A DNA stretch of 64,000 nucleotides from the NCBI RefSeq assembly GCF_002259585.1, contig NZ_MWWS01000009.1, forward strand, positions 1 to 64,000, written 5' to 3'. The notes under the pieces were generated by a model. The model was given only the letters and a program-made list of their open reading frames with translations. It did not search any database and was not told where the DNA came from. This DNA is from Bombiscardovia coagulans. GTDB taxonomy: Bacteria; Actinomycetota; Actinomycetes; Actinomycetales; Bifidobacteriaceae. Position numbers and translations under genes: made by a program. Every line of letters starts with the position of its first letter. The first letter of the stretch is position 1. This document shows positions 1 to 64,000 of this stretch, piece by piece.

Positions 1-324
1 TACGCGGTGCCAGTATTCTTGACTTCTGGCCCCCACTACACTCCGGTCGAAGTGCAATTTCGAACCATCGCCATGGACTATTGGGCAAGCCTTGAACACC
101 AACTACGCTATAAATCAGACTTACCGGATAACCGACTAGCTGAGCACTCGCAGACCCTTCTTGACTGTGCCAGGTCTCTACAAAACATTGAAGTGCAAAT
201 GCAGTCAATCCACAGGGATATATCAGGCTCCCCACAAGAGCAGGAGAGCGATGATGAGCGTTTAGAGAATCATAGATCGTCAAGAGAGCAACAACCTATA
301 CAGGCCAGTCATCCACTACACTAA
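1..324 (+). CDS. Small alarmone synthetase / GTP pyrophosphokinase, C-terminal part
   Basis: This is the 3' end of a gene that begins before the window; the frame is open from base 1. The readable part carries the RelA/SpoT synthetase signature VEVQFRTIAMDYWASLEH, followed by a short acidic, Glu/Arg-rich tail. In this family that motif belongs to the (p)ppGpp synthetase domain. The protein stops about 80 residues later with no TGS or ACT domain, so it fits a single-domain small alarmone synthetase (RelQ/YjbM-like) rather than a long Rel enzyme. The GTG at position 7 is not a plausible start, because it falls inside the conserved domain. The product would transfer pyrophosphate from ATP to GDP or GTP in stress signalling. 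Confidence 0.85.
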   Translation, partial: YAVPVFLTSGPHYTPVEVQFRTIAMDYWASLEHQLRYKSDLPDNRLAEHSQTLLDCARSLQNIEVQMQSIHRDISGSPQEQESDDERLENHRSSREQQPIQASHPLH

Positions 325-344
325 AGGCAAAACTCAATCACTCG

Positions 345-385
345 TAGGCGTACCAAACCCATGACAGCTTGTTGCGGTACGCCTA
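345..385. terminator. Bidirectional terminator hairpin
   Basis: The inverted repeat taggcgtacc (345-354) and ggtacgccta (376-385) lies between the convergent alarmone synthetase and aldo/keto reductase genes. The flanking ctc and gag extend the stem on the outside. A 21-nt loop separates the arms and there is no long T run, so it is called from its position and symmetry. Confidence 0.6.
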
Positions 386-393
386 AGAGTCAA

Positions 394-1233
394 CTAAAAG
401 TCGAAATTATCAGGATCTGCACCAACGCGTTGTCCTGTATCCATAGCGGATATTGTCATCATTTGTTCTTCAGTGAGTTCAAAATCACATACATCAAGAT
501 TTTGTACAATCCTGTCTTGGTGTATTGACTTAGGGATTACGATGACTCCTCGCTGTAACTGCCAGCGTATAACTACCTGGGCAGGAGACTTTCCATATTT
601 ATTTCCAATTGCAGTCAACTCGGCATTACTCAATAGGTGAGTTCCACTACCCCCCAAAGGACTCCAAACCTCAACGTCAGTCCGTAATTCGCCTTGGCAA
701 TAATCAATCAAAGCCTGGTTAACAAAGATAGGCGAAGATTCGATCTGGTTCACTGCCGGCTTTAAGGATGATAGAGCATGGAGCTCGTCTAAATGGTGCT
801 GTTCAAAGTTGCATACGCCTATAGCTCTCACTCGCCTATCCTGATAGAGTTCTTCCATATCTTCCCAGGCTTTTTGCCAGCCCTCTGTCGGCCAGTGAAT
901 CAAGTATAAATCGATGTAATCAGTATTAAGTCGGTCCAAACTCTCCTCAAACGCCTGCCTAGTGCGCCCGGAACGTATATCTTCGTTCCATAACTTTGTT
1001 GTAACAAAAACATCGCGTCTAGGTATCCCTGATTGTGCAATCCCTTTTCCTACAGAACTTTCGTTTCCATATACTTTTGCAGTATCGATGTGCCGGTATC
1101 CTGCTTGCAAAGCCCACCGAACGGCATTCACCGTCTCATCCCCCTCTTGAGTCTGGAATACTCCTAAACCTAATTGTGGGATAGAAATTCCATTATTCAA
1201 CTTAATCATTGGCTGTTGATAGCTGTCGACCAT
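394..1233 (-). CDS. Aldo/keto reductase
   Basis: This 279-residue protein is a complete single-domain NADPH-dependent aldo/keto reductase of the 2,5-diketo-D-gluconate reductase-like group. The usual catalytic tetrad is visible: Asp50 and Tyr55 in DTAKVYG, Lys80 in TTKLW and His113 in LIHWP. The C-terminal VIPKS motif that helps bind the cofactor phosphate is also present. The enzyme reduces aldehydes or ketones in the cytoplasm; its physiological substrate cannot be read from the sequence. It stands alone, convergent with the alarmone synthetase and divergent from the Bax-inhibitor gene across a 200-bp spacer that must hold both promoters. Confidence 0.9.
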   Translation of the reverse strand: MVDSYQQPMIKLNNGISIPQLGLGVFQTQEGDETVNAVRWALQAGYRHIDTAKVYGNESSVGKGIAQSGIPRRDVFVTTKLWNEDIRSGRTRQAFEESLDRLNTDYIDLYLIHWPTEGWQKAWEDMEELYQDRRVRAIGVCNFEQHHLDELHALSSLKPAVNQIESSPIFVNQALIDYCQGELRTDVEVWSPLGGSGTHLLSNAELTAIGNKYGKSPAQVVIRWQLQRGVIVIPKSIHQDRIVQNLDVCDFELTEEQMMTISAMDTGQRVGADPDNFDF

Positions 1234-1433
1234 GACTGCATCTCCTTACTGTTATAGCTCACCTTTGATGTAGATGACCTATTGATCTATGGTATGCCCT
1301 CTTTGTAGAGTCTGCTACGCTAGGCCGATGTTCGGCTGGAGCGGATTTTCAGACATTATTCAGACAATGCAGCTAGTCTAGATAGTATCGGTGCGTAGTT
1401 TTCACTTACGCTCGCCAGTAAGAGGAGGAGCTT

Positions 1434-2240
1434 ATGACATTTAATCGCCAGCCCCACAATAATGGCTACCCACAGCAGTCATATAATACTAATGAACCCT
1501 TCCAACAACCGTACGTGGTTAATAATGACGGTACAGCCGCTATTCCCACTCAGACAACTTATGCATATGAGCATGCTGAGCGTGTCTCAATGACTCGGGC
1601 CTACGGAGAAATGGCTCTTGGACTGATCGTCACTGCTCTGGTAGCGTACGTAACATTCACTTCGGGCTTACTCGAGCGATTCGTCCTGGCTACTGGAAGT
1701 ATTGGTTGGATTGGATTGTGCGTCGCCCAAGTTGTTTTTGCTTTAGCCTTGTCTACCAGGGTGATGAAGATGAAGACTTCTACAGGCCGCTTTATGTTTT
1801 ACGCATATGCGGCACTTATGGGTTTTACCCTCAGTTCACTGTTTGCTAGTTATTCCATATCAGTCTTACTAGTGGCCCTATTAACTTGTGCCGGTTTCTT
1901 CTTTACTTTAACTATGCTTGGCCTAACAACAAAGAAAAATCTGCTCGGTTGGGGATCTATTTTCTTTGCAGCTTTGCTTGCTTTAGTCATCGTCCAAGTC
2001 GTTTTGTTGTTCGTGGCTCCGTCTAATACCACTATGAAGGTAATTGCAGCATTAGGTATTGCACTTTTCGCTGGATTGACCATGTATGACGCTCAGCAGA
2101 CCAGGGCCTTGTTTGCCAATTACCAGAGCCAAGGTACAGAAGTCATAGAGCGCATTTCGATTCTGTGTGCTTTGAACCTTTATCTTGATTTTGTAAACAT
2201 GTTCTTGTACATCGTTCAATTGTTCGGTTCGCGTGATTAA
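1434..2240 (+). CDS. Bax inhibitor-1/YccA family membrane protein
   Basis: This 268-residue protein has a hydrophilic Gln/Asn-rich N-terminal tail of about 50 residues followed by seven hydrophobic segments, the layout of the BI-1/UPF0005 (TMBIM) family. The late motif around MYDAQQTRALF matches the family's conserved loop with a charged residue before the last membrane helices. Family members are thought to act as pH-dependent cation leak channels or membrane-stress proteins; the role here is not known. A GAGGAGC ribosome binding site lies 3 to 4 bases before ATG. The gene is single and ends at a strong hairpin shared with the convergent P-type ATPase gene. Confidence 0.9.
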   Translation: MTFNRQPHNNGYPQQSYNTNEPFQQPYVVNNDGTAAIPTQTTYAYEHAERVSMTRAYGEMALGLIVTALVAYVTFTSGLLERFVLATGSIGWIGLCVAQVVFALALSTRVMKMKTSTGRFMFYAYAALMGFTLSSLFASYSISVLLVALLTCAGFFFTLTMLGLTTKKNLLGWGSIFFAALLALVIVQVVLLFVAPSNTTMKVIAALGIALFAGLTMYDAQQTRALFANYQSQGTEVIERISILCALNLYLDFVNMFLYIVQLFGSRD

Positions 2241-2259
2241 TTCATCACTATCACATTAA

Positions 2260-2299
2260 GTTCGCCCTCCTAGCAAATGTAACTGCTGGGAGGGCGAAC
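2260..2299. terminator. Bidirectional terminator hairpin
   Basis: Arms gttcgccctcctagca (2260-2275) and tgctgggagggcgaac (2284-2299) pair over 16 positions with one G-T wobble and an 8-nt loop. It separates the convergent Bax-inhibitor-family gene and the P-type ATPase gene. Confidence 0.75.
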
Positions 2300-2312
2300 C
2301 TGTATAAGTTTG

Positions 2313-4748
2313 TTAATGCGACTTATCCAGAAGCTTGGAAATACTGACTCCTGCTCCCATAACCAGCAAGCCTAGGCATACCCCGACAGCGGTCACAAGT
2401 GCAGCTCTACCCGCCGGCAGAACAATCGCAAAAAAGTGTGCCACAAACGGTATATACGCTCCAACGACACCGGCTACAGCAAATATGAGAACAAGTACTC
2501 CCCTCCATGACTTGAGAGGTCTAGCCACTCGTGCCAGCACAAGAATCCCCATAGCAAAGAGGATAATGGCACATGCTGTGCGAAGTTGTGACAACTGGAC
2601 AGGATTACTAACATTCCACTCCATTAGGGCTGGTATCGACCATGCAGCACATAGAACAACAAAGGCTGTAGCAATACCACCCGGTAGAGCAAAATCAACC
2701 ACTCGCTTAAGGAATCCTGGCTTATACCGTCGCGTATTAGGAGCAAGAGCCAAGAAGAAGGCCGGAGTACCAATCGTAAGAGCACCGATATAAGTGATGT
2801 GCCTGGGTAGGTAGGGGAAGGGTATACCGGTGAGCACAACTCCTATTGAAATCAATGCTGAGTATACAGTTTTCACCAAGAAAAGACCTGCTACTCGTTC
2901 CATATTGGCCATCACTTGGCGACCGCGAGCAACTACATCGGGCAAATGTGAGAACTTAGAATCAACCAAAACAACCTGGGCAACGGCTTTAGTTGCTGGC
3001 GCTGCATTGCCCATAGCAATACCTAGGTCAGCTTCTTTGAGCGCCAAGGAATCATTGACCCCATCACCTGTCATAGCAACGGTATGCCCTTGTACATGAA
3101 GAGCTTGAACAATCGCTTTCTTTTGATCAGGTAGAACTCTTCCTAGTACATCCACGTCTTCCAAAACGTGAGCGAGTTCCTTAACATCTTTTGGTAACGT
3201 TCGGGCATCCATGGCCTTGGGTTGTTCACCTCCGGTGAGATGAACCTTTGTAGCTATGGCAGCCACGGTAACTGGATTATCTCCTGAGATGATACGACAC
3301 CGCACCCCCTGGTCTCTAAACCAGGCAAGGGTTGCTTCAGCATCATCTCGAATATGTTCCGAACAGGTCACCAGTGCAACAGGTTCTAGGTCATCAGGAA
3401 GCTGAGCATCTTGGTCAGGTTGTATATCTGTTGGTGAAGCTGCTAGAAGTAAAACCCTATATCCCTTATTTGCGAGTTCTGAAACACTAGCTTTTATCGA
3501 GGTAAACTCTCCTCGTTGGGGAGCAAGCAAAACCTCTGGTGCTCCAAAATACCAATTACTACCATCTGTCTGCCTCACTGCACTCCATTTACGGGCCGAA
3601 GAAAATGGAATTCGGGCAGATACTACTTCTGCTGCTTGCACTCGAGACAATCCGTTTACAATCGCTTTTCCTGTTTCATTCATATTTTCTTCATGGCTAA
3701 CATCTACCAATGCCTGTTCCAGTTGTGACTTTCCCTTGGTAGAAAGGTTAACCAGCGAGTCAAAAACAATACCGCCATCGGTTATTGTTCCTGTCTTATC
3801 TAAATTCAAAGCGTCTACTCTTGCCAACGTCTCCACTGATTCCAACTGCTGGACGAGAGTGTTCTCTCTGGCAAGCCGAATAGCTGCTAAAGCAAAATTG
3901 AGTGATGTCAAGAGCACTAAGCCTTCAGGAATCATACCCACGACGCCAGCAACAGCAGATACAACTGCGAACTTCCAACTTCCAGTTGTTATAGCATTCT
4001 GGAGCCCACCGACTGTTCTCAGTTGAGACCAAATCAGTAAAACACATAAAGGCACAACCACAAAGGTCATCACCTTAAGAATCTTATTTATACCATCATT
4101 GAGATCAGAGTGAACTTTCTTGTAAGCCTTAGCCTGAGCAGTTAACTGAGCTGCATATGAATCCGGACCGACTGCGGTCACTGTTGCTAAAGCCAATCCA
4201 GAAATGGCTGTCGAACCTGAATAAACTGTACCTCCTTGTTCCTTTCGTACAGTTTTCGACTCTCCAGTAAGCATGGACTCGTCGAGTTCCAGGCCCCAAT
4301 CTTGGATAACTTCTGCGTCTGCCGGTACTTGATCACCAGAACGGATCCACAGCAGGTCTCCAAGAACGATCCCATCATGTGGAACTTTCACATCATGCCC
4401 ATCGCGATGCACGTACGAGTCTGAAGCCACCAAGATTGAGAGCTTATCTAAGGTCTTCTTGGCCTTGAGTTCAGTAGCTACTCCAATTCCAGTATTGATT
4501 ATGATAATAATGCCGAAGACAGCATCTTTCCACTGACCAGTTACGAGCACCACCAACATTGCTACGAAAATAATGGCATTGAAGAGTGTACAAACATTCG
4601 ACCGAATAATCTGGCCTAAACTGCGAGAAGACTGGTCATGAGTGACATTACCAAGTCCTGCAGCAACTTGTTCCTTGACCTGCGCTGAAGTCAGGCCAGT
4701 TAGTTTTATATCTGGAAAGACAGTTTCCTGCGTCACTTGCCCACTCAT
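2313..4748 (-). CDS. CtpE-like cation-transporting P-type ATPase
   Basis: This 811-residue P-type ATPase has the actuator TGES loop at about 161-164, a GMIPEGL membrane motif at 271-277, the phosphorylation motif DKTGTIT with Asp at about 317 and the hinge MTGDGVND. There is no N-terminal heavy-metal CxxC domain and no KdpB-type composition. Length and the PEG motif fit the actinobacterial CtpE group, for which calcium transport has been reported in mycobacteria; calcium is therefore the best guess for the ion, by family only. About ten membrane segments are expected. Its ATG overlaps the stop of the upstream lipoprotein gene as ATGA (4745-4748), so translation of the two is probably coupled. 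It ends at the hairpin shared with the Bax-inhibitor-family gene. Confidence 0.88.
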   Translation of the reverse strand: MSGQVTQETVFPDIKLTGLTSAQVKEQVAAGLGNVTHDQSSRSLGQIIRSNVCTLFNAIIFVAMLVVLVTGQWKDAVFGIIIIINTGIGVATELKAKKTLDKLSILVASDSYVHRDGHDVKVPHDGIVLGDLLWIRSGDQVPADAEVIQDWGLELDESMLTGESKTVRKEQGGTVYSGSTAISGLALATVTAVGPDSYAAQLTAQAKAYKKVHSDLNDGINKILKVMTFVVVPLCVLLIWSQLRTVGGLQNAITTGSWKFAVVSAVAGVVGMIPEGLVLLTSLNFALAAIRLARENTLVQQLESVETLARVDALNLDKTGTITDGGIVFDSLVNLSTKGKSQLEQALVDVSHEENMNETGKAIVNGLSRVQAAEVVSARIPFSSARKWSAVRQTDGSNWYFGAPEVLLAPQRGEFTSIKASVSELANKGYRVLLLAASPTDIQPDQDAQLPDDLEPVALVTCSEHIRDDAEATLAWFRDQGVRCRIISGDNPVTVAAIATKVHLTGGEQPKAMDARTLPKDVKELAHVLEDVDVLGRVLPDQKKAIVQALHVQGHTVAMTGDGVNDSLALKEADLGIAMGNAAPATKAVAQVVLVDSKFSHLPDVVARGRQVMANMERVAGLFLVKTVYSALISIGVVLTGIPFPYLPRHITYIGALTIGTPAFFLALAPNTRRYKPGFLKRVVDFALPGGIATAFVVLCAAWSIPALMEWNVSNPVQLSQLRTACAIILFAMGILVLARVARPLKSWRGVLVLIFAVAGVVGAYIPFVAHFFAIVLPAGRAALVTAVGVCLGLLVMGAGVSISKLLDKSH

Positions 4749-5386
4749 AACTTCTCCTCTATTTGATCTGGAGGCTCATGTTGCGTCATATCATCTTCCA
4801 AGTTCACCAACATCCTACGAGGATGCTCACGATCGTCAACAATGGTTTGTATGGCCTTCCCTAGCGGTTGAGAGTGTGAGGACTGTTCATCTAGGTACAA
4901 CTGGGCCGCATACAGTGTCGAATCTTGAAGACGGTAACCTTCTCCCAATAAGACTACCGGTATACCAGCTCGTCGAGCTGACCTCAAACTCTTTGACCAG
5001 TCAGCTTCCCCCATATGTTCCACAAGTATGAGCGATACTTTTCGCCCTACAGCATCCGCAACAGCCTGTTCTTGACCAAAAGCATCCTCAGCATCGGCAT
5101 AGTAAGCAGTAAATCCATTATGTTCTAAAAGGTCAAACATGCGTGTATTAGTATCTTGGATACCATCACGGTCATGCTTGTTTGCAGCTGCTACGATGGC
5201 AACTTTGATATTGGTGCGATCAGTTCCGTCATGCTCAGCAGTTATTCCCGACTTCCAGCTGTCACCCACTGCATGACCTCTAGGCGCGCATCCTTGCAAA
5301 GCTGCTAACAAAGACAACGTGCATAACAATGCAGCAAGGCCACGAGAAAAGTTCCAACTTCGTATACAGACATGCCAATGAGTCAT
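4745..5386 (-). CDS. Short lipoprotein with periplasmic-binding-like fold fragment
   Basis: I do not recognise a named family for this 213-residue protein. It begins with a basic stretch, a hydrophobic segment (about residues 15-31) and a cysteine in LLAALQGC, which fits a lipoprotein signal peptide. The mature part (IKVAIVAAANKHD, then MFDLLEHNGF, then VSLILVEHMG and AGIPVVLLGEG) alternates strands and helices as in one lobe of a sugar-binding or LacI-type periplasmic protein, but it is too short for two lobes. It lies 36 bp after the methyltransferase gene and shares an ATGA overlap with the P-type ATPase, so it may be an accessory sensor or ligand-binding partner of that pump. That role is an inference. 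Confidence 0.7.
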   Translation of the reverse strand: MTHWHVCIRSWNFSRGLAALLCTLSLLAALQGCAPRGHAVGDSWKSGITAEHDGTDRTNIKVAIVAAANKHDRDGIQDTNTRMFDLLEHNGFTAYYADAEDAFGQEQAVADAVGRKVSLILVEHMGEADWSKSLRSARRAGIPVVLLGEGYRLQDSTLYAAQLYLDEQSSHSQPLGKAIQTIVDDREHPRRMLVNLEDDMTQHEPPDQIEEKL

Positions 5387-5422
5387 GCCTGTATTGTAAC
5401 CATCAAATATTTCGATCAGGAA

Positions 5423-6679
5423 CTACTTGCTGAAGACAGCCAGGGTCTCCACATGATGAGTCATGGGATAAATATCGTACGATTTGATATGTGTCAGACG
5501 ATAGCCCGCCTCAACCAGCGTAGCTGTATCTCTTGCAAGACTTGCAGGATTGCAAGACACATATACAATTAAAGGCACCCCAGAGTTTGCAATTTGCCGG
5601 CAAACAGCAGCCTTGGCACCAGAGCGAGGTGGATCTAAAACAACTGCGTCTGGTTTAGCGTGTTTGTGCGTCAAGCCATCAGCAATTGTCTTGCTTACGT
5701 CTCCGCACAGGGCTGTAACTTGTGAATCCACCCCAGCACATTTAGCATTGTGCCTAGCTTGCGCTACTGCTATCCGCGAACCTTCAATACTTAAGAGACA
5801 CGCATCAGCAGCGAGTTCAGTCAAAGGAAGAGTGAAGAGTCCTGCCCCTGAGTACAAGTCCCAGATGACTGGCGATTGGACCGTATTTAAACCTGTTTGC
5901 ACAGCATCCATTACCTCTGCTGCTAAAAGCTGAGGAGCTGACCTATGAATCTGCCAAAAGCCGGCAGCATCAACCTCATAGACAAAATTGTGTCCATCGA
6001 GGCGGATGTTCTCTGTGAGTTTACGCCTGCCAGCTTTGACCTTGTTACCAATAAGGAGGGCAAAATTATCCCCCCGCTCTTCATCCTCGTGTTGTGGCAC
6101 AGCTATACGGATAGGGCTTCCGGGCTCAAATCCACCCTTCCACACTCCCAGCTTCCCAGCTATGTCATTGAGCGATCGTGTAGCCAAAGGCATGGCAGAA
6201 AGAGGGATGCGCTCGTGTGACTCACGGCGGCGCATTGAAGGTAGCCCTTGTTCATTGGCAATCAAATCGATGCGGGTCCGCCAGTTAAGTCCACCAAGCT
6301 CGTCATCCCCATCGGGACGCTGCACAGAAACACGTGCTTGTACATGCCCTATTCGGCTCATCTGTTCCTCGACAGTGGCTTGTTTCCACTTCAACTGACC
6401 AGGCAAGCTCACATGTACTAAATCAGCCCCTCCCAGGCCTCCACCCCAAGCCAACGGTCCAGCTAAAGGCCAGGCAGGTTCCACTCGGTCTGCACTGGCT
6501 TCAAGTACCTTGGTCACTTCGCCTGTTAAAAATCGACGCTTACTCCGAATGGGCATGTCAACTTTTGCCTCAACAAGCTCTCCAGGAAGGGCGAAACGCA
6601 GGAATATAACCTGTCCATCAATGTGCCCTACGCACCGACCTTGATCGGCATAGCGCTCTACTCGGACAGTAACTTGCAT
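5423..6679 (-). CDS. TrmA/RumA-family RNA (uracil-5-)-methyltransferase
   Basis: This 418-residue S-adenosylmethionine-dependent RNA methyltransferase has an N-terminal TRAM (OB-like) domain over about the first 60 residues, the SAM-binding stretch DLYSGAGLF (274-282), DPPRSG (349-354) and the catalytic cysteine motif SCNPASLARD (Cys near 376). The iron-sulfur cysteine cluster found in E. coli RlmD is absent: the corresponding area reads GGGLGGADL. This makes it the cluster-less actinobacterial type, and whether it modifies tRNA U54 or 23S rRNA cannot be told from sequence. AGGAG precedes ATG by about 10 nt. It follows DUF3710 and DUF3159 genes on the same strand, a known actinobacterial neighbourhood. 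Confidence 0.88.
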   Translation of the reverse strand: MQVTVRVERYADQGRCVGHIDGQVIFLRFALPGELVEAKVDMPIRSKRRFLTGEVTKVLEASADRVEPAWPLAGPLAWGGGLGGADLVHVSLPGQLKWKQATVEEQMSRIGHVQARVSVQRPDGDDELGGLNWRTRIDLIANEQGLPSMRRRESHERIPLSAMPLATRSLNDIAGKLGVWKGGFEPGSPIRIAVPQHEDEERGDNFALLIGNKVKAGRRKLTENIRLDGHNFVYEVDAAGFWQIHRSAPQLLAAEVMDAVQTGLNTVQSPVIWDLYSGAGLFTLPLTELAADACLLSIEGSRIAVAQARHNAKCAGVDSQVTALCGDVSKTIADGLTHKHAKPDAVVLDPPRSGAKAAVCRQIANSGVPLIVYVSCNPASLARDTATLVEAGYRLTHIKSYDIYPMTHHVETLAVFSK

Positions 6680-6750
6680 GACAGTTTATCTCCTCATCAT
6701 ATGTTTAACAGCATTATGTACTCAGCTAATCTTCCTAGAGCGTCCAACTG

Positions 6751-7437
6751 CTACTGTTGCTCTGTGGACTCACCTGGATGATAGTGATCATGGTAAGGCT
6801 GAATAATAAAGAGCCAAGAAAACCAAATCACCATTGCAAATAAGGGCAGTCCCATTACTAGGCGTGTAGTCCCCAACCATGTCAGTCTATGAGACACATA
6901 CAGTGGTAGTTGGACTCCAAGGCGGAGTACAAACATCACCAACCACAGCAGCGTCACTCTCCAGTATGCCTTATAGAGCTTTTCATCTTGACGCCACTGC
7001 TGAATCCAGACTCTACAATCTTTCAAAACTGGCTGGCGGATGTACTCAATGATAAAACCTATGCTAGGCAGCTTACACAGTAAGCTGCCACCAAGCCCTA
7101 CAATCCAAACAACATTCGCTATAAAACCAGGGACATAGTAGTTACGCGCATCTTTACTCAACCAAGCCCAGATAAGGCAAATAGCAACAGACACCATACC
7201 TGTCAGTGCACCTAGCCAAGATTGCCTCTGACATAAACGAATCAGTAACTGAACAATCGCAAGAATTCCAGCTATCAGTATTGTCAATTGTAATTGACGG
7301 GTGCAGGCGAAGACCAGCAAAAACACAAAACCAGGCAAGACAGACTCAGCTATCCCTCGGGCACCGCCAACAGCTTCGTAGACATTGAAGTCGTCTGATC
7401 CAATTGCCGATAAACCTGTTTTTAGCTGTCCTGCCAC
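6751..7437 (-). CDS. DUF3159 family membrane protein
   Basis: This 228-residue integral membrane protein has five to six hydrophobic segments and the family-typical opening YEAVGGARGIAESVLPGF. DUF3159 proteins are conserved in actinobacteria next to DUF3710 and have no proven function. It starts with GTG (7437-7435), with GAGGTG about 12 nt upstream lying at the end of the preceding gene. Only 5 bp separate it from the DUF3710 stop codon, so the two are surely cotranscribed. Confidence 0.85.
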   Translation of the reverse strand: MAGQLKTGLSAIGSDDFNVYEAVGGARGIAESVLPGFVFLLVFACTRQLQLTILIAGILAIVQLLIRLCQRQSWLGALTGMVSVAICLIWAWLSKDARNYYVPGFIANVVWIVGLGGSLLCKLPSIGFIIEYIRQPVLKDCRVWIQQWRQDEKLYKAYWRVTLLWLVMFVLRLGVQLPLYVSHRLTWLGTTRLVMGLPLFAMVIWFSWLFIIQPYHDHYHPGESTEQQ

Positions 7438-7442
7438 GTTCT

Positions 7443-8213
7443 TTATCGCACCTCAGAAAACATAGGCCCTCGAGAGAGCGTTGTTTTCACTTCAGTTTGT
7501 TGATCGCTATCAAATGGCCCCTTTGGTTCGTCTGGAATGGTAGATTGCTCATTCTCAGAAGCAGCTTGAGCAGCACGTTCAGCAGGAGTAACAGGTGTAT
7601 GCATGGGTATCAAATCGCGTGGGGCAAGTGGCTCCTCTCCTCGATCGACAACAATATCTGAGAAATATTCGTCAAGCACAGTTTTTTCTTCGCCTTGATT
7701 GGCCGCAGGACCAGAGAAAATGCCGCGTAGCATCCACCTCGGTCCGTCAATACCCACAATTCGAGTCTTAAGAACCTTATCTTTTACTGAAACAGGCAAT
7801 GTTAATTCTGCGCCAAAAACACCCTCTTTTTCGGTGGCCTGAGCATTAGCCTCTTTCAAATCCTGGCGAATCATGTCCCACAGCCCCATAGTTTTAGGTG
7901 CTGCAAATGCTTCGACTTCTAAGCTGGAATCCCCATAAGTAATAGTGGCCCCAAGTATTTCATCACTATCTTTGTTAACTTTTATACGGAGTTCAATACC
8001 CTGTTTGAAAGGCAAATACAGTGCGCCAATATCTAAATAGTCATCATAATCGACAACATTCTCATCATGTACATCCCAGGGACCCTTGGAAAAACCGCGC
8101 TCTAGTTCACCTTCTTGTGAGTCATCGTTTTTGTCATCGTCTATCTGATCCCGCTTCCCCTCTGCTGCTCCATCTACACTCTTGCGTTTGTTACCGAATC
8201 CAAATAATCCCAT
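7443..8213 (-). CDS. DUF3710 domain-containing protein
   Basis: This 256-residue soluble protein is the first gene of a minus-strand run (DUF3710, DUF3159, methyltransferase, lipoprotein, ATPase). The core WDMIRQDLKEAN and GPRWMLRGIFSGPAA are typical of DUF3710, which is conserved beside DUF3159 in actinobacteria. In many relatives dut lies just upstream; here the upstream neighbour is the opp operon, separated by a terminator. The N-terminal 40 residues are charged and look disordered, and the C-terminal 40 residues are low complexity. The function is unknown. Confidence 0.85.
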   Translation of the reverse strand: MGLFGFGNKRKSVDGAAEGKRDQIDDDKNDDSQEGELERGFSKGPWDVHDENVVDYDDYLDIGALYLPFKQGIELRIKVNKDSDEILGATITYGDSSLEVEAFAAPKTMGLWDMIRQDLKEANAQATEKEGVFGAELTLPVSVKDKVLKTRIVGIDGPRWMLRGIFSGPAANQGEEKTVLDEYFSDIVVDRGEEPLAPRDLIPMHTPVTPAERAAQAASENEQSTIPDEPKGPFDSDQQTEVKTTLSRGPMFSEVR

Positions 8214-8254
8214 TATTCCCTCAATTCTGAACTGGCACTACCTTACTAGCCTAA

Positions 8255-8289
8255 CAAAAGACGAGGCCGGCCTACAAAAGACCGACCTC
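8255..8289 (-). terminator. Intrinsic terminator of the opp operon
   Basis: On the minus strand GAGGTCGG and CCGGCCTC pair (8289-8282 with 8270-8263, one G-U), followed by GTCTTTTGTT. It lies directly after the oppDF stop codon and before the DUF3710 gene. Confidence 0.7.
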
Positions 8290-8306
8290 ACCATGTACAT
8301 ACACTG

Positions 8307-10343
8307 TTAGTCTATGCCTAAGCTCAACTTGCCACCTGGAATTGCTTCCAACAAATCACGAGTGTACTGCTGTTGCGGGTGGTCAAACACCTGATCAGTT
8401 GTAGCATGTTCCACCAGCTTTCCGTGCTGCATAACGACGACTTCATCAGCAATCTGGCGAACTACAGCAAGATCGTGTGTGATGAATAGATAACTCAGCC
8501 CTTGCTCCGCCTGAAGGTCATTTAACAGCTGTAAGACCTGATCCTGAACCAGCACATCAAGAGCGGAAACAGCCTCATCACAGATGATGACATCAGGATT
8601 TAGCGCCATTGCCCTTGCAATGGCAATGCGCTGGCGCTGTCCACCTGATAACTCATTCGGGTAACGGCCCATGACTGACGATGGCATTTCGACCATCTCC
8701 AGCAACTCCTTGACCCTTGCCCGTCGAGTGTTTTTGTTGCCTATTCCGTGTATGCGAAGTGGCTCCTCGATAGACCGGTAAATGGAATACATAGGGTCCA
8801 AAGAGCCATATGGATTTTGGAAGACAGGCTGAACATGGCGGCGGAAATCTAACATCTCTCGCGAGCTGAAACCTGCGGTGTCCTTGCCTTCATAGATTAC
8901 CTTGCCAGAGCTTGGTTTCAATAAGTGCAGCACCATGTTAGCTACAGTAGACTTGCCAGAACCTGACTCACCCACGATAGCTAGAGTGGTACCACGCTTA
9001 ATGGAGAAGGATACATCATCTACAGCTTTGAACATTTCCTTCTTACGTGGAAGTTTGAATTCACGAGTCAGGTGCTCCACTGAGATAATGTGCTCACTTT
9101 TCTCGAGGACCTGCTCACCCTTAACCTGATGCTCCATGTATTTTTCAGCATCATGTCCATGAGCTTTGGCAGAAATAATACGCTGTGAAGCCAAGGAAGG
9201 AGCTGCGTTCACAAGGCGCTTTGTATATGGATGCTGGGGGTGCTGTAACACTTCCAAGCTTGGTCCTGACTCAACCACTTGCCCCTTGTACATCACGACA
9301 ATATGCTGAGCCCTTTCTGCGGCTAGGCCTAAATCGTGAGTAATAAAGAGCACAGCTGTACCCAAGGAATCTGTCAGACCTTGTAAGTGATCGAGGATCT
9401 TCTTCTGAACGGTTACATCCAGAGCAGAAGTTGGCTCGTCAGCAATGAGCAAATCTGGTCGTGATGCTAGGCCGATCGCAATAAGAGCGCGCTGACGCAT
9501 ACCACCAGAAAATTCATGAGGATACTGCCTGGCTCTTGTCGCTGCGTCCGGCAAACCTGCCTCCGCCAACAAACCAGCAATACGGTCGTTCATATCGGAG
9601 CCCTTGACATATTGTTTCGCAATGGCCCAAGCTTCATCATCGCTAACGCCTGCACGAATAAGCCCCTTAGCCACGCCCCATCGTGTCTCCGAACCCGGCT
9701 CCCACTCCTTGTGGAACGATTCCATTGCCTTAGCAGGATCTGCCTTACCAGCTTTGACTACTGCTTCTCGTGCAGCATCCAACAGGCCGGGTAAATCCGT
9801 CGAAGCAATGAACAACTCATCATCTTGACTTTTGAGCGTTACATCCTCTGAGGATGCAAGCATTTTAGCCAGCTGAGATCGCTTTTCACGACTAACATCC
9901 ATGTGGTTGGCAACAAGTGCTTCTTTTACTTGAGTACCGATGCGCCAGACCGGGTTGAGGTTGCTCATAGGATCTTGTGGTACAAGACCAATCTGTTGCC
10001 CTCGAATCTGTTCGTATTCTTTGCTATTCAGTCCAGCTAGTTCTTTGCCGTGTAATTTGATTGAGCCACCGACGACCTTGCCAGTTCCAGGTAGCAAGCC
10101 CAAAACAGACATGGCTGAAGTGGACTTACCTGAACCTGACTCGCCAACGATAGCCACCCACTGACCTGGATACACGTTAAACGATGCATCTCTTACAGCA
10201 TGGACATCACGACCGTCAGCCCTGAAATCCACTTTGAGATCTTTCACCTCTAGCAGTGGACCATTAGCAATCTGTTTTTCAGCCAACTGAGCCTGCAAAG
10301 ACTCGACTTGTGTTTGTTCGCTCATACTGTTCTCCCCACTCAC
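8307..10343 (-). CDS. oppDF: Oligopeptide ABC transporter, fused dual ATPase (OppD-OppF)
   Basis: This 678-residue protein holds two nucleotide-binding domains. The first has Walker A GESGSGKST at 67-75, Q-loop VPQDP at 121-125, signature SGGMRQR at 279-285 and Walker B LLIADEP at 298-304. The second has Walker A at 458-466 and signature SGGQRQR at 566-572. The gap between Q-loop and signature is about 155 residues in the first domain, against roughly 55-60 usually, so it carries an insertion of about 95 residues (around 145-250). C-terminal stretches after each domain resemble the oligo_HPY region of Opp ATPases. The ATG at 10343 overlaps the oppC stop as ATGA; a second ATG at 10325 has GGGGAG 6 nt upstream and may be the main start. 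Confidence 0.93.
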   Translation of the reverse strand: MSGENSMSEQTQVESLQAQLAEKQIANGPLLEVKDLKVDFRADGRDVHAVRDASFNVYPGQWVAIVGESGSGKSTSAMSVLGLLPGTGKVVGGSIKLHGKELAGLNSKEYEQIRGQQIGLVPQDPMSNLNPVWRIGTQVKEALVANHMDVSREKRSQLAKMLASSEDVTLKSQDDELFIASTDLPGLLDAAREAVVKAGKADPAKAMESFHKEWEPGSETRWGVAKGLIRAGVSDDEAWAIAKQYVKGSDMNDRIAGLLAEAGLPDAATRARQYPHEFSGGMRQRALIAIGLASRPDLLIADEPTSALDVTVQKKILDHLQGLTDSLGTAVLFITHDLGLAAERAQHIVVMYKGQVVESGPSLEVLQHPQHPYTKRLVNAAPSLASQRIISAKAHGHDAEKYMEHQVKGEQVLEKSEHIISVEHLTREFKLPRKKEMFKAVDDVSFSIKRGTTLAIVGESGSGKSTVANMVLHLLKPSSGKVIYEGKDTAGFSSREMLDFRRHVQPVFQNPYGSLDPMYSIYRSIEEPLRIHGIGNKNTRRARVKELLEMVEMPSSVMGRYPNELSGGQRQRIAIARAMALNPDVIICDEAVSALDVLVQDQVLQLLNDLQAEQGLSYLFITHDLAVVRQIADEVVVMQHGKLVEHATTDQVFDHPQQQYTRDLLEAIPGGKLSLGID

Positions 10344-11338
10344 GCCGTACGGGTCTTCGGGTCTAAGGCATCCTTGACTGCATCACCTAACATGATAAAT
10401 GCAAGGACAGTAATCGCTAAGGCTGCTGATGGATAGAAGAGCACCGAAGGATTCGTTCTGAGCAAGTTCTGAGCCGTTGAGATATCTCCACCCCACGAAA
10501 CTACCGATGTAGGCAGACCAATACCCAAGAATGACAAAGTTGCTTCAGAAACAATGTAGGATCCTAAGGACATTGTTGCCATAACGATGACTGGTGCTAA
10601 TGAATTTGGCACGATGTGTCTAAAAAGATTCCTGATTGGACTTGATCCTAAAGCTGTTGAAGCTGTATTGAATTCTAAGTTCTTAGCTTCCATCACCGCA
10701 CTTCGAGTGATACGAGCCATACTCACCCATCCGAAGAGGGTCAGTGTAAAGACAATCTTCCAGATCGACGTTGAAGTACGGAACATCTGCAAAAGAACGA
10801 TAGCTCCGAGTAGCATTGGAATAGCAAAGAAAATATCAGTTACACGACTCAGGATAGCGTCAAGCCATCCTCCGAAGAAACCTGCTATAGCACCAATAAA
10901 ACCGCCTAACAGAGTAACCATAATCGTCGTAGCAATACCAATAGAAACTGATGTACGAGCACCATACACTACGCGGGAATATACATCACATCCTTGCAAG
11001 TCAAAACCGAATGGATGACTTGCATTACCGCTTTCAAGAGAATTCTCGAGGTTGCAAACCACAGGATCTTGCTTGGTAAAAAGACTGGGGAAAAGCGCAA
11101 CCAAGAGTATGAAGATCACCAAGATAGCCGAAATGATAAAAATCGGATTCTTACGTAGAGTTTTCCATGCATCAGACCACATACTGGTAGCTGGTGCTTC
11201 CTCATCAATAGAGTCAACATCTCTCAGTGGCGTTTCTTCCAATGGAGCCACAAATCTCTCCTGTCCCGGTAGGGACCCAGAGAATATGGACTTTGCCTGA
11301 GTTTTAGTATTCTCGCTGTTCGCTGTCATGTCTGTCAT
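10340..11338 (-). CDS. oppC: Oligopeptide ABC transporter permease OppC
   Basis: This permease has six hydrophobic segments after a hydrophilic N-terminal tail. The OppC-type N-terminal domain (WSDAWKTLRKNPIFIIS) and the later permease loop (ALGSSPIRNLFRHIVPNSLAPVI) are present. The frame stays open upstream to 11413, but the extra residues overlap oppB and look random. I chose ATG at 11338 because GAGGGGTG lies about 8 nt before it; the alternative ATG at 11356 overlaps the oppB stop as ATGA. The protein from 11338 is 332 residues. With OppB it forms the membrane channel for peptide import, powered by the downstream fused ATPase. Confidence 0.92.
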   Translation of the reverse strand: MTDMTANSENTKTQAKSIFSGSLPGQERFVAPLEETPLRDVDSIDEEAPATSMWSDAWKTLRKNPIFIISAILVIFILLVALFPSLFTKQDPVVCNLENSLESGNASHPFGFDLQGCDVYSRVVYGARTSVSIGIATTIMVTLLGGFIGAIAGFFGGWLDAILSRVTDIFFAIPMLLGAIVLLQMFRTSTSIWKIVFTLTLFGWVSMARITRSAVMEAKNLEFNTASTALGSSPIRNLFRHIVPNSLAPVIVMATMSLGSYIVSEATLSFLGIGLPTSVVSWGGDISTAQNLLRTNPSVLFYPSAALAITVLAFIMLGDAVKDALDPKTRTA

Positions 11339-11352
11339 CTGACTTTCACCCC

Positions 11353-12279
11353 TCATGCGTACCGGATACGCGGATCGAGAACCGCATATAGTAAGTCGAC
11401 TACGAGGCTGCACACTACGAAGATCATTACCATAATGGTCACGATAGAAACCACTAACGTTCCTTCGCCGCGCAAAATCGCTTGATACAAGGTATTACCT
11501 ACACCTTGAATATTGAAGATTCGTTCGGTAATCATAGCCCCACCCATGAGTGCGCCGATGTCTGCACCAAGGTAAGTGACCACTGGAATCAGCGAGTTTC
11601 GCAGAATATGTCGCACCGTAACTTGGAAATTACTCATACCCTTTGCACGAGCGGTTCGCACATAATCTTCTGAAATGTTCGTAGAAATTTCTGTTCGGGT
11701 AAGTCGAATAATTGATGCCATCGACACTGATCCAAGCACAATCGCTGGCATAAGTAAATCGATAAAGCCTGGATCAACACCAGCGGTAGCAGGAAGTATG
11801 TGCCACTTAACTCCAAAGAAAAACTGCATAACAAAACCGGTAACAAAAGTAGGTATAGAGATCAGCAAGAGTGACAAAATCAAAATAATTTGGTCACTCC
11901 ACTTACCCTTATTTAGACCGGATATAATGCCAAAGAGAACACCGAATATTGCCTCAAATACAAAAGCCATGAGTGCTAGTCGGATTGTTACTGGGAAAGC
12001 CCTTCCGATGACACTGATAACTGGCTGTCCAGCAAATGTATTGCCAAAGTTTAAGGTCAGTGCGTTCTTCAAGAAGAGGAAGTACTGAACAATAAATGGC
12101 TTGTCTAAGTTGTATTCCGATCGTATCTGAGCGGCTACGGCCTGGTTGACTGGCTTATCTCCAAACATTGCGGCAACTGGATCACCAGGCAATGCAAATA
12201 CAAGCGCGTAAATCAACAGAGTCGTACCGAGAACAACAGGAATCATCTGCAGAATTCGACGCAGAAGATATTTGCCCAT
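11353..12279 (-). CDS. oppB: Oligopeptide ABC transporter permease OppB
   Basis: This 308-residue permease has the start MGKYLLRRILQMIPVVLGTT, usual for OppB/DppB, with about six membrane helices and the conserved loop RTARAKGMSNFQVTVRHILRNSLIP that contacts the ATPase. It is the first gene of the minus-strand run oppB-oppC-oppDF. Upstream (12280-12478) is a 199-bp spacer before the last substrate-binding gene, long enough for a separate promoter. The start is preceded by AAAGGAGAAAAA. Confidence 0.93.
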   Translation of the reverse strand: MGKYLLRRILQMIPVVLGTTLLIYALVFALPGDPVAAMFGDKPVNQAVAAQIRSEYNLDKPFIVQYFLFLKNALTLNFGNTFAGQPVISVIGRAFPVTIRLALMAFVFEAIFGVLFGIISGLNKGKWSDQIILILSLLLISIPTFVTGFVMQFFFGVKWHILPATAGVDPGFIDLLMPAIVLGSVSMASIIRLTRTEISTNISEDYVRTARAKGMSNFQVTVRHILRNSLIPVVTYLGADIGALMGGAMITERIFNIQGVGNTLYQAILRGEGTLVVSIVTIMVMIFVVCSLVVDLLYAVLDPRIRYA

Positions 12280-12478
12280 CGGCTTTTTCTCCTTTGCAAT
12301 TCGCGAGGCAGGATACGCGTGTCTCTTCCGCCCGCATAGAACATACTGTTAGCACTTTACCAGCAGTACCCAACCAAATTATCACAAATCAAGCACAAGA
12401 TGTTGATTGGGTCCATCTTTAGTGTACTTAACGAATGATGTAGAGAGTTCTTGCTAACTCAGAACCAACTACACATAG

Positions 12479-14137
12479 CTACTTACTCAAATTCCAATAT
12501 TCCGGTGTTCCCTTCCATGTAAATTCAAAGCCATGCAGCTGCTTAGAAGCTGCACCCTTTGAATTATCACAGTATATAGGAATAGCAGGTAAATCTTTCA
12601 AAAGCACCTCTTGCATCTCTTGGAACTTCTTGTTAGATGCATCAATACTCTTTGCACTGCTCGCTTCTTGTAGAAGCTCGTCAGCCTGGGAATTCTTGTA
12701 ATCTCCATAGTTTGCACCATGACCATCAGCTGCTGAAGAAATGAACTTCGGTTTCAAATACGCTTCTGGCGAAGGATAATCAGGCTGCCATCCTCCACGG
12801 AAAGCCATCCCCTTCTGAGTAAATGTTCGATGAGCTAAATTCGCATTGAACTCACTAAAGGTGGGAATCGGAGAAGCTTCCGTTTTGATGTCTAGAGTGT
12901 TCTTAATCGAATTGGTTATGGCATCATAGATATCCTTGTAACCACCATCCACATTGTAAGCAACAGTGAAGGATGCATTAGGATCCCACGGGCTAATAGT
13001 ATTAGCCTTTTCCCACAGTTCTTTAGCCTTGGCTGAGTCATACTTTAATACATCAGAGCCCTTAAGATTTTTAGAATACCCTGGAATAGTAGGTGAAATA
13101 AAATCGGTCGCGGGAGTCGCAGTACCACCGATTACCTTGTCAATCAACTGCTGACGGTTGATGGACAAAGAGATAGCCTGTCGGCGCAGTCTACCCTCCT
13201 CATCTTCCTTAAAATGAGGCATGGCACTTGGTATGACCATGTATTGAACAATAGGACCAGCTTGTGACTTCGCTTGTATGCTTGAATCAGTAAGGAAGGT
13301 CTTGAGTGCTGATGTCGGGATAAAGTCCATCACATCCAAATTGCCAGACTGGATATCTGCATATGCAGCAGTTGTGTCGCTGTAACTGCGGAATTCTAGA
13401 CCACCGTTCTTTACGGTAAGCCCACCCTTATAATTAGGATCTTTAGCAAGTTTAACAAACTTATTGTGCTCCCATGACACGAACTTGTAGGGACCTGCAG
13501 TTACCGGTTTCTCTCCGAAAGCTTTAGTGTCTTTATAAAAAACCTCTGGCAGCGGAGAATACGGAGTGTACCCTAAAACAGTTGGGAAGGTCGAAGAAGG
13601 AGCTACAAGATCAACCGTAAAGGTTCTATCATCTACTACTTTGAGCCCCTCTAACTGTGCATTATTGTCAATTCCAGGATTTTGCAGTGCATCATAACCC
13701 TTGATGATGTTATACGAGGATGACCCTAATTGAGCATTCGCAGCATTAGCCCCCCATGACCATGCTTTAGTGAAGGATTGTGAAGTCACCGGAGAACCAT
13801 CAGTGAACTTCCATCCAGGTTTTATAGTGATTGCATACTGAGTCATATCAGCATTCGGTTTAATATCCTGAGCGATTTCATTGACAGCTTTTCCTTTGCT
13901 GTCGAAGCGAACCAGCCTTGAAAACATCATTTCGATGGGATTACCCCCACCAATTTCATTCGTATCGCTTGGAATGAGAGGTTTAGCTGGTTCAGGTCCG
14001 TAAATGCTGATAACAGCATCTGAGGATGCTGCTGAAGAATGCGAACTGTCATTCTCGGCAGAACCGCATCCACTCAGAACAAGCAGCGCTGAGCACGCAC
14101 TTGCCACAAGGACGCACAATGACGAGTTCCTTCTCAT
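12479..14137 (-). CDS. oppA: Peptide ABC transporter substrate-binding lipoprotein (copy 1)
   Basis: This is an OppA-type (SBP_bac_5) solute-binding protein of about 552 residues from ATG 14137. That start gives a clean lipoprotein signal MRRNSSLCVLVASACSALLV followed by LSGC. The frame extends upstream to 14212, with ATG at 14197 preceded by GAGG, so the start is uncertain; a 20-residue extension before the signal would be unusual. The core contains ITIKPGWKFTDGSPVTSQSF and FKEDEEGRLRRQAISLSI, typical of peptide-binding proteins. It is closest to oppB of four tandem paralogues and should feed peptides to the OppBC-DF channel. Confidence 0.9.
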   Translation of the reverse strand: MRRNSSLCVLVASACSALLVLSGCGSAENDSSHSSAASSDAVISIYGPEPAKPLIPSDTNEIGGGNPIEMMFSRLVRFDSKGKAVNEIAQDIKPNADMTQYAITIKPGWKFTDGSPVTSQSFTKAWSWGANAANAQLGSSSYNIIKGYDALQNPGIDNNAQLEGLKVVDDRTFTVDLVAPSSTFPTVLGYTPYSPLPEVFYKDTKAFGEKPVTAGPYKFVSWEHNKFVKLAKDPNYKGGLTVKNGGLEFRSYSDTTAAYADIQSGNLDVMDFIPTSALKTFLTDSSIQAKSQAGPIVQYMVIPSAMPHFKEDEEGRLRRQAISLSINRQQLIDKVIGGTATPATDFISPTIPGYSKNLKGSDVLKYDSAKAKELWEKANTISPWDPNASFTVAYNVDGGYKDIYDAITNSIKNTLDIKTEASPIPTFSEFNANLAHRTFTQKGMAFRGGWQPDYPSPEAYLKPKFISSAADGHGANYGDYKNSQADELLQEASSAKSIDASNKKFQEMQEVLLKDLPAIPIYCDNSKGAASKQLHGFEFTWKGTPEYWNLSK

Positions 14138-14230
14138 GTTCGTACTTTCTATTGGGGTGAAGACGGCTTGCCCACTATTGGTCGGTAGATAGGCCATTGC
14201 AGGCCGCCTCAATTGAAAAATAATAGGTAT

Positions 14231-14273
14231 CTGTTGGTTGGCTCTCCCTTATACTGAGAGAGCCAACCAACAG
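14231..14273 (-). terminator. Terminator hairpin after substrate-binding copy 2
   Basis: Perfect 16-bp arms ctgttggttggctctc (14231-14246) and gagagccaaccaacag (14258-14273) with an 11-nt loop are followed on the minus strand by ATACCTATTATTTTT. It lies between copy 2 and copy 1 and would stop or reduce readthrough. Confidence 0.8.
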
Positions 14274-14297
14274 GGAGTATGCTATTACCGTCGCAGA

Positions 14298-15962
14298 TTA
14301 TTTCGAAAGTGAAGCATAGTCTGGAACGTTCTTCCAGTTAAAGGCCAATCCTTTGATCTTCTTGTTTGCTGCACCTTTTGCACTAGAATAGTACAGAGGA
14401 ATAGCAGGCAAATCTTCAAGAAGAATTTCCTCAGACTGTTGGAAGAGCTTGTTGCTCTCCTCTACACTCTTAGCTGCTCCAGCCTTCTTAAGAAGCGCAT
14501 CAAACTTTGGATTCTTGTAGTCACCGTCGTTACTACCATTACCATCAGCTGCGCCTGATGAGTAGATTGGCTGAAGGTAGTTTTCAGGTGATGGATAATC
14601 AGGCTGCCATCCTGTTCGGAAGGCAGAATCGACTAGACTTCTGGAAACCACGCTGTTGCGGAACTCTTTAAAGGTTGGCATGGGCGCTCCCATGGCCTTA
14701 ATATTAAGCGTGTTTTTTATGGAGTTGGCCAAGGCATCATATACATCCTTACCACCACCATCTGCGTTGTATGCAAGCTTGAAGACATCATCAGCACCCC
14801 ATGGAGAAATTTTATTCGCTTCCTCCCAGAGTTCCTTAGCCTTGGGTGCATTGTACTTGAGGACGTCAGAGCCTTTGAGATTCTTTGAATAACCCGGGAT
14901 AGTTGGAGCTGTGAAGTCCGTTGCAGGTGTATTTAGACCACCGGTTACCTTATCCGAAATCTGCTTACGGTCAATAGACATCGAAATAGCCTGCCGACGT
15001 AAGGTACCTTCCTTACCTGGGCCGAAATGCTTCATTGCCGTAGGAATGGTAAAACTCTGGAATACAGACCCATCCTGTTTAATAGGTTGAACCATCGGAT
15101 CAGTCTGGAATGTCTTCTGTGCCGAAGTAGGAATAGTGTCTATAACATCGAGGTTTCCTGCTTGCACGTCAGCATAGGCAGCCTCAATGTCGGTGTAGAT
15201 ACGGAACTCTAAACCTCCATTTTTGACCTTAACGCCACCCTTGTAATCAGGGTTCTTCACCAACTTTATGAACTTGTTGTGCTCCCAGGAATCAAACTTG
15301 TATGGACCATTTGAGATGGGTTTCTCTCCAAAAGCCTTAGGATCCTTAAAGAATGCCTCAGGCATTGGAGCAAAGGCATAAATGCCTATTTGAATTGGAA
15401 AAGTAGATGATGGAGAGTCAAGGTCAACTGTAAAGGTTTTGTCATCCACGACTTTTAGGCCAGATAATTCTGCATCTGGGGCAACACCCTTTTTCTGCAA
15501 CTCATCAAACCCCTTGATACCGCTGAAGAAGCTGGAGCTCATCTGAGCATTATTGACGTTTGCACCATACGACCACGCTTTAGTGAAAGACTTAGCCGTA
15601 ACTGGAGTACCGTCGGTAAACTTCCAACCATCTTTCAAGGTGATGGTGTACTGGGTCATATCAGCATTTGCCTTGACTTCTTTGGCAACCTCGTTGACTG
15701 GCTTACCTTTATTGTCAAACCTCACCAGCATCGAGAACATCATGTCAATCGGGCCGCCGCCGCCAGTTTCTGATGTATTCGTCGGGACCAAAGGCTTGGC
15801 AGGCTCTGAGCCATGAACCGAAATTATAGCTGTACTGGCTGCTTCATTGGGAGCATCTGCCTCTTTCTTGCCGTTGTCTCCGGAGCCGCCACAGCCGCTG
15901 AGCACTAAAGCCAGCGAGCATGCAGAAGCAGCTACGAGAGAAAACATTGAAGACTTCCTCAT
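14298..15962 (-). CDS. oppA: Peptide ABC transporter substrate-binding lipoprotein (copy 2)
   Basis: This 554-residue OppA-type protein has the signal MRKSSMFSLVAASACSLALV and lipobox LSGC. The body is clearly paralogous to its neighbours: TITLKDGWKFTDGTPVTAKSF, then SWEHNKFIKLVKNPDYKGG, then TLRRQAISMSIDRKQI and WQPDYPSPENYL recur at the same places in all four copies. Differences cluster between these blocks, as expected if the copies bind different peptides. A strong hairpin follows the gene and another precedes the next copy, so each copy is probably its own transcription unit or is graded by partial termination. Confidence 0.9.
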   Translation of the reverse strand: MRKSSMFSLVAASACSLALVLSGCGGSGDNGKKEADAPNEAASTAIISVHGSEPAKPLVPTNTSETGGGGPIDMMFSMLVRFDNKGKPVNEVAKEVKANADMTQYTITLKDGWKFTDGTPVTAKSFTKAWSYGANVNNAQMSSSFFSGIKGFDELQKKGVAPDAELSGLKVVDDKTFTVDLDSPSSTFPIQIGIYAFAPMPEAFFKDPKAFGEKPISNGPYKFDSWEHNKFIKLVKNPDYKGGVKVKNGGLEFRIYTDIEAAYADVQAGNLDVIDTIPTSAQKTFQTDPMVQPIKQDGSVFQSFTIPTAMKHFGPGKEGTLRRQAISMSIDRKQISDKVTGGLNTPATDFTAPTIPGYSKNLKGSDVLKYNAPKAKELWEEANKISPWGADDVFKLAYNADGGGKDVYDALANSIKNTLNIKAMGAPMPTFKEFRNSVVSRSLVDSAFRTGWQPDYPSPENYLQPIYSSGAADGNGSNDGDYKNPKFDALLKKAGAAKSVEESNKLFQQSEEILLEDLPAIPLYYSSAKGAANKKIKGLAFNWKNVPDYASLSK

Positions 15963-16035
15963 CTTATTCTTCTTCCTCTTATATATATTTCATGTTCTTG
16001 CTGCTGGCGAAAGCGGAGGTTACCACTTTCAATTA

Positions 16036-16077
16036 CGGACGTTGGAGGTCTGCACTGATGCGGACCTCCAACGTCCG
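16036..16077 (-). terminator. Terminator hairpin after substrate-binding copy 3
   Basis: Perfect 15-bp arms cggacgttggaggtc (16036-16050) and gacctccaacgtccg (16063-16077) enclose a 12-nt loop between copies 3 and 2. The T content after the stem is modest (TAATTGAAAG on the minus strand), so it may act as an RNA-stabilising hairpin or partial terminator. Confidence 0.7.
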
Positions 16078-16096
16078 CACCTAAACTACTTCAGAA

Positions 16097-17749
16097 TCAT
16101 TTTGTTAATTCTTCGTAGACAGGTAAGTTCTTCCAATTCATAGTGAATCCGTCAACATTCTTTGCAGCTGCACCTTTAGCATTCGCATAGAACAGAGGTA
16201 CTGCCGGTAGGTCGACGAGCAGAATTTCTTCTGCACTCTGGTACACCTTGTTGGCTTCGTCTACGCTTTTAGCTTGTGAAGCCTGCAGGAGCATGCTGTC
16301 GAATTCTGGATTCTTGTAGTCACCATCATTAGAACCATTGCCATCTGCTGCCGAAGAGGCGTATAGGGGCTTAAGGTAATTTTCAGGTGAAGGATAATCA
16401 GGCTGCCAAGACGAGCGGATAGCTGAATCTCGGTACTTGCGCTGGGACGCGTTGTTACGGAACTCAGAGAAAGTTGGTACTGGCGTACCCTCTGCCTTAA
16501 TGCCTAGCGTGTTCTTAATAGAGTTAGCAATAGCATCGTAGGTATCCTTAGCGCCACCATCTGAGTTGTAAGCGAGTTTAAATGTCTGGTCTGCTGGCCA
16601 CTGAGAAATTGCATCTGCCTGTGCCCAGAGTTCCTTGGCCTTCTTGGGGTTGTACTTAAGAGTATCACCACCCTTGAGGTTTTTGGAATATCCAGGAATG
16701 GTGGGAGAAGTAAAATCAGTTGGCTGCATGGCGAGACCGCCCAAAACCTTATCAATAACCTGCTTACGGTCAATCGACATCGAAATAGCCTGCCTGCGGA
16801 GTCTGCCTTCTTCATCCATCTTGAAATGATCCATGAAGGTAGGAATAGTAAAGCTCTGTGCTACCGAACCAGGCTCGTTGTATGCCTTAATGTTGGAGTC
16901 AGATTGGAAAGTCTTTTGGGCTGAAGTTGGAATGGAATCAATAACATCCAAATTGCCAGCTTGAACATCAGCATAACCGGCTTCTGTATCTGAATAAATC
17001 CTGAACTCAAGTCCACCATTCTTAACAACAGCACTACCCTTGTAGTCCTTGTTCTTTACCAGTTTGATACCCTTGTTGTGCTCCCAAGACTTGAAGTTGT
17101 AAGGTCCAACTGTTACAGGCTTTTCTCCATAGGCTTTAGTGTCTTTATAGAAGACCTCAGGAAGAGGAGCAAACGCAGTGTAACCAATGAGGATTGGGAA
17201 CGTAGATGAAGCTGATTTTAAATCAACAGTGAAGGTGTGGTCATCTATTACTTTGAGACCTGCCAGCTGAGCATCGCTTGGAGTGCCAGCCTTTTGTACA
17301 TCATCATAGCCTTGAATATTATCAAAGAATGAAGCATCCAATTGAGCATTGCTTGCATTAGCTCCCCACGACCAAGCTTTGGTAAACGACTGCGCAGTCA
17401 CAGGAGTACCATCTGAGAACTTCCATCCGTTCTTGATGGTGATCTTGTACTGAGTCATATCCTCGTTAGGCTGGATTGTTTTTGCAATCTCATTATGAGC
17501 TTTACCAGACTTATCAAAACGTACCAGCTTGGAGAACATCATATCTAGTGGGTTACCACCGCAGGACTCCCCTGTACTGCTAGGGATCAAGGGTTTGGCA
17601 GGTTCACATCCGTAGACAGAAATAATACTGTCAGCGCCTGATGCTTGTGGGGCATTACTCTGGCTCGATGAACCACCGCAACCTGCTAACGCTAAAGTAA
17701 GCGCGCATGTTGTTGCTGCAATGGCAGTGAGCTTAGGGCTCTTCTTCAT
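16097..17749 (-). CDS. oppA: Peptide ABC transporter substrate-binding lipoprotein (copy 3)
   Basis: This is a 550-residue OppA-type protein from ATG 17749. The frame is open to 17782, but the start at 17749 gives the signal MKKSPKLTAIAATTCALTLA with lipobox LAGC, and GAAGGAG lies about 12 nt upstream. Mature segments TIKNGWKFSDGTPVTAQSF and SWEHNKGIKLVKNKDYKG match the other copies. Two extra cysteines (YGCEPAKP and GESCGGNP) near the mature N-terminus are not seen in copies 1, 2 or 4 and could form a disulfide; that is an inference. Confidence 0.9.
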   Translation of the reverse strand: MKKSPKLTAIAATTCALTLALAGCGGSSSQSNAPQASGADSIISVYGCEPAKPLIPSSTGESCGGNPLDMMFSKLVRFDKSGKAHNEIAKTIQPNEDMTQYKITIKNGWKFSDGTPVTAQSFTKAWSWGANASNAQLDASFFDNIQGYDDVQKAGTPSDAQLAGLKVIDDHTFTVDLKSASSTFPILIGYTAFAPLPEVFYKDTKAYGEKPVTVGPYNFKSWEHNKGIKLVKNKDYKGSAVVKNGGLEFRIYSDTEAGYADVQAGNLDVIDSIPTSAQKTFQSDSNIKAYNEPGSVAQSFTIPTFMDHFKMDEEGRLRRQAISMSIDRKQVIDKVLGGLAMQPTDFTSPTIPGYSKNLKGGDTLKYNPKKAKELWAQADAISQWPADQTFKLAYNSDGGAKDTYDAIANSIKNTLGIKAEGTPVPTFSEFRNNASQRKYRDSAIRSSWQPDYPSPENYLKPLYASSAADGNGSNDGDYKNPEFDSMLLQASQAKSVDEANKVYQSAEEILLVDLPAVPLFYANAKGAAAKNVDGFTMNWKNLPVYEELTK

Positions 17750-18132
17750 ATCTGTGTTTCTCTCCTTCGGTATACCGCTCAAGCTTTGTGTGCCTCAGCG
17801 GAAACTCCGATCAACTACAAAGGGAAAATTGTAATTTCGCCTGTGTAATTAATTCTTCTATTCTCTTACGCAAATGTTTCGTGTGCAAACCAACTATGCA
17901 CAACTGCAATGCGATAGAGCAGTAGAAAATAATACTAGCTGTAAGCTTCGCCAAGTCGTAACCTACAAGCAACAAATTGTTGGAATATCAGTCTTTATAC
18001 GATTCGCTCACGGTTTAATGAGGGTCGGTACAGCGAGCAAACCTCGGGAGTCTAATCAGGAGACAATTTTCACCAATATGTTACATGTACGTTACTGAAT
18101 ACTGTGATGGGGTCCAGACACTACTACCGAAA
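17750..18132 (-). promoter_or_regulatory. Long leader/promoter region of substrate-binding copy 3
   Basis: No credible gene lies in this stretch of nearly 400 bp. It should carry the promoter of copy 3. A possible minus-strand promoter is GACTTG (17957-17952) and TATTAT (17934-17929) with 17 bp between them; the -35 box is weak. Just upstream sits the odd-length palindrome caacaaattgttg (17970-17982), a possible operator. From that promoter the leader would be about 170 nt. Confidence 0.3.
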
Positions 18133-18165
18133 GTGGGGTTGTCTCCCAAACAAAGACAACCCCAC
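18133..18165 (-). terminator. Terminator hairpin after substrate-binding copy 4
   Basis: Perfect 12-bp arms gtggggttgtct (18133-18144) and agacaaccccac (18154-18165) with a 9-nt loop lie about 60 bp after the copy 4 stop codon. No clear T run follows on the minus strand. Confidence 0.6.
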
Positions 18166-18227
18166 CTGTTACCAGGCCGATTACCGAGCACTCAGATCAT
18201 TTACCTGCTGGTAAGGCCTTGTTACAT

Positions 18228-19889
18228 CTACTTCTTAGTTGAAGAAGCCATCCAATACACAGGATAATTCTGCCAACTCATTGTGAAATCCTTAGTCTGC
18301 TGAGACGCAACGCCAGTTCTATTGAGATAGTAGAGCGGAATTCCTGGCAGATCTCTCAACAGGATACCTTGCGCTTTGGCGTACAATTTATTAGCTTCTG
18401 AATCAGTCGATGCTCGAGCAGATTGCTTAATGACTTCATCGAATTCTGGGTTCTTATAGTCCGTGTCATTTGCTCCCTTGCCGTCAGCAGCGTCCGAGGC
18501 ATAGATAGGCTTAAGATAATTTTCAACAGAGGGATAATCAGGAGTCCATCCGGCATGGAAGGCACCTGTCATCTTACGAGCAGTGATGTTTTCACGGTAT
18601 TCCTGGAAGGTTGGAACAGGCACGTCTTCAGCCTTGAGTCCAAGGTTAGTTTGAACCATATTGGCAATAGCTTTGTAGACTGACTTAAAACTACTCTCAT
18701 CGGCATTGTAAGAAAAGGTCAGCTTGGCATCCGCAGGCATAGGTGCAATTTTATTGGCTTCTTCCCAAAGTTCCTTTGCTTTCTTCGGATTGTATTTGAT
18801 ATTATCAGCGTTCTCCAAATCTGTAGTGTACCCAGGAATAGTCGGTGCTGAATAAGCAGCAGCAGGAGAAGCGGTTCCATTGAGCACTTTCTTGCAGATA
18901 GCTTCACGGTCAATAGACATAGAAATGGCTTGACGGCGGAGAATACCTTCCTTATCTTCTTTAAAATGATCGAGTTGTGAGGGGATTGAAACAGCAGCAA
19001 TACTTGAACCAGGTTTGTTGAACGCCTGAACATTTGAGTCACTGGTAAATGTTTTGCTTGCTGACGCTGGAACATTTTCCATCACGTCCAAATTACCTGC
19101 CTGAATATCCGCATATGCAGCGTCAGAAGAGGTATACATCCGGAAGGTTATTCCGCCATTTCTGGGCTTAAATTGACCCTTGTAGTCTGGGTTTTTGACT
19201 AACTGGATTGACTTATTGTGCTCCCAAGACTTGAACTTATATGGGCCATTGCCAATAGGGTGCTCACCAAACGCCTTGGGGTCCTTATAGAAGACCTCTG
19301 GAAGTGGAGAAAAGGCATCGTATCCAACCTTAACAGGGAATACTGAATCCGCTTGCGACAAATCAACAATGAACGTATGGTCATCAACCACCTTGAGCCC
19401 CTCTAATTGAGCATCAGGTGCAACATGAGGATCTTGCAGTGCGTCGTACCCTTTAATCATTGAAAAGAAACTTGCGTTCTTCTGCGCATTTGCTAGATTG
19501 GCAGTGTAGCTCCAGGCTTTTGTAAAAGTTGATGCTGTTACCTCAGTACCATCGGTAAACTTCCACCCACTTTTGATTTTAATAGTGTACTGGGTTCGGT
19601 CAGCATTTGATGTGATAGAGTCAGCTACCTCATTAACAGACTTACCATCTGGTGTAACACCTACTAACTTAGAAAACATCATAGAACCGGGTCTACCGCC
19701 GCCTCGTTCAATCGTGTCACCTGGAATCAAAGAATTTTGCGGCTCTGTATTAAAAGCTGTAATAATCGCATCAGAGTCTGTCTGGGCGGATGATTGTTGA
19801 CCACTTGAAGAACTTCCACAAGCACCCAGAGACAGGACGACACCTAAAATAACCGCTGCTGACATTACCTTTTGCTTTGTATTCTTCAA
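18228..19889 (-). CDS. oppA: Peptide ABC transporter substrate-binding lipoprotein (copy 4)
   Basis: This is the most divergent of the four OppA-type paralogues. The frame is open from ATG 19922, but the best ribosome site (GAGGAG) precedes a TTG at 19889 by about 7 nt. Starting there gives MKNTKQKVMSAAVILGVVLS and lipobox LGAC, a normal lipoprotein signal, and 553 residues. Shared blocks include TIKIKSGWKFTDGTEVTAS, SWEHNKSIQLVKNPDYKG and RRQAISMSIDREAI. It is the 5'-most gene of the opp region, 200 bp after xerC, with a 15-bp palindrome in its upstream region. Confidence 0.88.
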   Translation of the reverse strand: MKNTKQKVMSAAVILGVVLSLGACGSSSSGQQSSAQTDSDAIITAFNTEPQNSLIPGDTIERGGGRPGSMMFSKLVGVTPDGKSVNEVADSITSNADRTQYTIKIKSGWKFTDGTEVTASTFTKAWSYTANLANAQKNASFFSMIKGYDALQDPHVAPDAQLEGLKVVDDHTFIVDLSQADSVFPVKVGYDAFSPLPEVFYKDPKAFGEHPIGNGPYKFKSWEHNKSIQLVKNPDYKGQFKPRNGGITFRMYTSSDAAYADIQAGNLDVMENVPASASKTFTSDSNVQAFNKPGSSIAAVSIPSQLDHFKEDKEGILRRQAISMSIDREAICKKVLNGTASPAAAYSAPTIPGYTTDLENADNIKYNPKKAKELWEEANKIAPMPADAKLTFSYNADESSFKSVYKAIANMVQTNLGLKAEDVPVPTFQEYRENITARKMTGAFHAGWTPDYPSVENYLKPIYASDAADGKGANDTDYKNPEFDEVIKQSARASTDSEANKLYAKAQGILLRDLPGIPLYYLNRTGVASQQTKDFTMSWQNYPVYWMASSTKK

Positions 19890-20036
19890 AACGAAACTCC
19901 TCGTGTCCTCTATGCTCTTCATAACTACTTAACATCGACGCAAATCTGCCAATAAGTGAGATTCACAACCTCCTTGATAGATCCATGAATGTAAGAGTAC
20001 ATACTATGCACATAGCAGTGCGAAAAGAAGGAAAGT

Positions 20037-20051
20037 GTCCACTAAGTGGAC
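20037..20051. promoter_or_regulatory. Perfect 15-bp palindrome, candidate operator
   Basis: gtccactaagtggac is a 7+1+7 perfect palindrome in the spacer between xerC and substrate-binding copy 4, about 150 bp upstream of the latter. It may be an operator for the opp region or a small terminator after xerC. There is no T run, which makes the terminator reading weaker. Confidence 0.3.
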
Positions 20052-20094
20052 GGTATAATGAAATAACTCATCTCATCGATTTACCTGCTACAGC

Positions 20095-21075
20095 TTAGGC
20101 TCTTGGAAATGATAAATCATAACGCTCTCTGAGTTGGTCAATGGACACATGAGTGTATCTCTGAGTGGTTCTCAGCGAAGAATGTCCAAGCATCTCTTGG
20201 ACCTCTCGTAAGTCTGCTCCCCCATCGAGTAGATGAGTTGCCGCAGAATGGCGCAGCGCATGTGGAGAGATAGAAGGCAAATTGGCCTCTTGAGCTAATT
20301 GATGAACTACTTGTCTTACCTGTCGTTGTCCAATTCTGCGACCATGTGCTCCCAAGAAGAGTGCTCGTTCGACCTGAACACCACCTGTAGTTTGTTTCTC
20401 ATGGACCAATACTGGTCGCCCTTCACTCACCCAAGCTTCCACAGCCTTCAACGCCGGCACACCAAAAGGCACCACTCGTTCTTTGGATCCCTTGCCCATA
20501 ACTCTGACTGTACGGTTGTCACTATCCCAACTATCTAGATCTAAAGCAGTAAGTTCAGCCACACGTATGCCAGTTGCATACAAAAGCTCAACCATAGCTC
20601 GATTACGCAAGGCTAGGGCAGTTTTTTGAACGCAAGAATGTTTCTTTTCCACTGTACTAAGGTTTTTGTGATCTGTATCTTGTTTTTGCCGATACTCACT
20701 ACTGGCAGTATCCATCAGCTGGACAGCCTGGTCTTCGCTCAAAACTTGAGGTAGGTACTCGGGAATATGTGGGGTCGCTAAGGTAGCTGCGGGATCGTGA
20801 TCGATAAGGCCTCGATCATAGAGAAAGGCAAAGAACCTTCTTATAGACACACTTTTGCGCGCTAGTGTGGACCTTGAATGACTCTTACTTTCATGCGCCA
20901 TCCACGAGCGCAAATCTTCGATGCGGACATGAGTCAAACTATCTACGCCACGCAGGTCCATCAGGTGAAGAAACTCATCTACATCAGCACGGTAGGCTCG
21001 TACAGTGTTGTCGCTCAAACCCATTACTCGATTCAAGTACTGGCAGAATGCCAACAACTCACTCTCAAATCTCAC
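20095..21075 (-). CDS. xerC: Tyrosine recombinase XerC
   Basis: This is an integrase-family recombinase with an N-terminal SAM-like domain (FCQYLNRVMGLSDNTVRAYRAD) and a C-terminal catalytic domain with Arg in ATGIRVAEL, HALRHSAATH, LGHSS and the nucleophile Tyr in TQRYTHV. The frame is open to 21183, but GTG at 21075 has GAAGGAAAG 9 nt upstream and begins just before the conserved domain; this gives 326 residues. About 30 extra, Lys/Gln-rich residues sit before the first catalytic Arg. A second Xer gene at 28.6 kb lies in the scp block and is the XerD candidate, so this one is taken as XerC, the partner in chromosome dimer resolution. Confidence 0.85.
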   Translation of the reverse strand: MRFESELLAFCQYLNRVMGLSDNTVRAYRADVDEFLHLMDLRGVDSLTHVRIEDLRSWMAHESKSHSRSTLARKSVSIRRFFAFLYDRGLIDHDPAATLATPHIPEYLPQVLSEDQAVQLMDTASSEYRQKQDTDHKNLSTVEKKHSCVQKTALALRNRAMVELLYATGIRVAELTALDLDSWDSDNRTVRVMGKGSKERVVPFGVPALKAVEAWVSEGRPVLVHEKQTTGGVQVERALFLGAHGRRIGQRQVRQVVHQLAQEANLPSISPHALRHSAATHLLDGGADLREVQEMLGHSSLRTTQRYTHVSIDQLRERYDLSFPRA

Positions 21076-21177
21076 TTTGGTAACCTTTCCTTCGCCACCG
21101 TAAATCCTGCACCCTTGAATCGTAATTCCTCTGATGACCGTAGACCGTACCATACTAGTTAGCAGTAAAGGAGCACT

Positions 21178-21453
21178 ATGCAATTACCTCTACATATTCC
21201 GGTTGGCGCTAGGATTGTGGTTCGAACTTTGGCAGGCGTAGACGAGACTGACCACCGTATGAAATATAACGACTATATCGGTCATGTTCACAGCTGGAAC
21301 AGACATGTCCTGGTTTTAAACCGAGACCCGGCAGCAAATGGAAGCCGTCCCGCTGAAACTGTTACCATCGATGCCAAGAACATAGTGAAACTGAAACCTG
21401 TCCCAGAGCGCACGTTCCCCAAAAGTTACCAGCCTGATACTTCTAAGAATTGA
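21178..21453 (+). CDS. Small SH3-like protein of unknown function
   Basis: This is a 91-residue protein with a good ribosome site (AAAGGAG 6 nt before ATG). The opening PVGARIVVRT, a central GHVHSWNRHVLVLNRD and the close IVKLKPVPERTFPK resemble the SH3-like N-terminal domain found in Rv0428c-type acetyltransferases, where the same strand pattern ends in KxVPxR. No acetyltransferase domain follows. It is divergent from xerC, and its last 28 bp overlap the convergent tyrA 3' end. Function is unknown; a small conserved bifidobacterial protein is the likely reading. Confidence 0.7.
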   Translation: MQLPLHIPVGARIVVRTLAGVDETDHRMKYNDYIGHVHSWNRHVLVLNRDPAANGSRPAETVTIDAKNIVKLKPVPERTFPKSYQPDTSKN

Positions 21454-22514
21454 GCCTGATGAGTCGTCAGAAAACGAACTATTTGCTGTCCCTTACCAGC
21501 AGATTCTAACAGCTCAGCTTGCCAGTTACCGTCACTGACATCAAGCAATCCCAATGATGCATTGTCAGCCGGCAGTTCTAGGTGTGCCTGAGCTGCTCTA
21601 TAGTTCCTGTAGGGCTGGGCTGACGCGAAAAAGGCTGTTAATCTCTGACAGGCTTCATGTACATGTACTTCCGATTGATCAGCTGCCAATAACAGTTGTG
21701 CCTGTTGGCTTAGAACCAAGGATATATCATTGAGCAATTGACTAACATGTTGGGCATTTTCCTCGACCATAGCTTGAGTGCGTGCAGGATCTGTAAGGGA
21801 CACACGCGTCATGTCCCTCCACGAACCGGCCGCTAATGCACCGGCAATCTGCCTATCGGATGAAGCAGACAGTAGAGCCGCAAGGGCTGTTGCCACAACA
21901 TGTGGTACATGTGAAATCAGTGCTACGCTACGGTCATGTGTTTCATCATCAATACAGATGAAACGGTTTCCTAACCCTTGAGTGACTACGTCCGCCACAG
22001 TCAAAAACCTGCTCAAGTCTGTGTGGTCATCAACACAGAGGGCCCAGAGCGCATCTCGAAACAAAGATGCATCCGAACATTCAAATCCGGACAGTTCATT
22101 GCCAGTCATTGGATGGCCTCCAATATACTGACGTGCAAGACCCGCATCGACCACCGACTTGCGCAGTGGTTCTTTTACACTGCCCACATCTATCAGCGTT
22201 GTCGTTTCAGGTAACACTGCTCCTAAACGAGAAAGTACATGAGACATAGCCTTAAGAGGAGTCGCCAAGACCAATACATCCGGCTTACCTAGGGCTAGAT
22301 TCTCGATAGTATCAACGGTGTGTATGCCAACTGAATGCGCAGCTTCATAAAGACTCTCGTCAATATCCCAGGCAACAACATAACGGCCGCGTTCAACCAA
22401 TCGTCTCGCTAGAGAACCGCCAATTAGTCCCAATCCTGCGACGGCAATTTTGTGGGCGGAAGTAAGTATTGGTGTTGCTGGCCTAGCTGATAGAGATTGT
22501 GTATTATCTACCAC
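21426..22514 (-). CDS. tyrA: Prephenate dehydrogenase
   Basis: This 362-residue enzyme has a Rossmann NAD(P) motif GLGLIGGSLARRL near the start, GSVKEPL and the GGHPMTGNE block with the conserved substrate-binding histidine. It converts prephenate to 4-hydroxyphenylpyruvate in tyrosine synthesis. It overlaps the upstream pheA by 7 bp, so the two are cotranscribed and probably coupled. No ACT domain is evident in the C-terminal part. Confidence 0.9.
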   Translation of the reverse strand: MVDNTQSLSARPATPILTSAHKIAVAGLGLIGGSLARRLVERGRYVVAWDIDESLYEAAHSVGIHTVDTIENLALGKPDVLVLATPLKAMSHVLSRLGAVLPETTTLIDVGSVKEPLRKSVVDAGLARQYIGGHPMTGNELSGFECSDASLFRDALWALCVDDHTDLSRFLTVADVVTQGLGNRFICIDDETHDRSVALISHVPHVVATALAALLSASSDRQIAGALAAGSWRDMTRVSLTDPARTQAMVEENAQHVSQLLNDISLVLSQQAQLLLAADQSEVHVHEACQRLTAFFASAQPYRNYRAAQAHLELPADNASLGLLDVSDGNWQAELLESAGKGQQIVRFLTTHQAQFLEVSGW

Positions 22515-23521
22515 AAAAGTTCCTTCCTTGCCCGCCCCGAAAAATTATCATCGGTGCCATGTCCTGTATCTGTCATTCCGCCCACTGGTAGCATCCACTG
22601 ATCAACAGGTGGGTTAGCACGTGGTGTTCGTGGAAACACGGCTAACGTCTTAACCCATACACCCCGATCGATGACGTCTACGATAAGCCGTTTAAGTTCC
22701 GCCTCCCAAGGAGCAGCATCTACAGTCATAATAAAGCTGTATGTTCCGTCATGCCCTTTGATTGGTCGAGACATAAAAGAGGTCATATTGAGTCCAGCAT
22801 CCCTAACTCGGTCAAGAAGGTTTGCTAACACACCCGCCCCTGTTTGAAGTGGTATGAACGCGATGACCGATTCAAAAGCTGGCAACCTGTTTTCACTCCG
22901 AATCCGGCTCGCACATTTTTGGACGAGCTCTTTTACCTGATCGCGTTGGGCTAGTAGTAAAAAGTCTGTATGTGCTGCCTGAAAGTCTTGCACCGCCTCT
23001 TGCAAAGTATCTAAACCATAGAGCGGGCCACAGATGGAGGGCCCCAACCCCACCTGATTGATCGCGAGATCCCTACAAGCTGCTGCATTAGAAGAGGCAG
23101 CTACTGGTCGTAACTGATGCTTGTGAATAAAGCCGCTACACTGAGCCAAACCGTGAGCGTGGGCACGAATTTCAGTCAACTCTGCGTGGTCAGGACGGAC
23201 AAAAGCATCAAAAACAATATCAAGGCTCAGCTTGCAGAAGCCAGCAACTTTCCTTGCGTCTACAAGTGCATCCATATTCGGCACGACAGTGCCTTCAACA
23301 TTATTCTCCCAAGCTAGCACGCCCCAGCCGTGACCCTGCTCGACGCAGTCGACGATAGTTTTCGCACGTTCTACAGCCTTTAACTCGCACTCGATACCTA
23401 TAGCCTCGCTGATAATTGTTTGCCCTTGTACGGCAGCTTCCTGAGTAAAGGTGCCTTGAGGACCTAGGTAGTATAAGGTTGCCTGCTGAACCTCACTTGT
23501 ATTTGTACTTCGATTCATCAC
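22508..23521 (-). CDS. pheA: Prephenate dehydratase
   Basis: This 337-residue protein opens with LYYLGPQGTFTQEAA, the classical dehydratase N-terminus, and has NNVEGTVVPNMDAL as the substrate-site block. A C-terminal ACT domain (about residues 215-295) contains GVLANLLDRVRDAGLNMTSF and SRPIKGHDGTYSF, the ESRP-like region that binds phenylalanine for feedback inhibition in this family. It makes phenylpyruvate from prephenate. There is no chorismate mutase domain. It is the first gene of the pheA-tyrA pair. Confidence 0.92.
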   Translation of the reverse strand: MMNRSTNTSEVQQATLYYLGPQGTFTQEAAVQGQTIISEAIGIECELKAVERAKTIVDCVEQGHGWGVLAWENNVEGTVVPNMDALVDARKVAGFCKLSLDIVFDAFVRPDHAELTEIRAHAHGLAQCSGFIHKHQLRPVAASSNAAACRDLAINQVGLGPSICGPLYGLDTLQEAVQDFQAAHTDFLLLAQRDQVKELVQKCASRIRSENRLPAFESVIAFIPLQTGAGVLANLLDRVRDAGLNMTSFMSRPIKGHDGTYSFIMTVDAAPWEAELKRLIVDVIDRGVWVKTLAVFPRTPRANPPVDQWMLPVGGMTDTGHGTDDNFSGRARKELLW

Positions 23522-23583
23522 AGCTCCTGCATACCGCGATTGATCTGATGCTCGCTTGCCGTATCGAATGAATGCTTAATCAT

Positions 23584-23991
23584 TTACTTATCCAGACCTA
23601 GCCAGCGGCTTGGTAGGATTAACAAACAAACTTGCACAAGGAGTGAACCACAGAGCCAGATAATGCCAGCATGTTGATCAACAAATGTAGTAAACGCCGG
23701 ACTCCACACAGGTATCAACACGTCTCCCCCAGGACCTTTACCCATCAGTAGCCAAAGTGCACTCGAAGATCCAATAATGTGTAACCCTATACCGATAGCT
23801 CCAACTACTGAGCGAGCCCAATATGCGCTTGAGGTCAGCAACAGAAAGGCGATGATAATCCCGTATGGAAACACTTGTGTTGCACCAAGACGGTGTACGA
23901 GCGTACCAGCGATACCACTGAGACCTCCCAAAAGTAGTACCCCTATATAAGCGGCATAATGACTAGTCTTGGGCTTCCTTGTTTCACTCAT
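23584..23991 (-). CDS. Hypothetical four-helix membrane protein
   Basis: I do not recognise this protein. From ATG 23991 it has 135 residues, with a short charged N-terminus (MSETRKPKTSH) and four hydrophobic segments (VLLLGGLSGIAG, IIIAFLLLTSSAYW, GIGLHIIGSSSALWLLM, IIWLCGSLLVQVCLLIL). An upstream in-frame ATG at 24021 is possible; neither start has a good ribosome site. Small actinobacterial proteins with this layout are common and mostly uncharacterised. It lies between typA and pheA on the same strand, after a terminator. Confidence 0.65.
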   Translation of the reverse strand: MSETRKPKTSHYAAYIGVLLLGGLSGIAGTLVHRLGATQVFPYGIIIAFLLLTSSAYWARSVVGAIGIGLHIIGSSSALWLLMGKGPGGDVLIPVWSPAFTTFVDQHAGIIWLCGSLLVQVCLLILPSRWLGLDK

Positions 23992-24065
23992 AGGCCTAGC
24001 ATATCGCCATCCGCCAACCATAAGATCTTGGTAATTCCAGTCAGTAGTTGTTGATACGAGAACGC

Positions 24066-24117
24066 AAAAAACTGCCTATTTTCTCTTAGGCTGGAAAGCC
24101 ATAAGGAAAACAGGCAG
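24066..24117 (-). terminator. Intrinsic terminator of typA
   Basis: On the minus strand a long imperfect stem begins CTGCCTGTTTTCCTTA and closes AGAAAATAGGCAG, followed by TTTTTT (24071-24066). It is the clear end of the typA transcript. Confidence 0.85.
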
Positions 24118-24154
24118 CTCTTGTCTATGAACTCTGACCGCTGGAATCTTACAT

Positions 24155-26083
24155 TTACTGATTCTTTTTATTCGCTCGGCGCTGACGAGCCTTCCACTTG
24201 TACCAAGAATCACGGTCGAGAATAATCTTACGTATTCTGATTGATTCCGGAGTCACTTCCACACATTCATCTTCATTAGCAAAGTCAAGGGACTCTTCCA
24301 AGCTCATTTGAATAGGTGGGGTCAGTGTTTCCAAAACATCAGCGGTGGCAGACCGCATATTGGTCATATGCTTCTCTAGCGTGACATTGATGTCTAAATC
24401 ACCAGGCTTATTGGCCACACCTACAACCTGTCCCTCGTATACCGGCGATTGAGGTCCTACGAAGAAATTGCCGCGAGCCTGCAATTTTTGCATAGCATAG
24501 GGGCTTGCTTTACCAGATCGATCAGAGACCATGGAACCATTTTGACGGGTAGAAATCTCGCCAGCCCAAGGAGCATAACCAGCAGAAATAGAAGAGGAAA
24601 TACCGGTGCCCCGAGTTGCAGAAAGCAAAGCGGTACGGAAACCAATCAAACCACGAGAAGGTACCGTAAATTGCATTCTCACCCAGCCTGAACCATGATT
24701 ACTCATGGAGTCCATGCGACCTTTTCGCTCAGCCATGAGCTGTGTGACTGCGCCCATATACTCTTCAGGTACATCGATGGTATCGCTCTCCATCGGCTCA
24801 TTCAATTTGCCATCTATCATCTGCGTAACAACCTGCGGGCGTCCGACAGTGAGTTCGTATCCCTCACGACGCATCTGCTCGGCTAAAATAGCCAAAGCTA
24901 ATTCACCACGTCCCTGAACTTCCCATGCATCGGGACGTTCTGTAGGGATAACCTTAATGGACACATTACCAATAAGCTCTCGGTCCAACCGGTCTTTGAG
25001 CATGCGTGCCGTAAGCTTGTGGTCCTTACCTTCAGTACCAACCAAAGGAGAATCATTAGTACCGAATGTCATTGAAATAGCAGGTGCATCAACGTGAATG
25101 AGAGGCAAAGGCTGTGGGTTACTAGGATCAACGATTGTTTCACCAATCATAATGTCGTCCACACCAGCGACTGCAACGATGTCTCCAGGGCCCGCTTCTT
25201 CAGCCGGTACTCGGTCCAATCCTTGTGTACGCAAAATCTCTGTCAGTTTGAAATGCTCAACCGAACCATCTACGCGAGAAAGACCATACTGGACACCCTT
25301 TTTTAGGGTTCCATTATAAATACGCACCAGACCCAGACGACCCAAATAATCAGAGGCATCAATATTTGTTACATGTGCCTGCAATGGTGCACCCTCATCG
25401 TATTGTGGAGCAGGAATGTTCTTTAAAATTGCATCGAAAAGTGGCTCTAAATTGTCATTGTCTGGCACATCACCATCAGCTGGCTGATGAACAGAAGCCT
25501 TTCCTGCCTTAGCTGCGCAGTATATAACTGGTAAATCAAGTAGGGAGTCGAGGTCCAGATCGACACCTTCCTCACTGACATCTTGAGCTAAACCGAGTAG
25601 CAAGTCAGTTGATTCAGAAACTACTTCCGAAATTCGTGCATCAGGCCTGTCTGTCTTATTAATAACTAAAATAACCGGCAGCTTTGCTTCCAAAGCTTTA
25701 CGCAAGACAAAACGAGTTTGAGGCAAGGGGCCTTCTGATGCATCAACGAGCAAGACAACACCATCCACCATGGAGATACCGCGCTCAACTTCACCACCGA
25801 AATCAGCGTGCCCCGGAGTATCAACAACATTTATAGTGATACCATCAGGCTCATCCAACTCTTCTGCAACAGGACCTGTATACTTGACAGCAGTATTCTT
25901 AGCGAGAATAGTGATGCCCTTTTCGCGTTCCAAGTCGTTTGAATCCATCACCCGATCTGGCACTTCTTCACGCTCAGAGAAGACATGCGACTGCTGCAGC
26001 ATGGCATTTACCAGGGTTGTTTTACCGTGATCCACATGAGCCACGATTGCTACATTACGAATATCTCCACGTACCGCCATCAA
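24155..26083 (-). CDS. typA: Ribosome-associated GTPase TypA/BipA
   Basis: This 642-residue translational GTPase has the G1 motif AHVDHGKTT, the DTPGHADFGGEVERG switch region and NKTDRPDAR, then domains matching EF-G II, III and V and the BipA-specific C-terminal part with GRGELALAILAEQMRREGYE and RGLIGFRTALLSATRGTG. It acts on the ribosome in stress and cold adaptation and in large-subunit assembly in studied bacteria. It starts at tandem ATGs at 26083. It follows scpB by 135 bp on the same strand and ends at a strong terminator. Confidence 0.95.
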   Translation of the reverse strand: MMAVRGDIRNVAIVAHVDHGKTTLVNAMLQQSHVFSEREEVPDRVMDSNDLEREKGITILAKNTAVKYTGPVAEELDEPDGITINVVDTPGHADFGGEVERGISMVDGVVLLVDASEGPLPQTRFVLRKALEAKLPVILVINKTDRPDARISEVVSESTDLLLGLAQDVSEEGVDLDLDSLLDLPVIYCAAKAGKASVHQPADGDVPDNDNLEPLFDAILKNIPAPQYDEGAPLQAHVTNIDASDYLGRLGLVRIYNGTLKKGVQYGLSRVDGSVEHFKLTEILRTQGLDRVPAEEAGPGDIVAVAGVDDIMIGETIVDPSNPQPLPLIHVDAPAISMTFGTNDSPLVGTEGKDHKLTARMLKDRLDRELIGNVSIKVIPTERPDAWEVQGRGELALAILAEQMRREGYELTVGRPQVVTQMIDGKLNEPMESDTIDVPEEYMGAVTQLMAERKGRMDSMSNHGSGWVRMQFTVPSRGLIGFRTALLSATRGTGISSSISAGYAPWAGEISTRQNGSMVSDRSGKASPYAMQKLQARGNFFVGPQSPVYEGQVVGVANKPGDLDINVTLEKHMTNMRSATADVLETLTPPIQMSLEESLDFANEDECVEVTPESIRIRKIILDRDSWYKWKARQRRANKKNQ

Positions 26084-26218
26084 AACCTCATTCTCATAAA
26101 CTGCTCAATAAGTTAGCAGATAAACCTTCATCATAATACTTGTATAAGCTGACAGTTCAGTTCCCACTACTGTCTATGGGTGTCATCGTTCCAGATGCTA
26201 TCTCTCTACCCAGCGCAT

Positions 26219-26863
26219 CTATCTCAGTATATCTTCTTGCAGGTGCTGGCTTATTTCGGTAACAGCCATATCCTCTTCCGGCAGGAAGGGAGCCAATGAA
26301 GGAAGCTGATCGACTGAATCGATACCCATTTTCTCTAAAAACAATGGGGTCGTCGTTAGCAAAGACGCCCGCGTTTCATGATCTAGGCCATCCTCCCGAA
26401 TCAGCCCACGCACAAGCAGCGTGCGAATAACACCATCTGAGTTAACTCCTCGTATACCAGCCACTTGTGCGCGTGTGACTGGCTGCCGATACGCCACAAT
26501 AGCCAAAGACTCAAGGGCCGCCTGACTCAGACGGCTACTTTGGGGATCAGTAATAAAACTGGCAACGATGTCCTGGTAGGCAGCATCACTGGCAAAGAGC
26601 CATCCACGAGCAGTATGCTGCAAGCAAAAGCCATGCCCTTCATTGGCGAAGTGTGTAGCTAGTTCAGATAAGCACTCCTCCACGTCCTTCGTGTCAACAC
26701 GTAAAATGCGAGAAAGGTCGGCTGCCTCTTGAGGCTGATCAGCTGCCATGAGTATTGCTTCCAGACACGCACTCAATCCCCCCGGATAATCACTGACTGA
26801 AGGTAAAGACTCTTGTGGAACCTCTACCCCAGTAGAACATTGATCTTGCTCCTGAGCACTCAC
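26219..26863 (-). CDS. scpB: Segregation and condensation protein B
   Basis: This 214-residue winged-helix protein contains SLAIVAYRQPVTRAQVAGIRGVNSDGVIRTLLVRGLI, read in two halves, the diagnostic ScpB second winged helix. It pairs with ScpA and the SMC protein encoded at 51.8-55.5 kb to form the condensin complex that compacts and segregates the chromosome. Its ATG overlaps the scpA stop as ATGA (26860-26863). A 25-residue polar N-terminal tail precedes the conserved domain. Confidence 0.92.
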   Translation of the reverse strand: MSAQEQDQCSTGVEVPQESLPSVSDYPGGLSACLEAILMAADQPQEAADLSRILRVDTKDVEECLSELATHFANEGHGFCLQHTARGWLFASDAAYQDIVASFITDPQSSRLSQAALESLAIVAYRQPVTRAQVAGIRGVNSDGVIRTLLVRGLIREDGLDHETRASLLTTTPLFLEKMGIDSVDQLPSLAPFLPEEDMAVTEISQHLQEDILR

Positions 26864-27660
26864 TCAACATCTCCTTGGCTTACCAGCAGTTCTTCCTCAT
26901 CCGGTCCAGCTGACGCCCAGCGCACATACAAGGGAGCGAAAGGACCTTCTTGTTTATACTGCAAATTTCCCTGGCGGAAAAGAATCAAAACCGTAAGAAA
27001 GCGAGCTACAACTTCCAATGTTGATGACGCATCGCTGATAATCGACGTAAAGGATATGCTTTGTCCGTCTGCTCGAATTAACCGCTGTCGAACTAATTCA
27101 ACTTGCTGCCGTATATCTACTAGTGGCACATGTAACTGTGCTACAGCAACCTTACTAGCTGGTGCATTGGATATAACTTGAGCAGCCATTCGTGCAAGAT
27201 CTTCAGCACTCAGTGTCCACTCTAGCTGCGGTAATAAAACCTGTGCATAAGCGTCTACAGACCCCTTATGAGGGTGAGCAGCCGAGTTTGTCTCTATCTG
27301 AGCACCAAAGCGACTTCCTGCTTCTTTGAAGGCTTTGTACTGCAAGAGACGAGCGAACAGTAGGTCACGCTCGCGCAGTGCTTCCAGGGTCTGGTCATCA
27401 GCAGACGAATGTGAGTAATCTGGCAGCAAAGCAGCACTCTTGGCTTCCACCAAAACCGCAGCGACATCTAAAAAGGAACTCGCTTGATCCATATTTTGTG
27501 CAAGGTCCAGCCCTCGTACATATTCTAAAAATTCATCAGTTATTGACCCTAGAGAAATCTCAGTCAATTCCAAACGCTGATTAGCCAACATGTTCAGAAG
27601 AACGTCGAAGGGCCCCTGATAAGCGTCTATATCTACGTAGAAAGCGTTTGTAGCATTCAC
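26860..27660 (-). CDS. scpA: Segregation and condensation protein A
   Basis: This 266-residue kleisin shows the ScpA N-terminal block YQGPFDVLLNMLANQRLELTEI (shown in part) that binds the SMC neck, and a C-terminal winged helix (VVARFLTVLILFRQGNLQYKQ). The gene follows parA by 2 bp and overlaps scpB, so xerD-parA-scpA-scpB form a chromosome segregation block. SMC lies about 25 kb away in the same window. Confidence 0.93.
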   Translation of the reverse strand: MNATNAFYVDIDAYQGPFDVLLNMLANQRLELTEISLGSITDEFLEYVRGLDLAQNMDQASSFLDVAAVLVEAKSAALLPDYSHSSADDQTLEALRERDLLFARLLQYKAFKEAGSRFGAQIETNSAAHPHKGSVDAYAQVLLPQLEWTLSAEDLARMAAQVISNAPASKVAVAQLHVPLVDIRQQVELVRQRLIRADGQSISFTSIISDASSTLEVVARFLTVLILFRQGNLQYKQEGPFAPLYVRWASAGPDEEELLVSQGDVE

Positions 27661-27662
27661 AG

Positions 27663-28502
27663 CTAAGCTACTATACCACGCGAAATCAGCTCACGAGCCA
27701 CTTCACGATATTCCTTTGCTGTCTTGTGCTGAGGAGCATAAATGGTAATGGGGGCACCAGATACCGTGGCATCAGGAAGCTTTATTGAACGAGTAATGAC
27801 TGAGTGGAAGACCTTATTCTGGAAGGCCTCATAAATGCGTTGTAAAACTTCATCTGAATGTAACGTACGAGTATACATGGTCACTAGCACGCCATACACC
27901 TGCAAATCTGGATTAATGCGCGTGCGAACTTTCTCAATAGATTGCATAAGCAAGGCAACACCACGAAGGGCGAAGAACTCTGCGGCAACAGGAATAATAA
28001 CACCGTCTGCTGCAGCTAATGCATTGACAGTCAGCAGACCGAGTGATGGTTGACAGTCGACGATAATGAGATCGTATTCGTTAATCAGGGGTTTGAGGGT
28101 GGAAGCTAATATTTGCTCACGCCCAACTTCAGTAACTAACTGCACTTCCGCAGCCGATAAGTCAATGTTCGCAGGGATAATGTCTAAATTGTCGAAGCGG
28201 GTGTGCATTACCACTTCATGGACGTCCATTGAAGGATTGAATAGGGCCGTATAAATCGTCGATTCGACACTATTGGCGTTAATACCAAGTCCGACAGTAG
28301 CGGCACCTTGAGGGTCAAAATCAACAATCAGTACACGCCTGCCGTAGGTGCTGAGTGCACCTCCGATATTGATGGAACTTGTTGTTTTACCAACGCCACC
28401 CTTTTGATTACACATAGCTATAACTCGAGCAGGGCCGTGCTGCGTCAGTGGTTGCGGGGCAGCGAATGTCTCATATTCGCGACCTAATAAATCCGTAGGC
28501 AT
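27663..28502 (-). CDS. parA: ParA/Soj family ATPase
   Basis: This 279-residue protein has the deviant Walker A motif KGGVGKTTSSINIG, the switch region VDFDPQGAATVGLG and DLIIVDCQPSLGLL. It belongs to the ParA/MinD group of ATPases that position DNA. No parB lies beside it; in actinobacteria this paralogue often sits with scpAB and xerD rather than at the origin, so it should not be equated with the origin ParAB system. The conserved domain starts about 25 residues after the chosen ATG. Confidence 0.9.
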   Translation of the reverse strand: MPTDLLGREYETFAAPQPLTQHGPARVIAMCNQKGGVGKTTSSINIGGALSTYGRRVLIVDFDPQGAATVGLGINANSVESTIYTALFNPSMDVHEVVMHTRFDNLDIIPANIDLSAAEVQLVTEVGREQILASTLKPLINEYDLIIVDCQPSLGLLTVNALAAADGVIIPVAAEFFALRGVALLMQSIEKVRTRINPDLQVYGVLVTMYTRTLHSDEVLQRIYEAFQNKVFHSVITRSIKLPDATVSGAPITIYAPQHKTAKEYREVARELISRGIVA

Positions 28503-28634
28503 ACACTCACTCTACCAACATCTATCTATCAGTGTTGCGCGCACTGCCGGAAACCAACATATTGCTGAACCGATAGCTACGTCACAACCTCTCGTCTCTA
28601 ATATTTCCCCTACTAGTATATTTTACTGTACGCC

Positions 28635-29561
28635 TTACCGTGCCCGAGGATGTGCAGTTTGATACATTTCGATGAGTTTTTCAGGGCTAACATGGGTATA
28701 TACCTGAGTTGTCGTGACAGATGCATGCCCTAGAAGTTCTTGCACAGTGCGCACATCTGCCCCTCCTTGTATGAGATGTGTAGCAAAGGAGTGGCGTAAG
28801 GTATGAGGATGAATTTGCCTGTTGATACCAGCGTTTTGAGCAGCAGTTTGGACGATCTGCCATATCGACTGCCGAGAGAGCCGTTTCCCCCTCATATTAA
28901 GAAAGAGAGCGCTCATCTCCGGTGCCTTCTTAGCTCGCTTTTGCAATCTCGGTCTACCCATGTTCAAGTAGGCCTCCATAGCACGACAAGCATAAGATCC
29001 AACAGGAACCAGCCTCTGCTTCGACCCCTTGCCCATAAGCCGCGAAAGGCCATTTTCTAGGTCGACATCTTCCACATTGCTACCTGAAGCTTCGGATACA
29101 CGGCAGCCAGTAGCATACATAAATTCCAAAAGAGCTTTATCTCTCAAAGCTACGGGATCGTCGCTGCTCATAGGAGACACAGCAGACAACAGCTGAGAAA
29201 CCTCATCGATGCTGAGCACATCGGGCAGCCGAGAAACACCTTTGGGGGGCTTCACCGCTTGGGAGACATCTTCTGTAAGGAGATTCTGTTGCACGGCGAA
29301 ACGATGCAGTTCGTGAACAGCTGCCAGCCGCCGCGCCTTACTAGAAGAGGTCTCAGTAGACAGACTGGCAACGAAACCCTCAACATCTTGTTTTGACACA
29401 TCTTCAAGGCATTGACGACCCTGGTGTTGGAGCCAGTTAATATACAGGGTTAAGTCAGATTGATAGGCTGCCACTGTGGCGTGAGCCAAACCACGCTCCA
29501 CCCCTGTATGCACCAAGAATTGTTCGACCAATACAGTGAATTCAGTAGGCTTATCGCTCAT
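28635..29561 (-). CDS. xerD: Tyrosine recombinase XerD
   Basis: This 308-residue recombinase has the N-terminal core-binding domain (HATVAAYQSDLTLYINWL) and the catalytic residues Arg in ATGCRVSEA, HTLRHSFATH, LLGHASVTTTQ and Tyr in VYTHV. Its position directly before parA-scpAB is the usual one for actinobacterial xerD. With XerC (20.1 kb) it resolves chromosome dimers at dif; no dif site was recognised in the window. Confidence 0.9.
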   Translation of the reverse strand: MSDKPTEFTVLVEQFLVHTGVERGLAHATVAAYQSDLTLYINWLQHQGRQCLEDVSKQDVEGFVASLSTETSSSKARRLAAVHELHRFAVQQNLLTEDVSQAVKPPKGVSRLPDVLSIDEVSQLLSAVSPMSSDDPVALRDKALLEFMYATGCRVSEASGSNVEDVDLENGLSRLMGKGSKQRLVPVGSYACRAMEAYLNMGRPRLQKRAKKAPEMSALFLNMRGKRLSRQSIWQIVQTAAQNAGINRQIHPHTLRHSFATHLIQGGADVRTVQELLGHASVTTTQVYTHVSPEKLIEMYQTAHPRAR

Positions 29562-29635
29562 AAACTCATTCTATAAGTATGTACAATACAAAATACTGGG
29601 AAAGATGCCACAGAGGCTACGTCATCACACTACCT

Positions 29636-29678
29636 GTATACACATAGGCCCCGCTTGCTGCGGGGCCTATGTGTATAC
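29636..29678. terminator. Strong inverted repeat between rplT and xerD
   Basis: Perfect 19-bp arms (29636-29654 and 29660-29678) with the 5-nt loop ttgct flank a very stable GC-rich stem (core ggccccgc / gcggggcc). It lies just downstream of rplT on the minus strand. T runs are poor on both sides, but the position indicates the end of the infC-rpmI-rplT transcript. Confidence 0.75.
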
Positions 29679-29714
29679 CTGTCACCTATGCAGACAAAAA
29701 CTACCTGCTTATTT

Positions 29715-30098
29715 TCAGGCAGCTACTGGTGCATTCACATCAGCAGGCAGAGCCTTCTTGGCTTCTTCGACGATTGAATTGAACGTATCGATATCATGTA
29801 CAGCAAGTTCTGCCAGAGCTCTACGATCCAACTCAATACCTGCTAAGCGCAGTCCCTGGATGAAGCGGTTGTATGTAATACCCTGAGCGCGGCAAGCGGC
29901 ATTAATACGCTGGATCCACAGCTTTCTGAAATCGCCCTTACGAGCCTTGCGATCACGGTAGTTGTAATTAAAGGAGTGGAAGAGCTGTTCCTTGGCCTTA
30001 CGGTAAAGACGCGAACGCTGACCACGGTAGCCAGAAGCCCTCTCCAGTACGACCCTGCGCTTTTTGTGGGCGTTCACTGCCCTCTTAACTCGTGCCAT
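29715..30098 (-). CDS. rplT: 50S ribosomal protein bL20
   Basis: This 127-residue basic protein shows the bL20 signatures [30 protein letters not shown] and [20 protein letters not shown]. The C-terminus has a short Pro/Ala tail. It follows rpmI and infC in the standard order. In many bacteria L20 represses this operon through its leader. Confidence 0.97.
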
Positions 30099-30163
30099 TT
30101 GAATACCTCAGCTTTCTAAATTCTTGAGACTAACCAGTAGATGATGCGATAGAAGCCTTGAGC

Positions 30164-30358
30164 TTACTTGTTGAGCATCTTCTTTATATTCTTGGCCTGG
30201 CTCGGAGCGAGTACGGCATCACGCGAGAGTGCGCGACGCTTGCGAGCAGACTTGTGCTCAAGATTGTGGCGCATGCTGGTTCCAGCCTGCATGAGCTTAC
30301 CCGTGCCAGTGACACGAACTCGCTTAGAAGCGGCTGAATTACTTTTCATCTTCGGCAT
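30164..30358 (-). CDS. rpmI: 50S ribosomal protein bL35
   Basis: This 64-residue basic protein ([20 protein letters not shown], then [12 protein letters not shown]) is a typical bL35. Its first 20 bp overlap the 3' end of infC in a different frame, so its translation probably depends on ribosomes finishing infC. Confidence 0.97.
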
Positions 30359-31040
30359 TGCTGCCCTCCTTGGATGTGATCTTCTTCATGGAAGTTTTTG
30401 CTGTTTGCTTGGACTGAACCTTAGCACCCTGTTCGTCCTTCTTAGCTGCCAAGCGAGCGGCCTGACGCGCCTGACGCTCTGCTCGGGCCTGATCGCCCCT
30501 ACGCCGCTGTTCAGACTGAGTATGCACCTTCTTACCCTTGGGAGCGAGTGTCATAATGATATTGCGCCCCTCCTGTTTAGGAGCGAACTCAACACTGCCT
30601 AGCTCAGTAACTTCATCTGCTAGTCGTCTGAGGAGCTCAACACCACCGACTGGACGGTACTGCTCTCGACCACGCAACATAATAGTGACTTTTACTTTGT
30701 CGCCAGCAGACAGGAAGCGCTCAACATGGCCCTTCTTAACCTCAAAGTCATGCTCGTCAATCTTTAAGCGGAAACGAATTTCCTTGATTTCAGCTGTCGT
30801 TTGATTGCGACGAGCCTGACGGGCCTTAACTTTTTCAGTGTACTTGTACTTACCATAGTCAATGAGCTTTGCCACTGGAGGCTTTGCTTGGGGAGCTACC
30901 TCAACTAAATCGAGGTTAGCTTCTTTAGCTAAGTTGAGAGCAACAGATGTCGCAATGATGCCCACCTGCTCACCTTTTGGACCGATTAGACGTACCTGGG
31001 CGGTGCGTATCTCGTCGTTAATCCGTGGTTCTTCGCTAAT
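30339..31040 (-). CDS. infC: Translation initiation factor IF-3
   Basis: This is IF-3 with its two-domain layout: N-domain with [23 protein letters not shown] and C-domain with [19 protein letters not shown] and [10 protein letters not shown]. The frame is open from ATG 31106, but the residues before ISEEPRIND look random. An ATT codon at 31040 sits 5 nt after AGAAGGAG (31053-31046), exactly where IF-3 is expected to begin, and infC is known to use rare AUU-type starts so that IF-3 limits its own synthesis. That start gives 233 residues. A Lys/Gln/Ala-rich C-terminal tail of about 55 residues extends beyond the usual length. Confidence 0.93.
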
Positions 31041-31309
31041 GATGACTCCTTCTAGTACTCCGTGTCTTAGCGAAGCTTCCGAAGGCAGACTACCATATAT
31101 GAACATGGCAGAGACATAGCAGGATAAACTGCTAATGCCTGTAGGCTCCCATTCGAGTTCCTACTCTCATCAACCCGAAACCATAAGAGGCTTCCAGGTG
31201 GGAAGTTCCGCTTTCTTGATTGCTCAAGCAAGTGATACTGTACCACAAGATCTTAGACAAACACAGTTCTCACCATAAGTTGCCCCTTGTGTACATCGTT
31301 CGCGATCAT
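31041..31309 (-). promoter_or_regulatory. infC: infC-rpmI-rplT leader with hairpins
   Basis: The spacer upstream of infC holds several possible minus-strand stems: cttcc/ggaag around 31191-31205, a bulged stem at 31141-31164 (GTAGG..CTC..GAG..CCTAC) and TAGCAG/CTGCTA at 31117-31134. A possible promoter TTGTCT - 17 bp - TATCAC lies near 31228-31258, which would give a leader of about 180 nt. Leaders of this operon bind L20 in several bacteria; whether this one does is unknown. Confidence 0.35.
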
Positions 31310-32287
31310 TTAGTGTTCGCCTTGAGCACTCTGCTCCACCAGCTTTATGTAATCTCCATACCCTTGTTCTTCCATTGCTTCCAAAGGAATAAATGTGAGC
31401 GAAGCTGAATTGATGCAGTAGCGTAAGCCACCAGTATCAGCAGGCCCATCAGCAAACACATGGCCTAAATGCGAATCACTCAATGCTGAGCGCACTTCTG
31501 TACGAGGATGACCAAACAATTTAAAATCCTGGTGCTCGCTGAGAACAGTAGCATCTATGGGCTGCGAGAATGAAGGCCAACCACAGCCTGCATCGAATTT
31601 GTCAGCAGAGGAGAAGAGTGGCTGACCGCTGATCCGGTCTACATAGATACCAGGGCGGAAATTCGTATCATAGGCGTTCTCGAATGGTCGTTCAGTTGCT
31701 GCACGCTGAGTAACTTGAAAAGCCAAGGGATCCAAATCCCAAATTTGTTCTATAAAATGCTGACGCTTGGACACACCGGCAATCTTTTCCATCGGAATAT
31801 GGCAGTACCCACCTGGATGCTTCAGAAGGTAATCTTGGTGGTCATCTTCTGCTGCATAAAAGTTACGCAACTCCTCTACTTCCACAACTGGGTTTGTACC
31901 TTCTCGGTCCGCAAGCTCGCTCAATGCCTTAGTAAATTCTGTCTCCTGCGCCCGGTTACCTGGTTGCCAATATAGACCAGAGCGATATTGACGTCCTTTA
32001 TCGTTGCCCTGCTGGTCCACGGAAAAAGGATCAATAACATCTAAGAACAGTAGGACCAGTGTACGCAAGGAAACCATCTGCGGGTCATAAACCACCTCGA
32101 CGCATTCCACTGCATCAGTACTACCAGAACACACCTGCTCATATGTAGGTCGTTCTACAGTTGACTGAGCATAGCCTACCTGAGTAGAACGAACACCAGA
32201 AATTGCTTGAATGTACCGTTCGATACCCCAGAAACAACCACCTGCCATATAGACTGATTCCAACTGAGTGTTTGCTTGTTCAAGCAT
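31310..32287 (-). CDS. msrAB: Fused peptide-methionine sulfoxide reductase MsrA-MsrB
   Basis: This 325-residue protein joins MsrA ([10 protein letters not shown] with catalytic Cys18, and [15 protein letters not shown]) to MsrB (about residues 175-318, with [16 protein letters not shown] and the catalytic Cys in RYCINSASL). The zinc-binding CxxC pairs of many MsrB proteins are missing. The fusion repairs both S- and R-methionine sulfoxide in the cytoplasm; no signal peptide is seen. It is a single gene oriented toward infC, with the infC promoter downstream. Confidence 0.93.
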
Positions 32288-32463
32288 TTCGTTCTCCTAT
32301 GCAGATACCGTCTGTTATTCAGCTATCTATCTTCGTATATACACAACCTCTGCAAACTCTCACCTATTCCTCTTTCAACCCAAGAATTCTGGTGCCTGTG
32401 CTTATTGACAACTACCCTATGAGGTATGAAGATGAAGAAAGCCAAACAAGAGAAGGATAGATC

Positions 32464-33222
32464 ATGACCGAGGCGTCGATACCAGGCGGCACTTGCCTAG
32501 TCTTTGCAGCAGGTGACTACTACCCAGAACCCACTGCACTGCCCTCCTACGATTGTTTGCTAGCCGCAGATGGAGGTGCTGATCATGCCCAACAAGCTGG
32601 TCTGGATCCAAACTTTACCGTTGGGGACTTTGATTCTATAAGCCGTAAGCCAACTAGTGATAGTACACATATCGTACTACCAGCAGAAAAGGATGACACT
32701 GATATGGTAGCCTGCCTCAAGCTGGCATGGGGTAAGGGATATCACCAATTCCATATCTATGGAGGCTTAGGGGGTCGGATAGACCACTCAATTGCCAATG
32801 TGACCACCTTATGCATGCTTGCTCAGGCAGGAGGCATTGGGTTTTTGCATGGGCAGGGAACCATGGTTACAGCCGTCAGTAATGGCTCATTGTCTTTTCC
32901 GTCTTGGAAGCCGAAAGGAAATCGTATGATTTCGGTTTTTTCAGCTACAGACACCTCTGAAGGAGTGAACGTGCTGGGACTCAAATATGAACTTAAGCAT
33001 GCTCAGATGGATATGACCATGAGCCGGGGGTCTGGAATTAGCAACGAATTCCTCGATGGCCAACCTTCAGTAATCTCAGTGGACGCAGGAACCCTGTTAC
33101 TGACCTACCCTATTGAAACCCCACAACCAAGATGGGAAAGCCGCCTGCCTGCTCAAAGGAGTTTGGGAGATGTTACCACTGAAACATCTTGCCACTTGAA
33201 GGTACATACATCTAAACCTTAG
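32464..33222 (+). CDS. thiN: Thiamine pyrophosphokinase
   Basis: This 252-residue protein has the family hallmarks CLLAADGGADHA, FTVGDFDSI, PAEKDDTDM and YGGLGGRIDHSIAN, which bind ATP and thiamine. The enzyme makes thiamine diphosphate directly from thiamine, so the cell can use imported vitamin. No other thiamine gene and no TPP riboswitch was recognised nearby. GAAGGAT lies about 5 nt before the ATG. A C-terminal extension of about 35 polar residues follows the folded part. Confidence 0.92.
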   Translation: MTEASIPGGTCLVFAAGDYYPEPTALPSYDCLLAADGGADHAQQAGLDPNFTVGDFDSISRKPTSDSTHIVLPAEKDDTDMVACLKLAWGKGYHQFHIYGGLGGRIDHSIANVTTLCMLAQAGGIGFLHGQGTMVTAVSNGSLSFPSWKPKGNRMISVFSATDTSEGVNVLGLKYELKHAQMDMTMSRGSGISNEFLDGQPSVISVDAGTLLLTYPIETPQPRWESRLPAQRSLGDVTTETSCHLKVHTSKP

Positions 33223-33301
33223 AATTTGAAAATGCAGAGACATTATTACGGTTTCGCTTCCCTTATAAACTAGAACAACTGCCCCTTCCTGAGAAAGTAC
33301 C

Positions 33302-33697
33302 ATGATGAACTCGGACTATACTCAACTGCCATTGTTTATGTGTTACTCCCGTTGTTCCACCTGCGCCAAGGCTCGTAAGTGGTTAGAAAATCACGACGTG
33401 CAATATACAGAACGGGATATCAAAGAAAATCGTCCAACCTATTCAGAACTCAAGGACTGGTTCGAACGTAGTGGACTACCCATCAAACGGTTTTTCAATA
33501 CATCAGGGCAGTCATATAGGAAACTTGATACAGATCATCGACCTGAATCCCTAACTGTTGATGAATCACTCCATCTTTTAGCCACAGATGGAATGCTGGT
33601 GAAACGACCTATCCTTGTGGACCAAGACCAAGTGCTCGTCGGATTCCGGTTGGAGGATTGGGAACGGTACTACCACACCTATAGGCATACATCATAA
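33302..33697 (+). CDS. ArsC/Spx-family thioredoxin-fold protein
   Basis: This 131-residue protein of the ArsC/Spx/YffB family has CSTCAKARKWLENH with a CxxC pair at the N-terminus, then DIKENRPTYSELKDW and GMLVKRPILVDQDQVLVGF, the usual ArsC-family C-terminus. It lacks the triple arginine pattern needed to call a genuine arsenate reductase. It may be a redox protein or an Spx/MgsR-like factor. It follows thiN by 80 bp on the same strand. Confidence 0.85.
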   Translation: MMNSDYTQLPLFMCYSRCSTCAKARKWLENHDVQYTERDIKENRPTYSELKDWFERSGLPIKRFFNTSGQSYRKLDTDHRPESLTVDESLHLLATDGMLVKRPILVDQDQVLVGFRLEDWERYYHTYRHTS

Positions 33698-33835
33698 ACA
33701 AAGAAACACATATCCGACAGACAAATGGAAACTTTTTGTTGATCGTTTTTCTTCACGCTCACAGCCACAATGTATGTGCTGTAAGTACAGGCAGAGCACT
33801 AGAATAAGAGTTGTTATCAATACAGGGTATCGGAA

Positions 33836-33856
33836 ATCGTGTGACAGTTACACGAT
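33836..33856. promoter_or_regulatory. Inverted repeat in the gap promoter/leader
   Basis: atcgtgt (33836-33842) and acacgat (33850-33856) form a perfect 7-bp inverted repeat with a 7-nt spacer, about 30 bp before the gap start codon. It could be an operator or a leader hairpin. Confidence 0.35.
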
Positions 33857-33883
33857 GAGCGGCCCGCCTATGAGGGAGTATAA

Positions 33884-34939
33884 ATGACAGTAAAGATTGG
33901 TATCAACGGCTTCGGTCGCATCGGTCGTCTGGCCTTCCGTCGCATCTTCGAGCTCCAGCAGCGCGGCGGCGACGCTTCAAACATCGAAGTTGCAGCTATC
34001 AACGATCTGACGACGCCGTCGATGCTGGCTTACCTTCTCAAGTACGACAGCACCCAAGGTCCTTTCCGCCACGACGACGGAACCCCAGTTGAGGTTTCCT
34101 CAACAGACACAGCCATCGTAGTTGACGGTAAAGAATACACCGTCTATGCAGAAAAGGATGCCAACAACATCCCTTGGGTAAAGAATGACGGAGTCGACTA
34201 CGTGCTCGAGTGCACCGGCTTCTACACTTCTGCTGAAAAGTCTCAGGCACATTTGAACGCTGGAGCTAAGAAAGTACTAATTTCAGCCCCTGCAAAGGAT
34301 GATGCCACTCCTACGGTCGTTTACGGCGTCAACCATGAGGTTCTGAAACCTTCAGATAAAATCATTTCAGCTGGATCATGCACTACTGGTTCCCTAGCTG
34401 CTATGGTTAAGTTGCTGGATGACAAGTTCGGCATTCGAATTGGCTTCATGACCACCATTCACGCCTACACTGGTACTCAGATGCTTCTTGATGGTCCTCG
34501 CGGTAAGAGTGGTCGTTCCAACCGCGCTGCTGCTATCAACACTATTGAGCATTCCACTGGTGCAGCAAAAGCAATCGGTAAGGTCGTTCCATCCGTAGAT
34601 GGCAAGCTGCAAGGTCACGCGCAGCGTGTAGCTGTCCCTGACGGATCTGTAACAGAGCTGACGAGCGTCCTCAACAAGAAGGTTACCGTTGAAGAAATCA
34701 ATGCAACCTTCAAGGAAGCATTCTCTGATACGGACTTCTTCGGATACAACGAAGACGGTATTGTGTCCTCCGACATTATCGGTGACACCCACGGCGGCGT
34801 CTTTGATGCCACTCAGACAGATGTCAACAATGCCGGTGACGACCAGCTGGTCCGCACTGTGTCCTTCTACGATAATGAGTATGGTTTCACTTCAAACATG
34901 ATCCGTACCCTACTCTACTTCGCTGAGATTGGCGAGTAA
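33884..34939 (+). CDS. gap: Glyceraldehyde-3-phosphate dehydrogenase
   Basis: This 351-residue glycolytic dehydrogenase has the NAD motif [14 protein letters not shown] at the N-terminus, the active-site cysteine (about 166) in [11 protein letters not shown] and the [14 protein letters not shown] ending. It oxidises glyceraldehyde 3-phosphate to 1,3-bisphosphoglycerate, the lower part of the bifid shunt. Codon choice is visibly more C-ending than in its neighbours, as expected for a very highly expressed gene. GAGGGAG lies 6 nt before ATG and a strong terminator follows. Confidence 0.97.
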
Positions 34940-34967
34940 GTAAACACCTTTTCGGTCACGATAAGGT

Positions 34968-35010
34968 AAGGGCTCAATGCATTAGTCATCCTAATGCATT
35001 GAGCCCTTTT
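34968..35010 (+). terminator. Intrinsic terminator of gap
   Basis: Perfect 18-bp arms (34968-34985 and 34991-35008) with the loop tcatc are followed by a short T run. The arm core is ggctcaatgcatta. The rest of the spacer to 35241 shows no gene and no clear terminator for the convergent carB. Confidence 0.9.
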
Positions 35011-35241
35011 CTATGCGCACTGTCGTCGAATATGATTACCTACATCTGTCTACTGGTTGATACATATCGGCTCCTCACCAGGAAGTGTTGAGTCAATACT
35101 GCTCTGAGCGATTCCCACCAGTGACCTCACCGCTTTGAAACAGCAACGAGCAATATACTTTTATATCCTAGCCACAGTTCAGTTTCCTTTCAACAACTGA
35201 TTCTTTCTCCACCACGCCATACATCCATATAAGCTACTGTC

Positions 35242-38200
35242 CTAAGACAAACTTCTCGTTATAAATGAACGGTTTTCCAATGCTGTTAAGAGGGCTTGTG
35301 CCGTATCTAAACTCGTAATAAGTGGAATATTGTGATTGATTGCCGCCTGGCGGATAATAAAACCGTCAGAGTTCTTAGCAATATCATGTCCCATAGTGTT
35401 AATTACTACATCGATGTTGCCATTCTTGAACTCATTCAGGATATTGTTATCATCTGGTGCATGTATTTTGCTTACGGCTGTGACATTCAAACTATGTTGT
35501 TGCAAAAAATCCGCTGTGCCACTGGTTGCGAGAAGACGATATCCAATTTGTGAGAACCGCTTCGCTATCGGCAGTATTCTCTCCTTGTCCAGATCTTCTA
35601 TGGTGAGCAGAACATTACCACTATCAGAAATTTGCATGTTGGCACCCAAAAATGCTTTATAGAGAGCCTTGGGGAAACTTTCATCACTTCCCATGACTTC
35701 TCCTGTAGATTTCATTTCTGGACCTAAATAACTGTCAACGTCCGATAATTTACTGAAGGAAAAGACCGGTGCTTTAACGCTGATTATTTGAGGTTCAGGA
35801 GCAAGACCATCTTCGAATCCCTGGTCACTCAAGCTCTCTCCCATGATGACTCGCGTAGCAACTTGAGCCATTTCAATTCCAGTAACTTTACTGAGAAACG
35901 GAACAGTCCTACTTGCCCGCGGGTTCACTTCAATGATGTAAATTTCACCCTTACGTTCAATCAACTGCAAATTCATAATACCTCGACACCGAAGGTGCAA
36001 AGCTAACTGTTTCGTCACTTCCGCAATGGTGCGTTTAACCTCTGGGGTGAACGTCTGCGCAGGATATACTGCCATTGAATCACCTGAATGTACTCCAGCG
36101 CGTTCGATATGTTCCATAATGCCAGGAATAAGTACCTGTTCACCATCACAAATGGCATCAACATCACACTCGCGACCATCTAGGTAGTCATCAACCAGAA
36201 CTGGGTGACTACCTGCAATATTGGCATGATTGTGCACATAATCAGCTAACTCTTCTGAATTATGTACGATCTCCATCGCTTTGCCACCCAAAACGTAACT
36301 TGGTCGAACTAGAACGGGATAACCAAGCTGCTCCGCTGCTTCAACCACACCCTCTCGGGAAGTGGCGGTGATTCCTCGTGGCTGCTTGAGACCCAACTCT
36401 TTAACTACCTGGTCAAACAGTTCACGGTCTTCAGCTCGGTTCAGATCTGCAACACTGGTTCCTAGAACAGGAATCCCCTGCGCTTCCAACTGTGCAGCTA
36501 AGTTGATTGCAGTCTGTCCACCAAACTGGATAATGACACCAATTGGATGCTCTATATCGCATACATTCAGCACATCTTCCAAGGTTAAGGGTTCAAAATA
36601 GAGTTTGTCTGAAATAGAGAAATCAGTCGACACTGTTTCAGGATTGGAGTTTATAACGACGGCTTCATAACCCATTTTTTGCAGAGCTTTTACACAGTGT
36701 ACTGTCGCGTAGTCAAATTCAACCCCCTGACCGATGCGAATCGGACCAGACCCTACTACTAACACTGATGGTGTATCTGACTTTTCGCTTTCGTTGACAG
36801 AATCATAGGTCGAATAAAAGTAAGGCGTTTGTGAGGCAAACTCCGCTGCACATGTGTCAACCATTTTATAAACTGGAAGAATGCCATGCGCTTTTCGCAA
36901 TTGCCGGATACTAGCCTCCTCTTGCCTCCAAAGGTGAGCGATAGTTTGATCACTAAAACCGTAAGTTTTGGCTACTTTGAGTGTTGCTATATCGTCTGGA
37001 TGATCAGCAAGAGTTTGTTCTAGTTCGATAATGTGTTTAACGATATCTAAGAAATAAGAATTGATCTTCGTAAGATTGTGAATATCAGACAGTGTGTAAC
37101 CACGCCGAAAAGCTTCTGCAAGATAAAAGAGTCTGTCATCCTGCGCTTTGACTAATTTCTGTTCCAGATCCTCGTCGCTAGCTTGATGAGCTTCCTTTGA
37201 ATAGAAGTCTTTCTGGTCGATTTCAAGGGACCGTACAGCCTTATGCAAGGCTTCCTCAGCTGTGCGACCAATGGCCATCACCTCACCAGTTGCCTTCATT
37301 TGCGTGCCAAGCGTGCGATCAGCCTTCGTGAACTTATCGAACGGCCAGCGAGGAACCTTACACACTACATAATCAAGGGCCGGTTCAAACTCAGCAAAAG
37401 TAGTACCTGTAACAGGATTTGTAATCTCATCAAGCGTCATACCAACCGCTATTTTGGCGGCCATTTTGGCAATAGGATAACCTGTAGCCTTCGAAGCTAA
37501 GGCTGAAGAGCGCGAAACTCTTGGATTAACTTCAATGACATCGTATTCGAAACTATGAGGATTCAGTGCGAGCTGCACATTGCATCCTCCCTCAATCTTG
37601 AGAGCCCTAATCAACCGTAGAGAACAATCTCGTAGCTGCTGGTATTCCTTGTCGGAAATAGTCTGCGAAGGAGAAAAGACAATTGAATCACCGGTATGGA
37701 TGCCAACAGGATCGAAATTTTCCATGCAGCAAACGATCATAGCGTTGTCGTCATGGTCACGCATGACTTCGAATTCGATTTCCTTGTAACCAGCTATCGA
37801 CCGTTCAATTAAGCATTCACCAACCGGCGATAACTCAAGTCCATTTTTAGCAATCTGAGCTAGCTCTTCCGGATTGTTACAGATACCGCCACCTGTGCCC
37901 CCCATGGTGAAGGCCGGTCGCACAATTATTGGATAACCACATTCTTGCCCAAACGTCAAGGCTTCAGCTACACTAGTCACGCTCTGTGATGCTGGTACAG
38001 GTTCACCTAGATCTTGGCAAAGTTCTTTGAATTTTTCACGGTCTTCGGCCTGTTCGATTGACTCTAGTGTGGTGCCCAGTAATTCAATACCAAGTTCCTG
38101 TAGGATACCAGTTTGAGCCAGTGACAAGGCCATATTTAATCCTACTTGCCCACCAAGTGTCGGCAAGAGTGCATCAGGATATTCTTGCCTCATTATTCGA

Positions 38201-38424
38201 GAAATAGCATCAACTGTCAATGGCTCAAGATAGACCTTATCGGCCACAGTCGTATCTGTCATAATGGTAGCGGGATTGGAGTTGACCAATACAACTTCAT
38301 ATCCTTCTTCACGCAAAGCCAGACATGCCTGAGTTCCTGAATAATCAAATTCAGCTGCCTGCCCAATAATGATCGGCCCGGAACCTATAACCATGATCTT
38401 ATGAATATCTGACCTTTTAGGCAT
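35242..38424 (-). CDS. carB: Carbamoyl-phosphate synthase large subunit
   Basis: This is a protein of about 1060 residues with two homologous ATP-grasp halves. The first starts [22 protein letters not shown] and contains MTGG-type MGGTGGG; the second starts [20 protein letters not shown] and contains [14 protein letters not shown]-terminal MGS-like regulatory domain follows (about the last 130 residues). ATG 38424 was chosen over 38433 because AAGGAAG is correctly spaced only for the former; both overlap the 3' end of carA. It makes carbamoyl phosphate with CarA for pyrimidines and arginine. It is the last gene of the pyrR operon. Length is close to Firmicutes enzymes and shorter than many actinobacterial ones. 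Confidence 0.95.
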
Positions 38425-39505
38425 GATGTTCATCTTCCTTTCTCTGGTCGATCATCTGCATGAAATAATCAAAAAGACCTTCCTCGTCATGAGGACCGGG
38501 CGTTGCATCTGGATGGAACTGAACCGAAAAGGCAGGATATCGCCTATGTTGCAAACCTTCGACTGTCCCATCATTCACTTCTACGTGGGTTACTAAGAGG
38601 TTTTGAGGATCGATGGAATCCGCTTGTACAGCATAACCGTGGTTTTGTGATGAAAACCCGATATTGCCAGTTGCAATCTCCCTTACAGGGTGGTTAAATC
38701 CTCGATGTCCGAACTTCATTTTGTAGGTTGTTGCCCCGTTAGCCAGAGCAAATATTTGATGCCCCAAGCAAATTCCCATGAGGGGAACTTCCCTTTGAAT
38801 ATCTCGTACCATCTGCACGGCCTGCTTCATTTCTAATGGATCACCGGGACCATTTGACAGCAGCACACCATCTGGATGTAGTGACAGAATCTTGTCGGCT
38901 GGAGTGGTATAAGGAACAACCACACAATTACAACCGCGTTTGCTAAGTTCTCGTAAAATACTATTTTTAAGCCCAAAATCGACGACTACGATATTACGCT
39001 GTGATCCAGGAACTGGATATGGCTTAACTGTTGACACCCGGCTCACAACACCTTCGGTCACATTTACCGACCGCAATGTTTGAGCGATATGCATAACAGC
39101 TTCTTTTGAAGAACAAATCCTTCCACGCATAGTCCCATGTTGACGTAATTGCTGTACCAAAGCACGTGTATCAATCCCTTGTATTCCAGGAATATTATAT
39201 GCTTGCAAAAAATCAGGAAGTGTTGTCTGCATCCGCCAATTATCTGGAAAACGGGCCAATTGATGGCAAACTACACCTTTTATTTTGGGATCAAGCGACT
39301 CATAGTCCGCTAATGTAATACCGTAGTTACCAATAAGGGGGTTGGTAAAAACCAAGATTTGATCTGCATACGATTGATCAGTGATAGCTTCCTGATAGCC
39401 TGTCATACCAGTGGTAAAAACCACCTCTCCTGTGGTCTCACAGTCACTACCAAATCCTGAACCTTCATACACGCTACCATCTTCTAGGATTAAATATCTT
39501 TTCAT
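38417..39505 (-). CDS. carA: Carbamoyl-phosphate synthase small subunit
   Basis: This 362-residue glutaminase subunit has the CPSase N-terminal domain ([16 protein letters not shown]) and a class I amidotransferase domain with the nucleophile Cys246 in MGICLGHQ and the His in [13 protein letters not shown]. It frees ammonia from glutamine for CarB. Its ATG shares one base with the pyrC stop (TAATG), so translation is coupled. Confidence 0.95.
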
Positions 39506-40779
39506 TACTGCCCCTTATTCTGGTATATGATCTCACCATCGACGAGCGTTAATTCAGTTTTTCCATAAACTGTCTCGCCGGTAAATGGAGTATTTGAGCC
39601 TAGTGATAGGTAATCTTCTGCACGCAAGGTAAAGGCTTGTGCCAAATCAAAGATTGCTAAATCAGCTGGTTGGTTAACCGCAATACGACCTGCTGCTTCT
39701 ATACCAAAAGCATGGGCTGGCTTCACAGTCATCCATGAAAGCAGTTGCTCAAGCGATACAAGACCCTTGGTAACTAAATGGGTATAAAGCTCGCAGAACG
39801 CTGTTTCACTGCCTGTAATTCCAAAAGCAGCTTTTGCAAAACCACACTGTTTTTCAGAAACGGTATGAGGTGCATGATCAGTGGCAATCATATCAATGGT
39901 GCCATCCAGCAATCCTTCAATCAACGCCTCTCGATCTTCTTGAGTTCTTAAAGGGGGATTCATCTTAAACAAACCCGAATCAGAACGAATGTCGCTATCT
40001 GCCAGCAACAAATGATGAGGTGTGACTTCGCAGGTAACAGTAACTCCATGGCTTTTTGCTAGTCTGACCAGTTCTACACTGCTCCGCGTTGAAACATGAC
40101 AAATATGGTAGTGGACCCCGGTTTGCTGTGCTAACACTAAATCGCGGGCAATCTGAGTAGTTTCCGCTAGCTCAGTAATGGGCAGCAAACCGTATTCTTG
40201 TGCTTTTACGCCATCATTAATTACGCCATATTGAAATAAATCATCATCTTGTGCGTGTTGCGCAATAATTAAATCGTTGTCCTTGGCCCTTCTCATCGCT
40301 TCGTACATGACCTGTGCATTTTGGACGCCATGCCCATCGTTGCTCAGGGCAAAGCAACCTGCTGCTTGTAAAGCCGCATAATCGAGTATCTCTGAACTGT
40401 TTTGATCAGCTGTAATTGGTGCGTATTGCAAAATATGAACCACACCATTCTTCTGATTATTGGCGATCATTCGTTTGAGCTGCTCTGGTGTATTAGGAAC
40501 CGGAGTCACATTTGGCATAGCAGCTACGGTTGTGAACCCTCCATGGGCAGCAGCTAACGATCCAGTATGAACATTTTCTTTTGCGGTCTGCCCAGGGTCG
40601 CGATAATGAACATGTACGTCAACCAAGCCTGGACTGACTAGCTTACCGGCAGCATTGATGCTATGTTCTGCTGTTAAATCCGTACCTATAGCTGCGATTA
40701 TGCCATTTCGAATGAGTACATCACATCGTTGAATACGACCGTCAACAAAAACATTACCGGATTTGATTACTGTTTCCAT
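39505..40779 (-). CDS. pyrC: Dihydroorotase
   Basis: This 424-residue type I dihydroorotase (amidohydrolase fold) has the metal-binding DVHVHYRDPGQT, further metal-site histidines in IAQHAQDDD and ICHVSTRSS, and the catalytic aspartate in ATDHAPHT. It closes carbamoyl aspartate to dihydroorotate. The stop of pyrB and this start overlap by one base (TAATG at 40779), as do this stop and carA, so pyrB-pyrC-carA form a tightly coupled set. Confidence 0.95.
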   Translation of the reverse strand: METVIKSGNVFVDGRIQRCDVLIRNGIIAAIGTDLTAEHSINAAGKLVSPGLVDVHVHYRDPGQTAKENVHTGSLAAAHGGFTTVAAMPNVTPVPNTPEQLKRMIANNQKNGVVHILQYAPITADQNSSEILDYAALQAAGCFALSNDGHGVQNAQVMYEAMRRAKDNDLIIAQHAQDDDLFQYGVINDGVKAQEYGLLPITELAETTQIARDLVLAQQTGVHYHICHVSTRSSVELVRLAKSHGVTVTCEVTPHHLLLADSDIRSDSGLFKMNPPLRTQEDREALIEGLLDGTIDMIATDHAPHTVSEKQCGFAKAAFGITGSETAFCELYTHLVTKGLVSLEQLLSWMTVKPAHAFGIEAAGRIAVNQPADLAIFDLAQAFTLRAEDYLSLGSNTPFTGETVYGKTELTLVDGEIIYQNKGQ

Positions 40780-41744
40780 TACGAGAGGCCCCCTAGCGCT
40801 CTACCTCGCATTACTGCTTCAATTATCGCCATTCTCATGAATACCCCATTATGCATTTGCTGCACAAAAGTGCTCTTAGGCGCCTCTACGAGCTCATCAG
40901 CAAGCTCCACTCCCCGATTTATCGGCCCTGGATGCATAATAATTGCTTGATCCGATAATGCATCATACCTGCGCTGGTTAATGCCGTAACGTGCATGGTA
41001 GGCAACAGGATCAAAAGCAGTCTCGTTAGGGTCGCTACCATGTCGTTCGTGCTGAACACGTAAGAGCATTATCACGTCCACCTGATCAAGTAACTGGTCA
41101 AGCTCCTGATACTGTCCATAGGTGTCAAATTCTTTGTCATACCAATAGCTTGGACCAGAAAAATACACTTTCGAACCTAGCCGATTGAGCAGTTCCATAT
41201 CACTCTTAGCGACCCGTGAATGGGCAATATCACCAACAATAGCTACCCGTAGGCCGTCGAAGTGCCCAAATTGTTCGTGTATTGTCATCATGTCAAGCAT
41301 GCTCTGGGACGGATGCTGTCCACTTCCATCACCTCCATTAACCACCCCTATGTCTAAGTGCTGATGGGCTTTAGGATGGATTAACTCTTGGTAGTATTCG
41401 TTTTCAGGATGGCGGACAACCTCCAGATCTATACCTAAGGCAGCCATGGTCAGCGAAGTATCATATAAGGTTTCACCCTTTTTAGCTGAGCTATGTTCAG
41501 AATCAAAAGGAATCACACTCAAACCGAGCTTTCGTTCTGCTACTTCAAAGCTGGTTCGCGTTCTGCTTGAGTTTTCCAGAAAAATATTAGTGACAAGTAC
41601 AGGTTGAGTCAGAGGCAAACAAGTTCCACCTGCTTTAAAATATTCTGCACGATCAATCAACGCCAGTACTTCTTCTACACTTAACTGTTCTGTAGTGACG
41701 AAGTGAGGTAAAGCAACATATTTAATCTGCTCCATTAATGGCAC
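40779..41744 (-). CDS. pyrB: Aspartate carbamoyltransferase catalytic chain
   Basis: This 321-residue enzyme has the carbamoyl-phosphate loop [18 protein letters not shown] and [12 protein letters not shown]. It joins carbamoyl phosphate and aspartate. The start is either GTG 41744 or ATG 41735, both after GAGGAAAGA; GTG has the better spacing. No pyrI regulatory-chain gene follows, unlike the pyrB-pyrI pair I expect in many bifidobacteria. The 150-bp spacer from pyrR contains a small stem (TCAGC/GCTGA) but no T-run terminator. Confidence 0.94.
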
Positions 41745-41895
41745 TCTTTCCTCTGTGTACCTAACCAGTAGCTATCGTTCTTGGAGACCTTTTGATGGAC
41801 GCTTCAGCCGCGCTGAGGCTGTGTGCATCCGGTACAACGCACAGCCCACTACCTGTTAGCGAAGTCTTGCAACTGGCTGAACGGTATTGCATTCA

Positions 41896-42497
<602 letters not shown>

Positions 42498-42532
42498 ACT
42501 TACCATTTGTACGCAATTAAGCTTGCCTTGTT

Positions 42533-42546
42533 AGCCTCACGGGACT
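42533..42546 (-). promoter_or_regulatory. PyrR-binding loop (anti-antiterminator)
   Basis: On the minus strand AGTCCCGTGAGGCT fits the known PyrR loop consensus ARUCCNGNGAGGYU at all 14 positions. It sits in a stem: lower CCUU/AAGG, a purine-rich internal bulge, upper UUAGUC/GGCUAA and hexaloop CCGUGA. GAGGCUA (42538-42532) can instead pair with UAGUCUC (42490-42484), the upper arm of the terminator, giving the antiterminator. Confidence 0.9.
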
Positions 42547-42572
42547 AATTTGAAGGACATCATGTACCCCTG

Positions 42573-42601
42573 AATATACGTGTTAGGGCAGGGTATGTCA
42601 A
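42573..42601 (-). promoter_or_regulatory. Promoter of pyrR-pyrBC-carAB
   Basis: TTGACA (42601-42596) and TATATT (42578-42573) are separated by exactly 17 bp on the minus strand. The TGA stop codon of pyrD (42600-42598) lies inside the -35 box. Transcription should begin near 42566, about 20 nt before the PyrR-binding loop. Confidence 0.8.
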
Positions 42602-43548
42602 GCCAAACTGTTTGACGACACTGCTTCATTGAGCTCTACTTGGCCGACCACATCGTTGATGTCATCTATTCCTAGCTCGTCAAGCAAACCGGGCAACTCC
42701 TCTGCAATCTGAATGCAGATGAGAGGGTTATGGAAATGAGCACTACCCACTTCGACCGCATGAGCGCCAGCCAACATGAATTCAACAACATCTTGTGCGC
42801 TTTCGATTCCACCCATACCTATAATCGGCAATTGTGTCACTTGGTGAACTTGGTGGATCATATAAAGTGCAATCGGCTTCACACTCGTACCTGAATACCC
42901 TCCGATATTGTTCCCCAATAGTGGTTTCCGGGTTCGAATATCGATACGCATACCCATCACTGTGTTAATGAGTGCCAGTCCGTTTGCTCCGCCGTTCTCT
43001 GCCGCCACAGCTATATCTTGAATATTAGTAACATTAGGCGTTAATTTTACATATATTGGTATATCTACAACACTGGCAATAGACGACGTAATTTCCTCAA
43101 CAACGTCAGGGTGTACACCAAAGTTCATCCCCCCTTGTGCAACATTTGGACAGGACAGATTGATTTCTAGGGCATCAACCATGTGGGAAGCACACAACTG
43201 TTGCGCCACTGCAAGTGAATCTTTTTTGCTTTCACCACCCACACTAGCCATGATCGGCAAATCTGGATACTCTGTTTTTAATCGAGGCAGCTTATCGCTA
43301 ATCACCCGCTCCACACCTGGGTTAGTTAGTCCTACTGAGTTTAATACTCCGTTATCTAAAACCGCAATCTGTGGCTGAGGATTACCCACTCGTTCGTGAG
43401 GAGTAGTTGTCTTGAGTACCAACCCTCCCAGCTTGTTCAAATCAAACTGTTGAGCCGCTGGGACATCACCAAATCCGAAAGTTCCACTAGCTGGCATTAC
43501 GGGATGTTTCAGTTTGAGGCCAGGTAGGTTAACGCTAATATTACTCAT
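42598..43548 (-). CDS. pyrD: Dihydroorotate dehydrogenase, class 1B type
   Basis: This 316-residue FMN enzyme has [11 protein letters not shown] near the start, the catalytic Cys133 in [22 protein letters not shown] and [13 protein letters not shown], and [11 protein letters not shown]. The sequence is of class 1B, which normally works with the iron-sulfur flavoprotein PyrK and NAD; no pyrK gene is in the window. GGAGG lies about 7 nt before ATG. It precedes pyrR on the same strand but is upstream of the PyrR attenuator, so it is not controlled by it unless another element exists further upstream. Confidence 0.93.
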
Positions 43549-43989
43549 ACTCTTCCTCCGAAATGAATGCTCTCAGTCATTCAATTATTTGGGCTGTGAC
43601 CGCACGTGCTCCGCGTTTTAACACATAGCGATATGCTTTATCCACTTCCATCTTACATGCAAGCAGAAGCCCAGAGCTCAACAAAACCCTGTATCAGAAA
43701 TCTGCAAGCAAGATCTACCATAAAAACTGACCGTTACGTAGTATATTGCCCGTCAACCAGCAGTAAAGTCATAAACAACGTTCAGAAATACACTATCATT
43801 AAAAATACGGGTACTTCCTATAGCATCCGATCAACTTCTATGGAATGCCTTCCTCCTGAGACTCGAGTTCATCTACATGAAGATTGCATTGGCACCATTA
43901 AAGAAGTTTGCTAGACAGGAATGCAGTCTTTCTTCGATTTGTCGCAGTTTTAGTAACCGTACTTCATCTTTCTGACGCAGCCCTGCTCA
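43549..43989. other. Gene-free spacer upstream of pyrD
   Basis: This stretch of 441 bp between the DedA gene and pyrD (both minus strand) shows no credible coding sequence. It should hold the pyrD promoter, which I cannot place. A small stem GAATG/CATTC lies just before the pyrD ribosome site (about 43565-43582). No second PyrR-binding loop was found here. Confidence 0.5.
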
Positions 43990-44586
43990 TTAATGACCGC
44001 GAGAGAACACTTTCATAGCCAGGTCACACAAAAATCCAACCAGTGCACCAACTACGAAACCAAGACCCATAACCCCCAGTGGATTATTGACAATCCAAGC
44101 AGCTGCCACATATCCTAAGGTCCACATGTAAACTGACCAGAGGAAACCTGCTAAGGCAGACAACGGCAGATACTTGCTGAGCGGATAATGATCTGCACCT
44201 GCGGTCACGTTCAATACAGTACGACCTGCTGGAACAAAACGAGAGGCCACCGTATATAGACCGCCTTGACGTTCAAAAGCCCTGTGAGCCCATGAGATAA
44301 CAGCTTTACCCGCAGCATTACGAAAAAAGATAATGCTTCTGAGTTGTACTGCTCCACCAAGTTCGTAGGTCGCCAAATCCCCCAACATGAATGACAGTGC
44401 ACAGACAAGAAACACAGCTGCTGGCACAGGACTACCTGTGGACCGATACGCCGAAGCTACTGCTAAAACAATAAGTTCAGTAGGAATAGGAATAACAAGC
44501 GCATCGAGAAAAGCTGCGAAGGCCAGAATCCACAAACCGAATCCTGATGAAACCTCCGCTAACAACCAAGCATTACATGCCTCCAC
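43990..44586 (-). CDS. DedA family membrane protein
   Basis: This 198-residue protein has four to five hydrophobic segments and the DedA motifs: an early PIPTELIV, ASRFVPAGRTVLNVTAGA (the F(V)P-GR segment) and SALAGFLWSVYMWTLGY. DedA proteins are thought to act in lipid-carrier recycling or membrane homeostasis with proton coupling. The gene is single and divergent from the aldose epimerase across 253 bp. Confidence 0.9.
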   Translation of the reverse strand: MEACNAWLLAEVSSGFGLWILAFAAFLDALVIPIPTELIVLAVASAYRSTGSPVPAAVFLVCALSFMLGDLATYELGGAVQLRSIIFFRNAAGKAVISWAHRAFERQGGLYTVASRFVPAGRTVLNVTAGADHYPLSKYLPLSALAGFLWSVYMWTLGYVAAAWIVNNPLGVMGLGFVVGALVGFLCDLAMKVFSRGH

Positions 44587-44839
44587 ACATCTCCTCCTTC
44601 AACTGTCTTCATACATGGAAGTGTACTATAACAAGCTGTTCGTAGTAGAAAGGCTTTTCCTTTTGTTCGATAGCATTTGTGCTTCAAACAGTATGCTCAC
44701 ATGCAATAAAGAAGTTTCCATACGGAATGCACAAACGGTAACAACAATTACAACCGAGGTAGATAACTGGTTAATCGCACTTCCTCGACACTAACCAGTA
44801 GAATGTCTGAAAGGTAACTTATTCACCCAATATGGGAGC

Positions 44840-45817
44840 GTGACAATGAGCAATGCAGCTACAACAAGAGTACCACGTACAGGTCAACAATATTCCATCC
44901 ATTCCGGCGACTACCAGGCTGTTATTACCGAACTGGGTGCAGGACTTCGGTCATTACAGTTTCAAGGTACAGATATTCTAGCCTCATATGACCCAGATGA
45001 ACCGGTACCTTGCTCAAATGGTTCCGTTCTCGTACCCTTCCCCAATCGCATTGAAGATGCAGAGTACCGTTTCGACGGACAAACTTACAGAATGCCCATC
45101 GATGAACACGAACGCAATACTGCTATACACGGCTTCGGCTACCGCTATTACTGGCAGTTGGTGAGCCTGACAGAATCGAGTGTCACCCTCTCATGGCGAG
45201 TACCCGCTCTCGCAGCTTACCCCTTCGATGTTAGCGTTAGCGTCACCTATAGTCTTAGCCAGGAAGGCTTGAGGATGAAAGTCCAAGCCCAGAACCACGA
45301 CACGAAGAAAGCGCCTTGGGCTTTCGGCATCCACCCTTGGCTAGCAAACGGCTTTAACCACCGTGGTGACGAGATCCAGGAAGATAACGGACAATGCACC
45401 CTCCAAATTCCTTGCAAGACTCATGTGCGCGTCAATGAACGGCTTCTACCTGTAGGAGAAGAGCCCGCAGCACACCAGTATGATCTACGCACAGGAATAA
45501 GCCTCAAGGGGCAATCGTTCGACGACGCATGGTGCGACCCAGAGCGCGATGAACGTGGTTATTCTACTGCCATCTTCTCACGCCCGGATGGTATTCGTAT
45601 CAGCCTGTGGGCAGATGACACTATCAATGCTTGGCAGGTGTGCACCGGAACAGGATTCGATGCTTCATTCCGCCCAGCCGGTGTAGCAGTGGAACCAATG
45701 ACTGCTTACGCAAATGCTTTCAGAAGCGGTAAAAACTTAGTTGCCCTGGAACCAGGACAATCATATAGCAGTGTGGTTGGATACCACGTTGAAGACATCT
45801 CTACCATTGGTCATTAG
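44840..45817 (+). CDS. Aldose 1-epimerase family protein
   Basis: This 325-residue galactose-mutarotase-like protein has FPNRIEDAEYRFDG, HGFGYRYYW (first catalytic-site histidine), FGIHPWLANGF (second) and the C-terminal ...VAVEPMTAYANAF with the catalytic glutamate. It interconverts sugar anomers; whether for glucose, galactose or another aldose is not visible. The ATG has GGGAG upstream (spacing about 7 nt). Confidence 0.9.
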   Translation: MTMSNAATTRVPRTGQQYSIHSGDYQAVITELGAGLRSLQFQGTDILASYDPDEPVPCSNGSVLVPFPNRIEDAEYRFDGQTYRMPIDEHERNTAIHGFGYRYYWQLVSLTESSVTLSWRVPALAAYPFDVSVSVTYSLSQEGLRMKVQAQNHDTKKAPWAFGIHPWLANGFNHRGDEIQEDNGQCTLQIPCKTHVRVNERLLPVGEEPAAHQYDLRTGISLKGQSFDDAWCDPERDERGYSTAIFSRPDGIRISLWADDTINAWQVCTGTGFDASFRPAGVAVEPMTAYANAFRSGKNLVALEPGQSYSSVVGYHVEDISTIGH

Positions 45818-45909
45818 TTACTCATCGAGCTTTCAGAAATCTGGTAGTGGTCTGGTGGATGTGAGAGAATATCTCGAGGCTTATTCGTAAACCAGCAAAG
45901 GAGTCCATC

Positions 45910-45984
45910 ATGGGCATGCGCGGACGTAAGCGTAGAGATCGCCGCAAGAAGGCCGCCAACCACGGCAAAAGGCCAAATACCTGA
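45910..45984 (+). CDS. 50S ribosomal protein bL37
   Basis: This 24-codon gene encodes MGMRGRKRRDRRKKAANHGK plus RPNT. It has an excellent ribosome site (AAAGGAG 6 nt before ATG) and is followed by a terminator. The RGRKxRDRR...ANHGKRPN pattern matches the tiny actinobacterial large-subunit protein bL37 found in the mycobacterial ribosome structure. It is too short for usual gene callers. The neighbouring epimerase gene ends 93 bp upstream, enough for its own promoter. Confidence 0.85.
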   Translation: MGMRGRKRRDRRKKAANHGKRPNT

Positions 45985-46024
45985 TTCAACCTGCTTGTAG
46001 CAGCAAACGCAGAGTATTTCTTGT

Positions 46025-46065
46025 GCCCGCCTTCTGAGTTACCGACTCAGGCAAGGCGGGCATTT
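46025..46065 (+). terminator. Terminator after bL37
   Basis: Outer arms gcccgcctt (46025-46033) and aaggcgggc (46053-46061) and inner arms ctgagt (46034-46039) and actcag (46045-46050) form a long stem with a 2-nt bulge. A short, interrupted T stretch follows. Confidence 0.75.
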
Positions 46066-46161
46066 GCGTAATTGAAGCACGACGGTATAGCACCCACCAG
46101 ATCAGAAGAAGGTTTTAAGAAAATACGTATTTACGACGCTATTGTCTGCAGCAGAAGGAAT

Positions 46162-46467
46162 TTATGCTATAACTCCATCAGTAATTTCTTGCGAAGCTTC
46201 CGCTCCTTCTAAACTTTCGATATTGTCGAACATGTTGCGTAGACGTTCGATAAGGCAAGCAGGAGCACACTGAGGACGCAAGTAGGAACGCAATTTTTCA
46301 ATGAGGAGTTGCTCATGCTGGTCGCAAGCAGTCTGTGGGTCGAAACAGTCTCCTTCCTGAACAGTCTCCTCTTCGCTTCTACTGATATGAAGGCTGGCGT
46401 GAGTGACGCTTACCTGGCCATCACTACTGCTATAAGAACTCAATTGTATATGAGCATCCATTGCCAA
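46162..46467 (-). CDS. Putative anti-sigma factor with atypical zinc motif
   Basis: This is a 101-residue protein directly after the sigma factor gene on the same strand, where SigR-type sigma factors usually have their redox anti-sigma factor (RsrA/RshA). A short helix followed by SYLRPQCAPACLIERLR resembles the HxxxCxxC end of that family, but the histidine is missing and the cysteines are spaced CxxxC. Two more cysteines (DCFDPQTAC) lie about 25 residues earlier. The gene could be a divergent zinc anti-sigma factor or a non-zinc derivative. The gap of 95 bp to the sigma gene is larger than usual. Confidence 0.55.
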   Translation of the reverse strand: MAMDAHIQLSSYSSSDGQVSVTHASLHISRSEEETVQEGDCFDPQTACDQHEQLLIEKLRSYLRPQCAPACLIERLRNMFDNIESLEGAEASQEITDGVIA

Positions 46468-46562
46468 CCCCTTCTATTGATTACTTCCCTAGTAATTTTA
46501 TGATAAACCCTAAAAGGTTCCTACAGTTATTTTTGCTCCTGGCGAGCTGAATCACCTATATC

Positions 46563-47213
46563 TCAGGACTTGCTGCTAGCTGTCGACTCAACAGTTGAAC
46601 CACCTTCGACCTGTGGTACGGCAGCACCTTCTGTCAAACCATAACCCCGCTCCCCTGCATATTTCTTAAGCTCTTCCTTCAGTTGAGAACGGGCCCGATT
46701 GAGTCGGCTCATAACTGTACCAATCTTAATACCCTGCTCGTCCGCTACCTGCTGGTATGACTTACCATCGATAGCAGCATCTATGAAAACGCGCCTTCGG
46801 TCAGGACTCAGCTTGTTGAGAGCTGTCATGATTTCTTCCGGCGCAAAAGTCTCCAGATATTCTTGTTCAGCAGATTTGAGACCCTCAGAGGTATGTTCTG
46901 AAGCAGAATAGATATCCCAATCATTGTATTCGCCAGTTGAATCATTGGCACGTTGGGGGCGGCGCTTAGCTTTGTGGTATTGATTAAAGAAAGCATTACG
47001 CTCAATAGTCGTCATCCACGCTTCAAAATTACTACCAGGCTCAAAACGGTCGAAAGCTTTAAAACCCCGCTCAAAGGTGTCCTGGACCAAATCTTGAGCA
47101 TCCTCAGGATTATTAGTCAGTTTCATCGCCTGCCGGTATAAAACATCAACAGCAGGCATAGCGAGTTGTTCAAAGCGCTTTTTCCGCTCTTCCAACTCAG
47201 ATTTGTTCGCCAC
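46563..47213 (-). CDS. ECF-type RNA polymerase sigma factor, SigR/SigH group
   Basis: This 216-residue sigma factor has region 2 (DAQDLVQDTFERGFKAFDRF, then NFEAWMTTIERNAFFNQYHK) and region 4 (LSPDRRRVFIDAAIDGKSYQ and IGTVMSRLNRARSQL) with the usual linker. The sequence is closest in style to actinobacterial SigR/SigH, which control thiol-oxidation and heat stress genes. The last 35 residues are a low-complexity tail. It is divergent from the exonuclease gene with only about 75 bp between start codons. Confidence 0.9.
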   Translation of the reverse strand: MANKSELEERKKRFEQLAMPAVDVLYRQAMKLTNNPEDAQDLVQDTFERGFKAFDRFEPGSNFEAWMTTIERNAFFNQYHKAKRRPQRANDSTGEYNDWDIYSASEHTSEGLKSAEQEYLETFAPEEIMTALNKLSPDRRRVFIDAAIDGKSYQQVADEQGIKIGTVMSRLNRARSQLKEELKKYAGERGYGLTEGAAVPQVEGGSTVESTASSKS

Positions 47214-47288
47214 AGTTCTATTGTGCCATTACAGTGGACAGGATGGAAACTGGCGGGTTTTGCAAGTTACAACGAGGAGAATAGAAAT

Positions 47289-48050
47289 ATGACAATTACT
47301 TATGACTTCTTCCAAGCAGCTTTAGAAAGCCTCAAGCCCCAAGATTCTTCTAGTCTTTTGTCCCATTCACGATTGCTAGGATTCGATACAGAAACTACCG
47401 GCGTCAAGCCTGGTAAGGATGCCATTGTCTCTGCCTGCCTAGTCTTGCGCGATCCACAAAGGGGCTCCGAAGGCGACATGCAGGCTCAATGGATTATTAA
47501 TCCTCACCGAAAAATCAGCCCTGGAGCCAGCCGGGTAAACGGCTTTACCAACGAATACTTAGAGGAACACGGAGCAGAACCTATTGAAGCCATCAAACAA
47601 ATTGCATATATTATTGCCCTTGCACAGTCCAAGCACATCCCTCTACTAGCCTACAATGCACCATTTGATATAGCCATGCTCAACGGAGACCTTGAGCGTT
47701 GGTGCTCACCGATGATTCCCGCTTTCAATCCCTCACAAATGTTAGTAGTCGACCCACTCGTTATGGATCGCGCTGTTTCCAAACGTTCCGGTCGACGTTC
47801 ATTAGAGTACACAACTGAGTACTATGGAGTCGTGCCAGAGGGTAATTTTCATGATGCAGCCGCAGACACCATTGCTGCTATAGATCTGATCAAACCGATG
47901 ACAACCCTATATCCACAACTAGCACATCTCACCATTGACAACCTTATGGATTGGCAACGGCAAGCACACCAACAATGGTCTGATTCATACCGCCAATGGG
48001 CAAAAGATCATAACAAACAGTACATCGCAATCAACACTCATTGGCTGTAG
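47289..48050 (+). CDS. DnaQ-like 3'-5' exonuclease
   Basis: This is a 253-residue exonuclease of the DEDD type: Exo I motif FDTETTGVKPG (Asp, Glu), Exo II AYNAPFDIAML (Asp) and Exo III with NFHDAAADTIAA (His, Asp), so it is a DEDDh enzyme. The frame is open upstream to 47166, but ATG 47289 has GAGGAGA about 9 nt before it and starts the conserved part; the upstream residues overlap the divergent sigma gene. It resembles the proofreading subunit of DNA polymerase III or a general exonuclease; no polymerase domain is fused. Confidence 0.88.
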   Translation: MTITYDFFQAALESLKPQDSSSLLSHSRLLGFDTETTGVKPGKDAIVSACLVLRDPQRGSEGDMQAQWIINPHRKISPGASRVNGFTNEYLEEHGAEPIEAIKQIAYIIALAQSKHIPLLAYNAPFDIAMLNGDLERWCSPMIPAFNPSQMLVVDPLVMDRAVSKRSGRRSLEYTTEYYGVVPEGNFHDAAADTIAAIDLIKPMTTLYPQLAHLTIDNLMDWQRQAHQQWSDSYRQWAKDHNKQYIAINTHWL

Positions 48051-48187
48051 GCTGTCGGCTATGGACCTAGCAAGTCGCACACATCATCTGAGTTAAGGTT
48101 ACATAAGACCCTAACGTAGAGAATAGTGGGAGCCAGCTCCCCAGTACACTAGTAATTGGGAACACACAAGGAAGGCACACACACGGC

Positions 48188-49771
48188 ATGACACTCAGTC
48201 TTGTTTCAGCGCTCGATACCCTGCGTACGCACAATCTCCTGCGAGAAGTAATCACTCCCGACCAATGGTCTGTGCTGCCTGAGAATCTACCTACAGCTAC
48301 CCGGGAGTTAGTTTTCAGCGAAATTACCTACGATAGCCGATCCGTTACTCCTACAAGTTTGCTTTTTTGCAAGGGACATTTCCTTCCCTCCTATATCCAA
48401 CATGCTGACCAAGTAGGTTTGAGCGCTTACATCAGTGAACACGATTTCAGCCAGTACACCAACGCTACAGGTATTATCGTCAACGACGTACGAAAGGCCA
48501 TGAGCCTTTTAGCAGCACAGTTCTATAACTACCCTCAACAAGAGCTTAAGATTGCCGGTATCACTGGCACTAAGGGGAAAACTACCACAGCATACTACGT
48601 ACAGGCCTTACTCAATGCGGCCAGCAATGGGCGAGCTGCCTTACTCTCTTCGGTTGATAACTGCTTGGATGGCAAACACTACGTCGAGTCAGAACTGACG
48701 ACCCCAGAGTCGCTTGACCTCTTTCGCATGATGAGACAAGCTGTTGACCATGGAATGACTTATCTTGTGATGGAAGTTTCATCACAAGCATATAAGATGG
48801 ATCGTGTTTTTAATCTCACCTTCGATGTTGGTGTTTTCCTCAACATCTCTCCTGACCACATCAGTCCCGTAGAACATCCGAGTTTCGAAGATTACCTGTA
48901 TTGCAAGAGACAAATAACATATAACAGTCGTCATGTGATTGTAGGTGCAGACCACTCGTATGCAAACATAGTGTTGGAAGATGCCAAAGCTGCCGGAATC
49001 GAAACCACAACCTTTGCAGTAGGCCAAGAATCACCATCACTGAGTACCTACAACGCGTCGGTAGACTGGCTAGCTCAGCCGGAACAAACCGAAGAAAGCA
49101 CAAACAAGTACAGTCTTTACCACCACAACAAACCAATTGCTCAATTCCAGCTTGCCATGGACGGCACATTCAACGGAGCTAACGCAGCAGCAGCTTTTGC
49201 TGTTGTTTCCCAACTCACAGGCGGTCTTGAACCTCCAACTTTCCAAGCAATCAGTGAAGTGCGAATTGCTGGCCGCATGGAAAGATTCCAAGCTCCAGGC
49301 ATGGTCGCATACGTCGACTATGCCCATAACTACGCTTCCACAGCAGCACTGTTAGATTTCTTGCAGGACAAGTACGGGCACCAACACCCCTACATCACCG
49401 TCATAACCGGTTCAGCAGGGGGAAAGGCCATTGACCGAAGGCAAGCAATTGTACAGGCCACTCAAACGAGGGCGAATCGGTTAATCCTAACGGAAGAAGA
49501 TACAGAGTCTGAACAGGAACAGACAGCAGATATCTGCAAAGAAATGCTTGGATATGTCAGCAATCCAGAACTTGATGCGTCTATCATTATAGACAGGCCA
49601 CTTGCGATTTCCCAGGCAGTCAAAACAGCATATGAGCATCCCGATCGTTTAGATGTCATTGCTGTTATCGGTAAGGGCGAAGAGCGCTGGATCAAACGCA
49701 ATGGAAAACACGTGCCATATGAAGGCGACGACCAGATTATTACACGTCTGTTTCAGGAAGTACAGCAATAG
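48188..49771 (+). CDS. murE: MurE-like UDP-N-acetylmuramyl tripeptide synthetase
   Basis: This 527-residue Mur ligase has an N-terminal domain with ITYDSRSVTPTSLLFCKG, the ATP loop GTKGKTT (127-133), the ESELTTPESLDL substrate stretch, NISPDHI and YVDYAHNYAS. It adds the third amino acid to UDP-MurNAc-L-Ala-D-Glu. The meso-diaminopimelate motif DNPR is absent; the aligned part reads LTEEDTESE, so the substrate is probably L-lysine or L-ornithine. It lies outside any dcw cluster and forms an operon with an ATP-grasp ligase and a racemase, 7 and 2 bp apart. Confidence 0.88.
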   Translation: MTLSLVSALDTLRTHNLLREVITPDQWSVLPENLPTATRELVFSEITYDSRSVTPTSLLFCKGHFLPSYIQHADQVGLSAYISEHDFSQYTNATGIIVNDVRKAMSLLAAQFYNYPQQELKIAGITGTKGKTTTAYYVQALLNAASNGRAALLSSVDNCLDGKHYVESELTTPESLDLFRMMRQAVDHGMTYLVMEVSSQAYKMDRVFNLTFDVGVFLNISPDHISPVEHPSFEDYLYCKRQITYNSRHVIVGADHSYANIVLEDAKAAGIETTTFAVGQESPSLSTYNASVDWLAQPEQTEESTNKYSLYHHNKPIAQFQLAMDGTFNGANAAAAFAVVSQLTGGLEPPTFQAISEVRIAGRMERFQAPGMVAYVDYAHNYASTAALLDFLQDKYGHQHPYITVITGSAGGKAIDRRQAIVQATQTRANRLILTEEDTESEQEQTADICKEMLGYVSNPELDASIIIDRPLAISQAVKTAYEHPDRLDVIAVIGKGEERWIKRNGKHVPYEGDDQIITRLFQEVQQ

Positions 49772-49778
49772 GTAAACC

Positions 49779-51017
49779 ATGAAGAATTTTCAACCAGTTA
49801 TCCTTGGCAGCGATATCAATGCATACGGTATGGCCCGAGCCTTCCATGAAGCTTATGGGATAGTATCAACTGCGTTCGCTCACTTCCAGTTGAGCCCCAC
49901 CAAGTACAGTCGTATCATCGATATGCACTTGGTAGAAGGTTTTAATCAGTCCGACGTCTTCGTTGAGAGTTTGGTAAGGTATGCCCAGCAGATGGCCGCT
50001 TCTCAGCCTGGAACTACTCTTGTACTCATCCCGTGTGGAGACAGCTATGCTAACTTGCTCTCGCGCCATCAAGATGAACTGAAACCCTACTATGCTTGCA
50101 ACATTATTAGCCCCAAACTCAATCGCCAGCTCAGTTTGAAGTCATCCTTCTATGAATTATGTGAACAGTACAACCTGCCACATCCCCAAACGGTCAGCTT
50201 GAGTCCATCAGATGTAGCCAGTGGGATGTATCGCAAGCTGCCCTTTGATTTCCCCGTAGCCATGAAACCAGCTGACAGCGATGCTTGGCTCTCGATAGAC
50301 TTCCCGGGCAGGAAAAAGGCCTTTATTATTCAATCAGCGCAAGAGCTCGAAACCCTCATCCTTCGTTCCTACCAAGCAGGTTATCAGGGCGACATGATCA
50401 TTCAAGACTTTATCCCTGGTGACGACTCACGGATGAGAGTACTGAACGCCTACGTCGATCAGCATCATAGGGTGCGTATGATGTTTCTCGGGCATCCCCT
50501 ACTAGAGGATCCAACACCTGAAGCTGTAGGCAACTATGCAGCCATTTTACCTGATTACCAAGAAGAAATTTTCGGCCCTATTAAGGATTTTCTTGAGAAT
50601 ATCAACTATTGTGGAGTAGCCAATTTCGACATGAAGTTCGACGAACGCGATGGCCAGTATAAACTCTTCGAAATTAACTTGCGCCAGGGTCGTTCTTCAT
50701 ACTTTCTGACACTGAACGATTGCAATCTAGCATCTTACTTCGTGGATGACCTCGTCGAAGACACTTCCTTTGACGGACAACCTTTCTTGGCACGGGGCTC
50801 GCGCTTGTGGATGGAAATACCCCGGTCCATTTTTGTTGATTACGTTGAACCTGGCGCTGACAAGGAGCGGGGTTTAGAACTCTTGAACAATGGGAACTGG
50901 GGTACTACATTAGAGTACAAAAAAGATATGTCAGTCTTGCGCTGGCTCATGATTCGGCATATGTTCCATATTTATAAGAAACGATACAAACAGTACTTCC
51001 AAGGGAAAGTGAAGTAA
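49779..51017 (+). CDS. ATP-grasp ligase, probable D-aspartate (cross-bridge) ligase
   Basis: This 412-residue ATP-grasp protein has an N-terminal domain with ILGSDINAYGMARAFHE, the nucleotide-binding VAMKPADSDAWL, IIQDFIPGDDSRMRV and the metal-binding end ANFDMKFDERDGQYKLFEINLRQG in outline. The style is that of D-aspartate ligases (Aslfm/AslA) that activate D-Asp and join it to the lysine side chain of the peptidoglycan precursor. The genomic position between a MurE-like ligase and an Asp/Glu racemase supports this. The exact amino acid is an inference. Confidence 0.8.
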   Translation: MKNFQPVILGSDINAYGMARAFHEAYGIVSTAFAHFQLSPTKYSRIIDMHLVEGFNQSDVFVESLVRYAQQMAASQPGTTLVLIPCGDSYANLLSRHQDELKPYYACNIISPKLNRQLSLKSSFYELCEQYNLPHPQTVSLSPSDVASGMYRKLPFDFPVAMKPADSDAWLSIDFPGRKKAFIIQSAQELETLILRSYQAGYQGDMIIQDFIPGDDSRMRVLNAYVDQHHRVRMMFLGHPLLEDPTPEAVGNYAAILPDYQEEIFGPIKDFLENINYCGVANFDMKFDERDGQYKLFEINLRQGRSSYFLTLNDCNLASYFVDDLVEDTSFDGQPFLARGSRLWMEIPRSIFVDYVEPGADKERGLELLNNGNWGTTLEYKKDMSVLRWLMIRHMFHIYKKRYKQYFQGKVK

Positions 51018-51019
51018 CT

Positions 51020-51733
51020 ATGCTCAACTTTTTCGCCATCATCGGAGGCATGGGCACACTGGCAACTCAGAGCTTTGTTTGTACCCTCAATAAGGCCACT
51101 GCTGCCAGTAAGGATCAAGACTTCCTGAACTACTTGGTGTTCAACGATGCTTCAATACCCGATCGGACTGCCTATATTACAGACAATAGCCAAGACAACC
51201 CCCTCCCCGTCTTGGCACAAGATGTGCAACAAGCCACAGACATGGGGGCCTCTTTTATAGTCATGGCATGCAATACCGCCCATTATTTTTACCCCCAGTT
51301 GCAAGAACTAACCACAGTTCCTATCCTTCATATGCCTGAGTTAGCTATTGATTGGACGAAAGAGCATTACGATCCAAGCACTTACCCCCGCATAGGTTTT
51401 ATGGGCACTGAAGGCACCAAGAAGGCTGGAATATACCGTAACTTAGCCAACAAGGCCGGCTATCAATTAGTCGAACCAGAGCAACTCGTACAAGATCGAA
51501 TTAACACTTTGATTTATGAGGAAGTCAAATCCGGAAAACCGAGCAGGTTACACTATGAAGATGTTATCCAAGAGCTTCTGACAGATTATAACTGCGATAC
51601 GGTACTCCTCGGCTGCACTGAGTTATCAGTACTCAACGAAACATTCCCCTTGCCACAATTACCAATTATTGACGCTCAAGCGATTACCATCGCACAGACC
51701 GTTCAATTAGCAAAAGCTCAGCAAGGTAAATAA
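51020..51733 (+). CDS. Aspartate/glutamate racemase family protein
   Basis: This 237-residue racemase has both catalytic cysteines: Cys84 in VMACNTAHYF and Cys199 in LLGCTELSVL, as in cofactor-independent Asp/Glu racemases. It starts 2 bp after the ATP-grasp ligase stop codon. Given the neighbours it probably supplies D-aspartate (or D-glutamate) for the peptidoglycan cross-bridge. It is too divergent to call MurI. Confidence 0.88.
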   Translation: MLNFFAIIGGMGTLATQSFVCTLNKATAASKDQDFLNYLVFNDASIPDRTAYITDNSQDNPLPVLAQDVQQATDMGASFIVMACNTAHYFYPQLQELTTVPILHMPELAIDWTKEHYDPSTYPRIGFMGTEGTKKAGIYRNLANKAGYQLVEPEQLVQDRINTLIYEEVKSGKPSRLHYEDVIQELLTDYNCDTVLLGCTELSVLNETFPLPQLPIIDAQAITIAQTVQLAKAQQGK

Positions 51734-51772
51734 GAATTGTTACATTATGAGTTCGTTAAGTTAACTCAACGC

Positions 51773-54700
51773 TCATCCTACTAATAAGCTTTCCTCGTGC
51801 CCTTGCGATAGTTTTTGCGATATCACGGCAGTAACTCCATCTGAGCGCATGGTAACACCATATAAAGCGTCCGCTATCGACATGGTCCTCTGCTGGTGAG
51901 TGATGATAATAAGCTGAGCGCGTTTCCTGAGCTGATTAAAAGCAGCAAGCAAACGAGATAAATTACTATCATCGAGAGCTGCTTCCACCTCGTCCATCAC
52001 ATAGAACGGACTGGGGCGGGCAGTAAAAATAGCAAAGAGTAAAGCTAAAGCTGTCAATGAACGTTCTCCGCCAGAAAGCAACGACAGCTGTTTGACTTTT
52101 TTCCCTGCCGGACTTGCTTCAACTAGTACACCAGTCGTCAGCAAATCATGAGGATCTTCGAGTCGTAATCTCCCTTTGCCTCCGGGGAACAGCGTGGAGA
52201 ACATCTGCTCAAAAGCAGTCGCAGTGTCGTCAAAAGCAGACTTGAAAACATCCACCATGGTTTGATCGAGCTCCTTGACCAAATCCATAAGATCATCCCT
52301 TGACTGAACCACGTCTTTGCGTTGGTCATTCAAATACTGATTGCGCTGTTTGAGAGACTCGTATTCTTCTGCTGCCAAAGGATTCACCTTGCCCAGAGCT
52401 GCTAAATCTCGTTTAGCCTGCTGCAAGCGTTTCACTTGTTCCTCACGTACATAAGGAACAGTTTGGTAGCTATCTGGTGAGATTTCATCACTGTCATTGT
52501 CACCTGTTGCACCATCTATTGGCAGAGGCGCACCCGTGGCATCTAAAACTGGAACAGGCTTATCTGGGCCATAATCTTTGATAATTTCATCCACACTCAT
52601 TCCCAAATCGTCACTTATTTGCTGAGTGATCTGCCCACTCTTGGTAGCCCAACGTTCTCTATCAATATCCAACTGATGTTCTAAGTCACGCAGACGCTCG
52701 ACCTGGGGTTCCAATTCTCCTCTCTGCTTACGTAATTCCTTGAGTTCACTATCGTGACTACTCACTTGAGACTGAAGTCGTGTACGCTCTTGGTTGGTTT
52801 GTTCCAGACTATGGGCGATACAAGCTGAAATATCGCGCGCATCCTGGCTAACGGTTTTCAAACTAGCGAGGAGATCCTGTCTCTTCCTGTTAAGTTCAGC
52901 TATCCGCTGCCTACGTTCAAAAGCATCTTTGGACTGATCGCGCAACAGCTGAGCTTGTCTCAGTAGGGACTGGTGCTTCTGTTTAGCTTCATTCCATGCT
53001 ACCTGAGCACCCATCTCCTGAGCTCTGGCCTGGTCTAAGGCCTCTTCCAAGCTGTGTGCACGCTGTGAAAGCTGCTCCACATTGACCTCTTGAAATTCAT
53101 TCTCCTGCGCTTGCTGCAGTGCTGACAGCACATCAGATAGCTTGGCTTCGTGGGCGTCCACTTCCTCCCGTAGTGTTTCAGCTCGCTGGTGACTTGTTTG
53201 CAAGTTGACTTCAAGCTTACCTACTAGCTCGTTCGCAGCTGCAAGGGATTTTCTATCTTGTTCAGCTTTGAGTCTGGACTCGGTTCGTTTTGCTTTAGCT
53301 AGCTCCAAAACATGTTCAGCCTCGGCTAGTGCGTTCTTAGCTTGGTCTAGGTTCGCTTGCTGTTGATCTAACGCGGTCCTGTATGCTGCGACCTGAGATA
53401 AGGCCTTGTCTCTTCGAGCTACTAAAGCTAGATCACTGGTAGCTGGACCTGATCCGCCAATAGCACCCGAACTGGTAAAAACATCACCTTCACGGGTAAG
53501 CACTTGCTCCCACCAACCTTGCTTGCCCGAAGCAGACTCAGCTGCTAACACATCCTGAGCTTCTTGTCGTCCATCTACGGCTGCGGTTCTACTCAGCAAG
53601 AGACAAACAGCAGTAAGTACCCCTTGAGCTTGCTCCAGCTGGTCTGCCCCCTGTCTGACCGCCACTAAGGATGCGGCCGAACGAACACCTCCGTGAACAC
53701 TATGCTCTTCTGCTTCCAGGGTAGCTACTTGGACGTTCTCAGGCTCGAGAGGATATATAAGGGCAGCTTTACCTAATTGATCAGAGTGGGCTATAGCCAG
53801 AGCCTGAAGCAAGCTCTGCTGGTCAGAAACTACGAGAGCAGCTGAATAGTCAGCCAAAGCGTGCGCTATTGGCTCTTCCCACCCATCTTCAACCTGAATA
53901 AAATCTGCCAACCTACCAAGAATACGAATGCTGCTGTCCTGATCGAGCTGTTCTACAGCTGACCGTGATTGCAAGGTATCAGACAAGGCATCTGCCTTGG
54001 CCTGAAGGGCAATGACTTCAGAGTTAAGCTTACGCCGCTCGTTCTCTAGAACATTGAACCGTTCCCGGGCTTGAGATCTTGTGGTCTCAGCCTCTTCCTG
54101 TGCCTTAAGTGAATCTTCATCCGTGCCAGACTGTACCAGCATATTCAAGGTTTGGCTCTGGCTACGAGCCTGCAGTAGTTGAGATTCGATGGACTGTCCT
54201 TGCTCTTGCCCATCTCTCAACCTCTCTTTGGCAAGTTCCAACGCTGATTCTTCCTTGGTCACGAGCGTGCGCAAACTGCTCAGCTGGGCGTCTCTTTGCC
54301 GCACTGTCTGTTGTAGCTCAGTTAATGTCTGCCGGGCAGCAGCCAACTGCTTTTCTTGGCTTGCCCTGGCCTCCACACATTGATCTAAGGTTAGTCGTGC
54401 AGCATCAAGGGTTTCTTGATGCTGATCAGCCTGTTGGTCAAGCTCTTGAGCTCTCTTCTCGAGAAGCTGAGGATCAGGACCAATACTGGTCTCAGTTATT
54501 TGATCACGGATAGAGCGAGAGCGCTCTTCCGCTATCGATATGAGCGACGCGTATCGTTCTTGCATTTGACTGAGACCGTGCCAAACCTGGTCAATGCGAC
54601 GTATTTGTGGACTTGACTCCTGGCTTAACGCTTCGACTTGCTCAATGCGCAGTTTTACTTCAGCCAGCGAGCGTTGCCTTTGGACTAATTCATTACGAAC

Positions 54701-55450
54701 ATGACCAAGCTGCTCACGGGCTTGCAAGAGTGACTGTCGAACATTCACGGCATCTTCAGCATAGATACGAGCTTGTGCATCGCGTAGAGTCACTTCAATA
54801 CCATCGGCTTTACGTGAAACTCGTGCCTGCCTGCCTAACGGTCCCATCTGCCGGTGAATCTCTGCCAGCAAGTCATCCAACCGAGATAGGTTGGTTTCAG
54901 TATTTGACAGCTTACGAAGCGCTCTTTCTTTGCGCTTACGGTGTTTCAATATGCCGGCTGCTTCTTCAATAAAAGCCCTATGTCCACTAGGATCAGCATG
55001 CAGGATAGCATCTAAACGACCCTGTCCCACAATAACGTGCATCTGTTGACCTAAACCGGTATCCGACAAAAGCTCCTGAATATCTAACAGACGGCATGCT
55101 GAGCCATTGATAGCATATTCCGATCCACCGTTACGAAAGATAGTTCTGGAAATCGTTACCTCAGTATAGTCAATATCGAGAACTCCATCGGAATTGTCAA
55201 TGGTTAAACTTACCTGCGCTCTACCCAGTGGGGGCCGAGAAGAAGTTCCCGCAAAAATCACATCTTCCATGGAGCTTCCACGTAAAGCTTTAGCTCCCTG
55301 TTCCCCCATAACCCAAGCGAGCGCATCCACAATATTAGACTTGCCAGAACCATTGGGACCTACAACAGCTGTGACACCGGGCTCGAAACGTAAACTGGTA
55401 GCAGAGGCAAAAGATTTGAACCCTCGAATGGTGAGTTCTTTTAAATACAT
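51773..55450 (-). CDS. smc: Chromosome segregation protein SMC
   Basis: This 1225-residue SMC has Walker A GPNGSGKSN (31-39) with QQMHVIVGQGRLD nearby, two long coiled coils rich in Glu/Gln/Ala, a hinge at about 505-665 (ILGRLADFIQVEDGWEEPIA to SSGAIGGSG), and the C-terminal head with LSGGERSLTALALLFA and Walker B FYVMDEVEAALDD. With ScpA and ScpB (26.2-27.7 kb) it forms the condensin that organises the chromosome. The start codon shares one base with the folC stop (TGATG at 55450), so the two are translated together. Confidence 0.96.
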   Translation of the reverse strand: MYLKELTIRGFKSFASATSLRFEPGVTAVVGPNGSGKSNIVDALAWVMGEQGAKALRGSSMEDVIFAGTSSRPPLGRAQVSLTIDNSDGVLDIDYTEVTISRTIFRNGGSEYAINGSACRLLDIQELLSDTGLGQQMHVIVGQGRLDAILHADPSGHRAFIEEAAGILKHRKRKERALRKLSNTETNLSRLDDLLAEIHRQMGPLGRQARVSRKADGIEVTLRDAQARIYAEDAVNVRQSLLQAREQLGHVRNELVQRQRSLAEVKLRIEQVEALSQESSPQIRRIDQVWHGLSQMQERYASLISIAEERSRSIRDQITETSIGPDPQLLEKRAQELDQQADQHQETLDAARLTLDQCVEARASQEKQLAAARQTLTELQQTVRQRDAQLSSLRTLVTKEESALELAKERLRDGQEQGQSIESQLLQARSQSQTLNMLVQSGTDEDSLKAQEEAETTRSQARERFNVLENERRKLNSEVIALQAKADALSDTLQSRSAVEQLDQDSSIRILGRLADFIQVEDGWEEPIAHALADYSAALVVSDQQSLLQALAIAHSDQLGKAALIYPLEPENVQVATLEAEEHSVHGGVRSAASLVAVRQGADQLEQAQGVLTAVCLLLSRTAAVDGRQEAQDVLAAESASGKQGWWEQVLTREGDVFTSSGAIGGSGPATSDLALVARRDKALSQVAAYRTALDQQQANLDQAKNALAEAEHVLELAKAKRTESRLKAEQDRKSLAAANELVGKLEVNLQTSHQRAETLREEVDAHEAKLSDVLSALQQAQENEFQEVNVEQLSQRAHSLEEALDQARAQEMGAQVAWNEAKQKHQSLLRQAQLLRDQSKDAFERRQRIAELNRKRQDLLASLKTVSQDARDISACIAHSLEQTNQERTRLQSQVSSHDSELKELRKQRGELEPQVERLRDLEHQLDIDRERWATKSGQITQQISDDLGMSVDEIIKDYGPDKPVPVLDATGAPLPIDGATGDNDSDEISPDSYQTVPYVREEQVKRLQQAKRDLAALGKVNPLAAEEYESLKQRNQYLNDQRKDVVQSRDDLMDLVKELDQTMVDVFKSAFDDTATAFEQMFSTLFPGGKGRLRLEDPHDLLTTGVLVEASPAGKKVKQLSLLSGGERSLTALALLFAIFTARPSPFYVMDEVEAALDDSNLSRLLAAFNQLRKRAQLIIITHQQRTMSIADALYGVTMRSDGVTAVISQKLSQGHEESLLVG

Positions 55451-56868
55451 CAGACCCTCTCAGCCTTGGGTTTCTCTAGGTCTGGATTGTGATGCTCCTT
55501 GAGCAGGGAGCGGGCGTCACCTGCAGTCACAAAGGAACCGCAGACCACAATTCCATGCCCATAGCCGACCCCTAAATCATCTTCCTCATCAACCAAATTA
55601 ACAGCCTTCTGTATGGCATCAGGCAAAGTATTCTCACGGATTACACGGTCAGATCCAAAGACTTTTTTTGCCACAATCTCCAGCTCATCTGCCGACATGA
55701 CACGTTCTGCCCATGAGTTTTCTGTGACGACAATCTGGGTCAATAAAGGCTCGAGAGTACCCAAATACTCCTCAATTTGCTTGTCGCGCATCATAGCGAC
55801 AACACCTACCACTTGTTGGAAATCGTAATTCTCTTCGATAGTCTCTCGTAAGGCTTGGGCTGCATTTACATTGTGACCACCATCGATAATGATTGTCGGA
55901 GAAGAACGCACTTGCTCTAAGCGTCCTGGAATCTTCACCTGACTAAGAGCCTCAGCAACGATACCCCCATCCAAGGCACCATTGACAGGAATAACAACTT
56001 CTGCCGCTGCCAAAGCCACGAGAGCATTGTGTGCTTGGTGCTCACCAAACTTGTCTATTGGCACATCTTCGTATATTCCACTAGGAGTACGCAAAGTAAC
56101 TACCTGACCACCAACTGCCGGCTGGCGGCTGATGACCTCAAGCTGCTGACCATCATAGAGCACTTTGGTTGCCTGGCGGTCATGTGCCGCCTGTTCAATA
56201 ATTGGCATAACATCCTCATGAGGCTGAGCACTGACAATTACTGTTGAATCTGGCTTAATAATTCCAACTTTTTCACCGGCTATCTCTTCTACCGTGTTAC
56301 CTAGCCACTGCATATGATCCATATCGATCGGACCGATCACTGCCGCGTCTGCCGAAAGCACATTAGTTGCATCCCACATACCTCCCATGCCAACTTCGAC
56401 GATGGCGACGTCCACAGGAGCATCAGCAAAAGACCAAATTGCCATGGCTGTGAGCACTTCAAAGAAACTCATAGGAGCCTGGCCTTTTTGCACGGCTTTA
56501 TCATCTACGATAGCGACGAGACCCTTGATTTGTTCATAGATGTCGACAAAGTCATCATCGTCTAATTCACGTCCGTCAATGGCAATGCGCTCATTAATTC
56601 GTTCCAAATGAGGAGAAGTATATAAACCCGTGCGCAGTCCGTACGACCTAGCCAGAGCTTCAGTCATGCGTGCGATTGATCCTTTACCGTTCGTTCCGGT
56701 TAGGTGGACAACCCGAAAGGATTGCTCTGGATGTCCCATCAAATCAAGAATGGCCTCCATACGATCAATGTTGAGATTCGTCGTATCGTGCTCCGTGGGA
56801 CGTCCCATAATTTCACGTGCGACCTCTTGGATTGTACGGCCTTGACTGTTGGGATATTCATAAGACAT
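55450..56868 (-). CDS. folC: Folylpolyglutamate synthase / dihydrofolate synthase
   Basis: This is a 472-residue Mur-ligase-like enzyme with HLTGTNGKGSIARM (ATP loop), YTSPHLERINERI, VEVGMGGMWDATNV and DGGHNVNAA. It adds glutamates to folates and may also make dihydrofolate. The frame is open to 56991, but ATG 56868 (MSYEYPN) begins the plausible protein; GGAGG lies 13 nt upstream, a little far. It precedes smc with a one-base overlap. Confidence 0.92.
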   Translation of the reverse strand: MSYEYPNSQGRTIQEVAREIMGRPTEHDTTNLNIDRMEAILDLMGHPEQSFRVVHLTGTNGKGSIARMTEALARSYGLRTGLYTSPHLERINERIAIDGRELDDDDFVDIYEQIKGLVAIVDDKAVQKGQAPMSFFEVLTAMAIWSFADAPVDVAIVEVGMGGMWDATNVLSADAAVIGPIDMDHMQWLGNTVEEIAGEKVGIIKPDSTVIVSAQPHEDVMPIIEQAAHDRQATKVLYDGQQLEVISRQPAVGGQVVTLRTPSGIYEDVPIDKFGEHQAHNALVALAAAEVVIPVNGALDGGIVAEALSQVKIPGRLEQVRSSPTIIIDGGHNVNAAQALRETIEENYDFQQVVGVVAMMRDKQIEEYLGTLEPLLTQIVVTENSWAERVMSADELEIVAKKVFGSDRVIRENTLPDAIQKAVNLVDEEDDLGVGYGHGIVVCGSFVTAGDARSLLKEHHNPDLEKPKAERV

Positions 56869-57084
56869 AAAGAACCTGTTGCCTCCACCTTGCGCCTTAT
56901 ATGAGCGTAACTCTCTATACTCTGTACTTTCTCCTATTCTATGCTGTCTTCGGTCTGGCACACAAGCTATCGGCCTCAAGCAAAGATACAACTTCGCACT
57001 AGGCCACTAGAATAAGTAGTACATCTATATTTACCAACGAGTTGAGCGGGAGCAAAGCTTATATTCATAGAACCGAGGAGGCAC

Positions 57085-58659
57085 ATGATGGCAGGTACTA
57101 CAACGCCAAATGAGTCGGAGATCGACATCAACGAGCAGGACATGACTGACCGAGTCAATAACCGAACCTTGCGCCCTAACTCACCCGTCTTTCAAGAATT
57201 TATGACCCAGGGGTGGGGCCAGCAGGAGGCAACAGCAACACCACTGGAGTCAAGTTCATACGTCCCAGATCGTCTTAAGAAATTAGGAGAACGCTTCCCA
57301 GGAGAACGCTTAGTAATTCCGGCAGGGGATTATAAGACGCGCAACAATGACAACGACTATGCTTTTCGGCCTGATTCGGCATTTGCCTACTACACTGGTC
57401 TCGGTGAAGATTTAGAACCTGGCGCAATCTTAGTCCTCAACCCTGTTAAGGCTGAATCAGCCGAAGCTAAAGCAGGTATGACTCACCAAGCACAACTGTT
57501 TGTGCACCCCCGTGCCGACCAGTCCACACATGATTATTACCGTTCCTCCCAGTATGGTGAATACTGGGTAGGACCCAGGGCAGGTTTGGACGAATTAGCT
57601 ATAATGACGGGCATACCTACCCGAGATATAGCTGAATTTTCAGATGCTATCACTGAAGACCTGGGCCCTGATGACTCAGCCGTGCGCTTGAGAGTCATGA
57701 GACATACCGACCAACACATCACCGAACAAGTCGAGAGCGCCCGCAAGTCCAATGGCATAGGAGGCCCCGACAAGAATGAGGCTGCTGACAACGTTCTGGA
57801 AGAATTTGCCTCAGAAGCTCGTATGATCAAAGATTCTTATGAGATTAACGAAATGCGCAAGGCTATTGCAGCTACTAAGGATGGCTTTGATAAAATCCTC
57901 ACCCATCTGCCTAGTGTAGTTGGTCAGCCACGTTCTGAACGAGTTCTAGAGGGAGTCTTCAACGCTAATGCGCGCGAAGAAGGCAACGATGTAGGTTATG
58001 GTTCCATCATCGCCTCGGGTTCTCATGCCCCAGTCCTCCATTGGATGAGAAACAATGGCACTGTCCAGGAAGGTGACCTCCTGCTCATAGACGCAGGCGT
58101 TGAAGTGAATTCACTCTATACTGCCGACATCACTCGCACCTTCCCTGTTGGTGGAACATTCACCGACCTCCAAAAACTGATTTACGAAGCTGTATTAGAA
58201 GCGCAGCAGGCTGGTTTTGAAGCCGCTCAACCTGGTGCAACTTATTCGGATATCCATCATGCAGTTATGGAAGTGCTTGCAACCCGGCTGCACGAATGGG
58301 ACATTCTCAAAGTCAGCGTGGAAGAATCTCTATCACCCCAAGGCCAGCAACATCGACGCTGGCACGCTTGTGGCTGCGCCCACCACCTTGGGTTGGATGT
58401 TCATGACTGTGCTGAAGCACGGTATGAGTCATACCAAGGTGCCGCCATTGCCCCAGGTATGATTTTTACTATCGAGCCCGGCCTCTACTTTAAAGATAAT
58501 GACCTCATGGTACCTCCTGAGTTCCGTGGCATCGGCGTGCGCATTGAGGACGATATTCTCATGACAGAGAATGGACCCGAGTGGTTATCTCAGCAGATTC
58601 CTAAAACTGTTGACGAAGTTGAAGCATGGATGGCCCAGCGCGCAAATAGCGCTCAATAA
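57085..58659 (+). CDS. pepP: M24 family aminopeptidase P (Xaa-Pro aminopeptidase)
   Basis: This 524-residue enzyme has an N-terminal aminopeptidase-P domain (about 50-210) and a pita-bread C-terminal domain with the five metal ligands: Asp in LLIDAGVEVNS, Asp in TADITRTFP, His in CAHHLGLDVHD, Glu in TIEPGLYF and Glu in GVRIEDDILMT. It removes N-terminal residues before proline from peptides and would process imported oligopeptides. GAGGAGG lies 5 nt before the tandem ATG at 57085. It is divergent from folC. Confidence 0.94.
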   Translation: MMAGTTTPNESEIDINEQDMTDRVNNRTLRPNSPVFQEFMTQGWGQQEATATPLESSSYVPDRLKKLGERFPGERLVIPAGDYKTRNNDNDYAFRPDSAFAYYTGLGEDLEPGAILVLNPVKAESAEAKAGMTHQAQLFVHPRADQSTHDYYRSSQYGEYWVGPRAGLDELAIMTGIPTRDIAEFSDAITEDLGPDDSAVRLRVMRHTDQHITEQVESARKSNGIGGPDKNEAADNVLEEFASEARMIKDSYEINEMRKAIAATKDGFDKILTHLPSVVGQPRSERVLEGVFNANAREEGNDVGYGSIIASGSHAPVLHWMRNNGTVQEGDLLLIDAGVEVNSLYTADITRTFPVGGTFTDLQKLIYEAVLEAQQAGFEAAQPGATYSDIHHAVMEVLATRLHEWDILKVSVEESLSPQGQQHRRWHACGCAHHLGLDVHDCAEARYESYQGAAIAPGMIFTIEPGLYFKDNDLMVPPEFRGIGVRIEDDILMTENGPEWLSQQIPKTVDEVEAWMAQRANSAQ

Positions 58660-58706
58660 ATTATTTTGGAAACCACCAGACCACCAGCAAGTGTAAAGAA
58701 GATTAC

Positions 58707-59258
58707 ATGGCAACACCAAATTTTATCCTCGAGCTGCGTCAGCAGGTAGGTCATCAGCTCCTCTGGCTCATAGGGATAACAGCATATGTGCAGCGGGAAG
58801 ATGGTCGTATTCTGTTAGGTCGAAGAGCTGACAGTGGTAAATGGGCTTTAGTTTCGGGAATAAATGAACCGGGTGAACAGCCAGCAGATACCACTGTCCG
58901 TGAAGTGAAAGAAGAAACCGGAGTTGATATCACTGTCACCGATCTGGTAGGCATTAAATCGTCTCAGAATGTCATCATTTGCAAGAATGGCGATGAAACA
59001 CAGTACATGGATATATTCTTCCTGTGCAAGCCTGACCCATCTGGAAACATAGAACCATTCGTAGGCGACGATGAGAGTCTAGAAGTAGGCTGGTTCTCAC
59101 CTGCACAACTACCTGAACCGTTAGCTGAGTCAACGGTAGAACGCTTGAGCATAGTTCAACAATATATCGACAATGCTAACGGTGGGGATACACATGCTCT
59201 ATTTTATGGCGGTCTCAGCGACTGTAATAACTCCGAGCAACCCACTACGGAAAAGTAA
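58707..59258 (+). CDS. NUDIX hydrolase
   Basis: This 183-residue protein contains a full Nudix box, GINEPGEQPADTTVREVKEE then TG, with the glutamates that bind the metal. The flanking domain has VQREDGRILLGRRADSGKWAL. The substrate (a nucleoside diphosphate derivative) is unknown. It follows pepP by 47 bp on the same strand and ends just before a strong terminator. Confidence 0.9.
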   Translation: MATPNFILELRQQVGHQLLWLIGITAYVQREDGRILLGRRADSGKWALVSGINEPGEQPADTTVREVKEETGVDITVTDLVGIKSSQNVIICKNGDETQYMDIFFLCKPDPSGNIEPFVGDDESLEVGWFSPAQLPEPLAESTVERLSIVQQYIDNANGGDTHALFYGGLSDCNNSEQPTTEK

Positions 59259-59265
59259 TAATAAG

Positions 59266-59324
59266 TGAGTAGACCATCCTATCGTTCATGTCACTTGTGA
59301 TCAAACGGTAGGATGGTCTACTCA
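59266..59324 (+). terminator. Terminator after the NUDIX gene
   Basis: Arms of 21 bp with one mismatch (59266-59286 and 59304-59324; core gtagaccatcct / aggatggtctac) form a long stem directly after the NUDIX stop codon. The rest of the spacer to 59594 shows no gene. Confidence 0.8.
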
Positions 59325-59594
59325 TATACTCTCAACAACCAATTATATGATGGAGCAGGTCAGTCACGAGACAGACACCTCATCTGGCATATATGCATGT
59401 AGGCACATGTACTGACCAAGCAGTTTATATGCGATTACAGCATCGATAACTCTGTCTGCACCAGCAACTAGCTGTGCTCCTGTCTTTGAAAAGGTGAAAA
59501 GACCTATAACGTGTGCAGGCTCCCACAGAAAGCAAGTCATCTATGCTCTAAACTAGAACTATTATAGGCTTTTATCACTTATTTGCGTTTATGT

Positions 59595-60140
59595 TCAGTT
59601 TCCCATGCTGTTATCAACAGGTACTTCCTGACCGAGGTAAGCCATATCAGCATTCTCTTTCGTTGCTGCTGTCTGAGGGTAACGAGACGGCAGGCACATA
59701 ATCACCAGTTGTGACACAACAGCTACCAATAAGACGATAATGGTTAAGGGGGAAGGATCGTCAAATTTATCTAAACCTGACAATAAAATAACTGCCACAA
59801 CAGACAAACCCTGTGGTATCACGGCCAACCAACCCGATAACCTGACATCATGCAAACGGCGAACCGTCAAGGCGCATTGCGGAACAAACATGACGAGAGA
59901 AAATACCCCGGAAAGAATGACTCCTACACCAGAACCAAACAAACCAGATAGTCCTCTAGTCATAATCCATACAAAGAGACTAAACATCCATATCTCTTTA
60001 CGACAGGCACGCCCTTTACCTCGAGCAAACAGATAAAAAGGCCTCTGCAAGCACTCCTGCAAGGTCGCATCAGGCATGGCATCGAATCCCTTCATCATGT
60101 CCACCCGACGAGGCTTCTTTGAAAATAATGCAATAGACAT
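59595..60140 (-). CDS. DUF805 family membrane protein
   Basis: This is a 181-residue protein with QRPFYLFARGKGRACRKEIWMF near residue 32, then LTVRRLHDVRLSGWL, the two hallmarks of DUF805, and three to four hydrophobic segments. DUF805 proteins are common small inner-membrane proteins of unknown function. AAGGAGGATAAT precedes the ATG, a strong ribosome site. Base composition here is normal, unlike the two genes that follow upstream. Confidence 0.85.
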   Translation of the reverse strand: MSIALFSKKPRRVDMMKGFDAMPDATLQECLQRPFYLFARGKGRACRKEIWMFSLFVWIMTRGLSGLFGSGVGVILSGVFSLVMFVPQCALTVRRLHDVRLSGWLAVIPQGLSVVAVILLSGLDKFDDPSPLTIIVLLVAVVSQLVIMCLPSRYPQTAATKENADMAYLGQEVPVDNSMGN

Positions 60141-60271
60141 ATTATCCTCCTTACCTACCTACTGCACTGTCAGCTCATACTGCCTCGTGCATCACTGCAA
60201 CGAACAGCACCCCTCCCCCGAGACCACAACCATTGTAACCAATACTCAAGCCATAACCAGTACAGCAGGCA

Positions 60272-60775
60272 TCAATCATTATCACTATCACTAGTGGAAC
60301 GCAGCAAAGCAGCAACTAAAGTCAACAAATCGAACAGTAACGCCCAAGCAGCCAACCACTCAAACCGAGCATCACGACCAGCATCAACACACTGATCAAT
60401 CGCCCACAAATCCTGCAAAAACCACAACACACCAACCAACCCCACCGAAGCACACCAAAACAAAGAAGCACCAGCAGAACCAGAACCCCTCGCCAACATC
60501 CACGCCGGCAACACACACGACACCACCATCACAGCCCCAGCACCCAACCTATTACGCACCACCAACGGCACCAACCGAAACCACGACAAAGCCCCCACCA
60601 CCAACACACCAACCGTCACCATCACCCAACGCCACACACCAAAATCAGAACGCGCACCAGAACCAAAAGATACACCAAAACCAGCAAAAAATGGTAACGA
60701 CAACAACACAAACCAAAACCCAGGACGACCCTTACTCTTGTTAAACCGCCATAAAAAAAACAGCGACCGCAGCAC
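60272..60775 (-). CDS. Hypothetical membrane protein in skewed island
   Basis: I do not recognise this 167-residue protein. It is hydrophobic, with about four membrane segments, Trp- and Val-rich (GVWRWVMVTVGVLVVGALSW; SVGLVGVLWFLQDLWAI) and with an acidic C-terminus (TSDSDND). Its codons nearly all end in G or T on the minus strand. It overlaps the upstream gene by 35 bp and has no clear ribosome site of its own, which suggests coupled translation. Confidence 0.6.
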   Translation of the reverse strand: MLRSLFFLWRFNKSKGRPGFWFVLLSLPFFAGFGVSFGSGARSDFGVWRWVMVTVGVLVVGALSWFRLVPLVVRNRLGAGAVMVVSCVLPAWMLARGSGSAGASLFWCASVGLVGVLWFLQDLWAIDQCVDAGRDARFEWLAAWALLFDLLTLVAALLRSTSDSDND

Positions 60776-61148
60776 CAGAAAGCACCCCGACTAGGACACC
60801 CAACGTGGCAAGGTCACGAACCCATGATCGCGAATCAGTAAACACTACCAGCCAACCAAAAGCAAAAGCAGCTAAAAACACCAAACCATAAAACACGATC
60901 TTACGCATCACACCAACACGAGAAAAAGCCCGCTCACCCTCACCAGCAGGCGGCATAACCCGCACCACCCGAGACATAATCGAAGACATCCACTCCCAAT
61001 CCTGAACAGATGCAGCCCAATCACCCGAAACAGCACCACCAGAAGAAGAAGAAGAAGAAGAAGCACTCTGAGAAACACCAGAAGCACCAGCACTAGCAGC
61101 ATCAGCAGTAGTGGCAACACCATCCAATTCCCGATCCACACCAACCAT
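60741..61148 (-). CDS. Hypothetical membrane protein with poly-serine linker
   Basis: I do not recognise this 135-residue protein (from ATG 61148, with GAAGGGG about 6 nt upstream; the frame is open to 61187). An acidic then Ala/Ser-rich disordered N-terminus with a run of serines is followed by WAASVQDWEWMSS and two hydrophobic segments (KIVFYGLVFLAAFAFGWLVV and LGVLVGVLSGAAVAVFFM). It shares the codon bias of its overlapping downstream partner, so the two are probably one unit. Confidence 0.6.
   Translation of the reverse strand: MVGVDRELDGVATTADAASAGASGVSQSASSSSSSSGGAVSGDWAASVQDWEWMSSIMSRVVRVMPPAGEGERAFSRVGVMRKIVFYGLVFLAAFAFGWLVVFTDSRSWVRDLATLGVLVGVLSGAAVAVFFMAV
61041..61063. repeat. AGA/TCT trinucleotide repeat
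   Basis: Seven or more tandem agaagaaga units code for the poly-serine run of the gene on the minus strand. Changes in unit number would alter the serine run without shifting the frame. Confidence 0.8.
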
Positions 61149-61368
61149 CACACACCCCTTCACCGTGCAATGACCATCAGACTTCATTTGTCTACTCGAT
61201 GTGAGTACAGCTCACACAGCTCCCCAGCATGCATAAACTTCCACGCACCGCACACTCTTTTCAATAAAATGGCACTCCAATAAGTATAACTGACAGGAAA
61301 CTCCTATTACACAATTTACTGACTGAAATTGCACACAGTCGTCAAGAAGAGCTGAAAGATGTACTTAT

Positions 61369-61414
61369 TTGCAAGATTATGTTAACGCTGTTACTATATA
61401 AACATTGTTAACAT
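61369..61414 (+). promoter_or_regulatory. Promoter and paired operator before the ROK regulator
   Basis: TTGCAA (61369-61374) and TACTAT (61392-61397) with 17 bp between form a possible promoter. An inverted repeat ATGTTAAC (61379-61386) and GTTAACAT (61407-61414) flanks the -10 box, each half containing the palindrome GTTAAC. This placement suits repression by the ROK protein encoded next. Confidence 0.55.
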
Positions 61415-61442
61415 AGTGTGATCGTTCTCCAAGGAAGCAGAT

Positions 61443-62759
61443 GTGACACAAACCGCAATAGATCCGATTCCCCGCTCACAAGCTGAGATAAATCAGGCAA
61501 AAATCGCCAAAACCCTTCATCAGCAAGGAACTCTATCGCGAGCACAAATTGCCAGAGCTCTTCATCTTACGGCACCAGCTATCTCTAAATTAGCAGCACG
61601 CATGATTGACCAGGAGCTTATCCAAGAAGTCGGGGACATGCCTGGAGCCGGTAACAGACGATCAATAGGTTTACGGCTCAAGTACGAAGGATATAAAGTT
61701 TGCGCTGTAAAATTTGCCAGAAGCAGGATTCAAATTGGACTTTTCGACTTGGCTGGACACCCCTTACAATTGATGGAATTACCGTCAATCAACGAGGCCT
61801 CCATACCTAAAGCGGTTACGGATGTACAAATCGAAGTACAGAAGTTTATCAACCGTGATCCTACTATCATCGCCGTAGGTATAGCGGTACCCGGACCATA
61901 TTTACGCAACGAAGGGCGAATTGCTTTAGTAACATCCATGCAGGGCTGGCGTGGGATTAACTTCATTGAAGCCTTTAATGACGCTTTTACTGTGCCCACC
62001 TTTATTGAGCAAGATGCTCGTGCGGGAGCACTGGCTCAAAGTCTGTTCGTCCCAGCCTTTTCTTCTACAAATCTCGCTTATTACTTAGTAGGAGAAGGTG
62101 TTGGTTTAGGGGTCATTGAGCAAGGGAATCTTATCAACGGCGCTCAGGGCGGAGCTACTGAATTAGGACACATCTCTATTGATATAAATGGAAAAACCTG
62201 TGAATGTGGAAACCAAGGATGCTTAGAGCGATACTGCTCAGCTGTTGCTATCCACCAAGCCATGTGCCAACCACCCTATGTCAGTCATCTAGCTGACGCT
62301 TCAAACCTTAACCATGCAGCTGCCTGTCAACTTCTGTTTTACAGGGCAGAACAGGGTGATGAGCTCGCTCAAACGTTAGTGGAGCACATAGCCGATTACG
62401 TTGGATATGGATGCGTAAACATCGTTAACGCCTTCAACCCTGCCCATATTGTGATCGGAGACATTGTAGCCGGAGCTGGACAACCGCTATTGGAAAGAGT
62501 GAGAGCAATAGTCGCCAAACGTGCTCTTCCGGCATTAAACAATCAAACTCACATTTGCCTTTCACATCTTCCAGCAGACGCTACACTCATGGGAGCTGCT
62601 GCCGTTGCAGTCAGTAACTTCCTCTTATACCCCACCTACTTCGCCCGTCTAGTACAAAAACGAACAATGAACTCAGTAGGTAAACAACAATCACACACAA
62701 CAACGATGCCGCCTGCAAACCAAACAAAGGGGCATCTACCAAGGAAGGACAACATATGA
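61443..62759 (+). CDS. ROK family transcriptional regulator
   Basis: This 438-residue protein has an N-terminal winged helix-turn-helix (about 15-65: GTLSRAQIARALHLTAPAISKL) followed by the ROK sugar-kinase-like domain with GHISID (242-247) and the zinc cluster CECGNQGC (253-260). It starts with GTG at 61443 after AAGGAAG. The stop overlaps the fructokinase start (ATGA, 62756-62759), so the two are co-translated. It probably controls this fructose or sucrose gene set through the repeats upstream; the C-terminal 45 residues are a polar tail. Confidence 0.9.
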   Translation: MTQTAIDPIPRSQAEINQAKIAKTLHQQGTLSRAQIARALHLTAPAISKLAARMIDQELIQEVGDMPGAGNRRSIGLRLKYEGYKVCAVKFARSRIQIGLFDLAGHPLQLMELPSINEASIPKAVTDVQIEVQKFINRDPTIIAVGIAVPGPYLRNEGRIALVTSMQGWRGINFIEAFNDAFTVPTFIEQDARAGALAQSLFVPAFSSTNLAYYLVGEGVGLGVIEQGNLINGAQGGATELGHISIDINGKTCECGNQGCLERYCSAVAIHQAMCQPPYVSHLADASNLNHAAACQLLFYRAEQGDELAQTLVEHIADYVGYGCVNIVNAFNPAHIVIGDIVAGAGQPLLERVRAIVAKRALPALNNQTHICLSHLPADATLMGAAAVAVSNFLLYPTYFARLVQKRTMNSVGKQQSHTTTMPPANQTKGHLPRKDNI

Positions 62760-63652
62760 ACAAGCCAATCGTACTGAGCCTGGGAGAAATACTATGGGAT
62801 GTACTCCCTTCCGGTAAACGAGCCGGTGGGGCACCAGTCAATTTTAGTTATCACGCCAGTAAAAACGGTGCTGAAGGTTACGCCATCAGCGCTGTAGGAG
62901 AAGACGATCTGGGCCAAGAACTAGAGGATGCTGTGTCCAAAGCTGGTGTAGACGCTCGACTCCAGCACAACCATTGGCCCACTTCTACGGTAGAAGTTCA
63001 ACTCACCGAAGGCATCCCAGAATATATTTTCAAAGAAGACGTGGCCTGGGACCACATGGAACTCACAAACAACCTAACAGCACTGGCAGCCAAAGCCGAT
63101 GCTGTCTGCTACGGAACCCTCGGCATGCGCAGCCAGCAGTCCCAAAAAACATTTTGCTCATTACTTGAATCAACGCGCCCCGATGCTATGCGCTTTTTCG
63201 ATATTAATCTGCGAGGAAGCTACTACTCGAAGGAATTGATAGAGCAGCTCTTACACACAGCAAACATGTTCAAACTCAACGACGAAGAACTGGTCCAACT
63301 GCGGGACATGTTCGCTATTCCTGGCCAAACTGATAGCGAACTGTGCTCCTGGTTCTTTAAACAGTACCAGTTGAATACCATCGTGCTCACAGCCGGCAGT
63401 TCCTATTCCACTATCTACTTAGCTGACGGTAGTTCTTCTACGTTGCCTACCCCCCGAGTACCAGTGGCCGACACCGTTGGAGCTGGTGATGCATTTTCCG
63501 GTACTTTCGCTAGTAACAGGCTCAATGGAAAGTCTTTAACCGAGTCACATAGGGCAGCAGTCAACACAGCCGCTTTTGTGTGCACCCAGTCTGGCGCATG
63601 GCCTGCATATCCCTCGCACATGCCTGACTACCTTGCCCAACAAGGCAAGTAA
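62756..63652 (+). CDS. PfkB family fructokinase
   Basis: This 298-residue ribokinase-fold kinase has GEILWDVLPSGKRAGGAPVNF at the N-terminus (sugar site), VGEDDLG and the C-terminal DTVGAGDAFSGTF with the catalytic Asp245. This pattern is typical of bacterial fructokinases that make fructose 6-phosphate, which enters the bifid shunt. Its start overlaps the ROK regulator stop. Sugar specificity was not proven by residues alone. Confidence 0.88.
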   Translation: MNKPIVLSLGEILWDVLPSGKRAGGAPVNFSYHASKNGAEGYAISAVGEDDLGQELEDAVSKAGVDARLQHNHWPTSTVEVQLTEGIPEYIFKEDVAWDHMELTNNLTALAAKADAVCYGTLGMRSQQSQKTFCSLLESTRPDAMRFFDINLRGSYYSKELIEQLLHTANMFKLNDEELVQLRDMFAIPGQTDSELCSWFFKQYQLNTIVLTAGSSYSTIYLADGSSSTLPTPRVPVADTVGAGDAFSGTFASNRLNGKSLTESHRAAVNTAAFVCTQSGAWPAYPSHMPDYLAQQGK

Positions 63653-63665
63653 ACACACAACCGTC

Positions 63666-63725
63666 AACCCTCTTGGCTCATTTTCATCTGCACGAGTTTT
63701 ACAGGTGGAAATAAGCCAGAGGGTT
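63666..63725. terminator. Possible convergent terminator
   Basis: aaccctcttggct (63666-63678) and agccagagggtt (63714-63725) pair with a one-base bulge; weaker inner pairing lies between. It sits after the fructokinase stop and overlaps the 3' end of the opposing ROK gene. Confidence 0.45.
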
Positions 63726-64000
63726 ATCCACGAATTGACGCAAACCAACTAGTGCAGCACCTCTCAAAGCAGGTCTATCCGCTACTTCTGGCAGGAGAAC
63801 TCTAGGAGAAACCCTGTCCCTAGCCACTATCTGTGAGGCAAGACGACCTTCAAGGGTCTTAATCAGATCACGACTAAAATGAGACCAAAATCCACCTATC
63901 ATAACGGTGTCTATGTCGGCCAGATTGATCGCCGATGCCATAACCGAAACTAGGGCATCTACAGCTCGGTTGACAGCACAGACAGCTTGGTTATCCCCAT
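63699..64000 (-). CDS. ROK family protein, C-terminal part (runs off window)
   Basis: The reading frame stays open from 63699 to the end of the window on the minus strand. It reads NQAVCAVNRAVDALVSVMAS, then DIDTVMIGGFWS and RPALRGAALVGLRQF, the typical end of ROK proteins, which finish with GAA-type glycine/alanine blocks. Its start and any DNA-binding domain are outside. It is convergent with the fructokinase gene, so two ROK proteins flank that gene. Confidence 0.8.
   Translation of the reverse strand, partial: GDNQAVCAVNRAVDALVSVMASAINLADIDTVMIGGFWSHFSRDLIKTLEGRLASQIVARDRVSPRVLLPEVADRPALRGAALVGLRQFVDNPLAYFHL

Follow-up and report, generated by a model that had tools for sequence, protein, structure and literature searches.

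At positions 1 to 64,000 of contig NZ_MWWS01000009.1 of Bombiscardovia coagulans, the stretch of 64,000 nucleotides analysed here and referred to as the window, three genes of one strand follow each other closely, with 7 bp between the MurE and ligase genes and 2 bp between the ligase and racemase genes (Table 1). A sequence-only reading had proposed this arrangement of a MurE-like protein, an ATP-grasp ligase and an Asp/Glu racemase, and the ORF coordinates agree with it. The host genome (1.74 Mb, 99.5% complete) falls in the same genus group as those of Bifidobacterium indicum (genome G138, locus L061) and B. aquikefiri (genome G130, locus L064).

Table 1. The three genes of the trio, with positions in the window.
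Feature	Position	Strand	Length	Basis
MurE-type UDP-MurNAc-tripeptide synthetase	48188..49771	+	527 aa	TIGR01085
ATP-grasp ligase, predicted D-aspartate ligase (AslA/Aslfm type)	49779..51017	+	412 aa	AlphaFold model and fold matches
PLP-independent aspartate racemase (RacD type), predicted	51020..51733	+	237 aa	TIGR00035, C84 and C199

Protein families and conserved residues of the trio

The first protein is a MurE by TIGR01085 (262.2 bits; cut-off 257.3). A profile search detects six proteins with a Mur-ligase middle domain in the genome, and the other five are MurF, MurD, MurC and MurT, named from sequence and neighbours, and FolC, named by profile match. Thus, no MurE other than that of the trio was found in the genome. 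It matches the L-Lys-adding model NF010628 (374.4 bits, cut-off 536) and the mDAP-named model NF001129 (731 bits, cut-off 762) over the full length, in both cases below the cut-off. The signature of mDAP-adding MurE is a DNPR loop. At this position, the MurE of the window reads EDTE, while the listed MurE of Lactobacillales have a DDPx loop; because the loop is EDTE and not DNPR, mDAP is an unlikely substrate for this enzyme. In each of the 15 tandem MurE pairs that the ORF caller resolved, an EDT or EDS loop in the first protein is paired with a DDP loop in the second. We considered that the EDT loop might mark an ornithine enzyme and set this idea aside, since the MurE of Gardnerella (one genome) also has an EDT loop and Gardnerella peptidoglycan is tabulated with lysine (PMC11382707). 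The loop is therefore no arbiter between lysine and ornithine, and residue 3 of the stem in this organism may be either L-Lys or L-Orn.

No Pfam family is assigned to the middle protein at E≤1e-3, and its matches to NCBIfam models all stay below the cut-offs. Its AlphaFold model (mean pLDDT 92.1) and the fold matches agree that it is an ATP-grasp ligase, as had been suggested. The closest fold is 2pn1 (Z 25.5, 3.5 Å over 296 residues); PurK-type enzymes are also near, and L-amino-acid ligases are among the matches. PylC, which links D-ornithine to lysine through the amine of the lysine side chain, shares the ATP-grasp fold (4ffl, Z 22.5, 3.4 Å over 291 residues); it differs in belonging to the pyrrolysine pathway and is 13% identical to the ligase. 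The active-site region has conserved charged residues; K121, K163, E298 and N300 are invariant in 22 sequences, and their roles are predicted. At E≤1e-40, 148 of 297 genomes of the order, including ten Bifidobacteriaceae, contain a homologue of the ligase. Because homologues are this common, the family as a whole is not specific for D-Asp, and at large it probably serves several D-amino acids. In a tree of 44 proteins with a limited number per clade, the ligase of the window and 14 bifidobacterial sequences form one group (support 100, starred), which tentatively joins 11 Lactobacillales ligases rather than the more distant bifidobacterial clades (support 92-94, unstarred, with two long-branched outside sequences).

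The third protein scores above the cut-offs of TIGR00035 (207.5 bits, cut-off 93.1) and PF01177 (146.4 bits, cut-off 31), and matches the aspartate racemase of Pyrococcus horikoshii (1jfl) at E 1.9e-30. The expectation that both catalytic cysteines are present holds: C84 and C199 align, and the substrate-binding residues R48 and K164 of the P. horikoshii enzyme have R49 and K170 as their counterparts. All four residues are invariant in 10 aligned sequences. The racemase shares both cysteines, the arginine and the lysine with the P. horikoshii enzyme, and its activity on aspartate is predicted. It was also considered as a source of D-Glu for the stem. This was ruled out by a separate MurI at C15:132783 (199.7 bits, cut-off 146.65); with MurI encoded elsewhere, the racemase is dispensable for stem D-Glu.

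Based on these data, we suggest that the trio is very probably an operon for the peptidoglycan stem and bridge that gives a bridge of one D-Asp residue (A4alpha or A4beta). This suggestion builds on the observed gene order, protein families, conserved residues, co-occurrence and exclusion, and we infer from them what the enzymes act on, which bond they make, that the genes are co-transcribed and which wall type results. In this model, MurE would incorporate a diamino acid, either L-Lys or L-Orn, at position 3 of the stem, the racemase would convert L-Asp to D-Asp, and the ligase, in a step predicted from its sequence and fold, would activate D-Asp with ATP and couple it to the amine on the side chain of residue 3. 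As a result, a one-residue D-Asp bridge would be formed. Counting against the model, promoter-like sites are no commoner than in shuffled sequences (6 versus 5.8), and terminator-like sites are only slightly above the shuffles (5 versus 3.1, s.d. 1.8).

Co-occurrence with the racemase and exclusion of FemAB

Among 189 genomes of Bifidobacteriaceae, 102 have a match to the ligase, 185 to MurE, 110 to FemAB and 79 to the racemase, the last counted at E≤1e-20. By identity to the ligase of the window, the genomes fall into those with a close ligase (63-100%, 63 genomes), a ligase of 52-53% (5 genomes) or 37-41% (9 genomes), a distant or broken ligase (25 genomes) and no match (87 genomes). The racemase accompanies the ligase in 63/63, 5/5 and 9/9 genomes of the first three classes, i.e. 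in 77/77 genomes with a ligase 37-100% identical, and is found in none of the 87 genomes without a ligase match at the same threshold. In the distant or broken class, it is found in two of the 25 genomes (G007 and G008), both times as a weak match, and G007 carries a ligase fragment interrupted by stops (39% over 138 residues).

Proteins of the FemAB family build bridges of L-amino acids or glycine. A FemAB match is present in none of the 63 genomes with a close ligase, and none is found in the genome of the window itself. By contrast, such a match occurs in 83 of the 87 genomes that lack a ligase match (66 at E below 1e-15 and 17 weaker), while the four genomes with neither ligase nor FemAB are 57-87% complete. 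In the classes in between, FemAB is found in 4/5 (52-53%), 8/9 (37-41%) and 15/25 (distant or broken) genomes, all as weak matches. To account for kinship, we used a tree of four flanking genes, possibly also transferred together with the cassette, for 127 of 131 genomes; G001, G158, G182 and G185 had too few columns and were left out. On the best tree, the close-ligase state has changed at least 19 times. Across 17 independent pairs that differ in this state, defined by starred branches, FemAB differs in the opposite direction in 12-14, in the same direction in none and not at all in 3-5 (p 0.0001-0.0005).

The row of three genes is itself conserved, beyond what chance would give. In 47 of 51 fetched close-ligase loci, the ORF caller gives MurE, ligase and racemase on one strand with gaps below 300 bp; because this caller over-extends starts and drops genes in crowded loci, two of the 51 lack a ligase call. 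Among the remaining four loci, the three genes are contiguous in G129, G072 and G086 as judged by coordinates, and the ligase-racemase pair lies apart from the listed MurE in G185. Of 17 loci from outside the family that were annotated among the matches listed, seven, all in Lactobacillales, show the same row. Their ligases are 45-53% identical to that of the window; in one row (L091) the ligase frame is split, and in six of the seven an AsnH-like gene lies just upstream. The operon of the window differs in having no asnH; a single asparagine synthetase homologue is on contig C12. The other ten outside loci do not have the full row, and in three of them (L078, L086 and L107) MurE stands with the racemase while the ligase lies apart. 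From 80 loci among the matches listed, 36 named genomes were picked (the 11 Bifidobacteriaceae among them and 25 others). A strong ligase match is found in 23, FemAB in 17, both in 4 and neither in 0. Besides these 23, seven show only weak ligase matches in frames of about 1060 aa, which we read as CarB.

These observations bear on whether the trio acts on the wall at all. ATP-grasp ligases and racemases are known from peptide and secondary-metabolite pathways, and the L-amino-acid ligases among the fold matches would fit a separate pathway of this type. However, no MurE was found in the genome outside the trio, the close ligase and FemAB are mutually exclusive, and the identical gene row recurs in Lactobacillales; we consider such a pathway scarcely credible.

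The closest known systems are aslA-racD of Lactococcus lactis and Aslfm of Enterococcus faecium, in which, as in the window, an ATP-grasp ligase lies beside an aspartate racemase. AslA is an ATP-grasp enzyme that attaches D-Asp to L-Lys, and in L. lactis racD is within the aslA operon (PMC4155827). More generally, D-Asp and D-Glu bridges have been ascribed to ATP-grasp ligases and bridges of glycine or L-amino acids to Fem ligases (PMC2922099). The likeness of our trio to the L. lactis and E. faecium systems is one of gene row and description rather than of those ligase sequences, and its host, a member of the Bifidobacteriaceae, is unlike theirs. Overall, the earlier proposal of a D-Asp bridge of the A4 type is supported by agreement between gene order, families, racemase residues and ligase-racemase coupling, and further by the absence of FemAB with a close ligase, the separate MurI and the Lactobacillales gene row.

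Cassettes at the MurE locus

Annotation covered 130 loci, each from a different genome, in sets of 20 and 100 and a further 10 from named genomes. Ten loci without a MurE call were left out of the order tally, and the extra genes were scanned against Pfam. In the 120 loci, the recurring order, with exceptions, is GalM, SigH, often an exonuclease gene, MurE, a cassette, and SMC or FolC. The cassette is ligase-racemase, MurE-MurE-ligase-racemase, a distant ligase alone, or none. In other loci it contains a FemX-like gene, which stands alone, accompanies a DegT-like gene and a distant ligase, or accompanies a racemase and a ligase of 37-41% identity. For instance, B. indicum, B. aquikefiri and Gardnerella PSS_7772B have MurE-ligase-racemase and B. 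merycicum MurE-MurE-ligase-racemase, while B. cuniculi and B. cebidarum have a FemX-like gene at the locus, FemAB elsewhere and no ligase. B. pongonis has two MurE, FemX-like, ligase, asparagine synthetase and racemase genes, B. primatium and B. saimiriisciurei have FemX-like, DegT-like and distant ligase genes, and Aeriscardovia has MurE alone at the locus with a weak FemAB match elsewhere.

No FemX-like gene is seen in the 51 close-ligase loci that were fetched; where the genome lacks a ligase match, 43 of 49 loci contain one. Among fetched loci with 52-53% or 37-41% ligases, 9 of 12 have a FemX-like and 5 of 12 a DegT-like gene. The latter loci raise the alternative that D-Asp is one of two bridge residues (e.g. 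D-Ser-D-Asp), with the partner supplied by an enzyme that we have not seen. Given that neither the genome of the window has a FemAB match nor any of the 51 close-ligase loci a FemX-like gene, we regard a two-residue bridge as extremely unlikely here.

A second alternative is that the ligase attaches D-Glu, giving a Lys/Orn-D-Glu bridge, and that the racemase serves glutamate. The racemase is within the Asp/Glu superfamily, and there is a precedent in the genus, as the published bridge of B. thermophilum is Orn(Lys)-D-Glu. However, the locus of B. thermophilum has MurE with a ligase that is only 26% identical, and no racemase is found at this locus or in the matched genome G115. Moreover, the genome of the window already has MurI, its racemase retains the residues aligned to R48 and K164 of the P. 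horikoshii enzyme, and the racemase goes with the closer ligases without exception. Thus, a D-Glu bridge appears very unlikely, and the D-Asp bridge is the reading that we retain. The published bridges of B. indicum, B. merycicum and B. cuniculi are Lys-D-Asp, Lys(Orn)-D-Asp and Lys(Orn)-Ser(Ala)-Ala2, respectively. Together with that of B. thermophilum, all four bridges fit the cassettes, but four species are few.

A truncated MurE-like protein and a proposed exchange of bridge genes

In the dcw cluster, a protein of 337-353 aa (depending on the start codon) without a P-loop is encoded between MurF and an FtsI-like gene, the latter identified by reading. Relatives are found in 49 of 61 sampled Bifidobacteriaceae genomes, and all 41 genomes with completeness of 90% or more and contamination of 5% or less have one. 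Compared with solved structures, the profile of this protein clearly matches MurE (2wtz, 1.1e-12), though its comparison with the profile of the MurE family of the window is weak (probability 23.7, E 0.00085). In a sample of 119 genomes from the order, nine Bifidobacteriaceae have a match, with open frames of 295-380 aa, and all other matches fall in frames of at least 431 aa. On these sequence grounds, we read the protein as a putative remnant of the ancestral MurE that may have been kept for another reason.

We think it likely, if with less confidence than the D-Asp bridge itself, that the MurE address between SigH and SMC/FolC is an exchange site, that the cassette found there predicts the bridge, and that the MurE at this address replaced the MurE of the dcw cluster, with the truncated protein as its survivor across the family. 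In this model, a ligase and racemase cassette would give a D-Asp bridge, a distant ligase alone a D-Glu bridge, a FemX-like gene alone a bridge of an L-residue or Gly, and a FemX-like gene with a ligase, often with DegT-like, a two-residue bridge. Because related species carry other bridge-making genes at the same spot, wall chemistry may be readable from one locus. The enzymes of the trio are of an already known kind; the setting, i.e. the proposed exchange address and the retained truncated MurE-like protein, is the new part. At the level of titles, we found no description of the exchange site or the truncated MurE in the open-licence literature, which does not imply absence from print, and no title on the trio locus in the open-licence literature on aslA/racD/asnH or on FemABX/MurE/racemase with Bifidobacterium.

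The composition of the bridge bears on wall hydrolases and on host sensing. Peptidoglycan type has long been used to classify bifidobacteria (PMC6079163). If the bridge can be told from the cassette, wall type would be predictable from the genome and, if the model is true, the Bifidobacteriaceae would represent a natural experiment in the repeated swapping of the chemistry of an essential polymer.

Trio order and surroundings

Among the 51 fetched loci whose ligase is close to that of the window (63-100% identical), one genome alone, G185, is a clear exception to the MurE-ligase-racemase order; its ligase-racemase pair (locus L058) lies ~456 kb away from its listed MurE. Within the window, positions 60001-62000 carry a strong strand bias (GC skew -0.304, AT skew 0.347).

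Candidate accessory enzymes

The B. coagulans Asn synthetase homologue is 54% identical to the MurE-adjoining homologue of Vagococcus humatus and could act in D-Asp amidation or in plain asparagine synthesis. A DegT-like gene is present in 13 of the 18 fetched loci with far-diverged ligases, and its product may supply or epimerise a bridge residue, e.g. D-Ser.

Coordinates of the additional genes (C, contigs of the B. coagulans genome; L, fetched loci)
Feature	Contig	Locus	Strand	Remark
Truncated MurE-like protein	C15:80067-81125	L263:1498-2559	minus	murE position of dcw cluster
Asn synthetase homologue	C12:27555-28697	L288:781-2739		sole one in genome
DegT-like PLP enzyme		L049:6553-7764		adjoins FemX-like and ligase genes
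DegT-like PLP enzyme		L043:2987-4315		adjoins FemX-like and ligase genes
DegT-like PLP enzyme		L055:5326-6543		adjoins FemX-like and ligase genes

Additional MurE-like proteins

The truncated MurE-like protein of the B. coagulans dcw cluster lacks the P-loop, and relatives of it are found in 49 of the 61 Bifidobacteriaceae genomes sampled, including all 41 of the better ones (>=90% complete, <=5% contaminated).

MurE pairs in tandem occur at L048, L050, L051, L054, L067, L082 and other loci. In all 15 resolved pairs, the first copy has an EDT/EDS loop at the place of DNPR in mDAP enzymes, while the second has DDP; this split in the loop sequence suggests that two diamino-acid specificities lie side by side.
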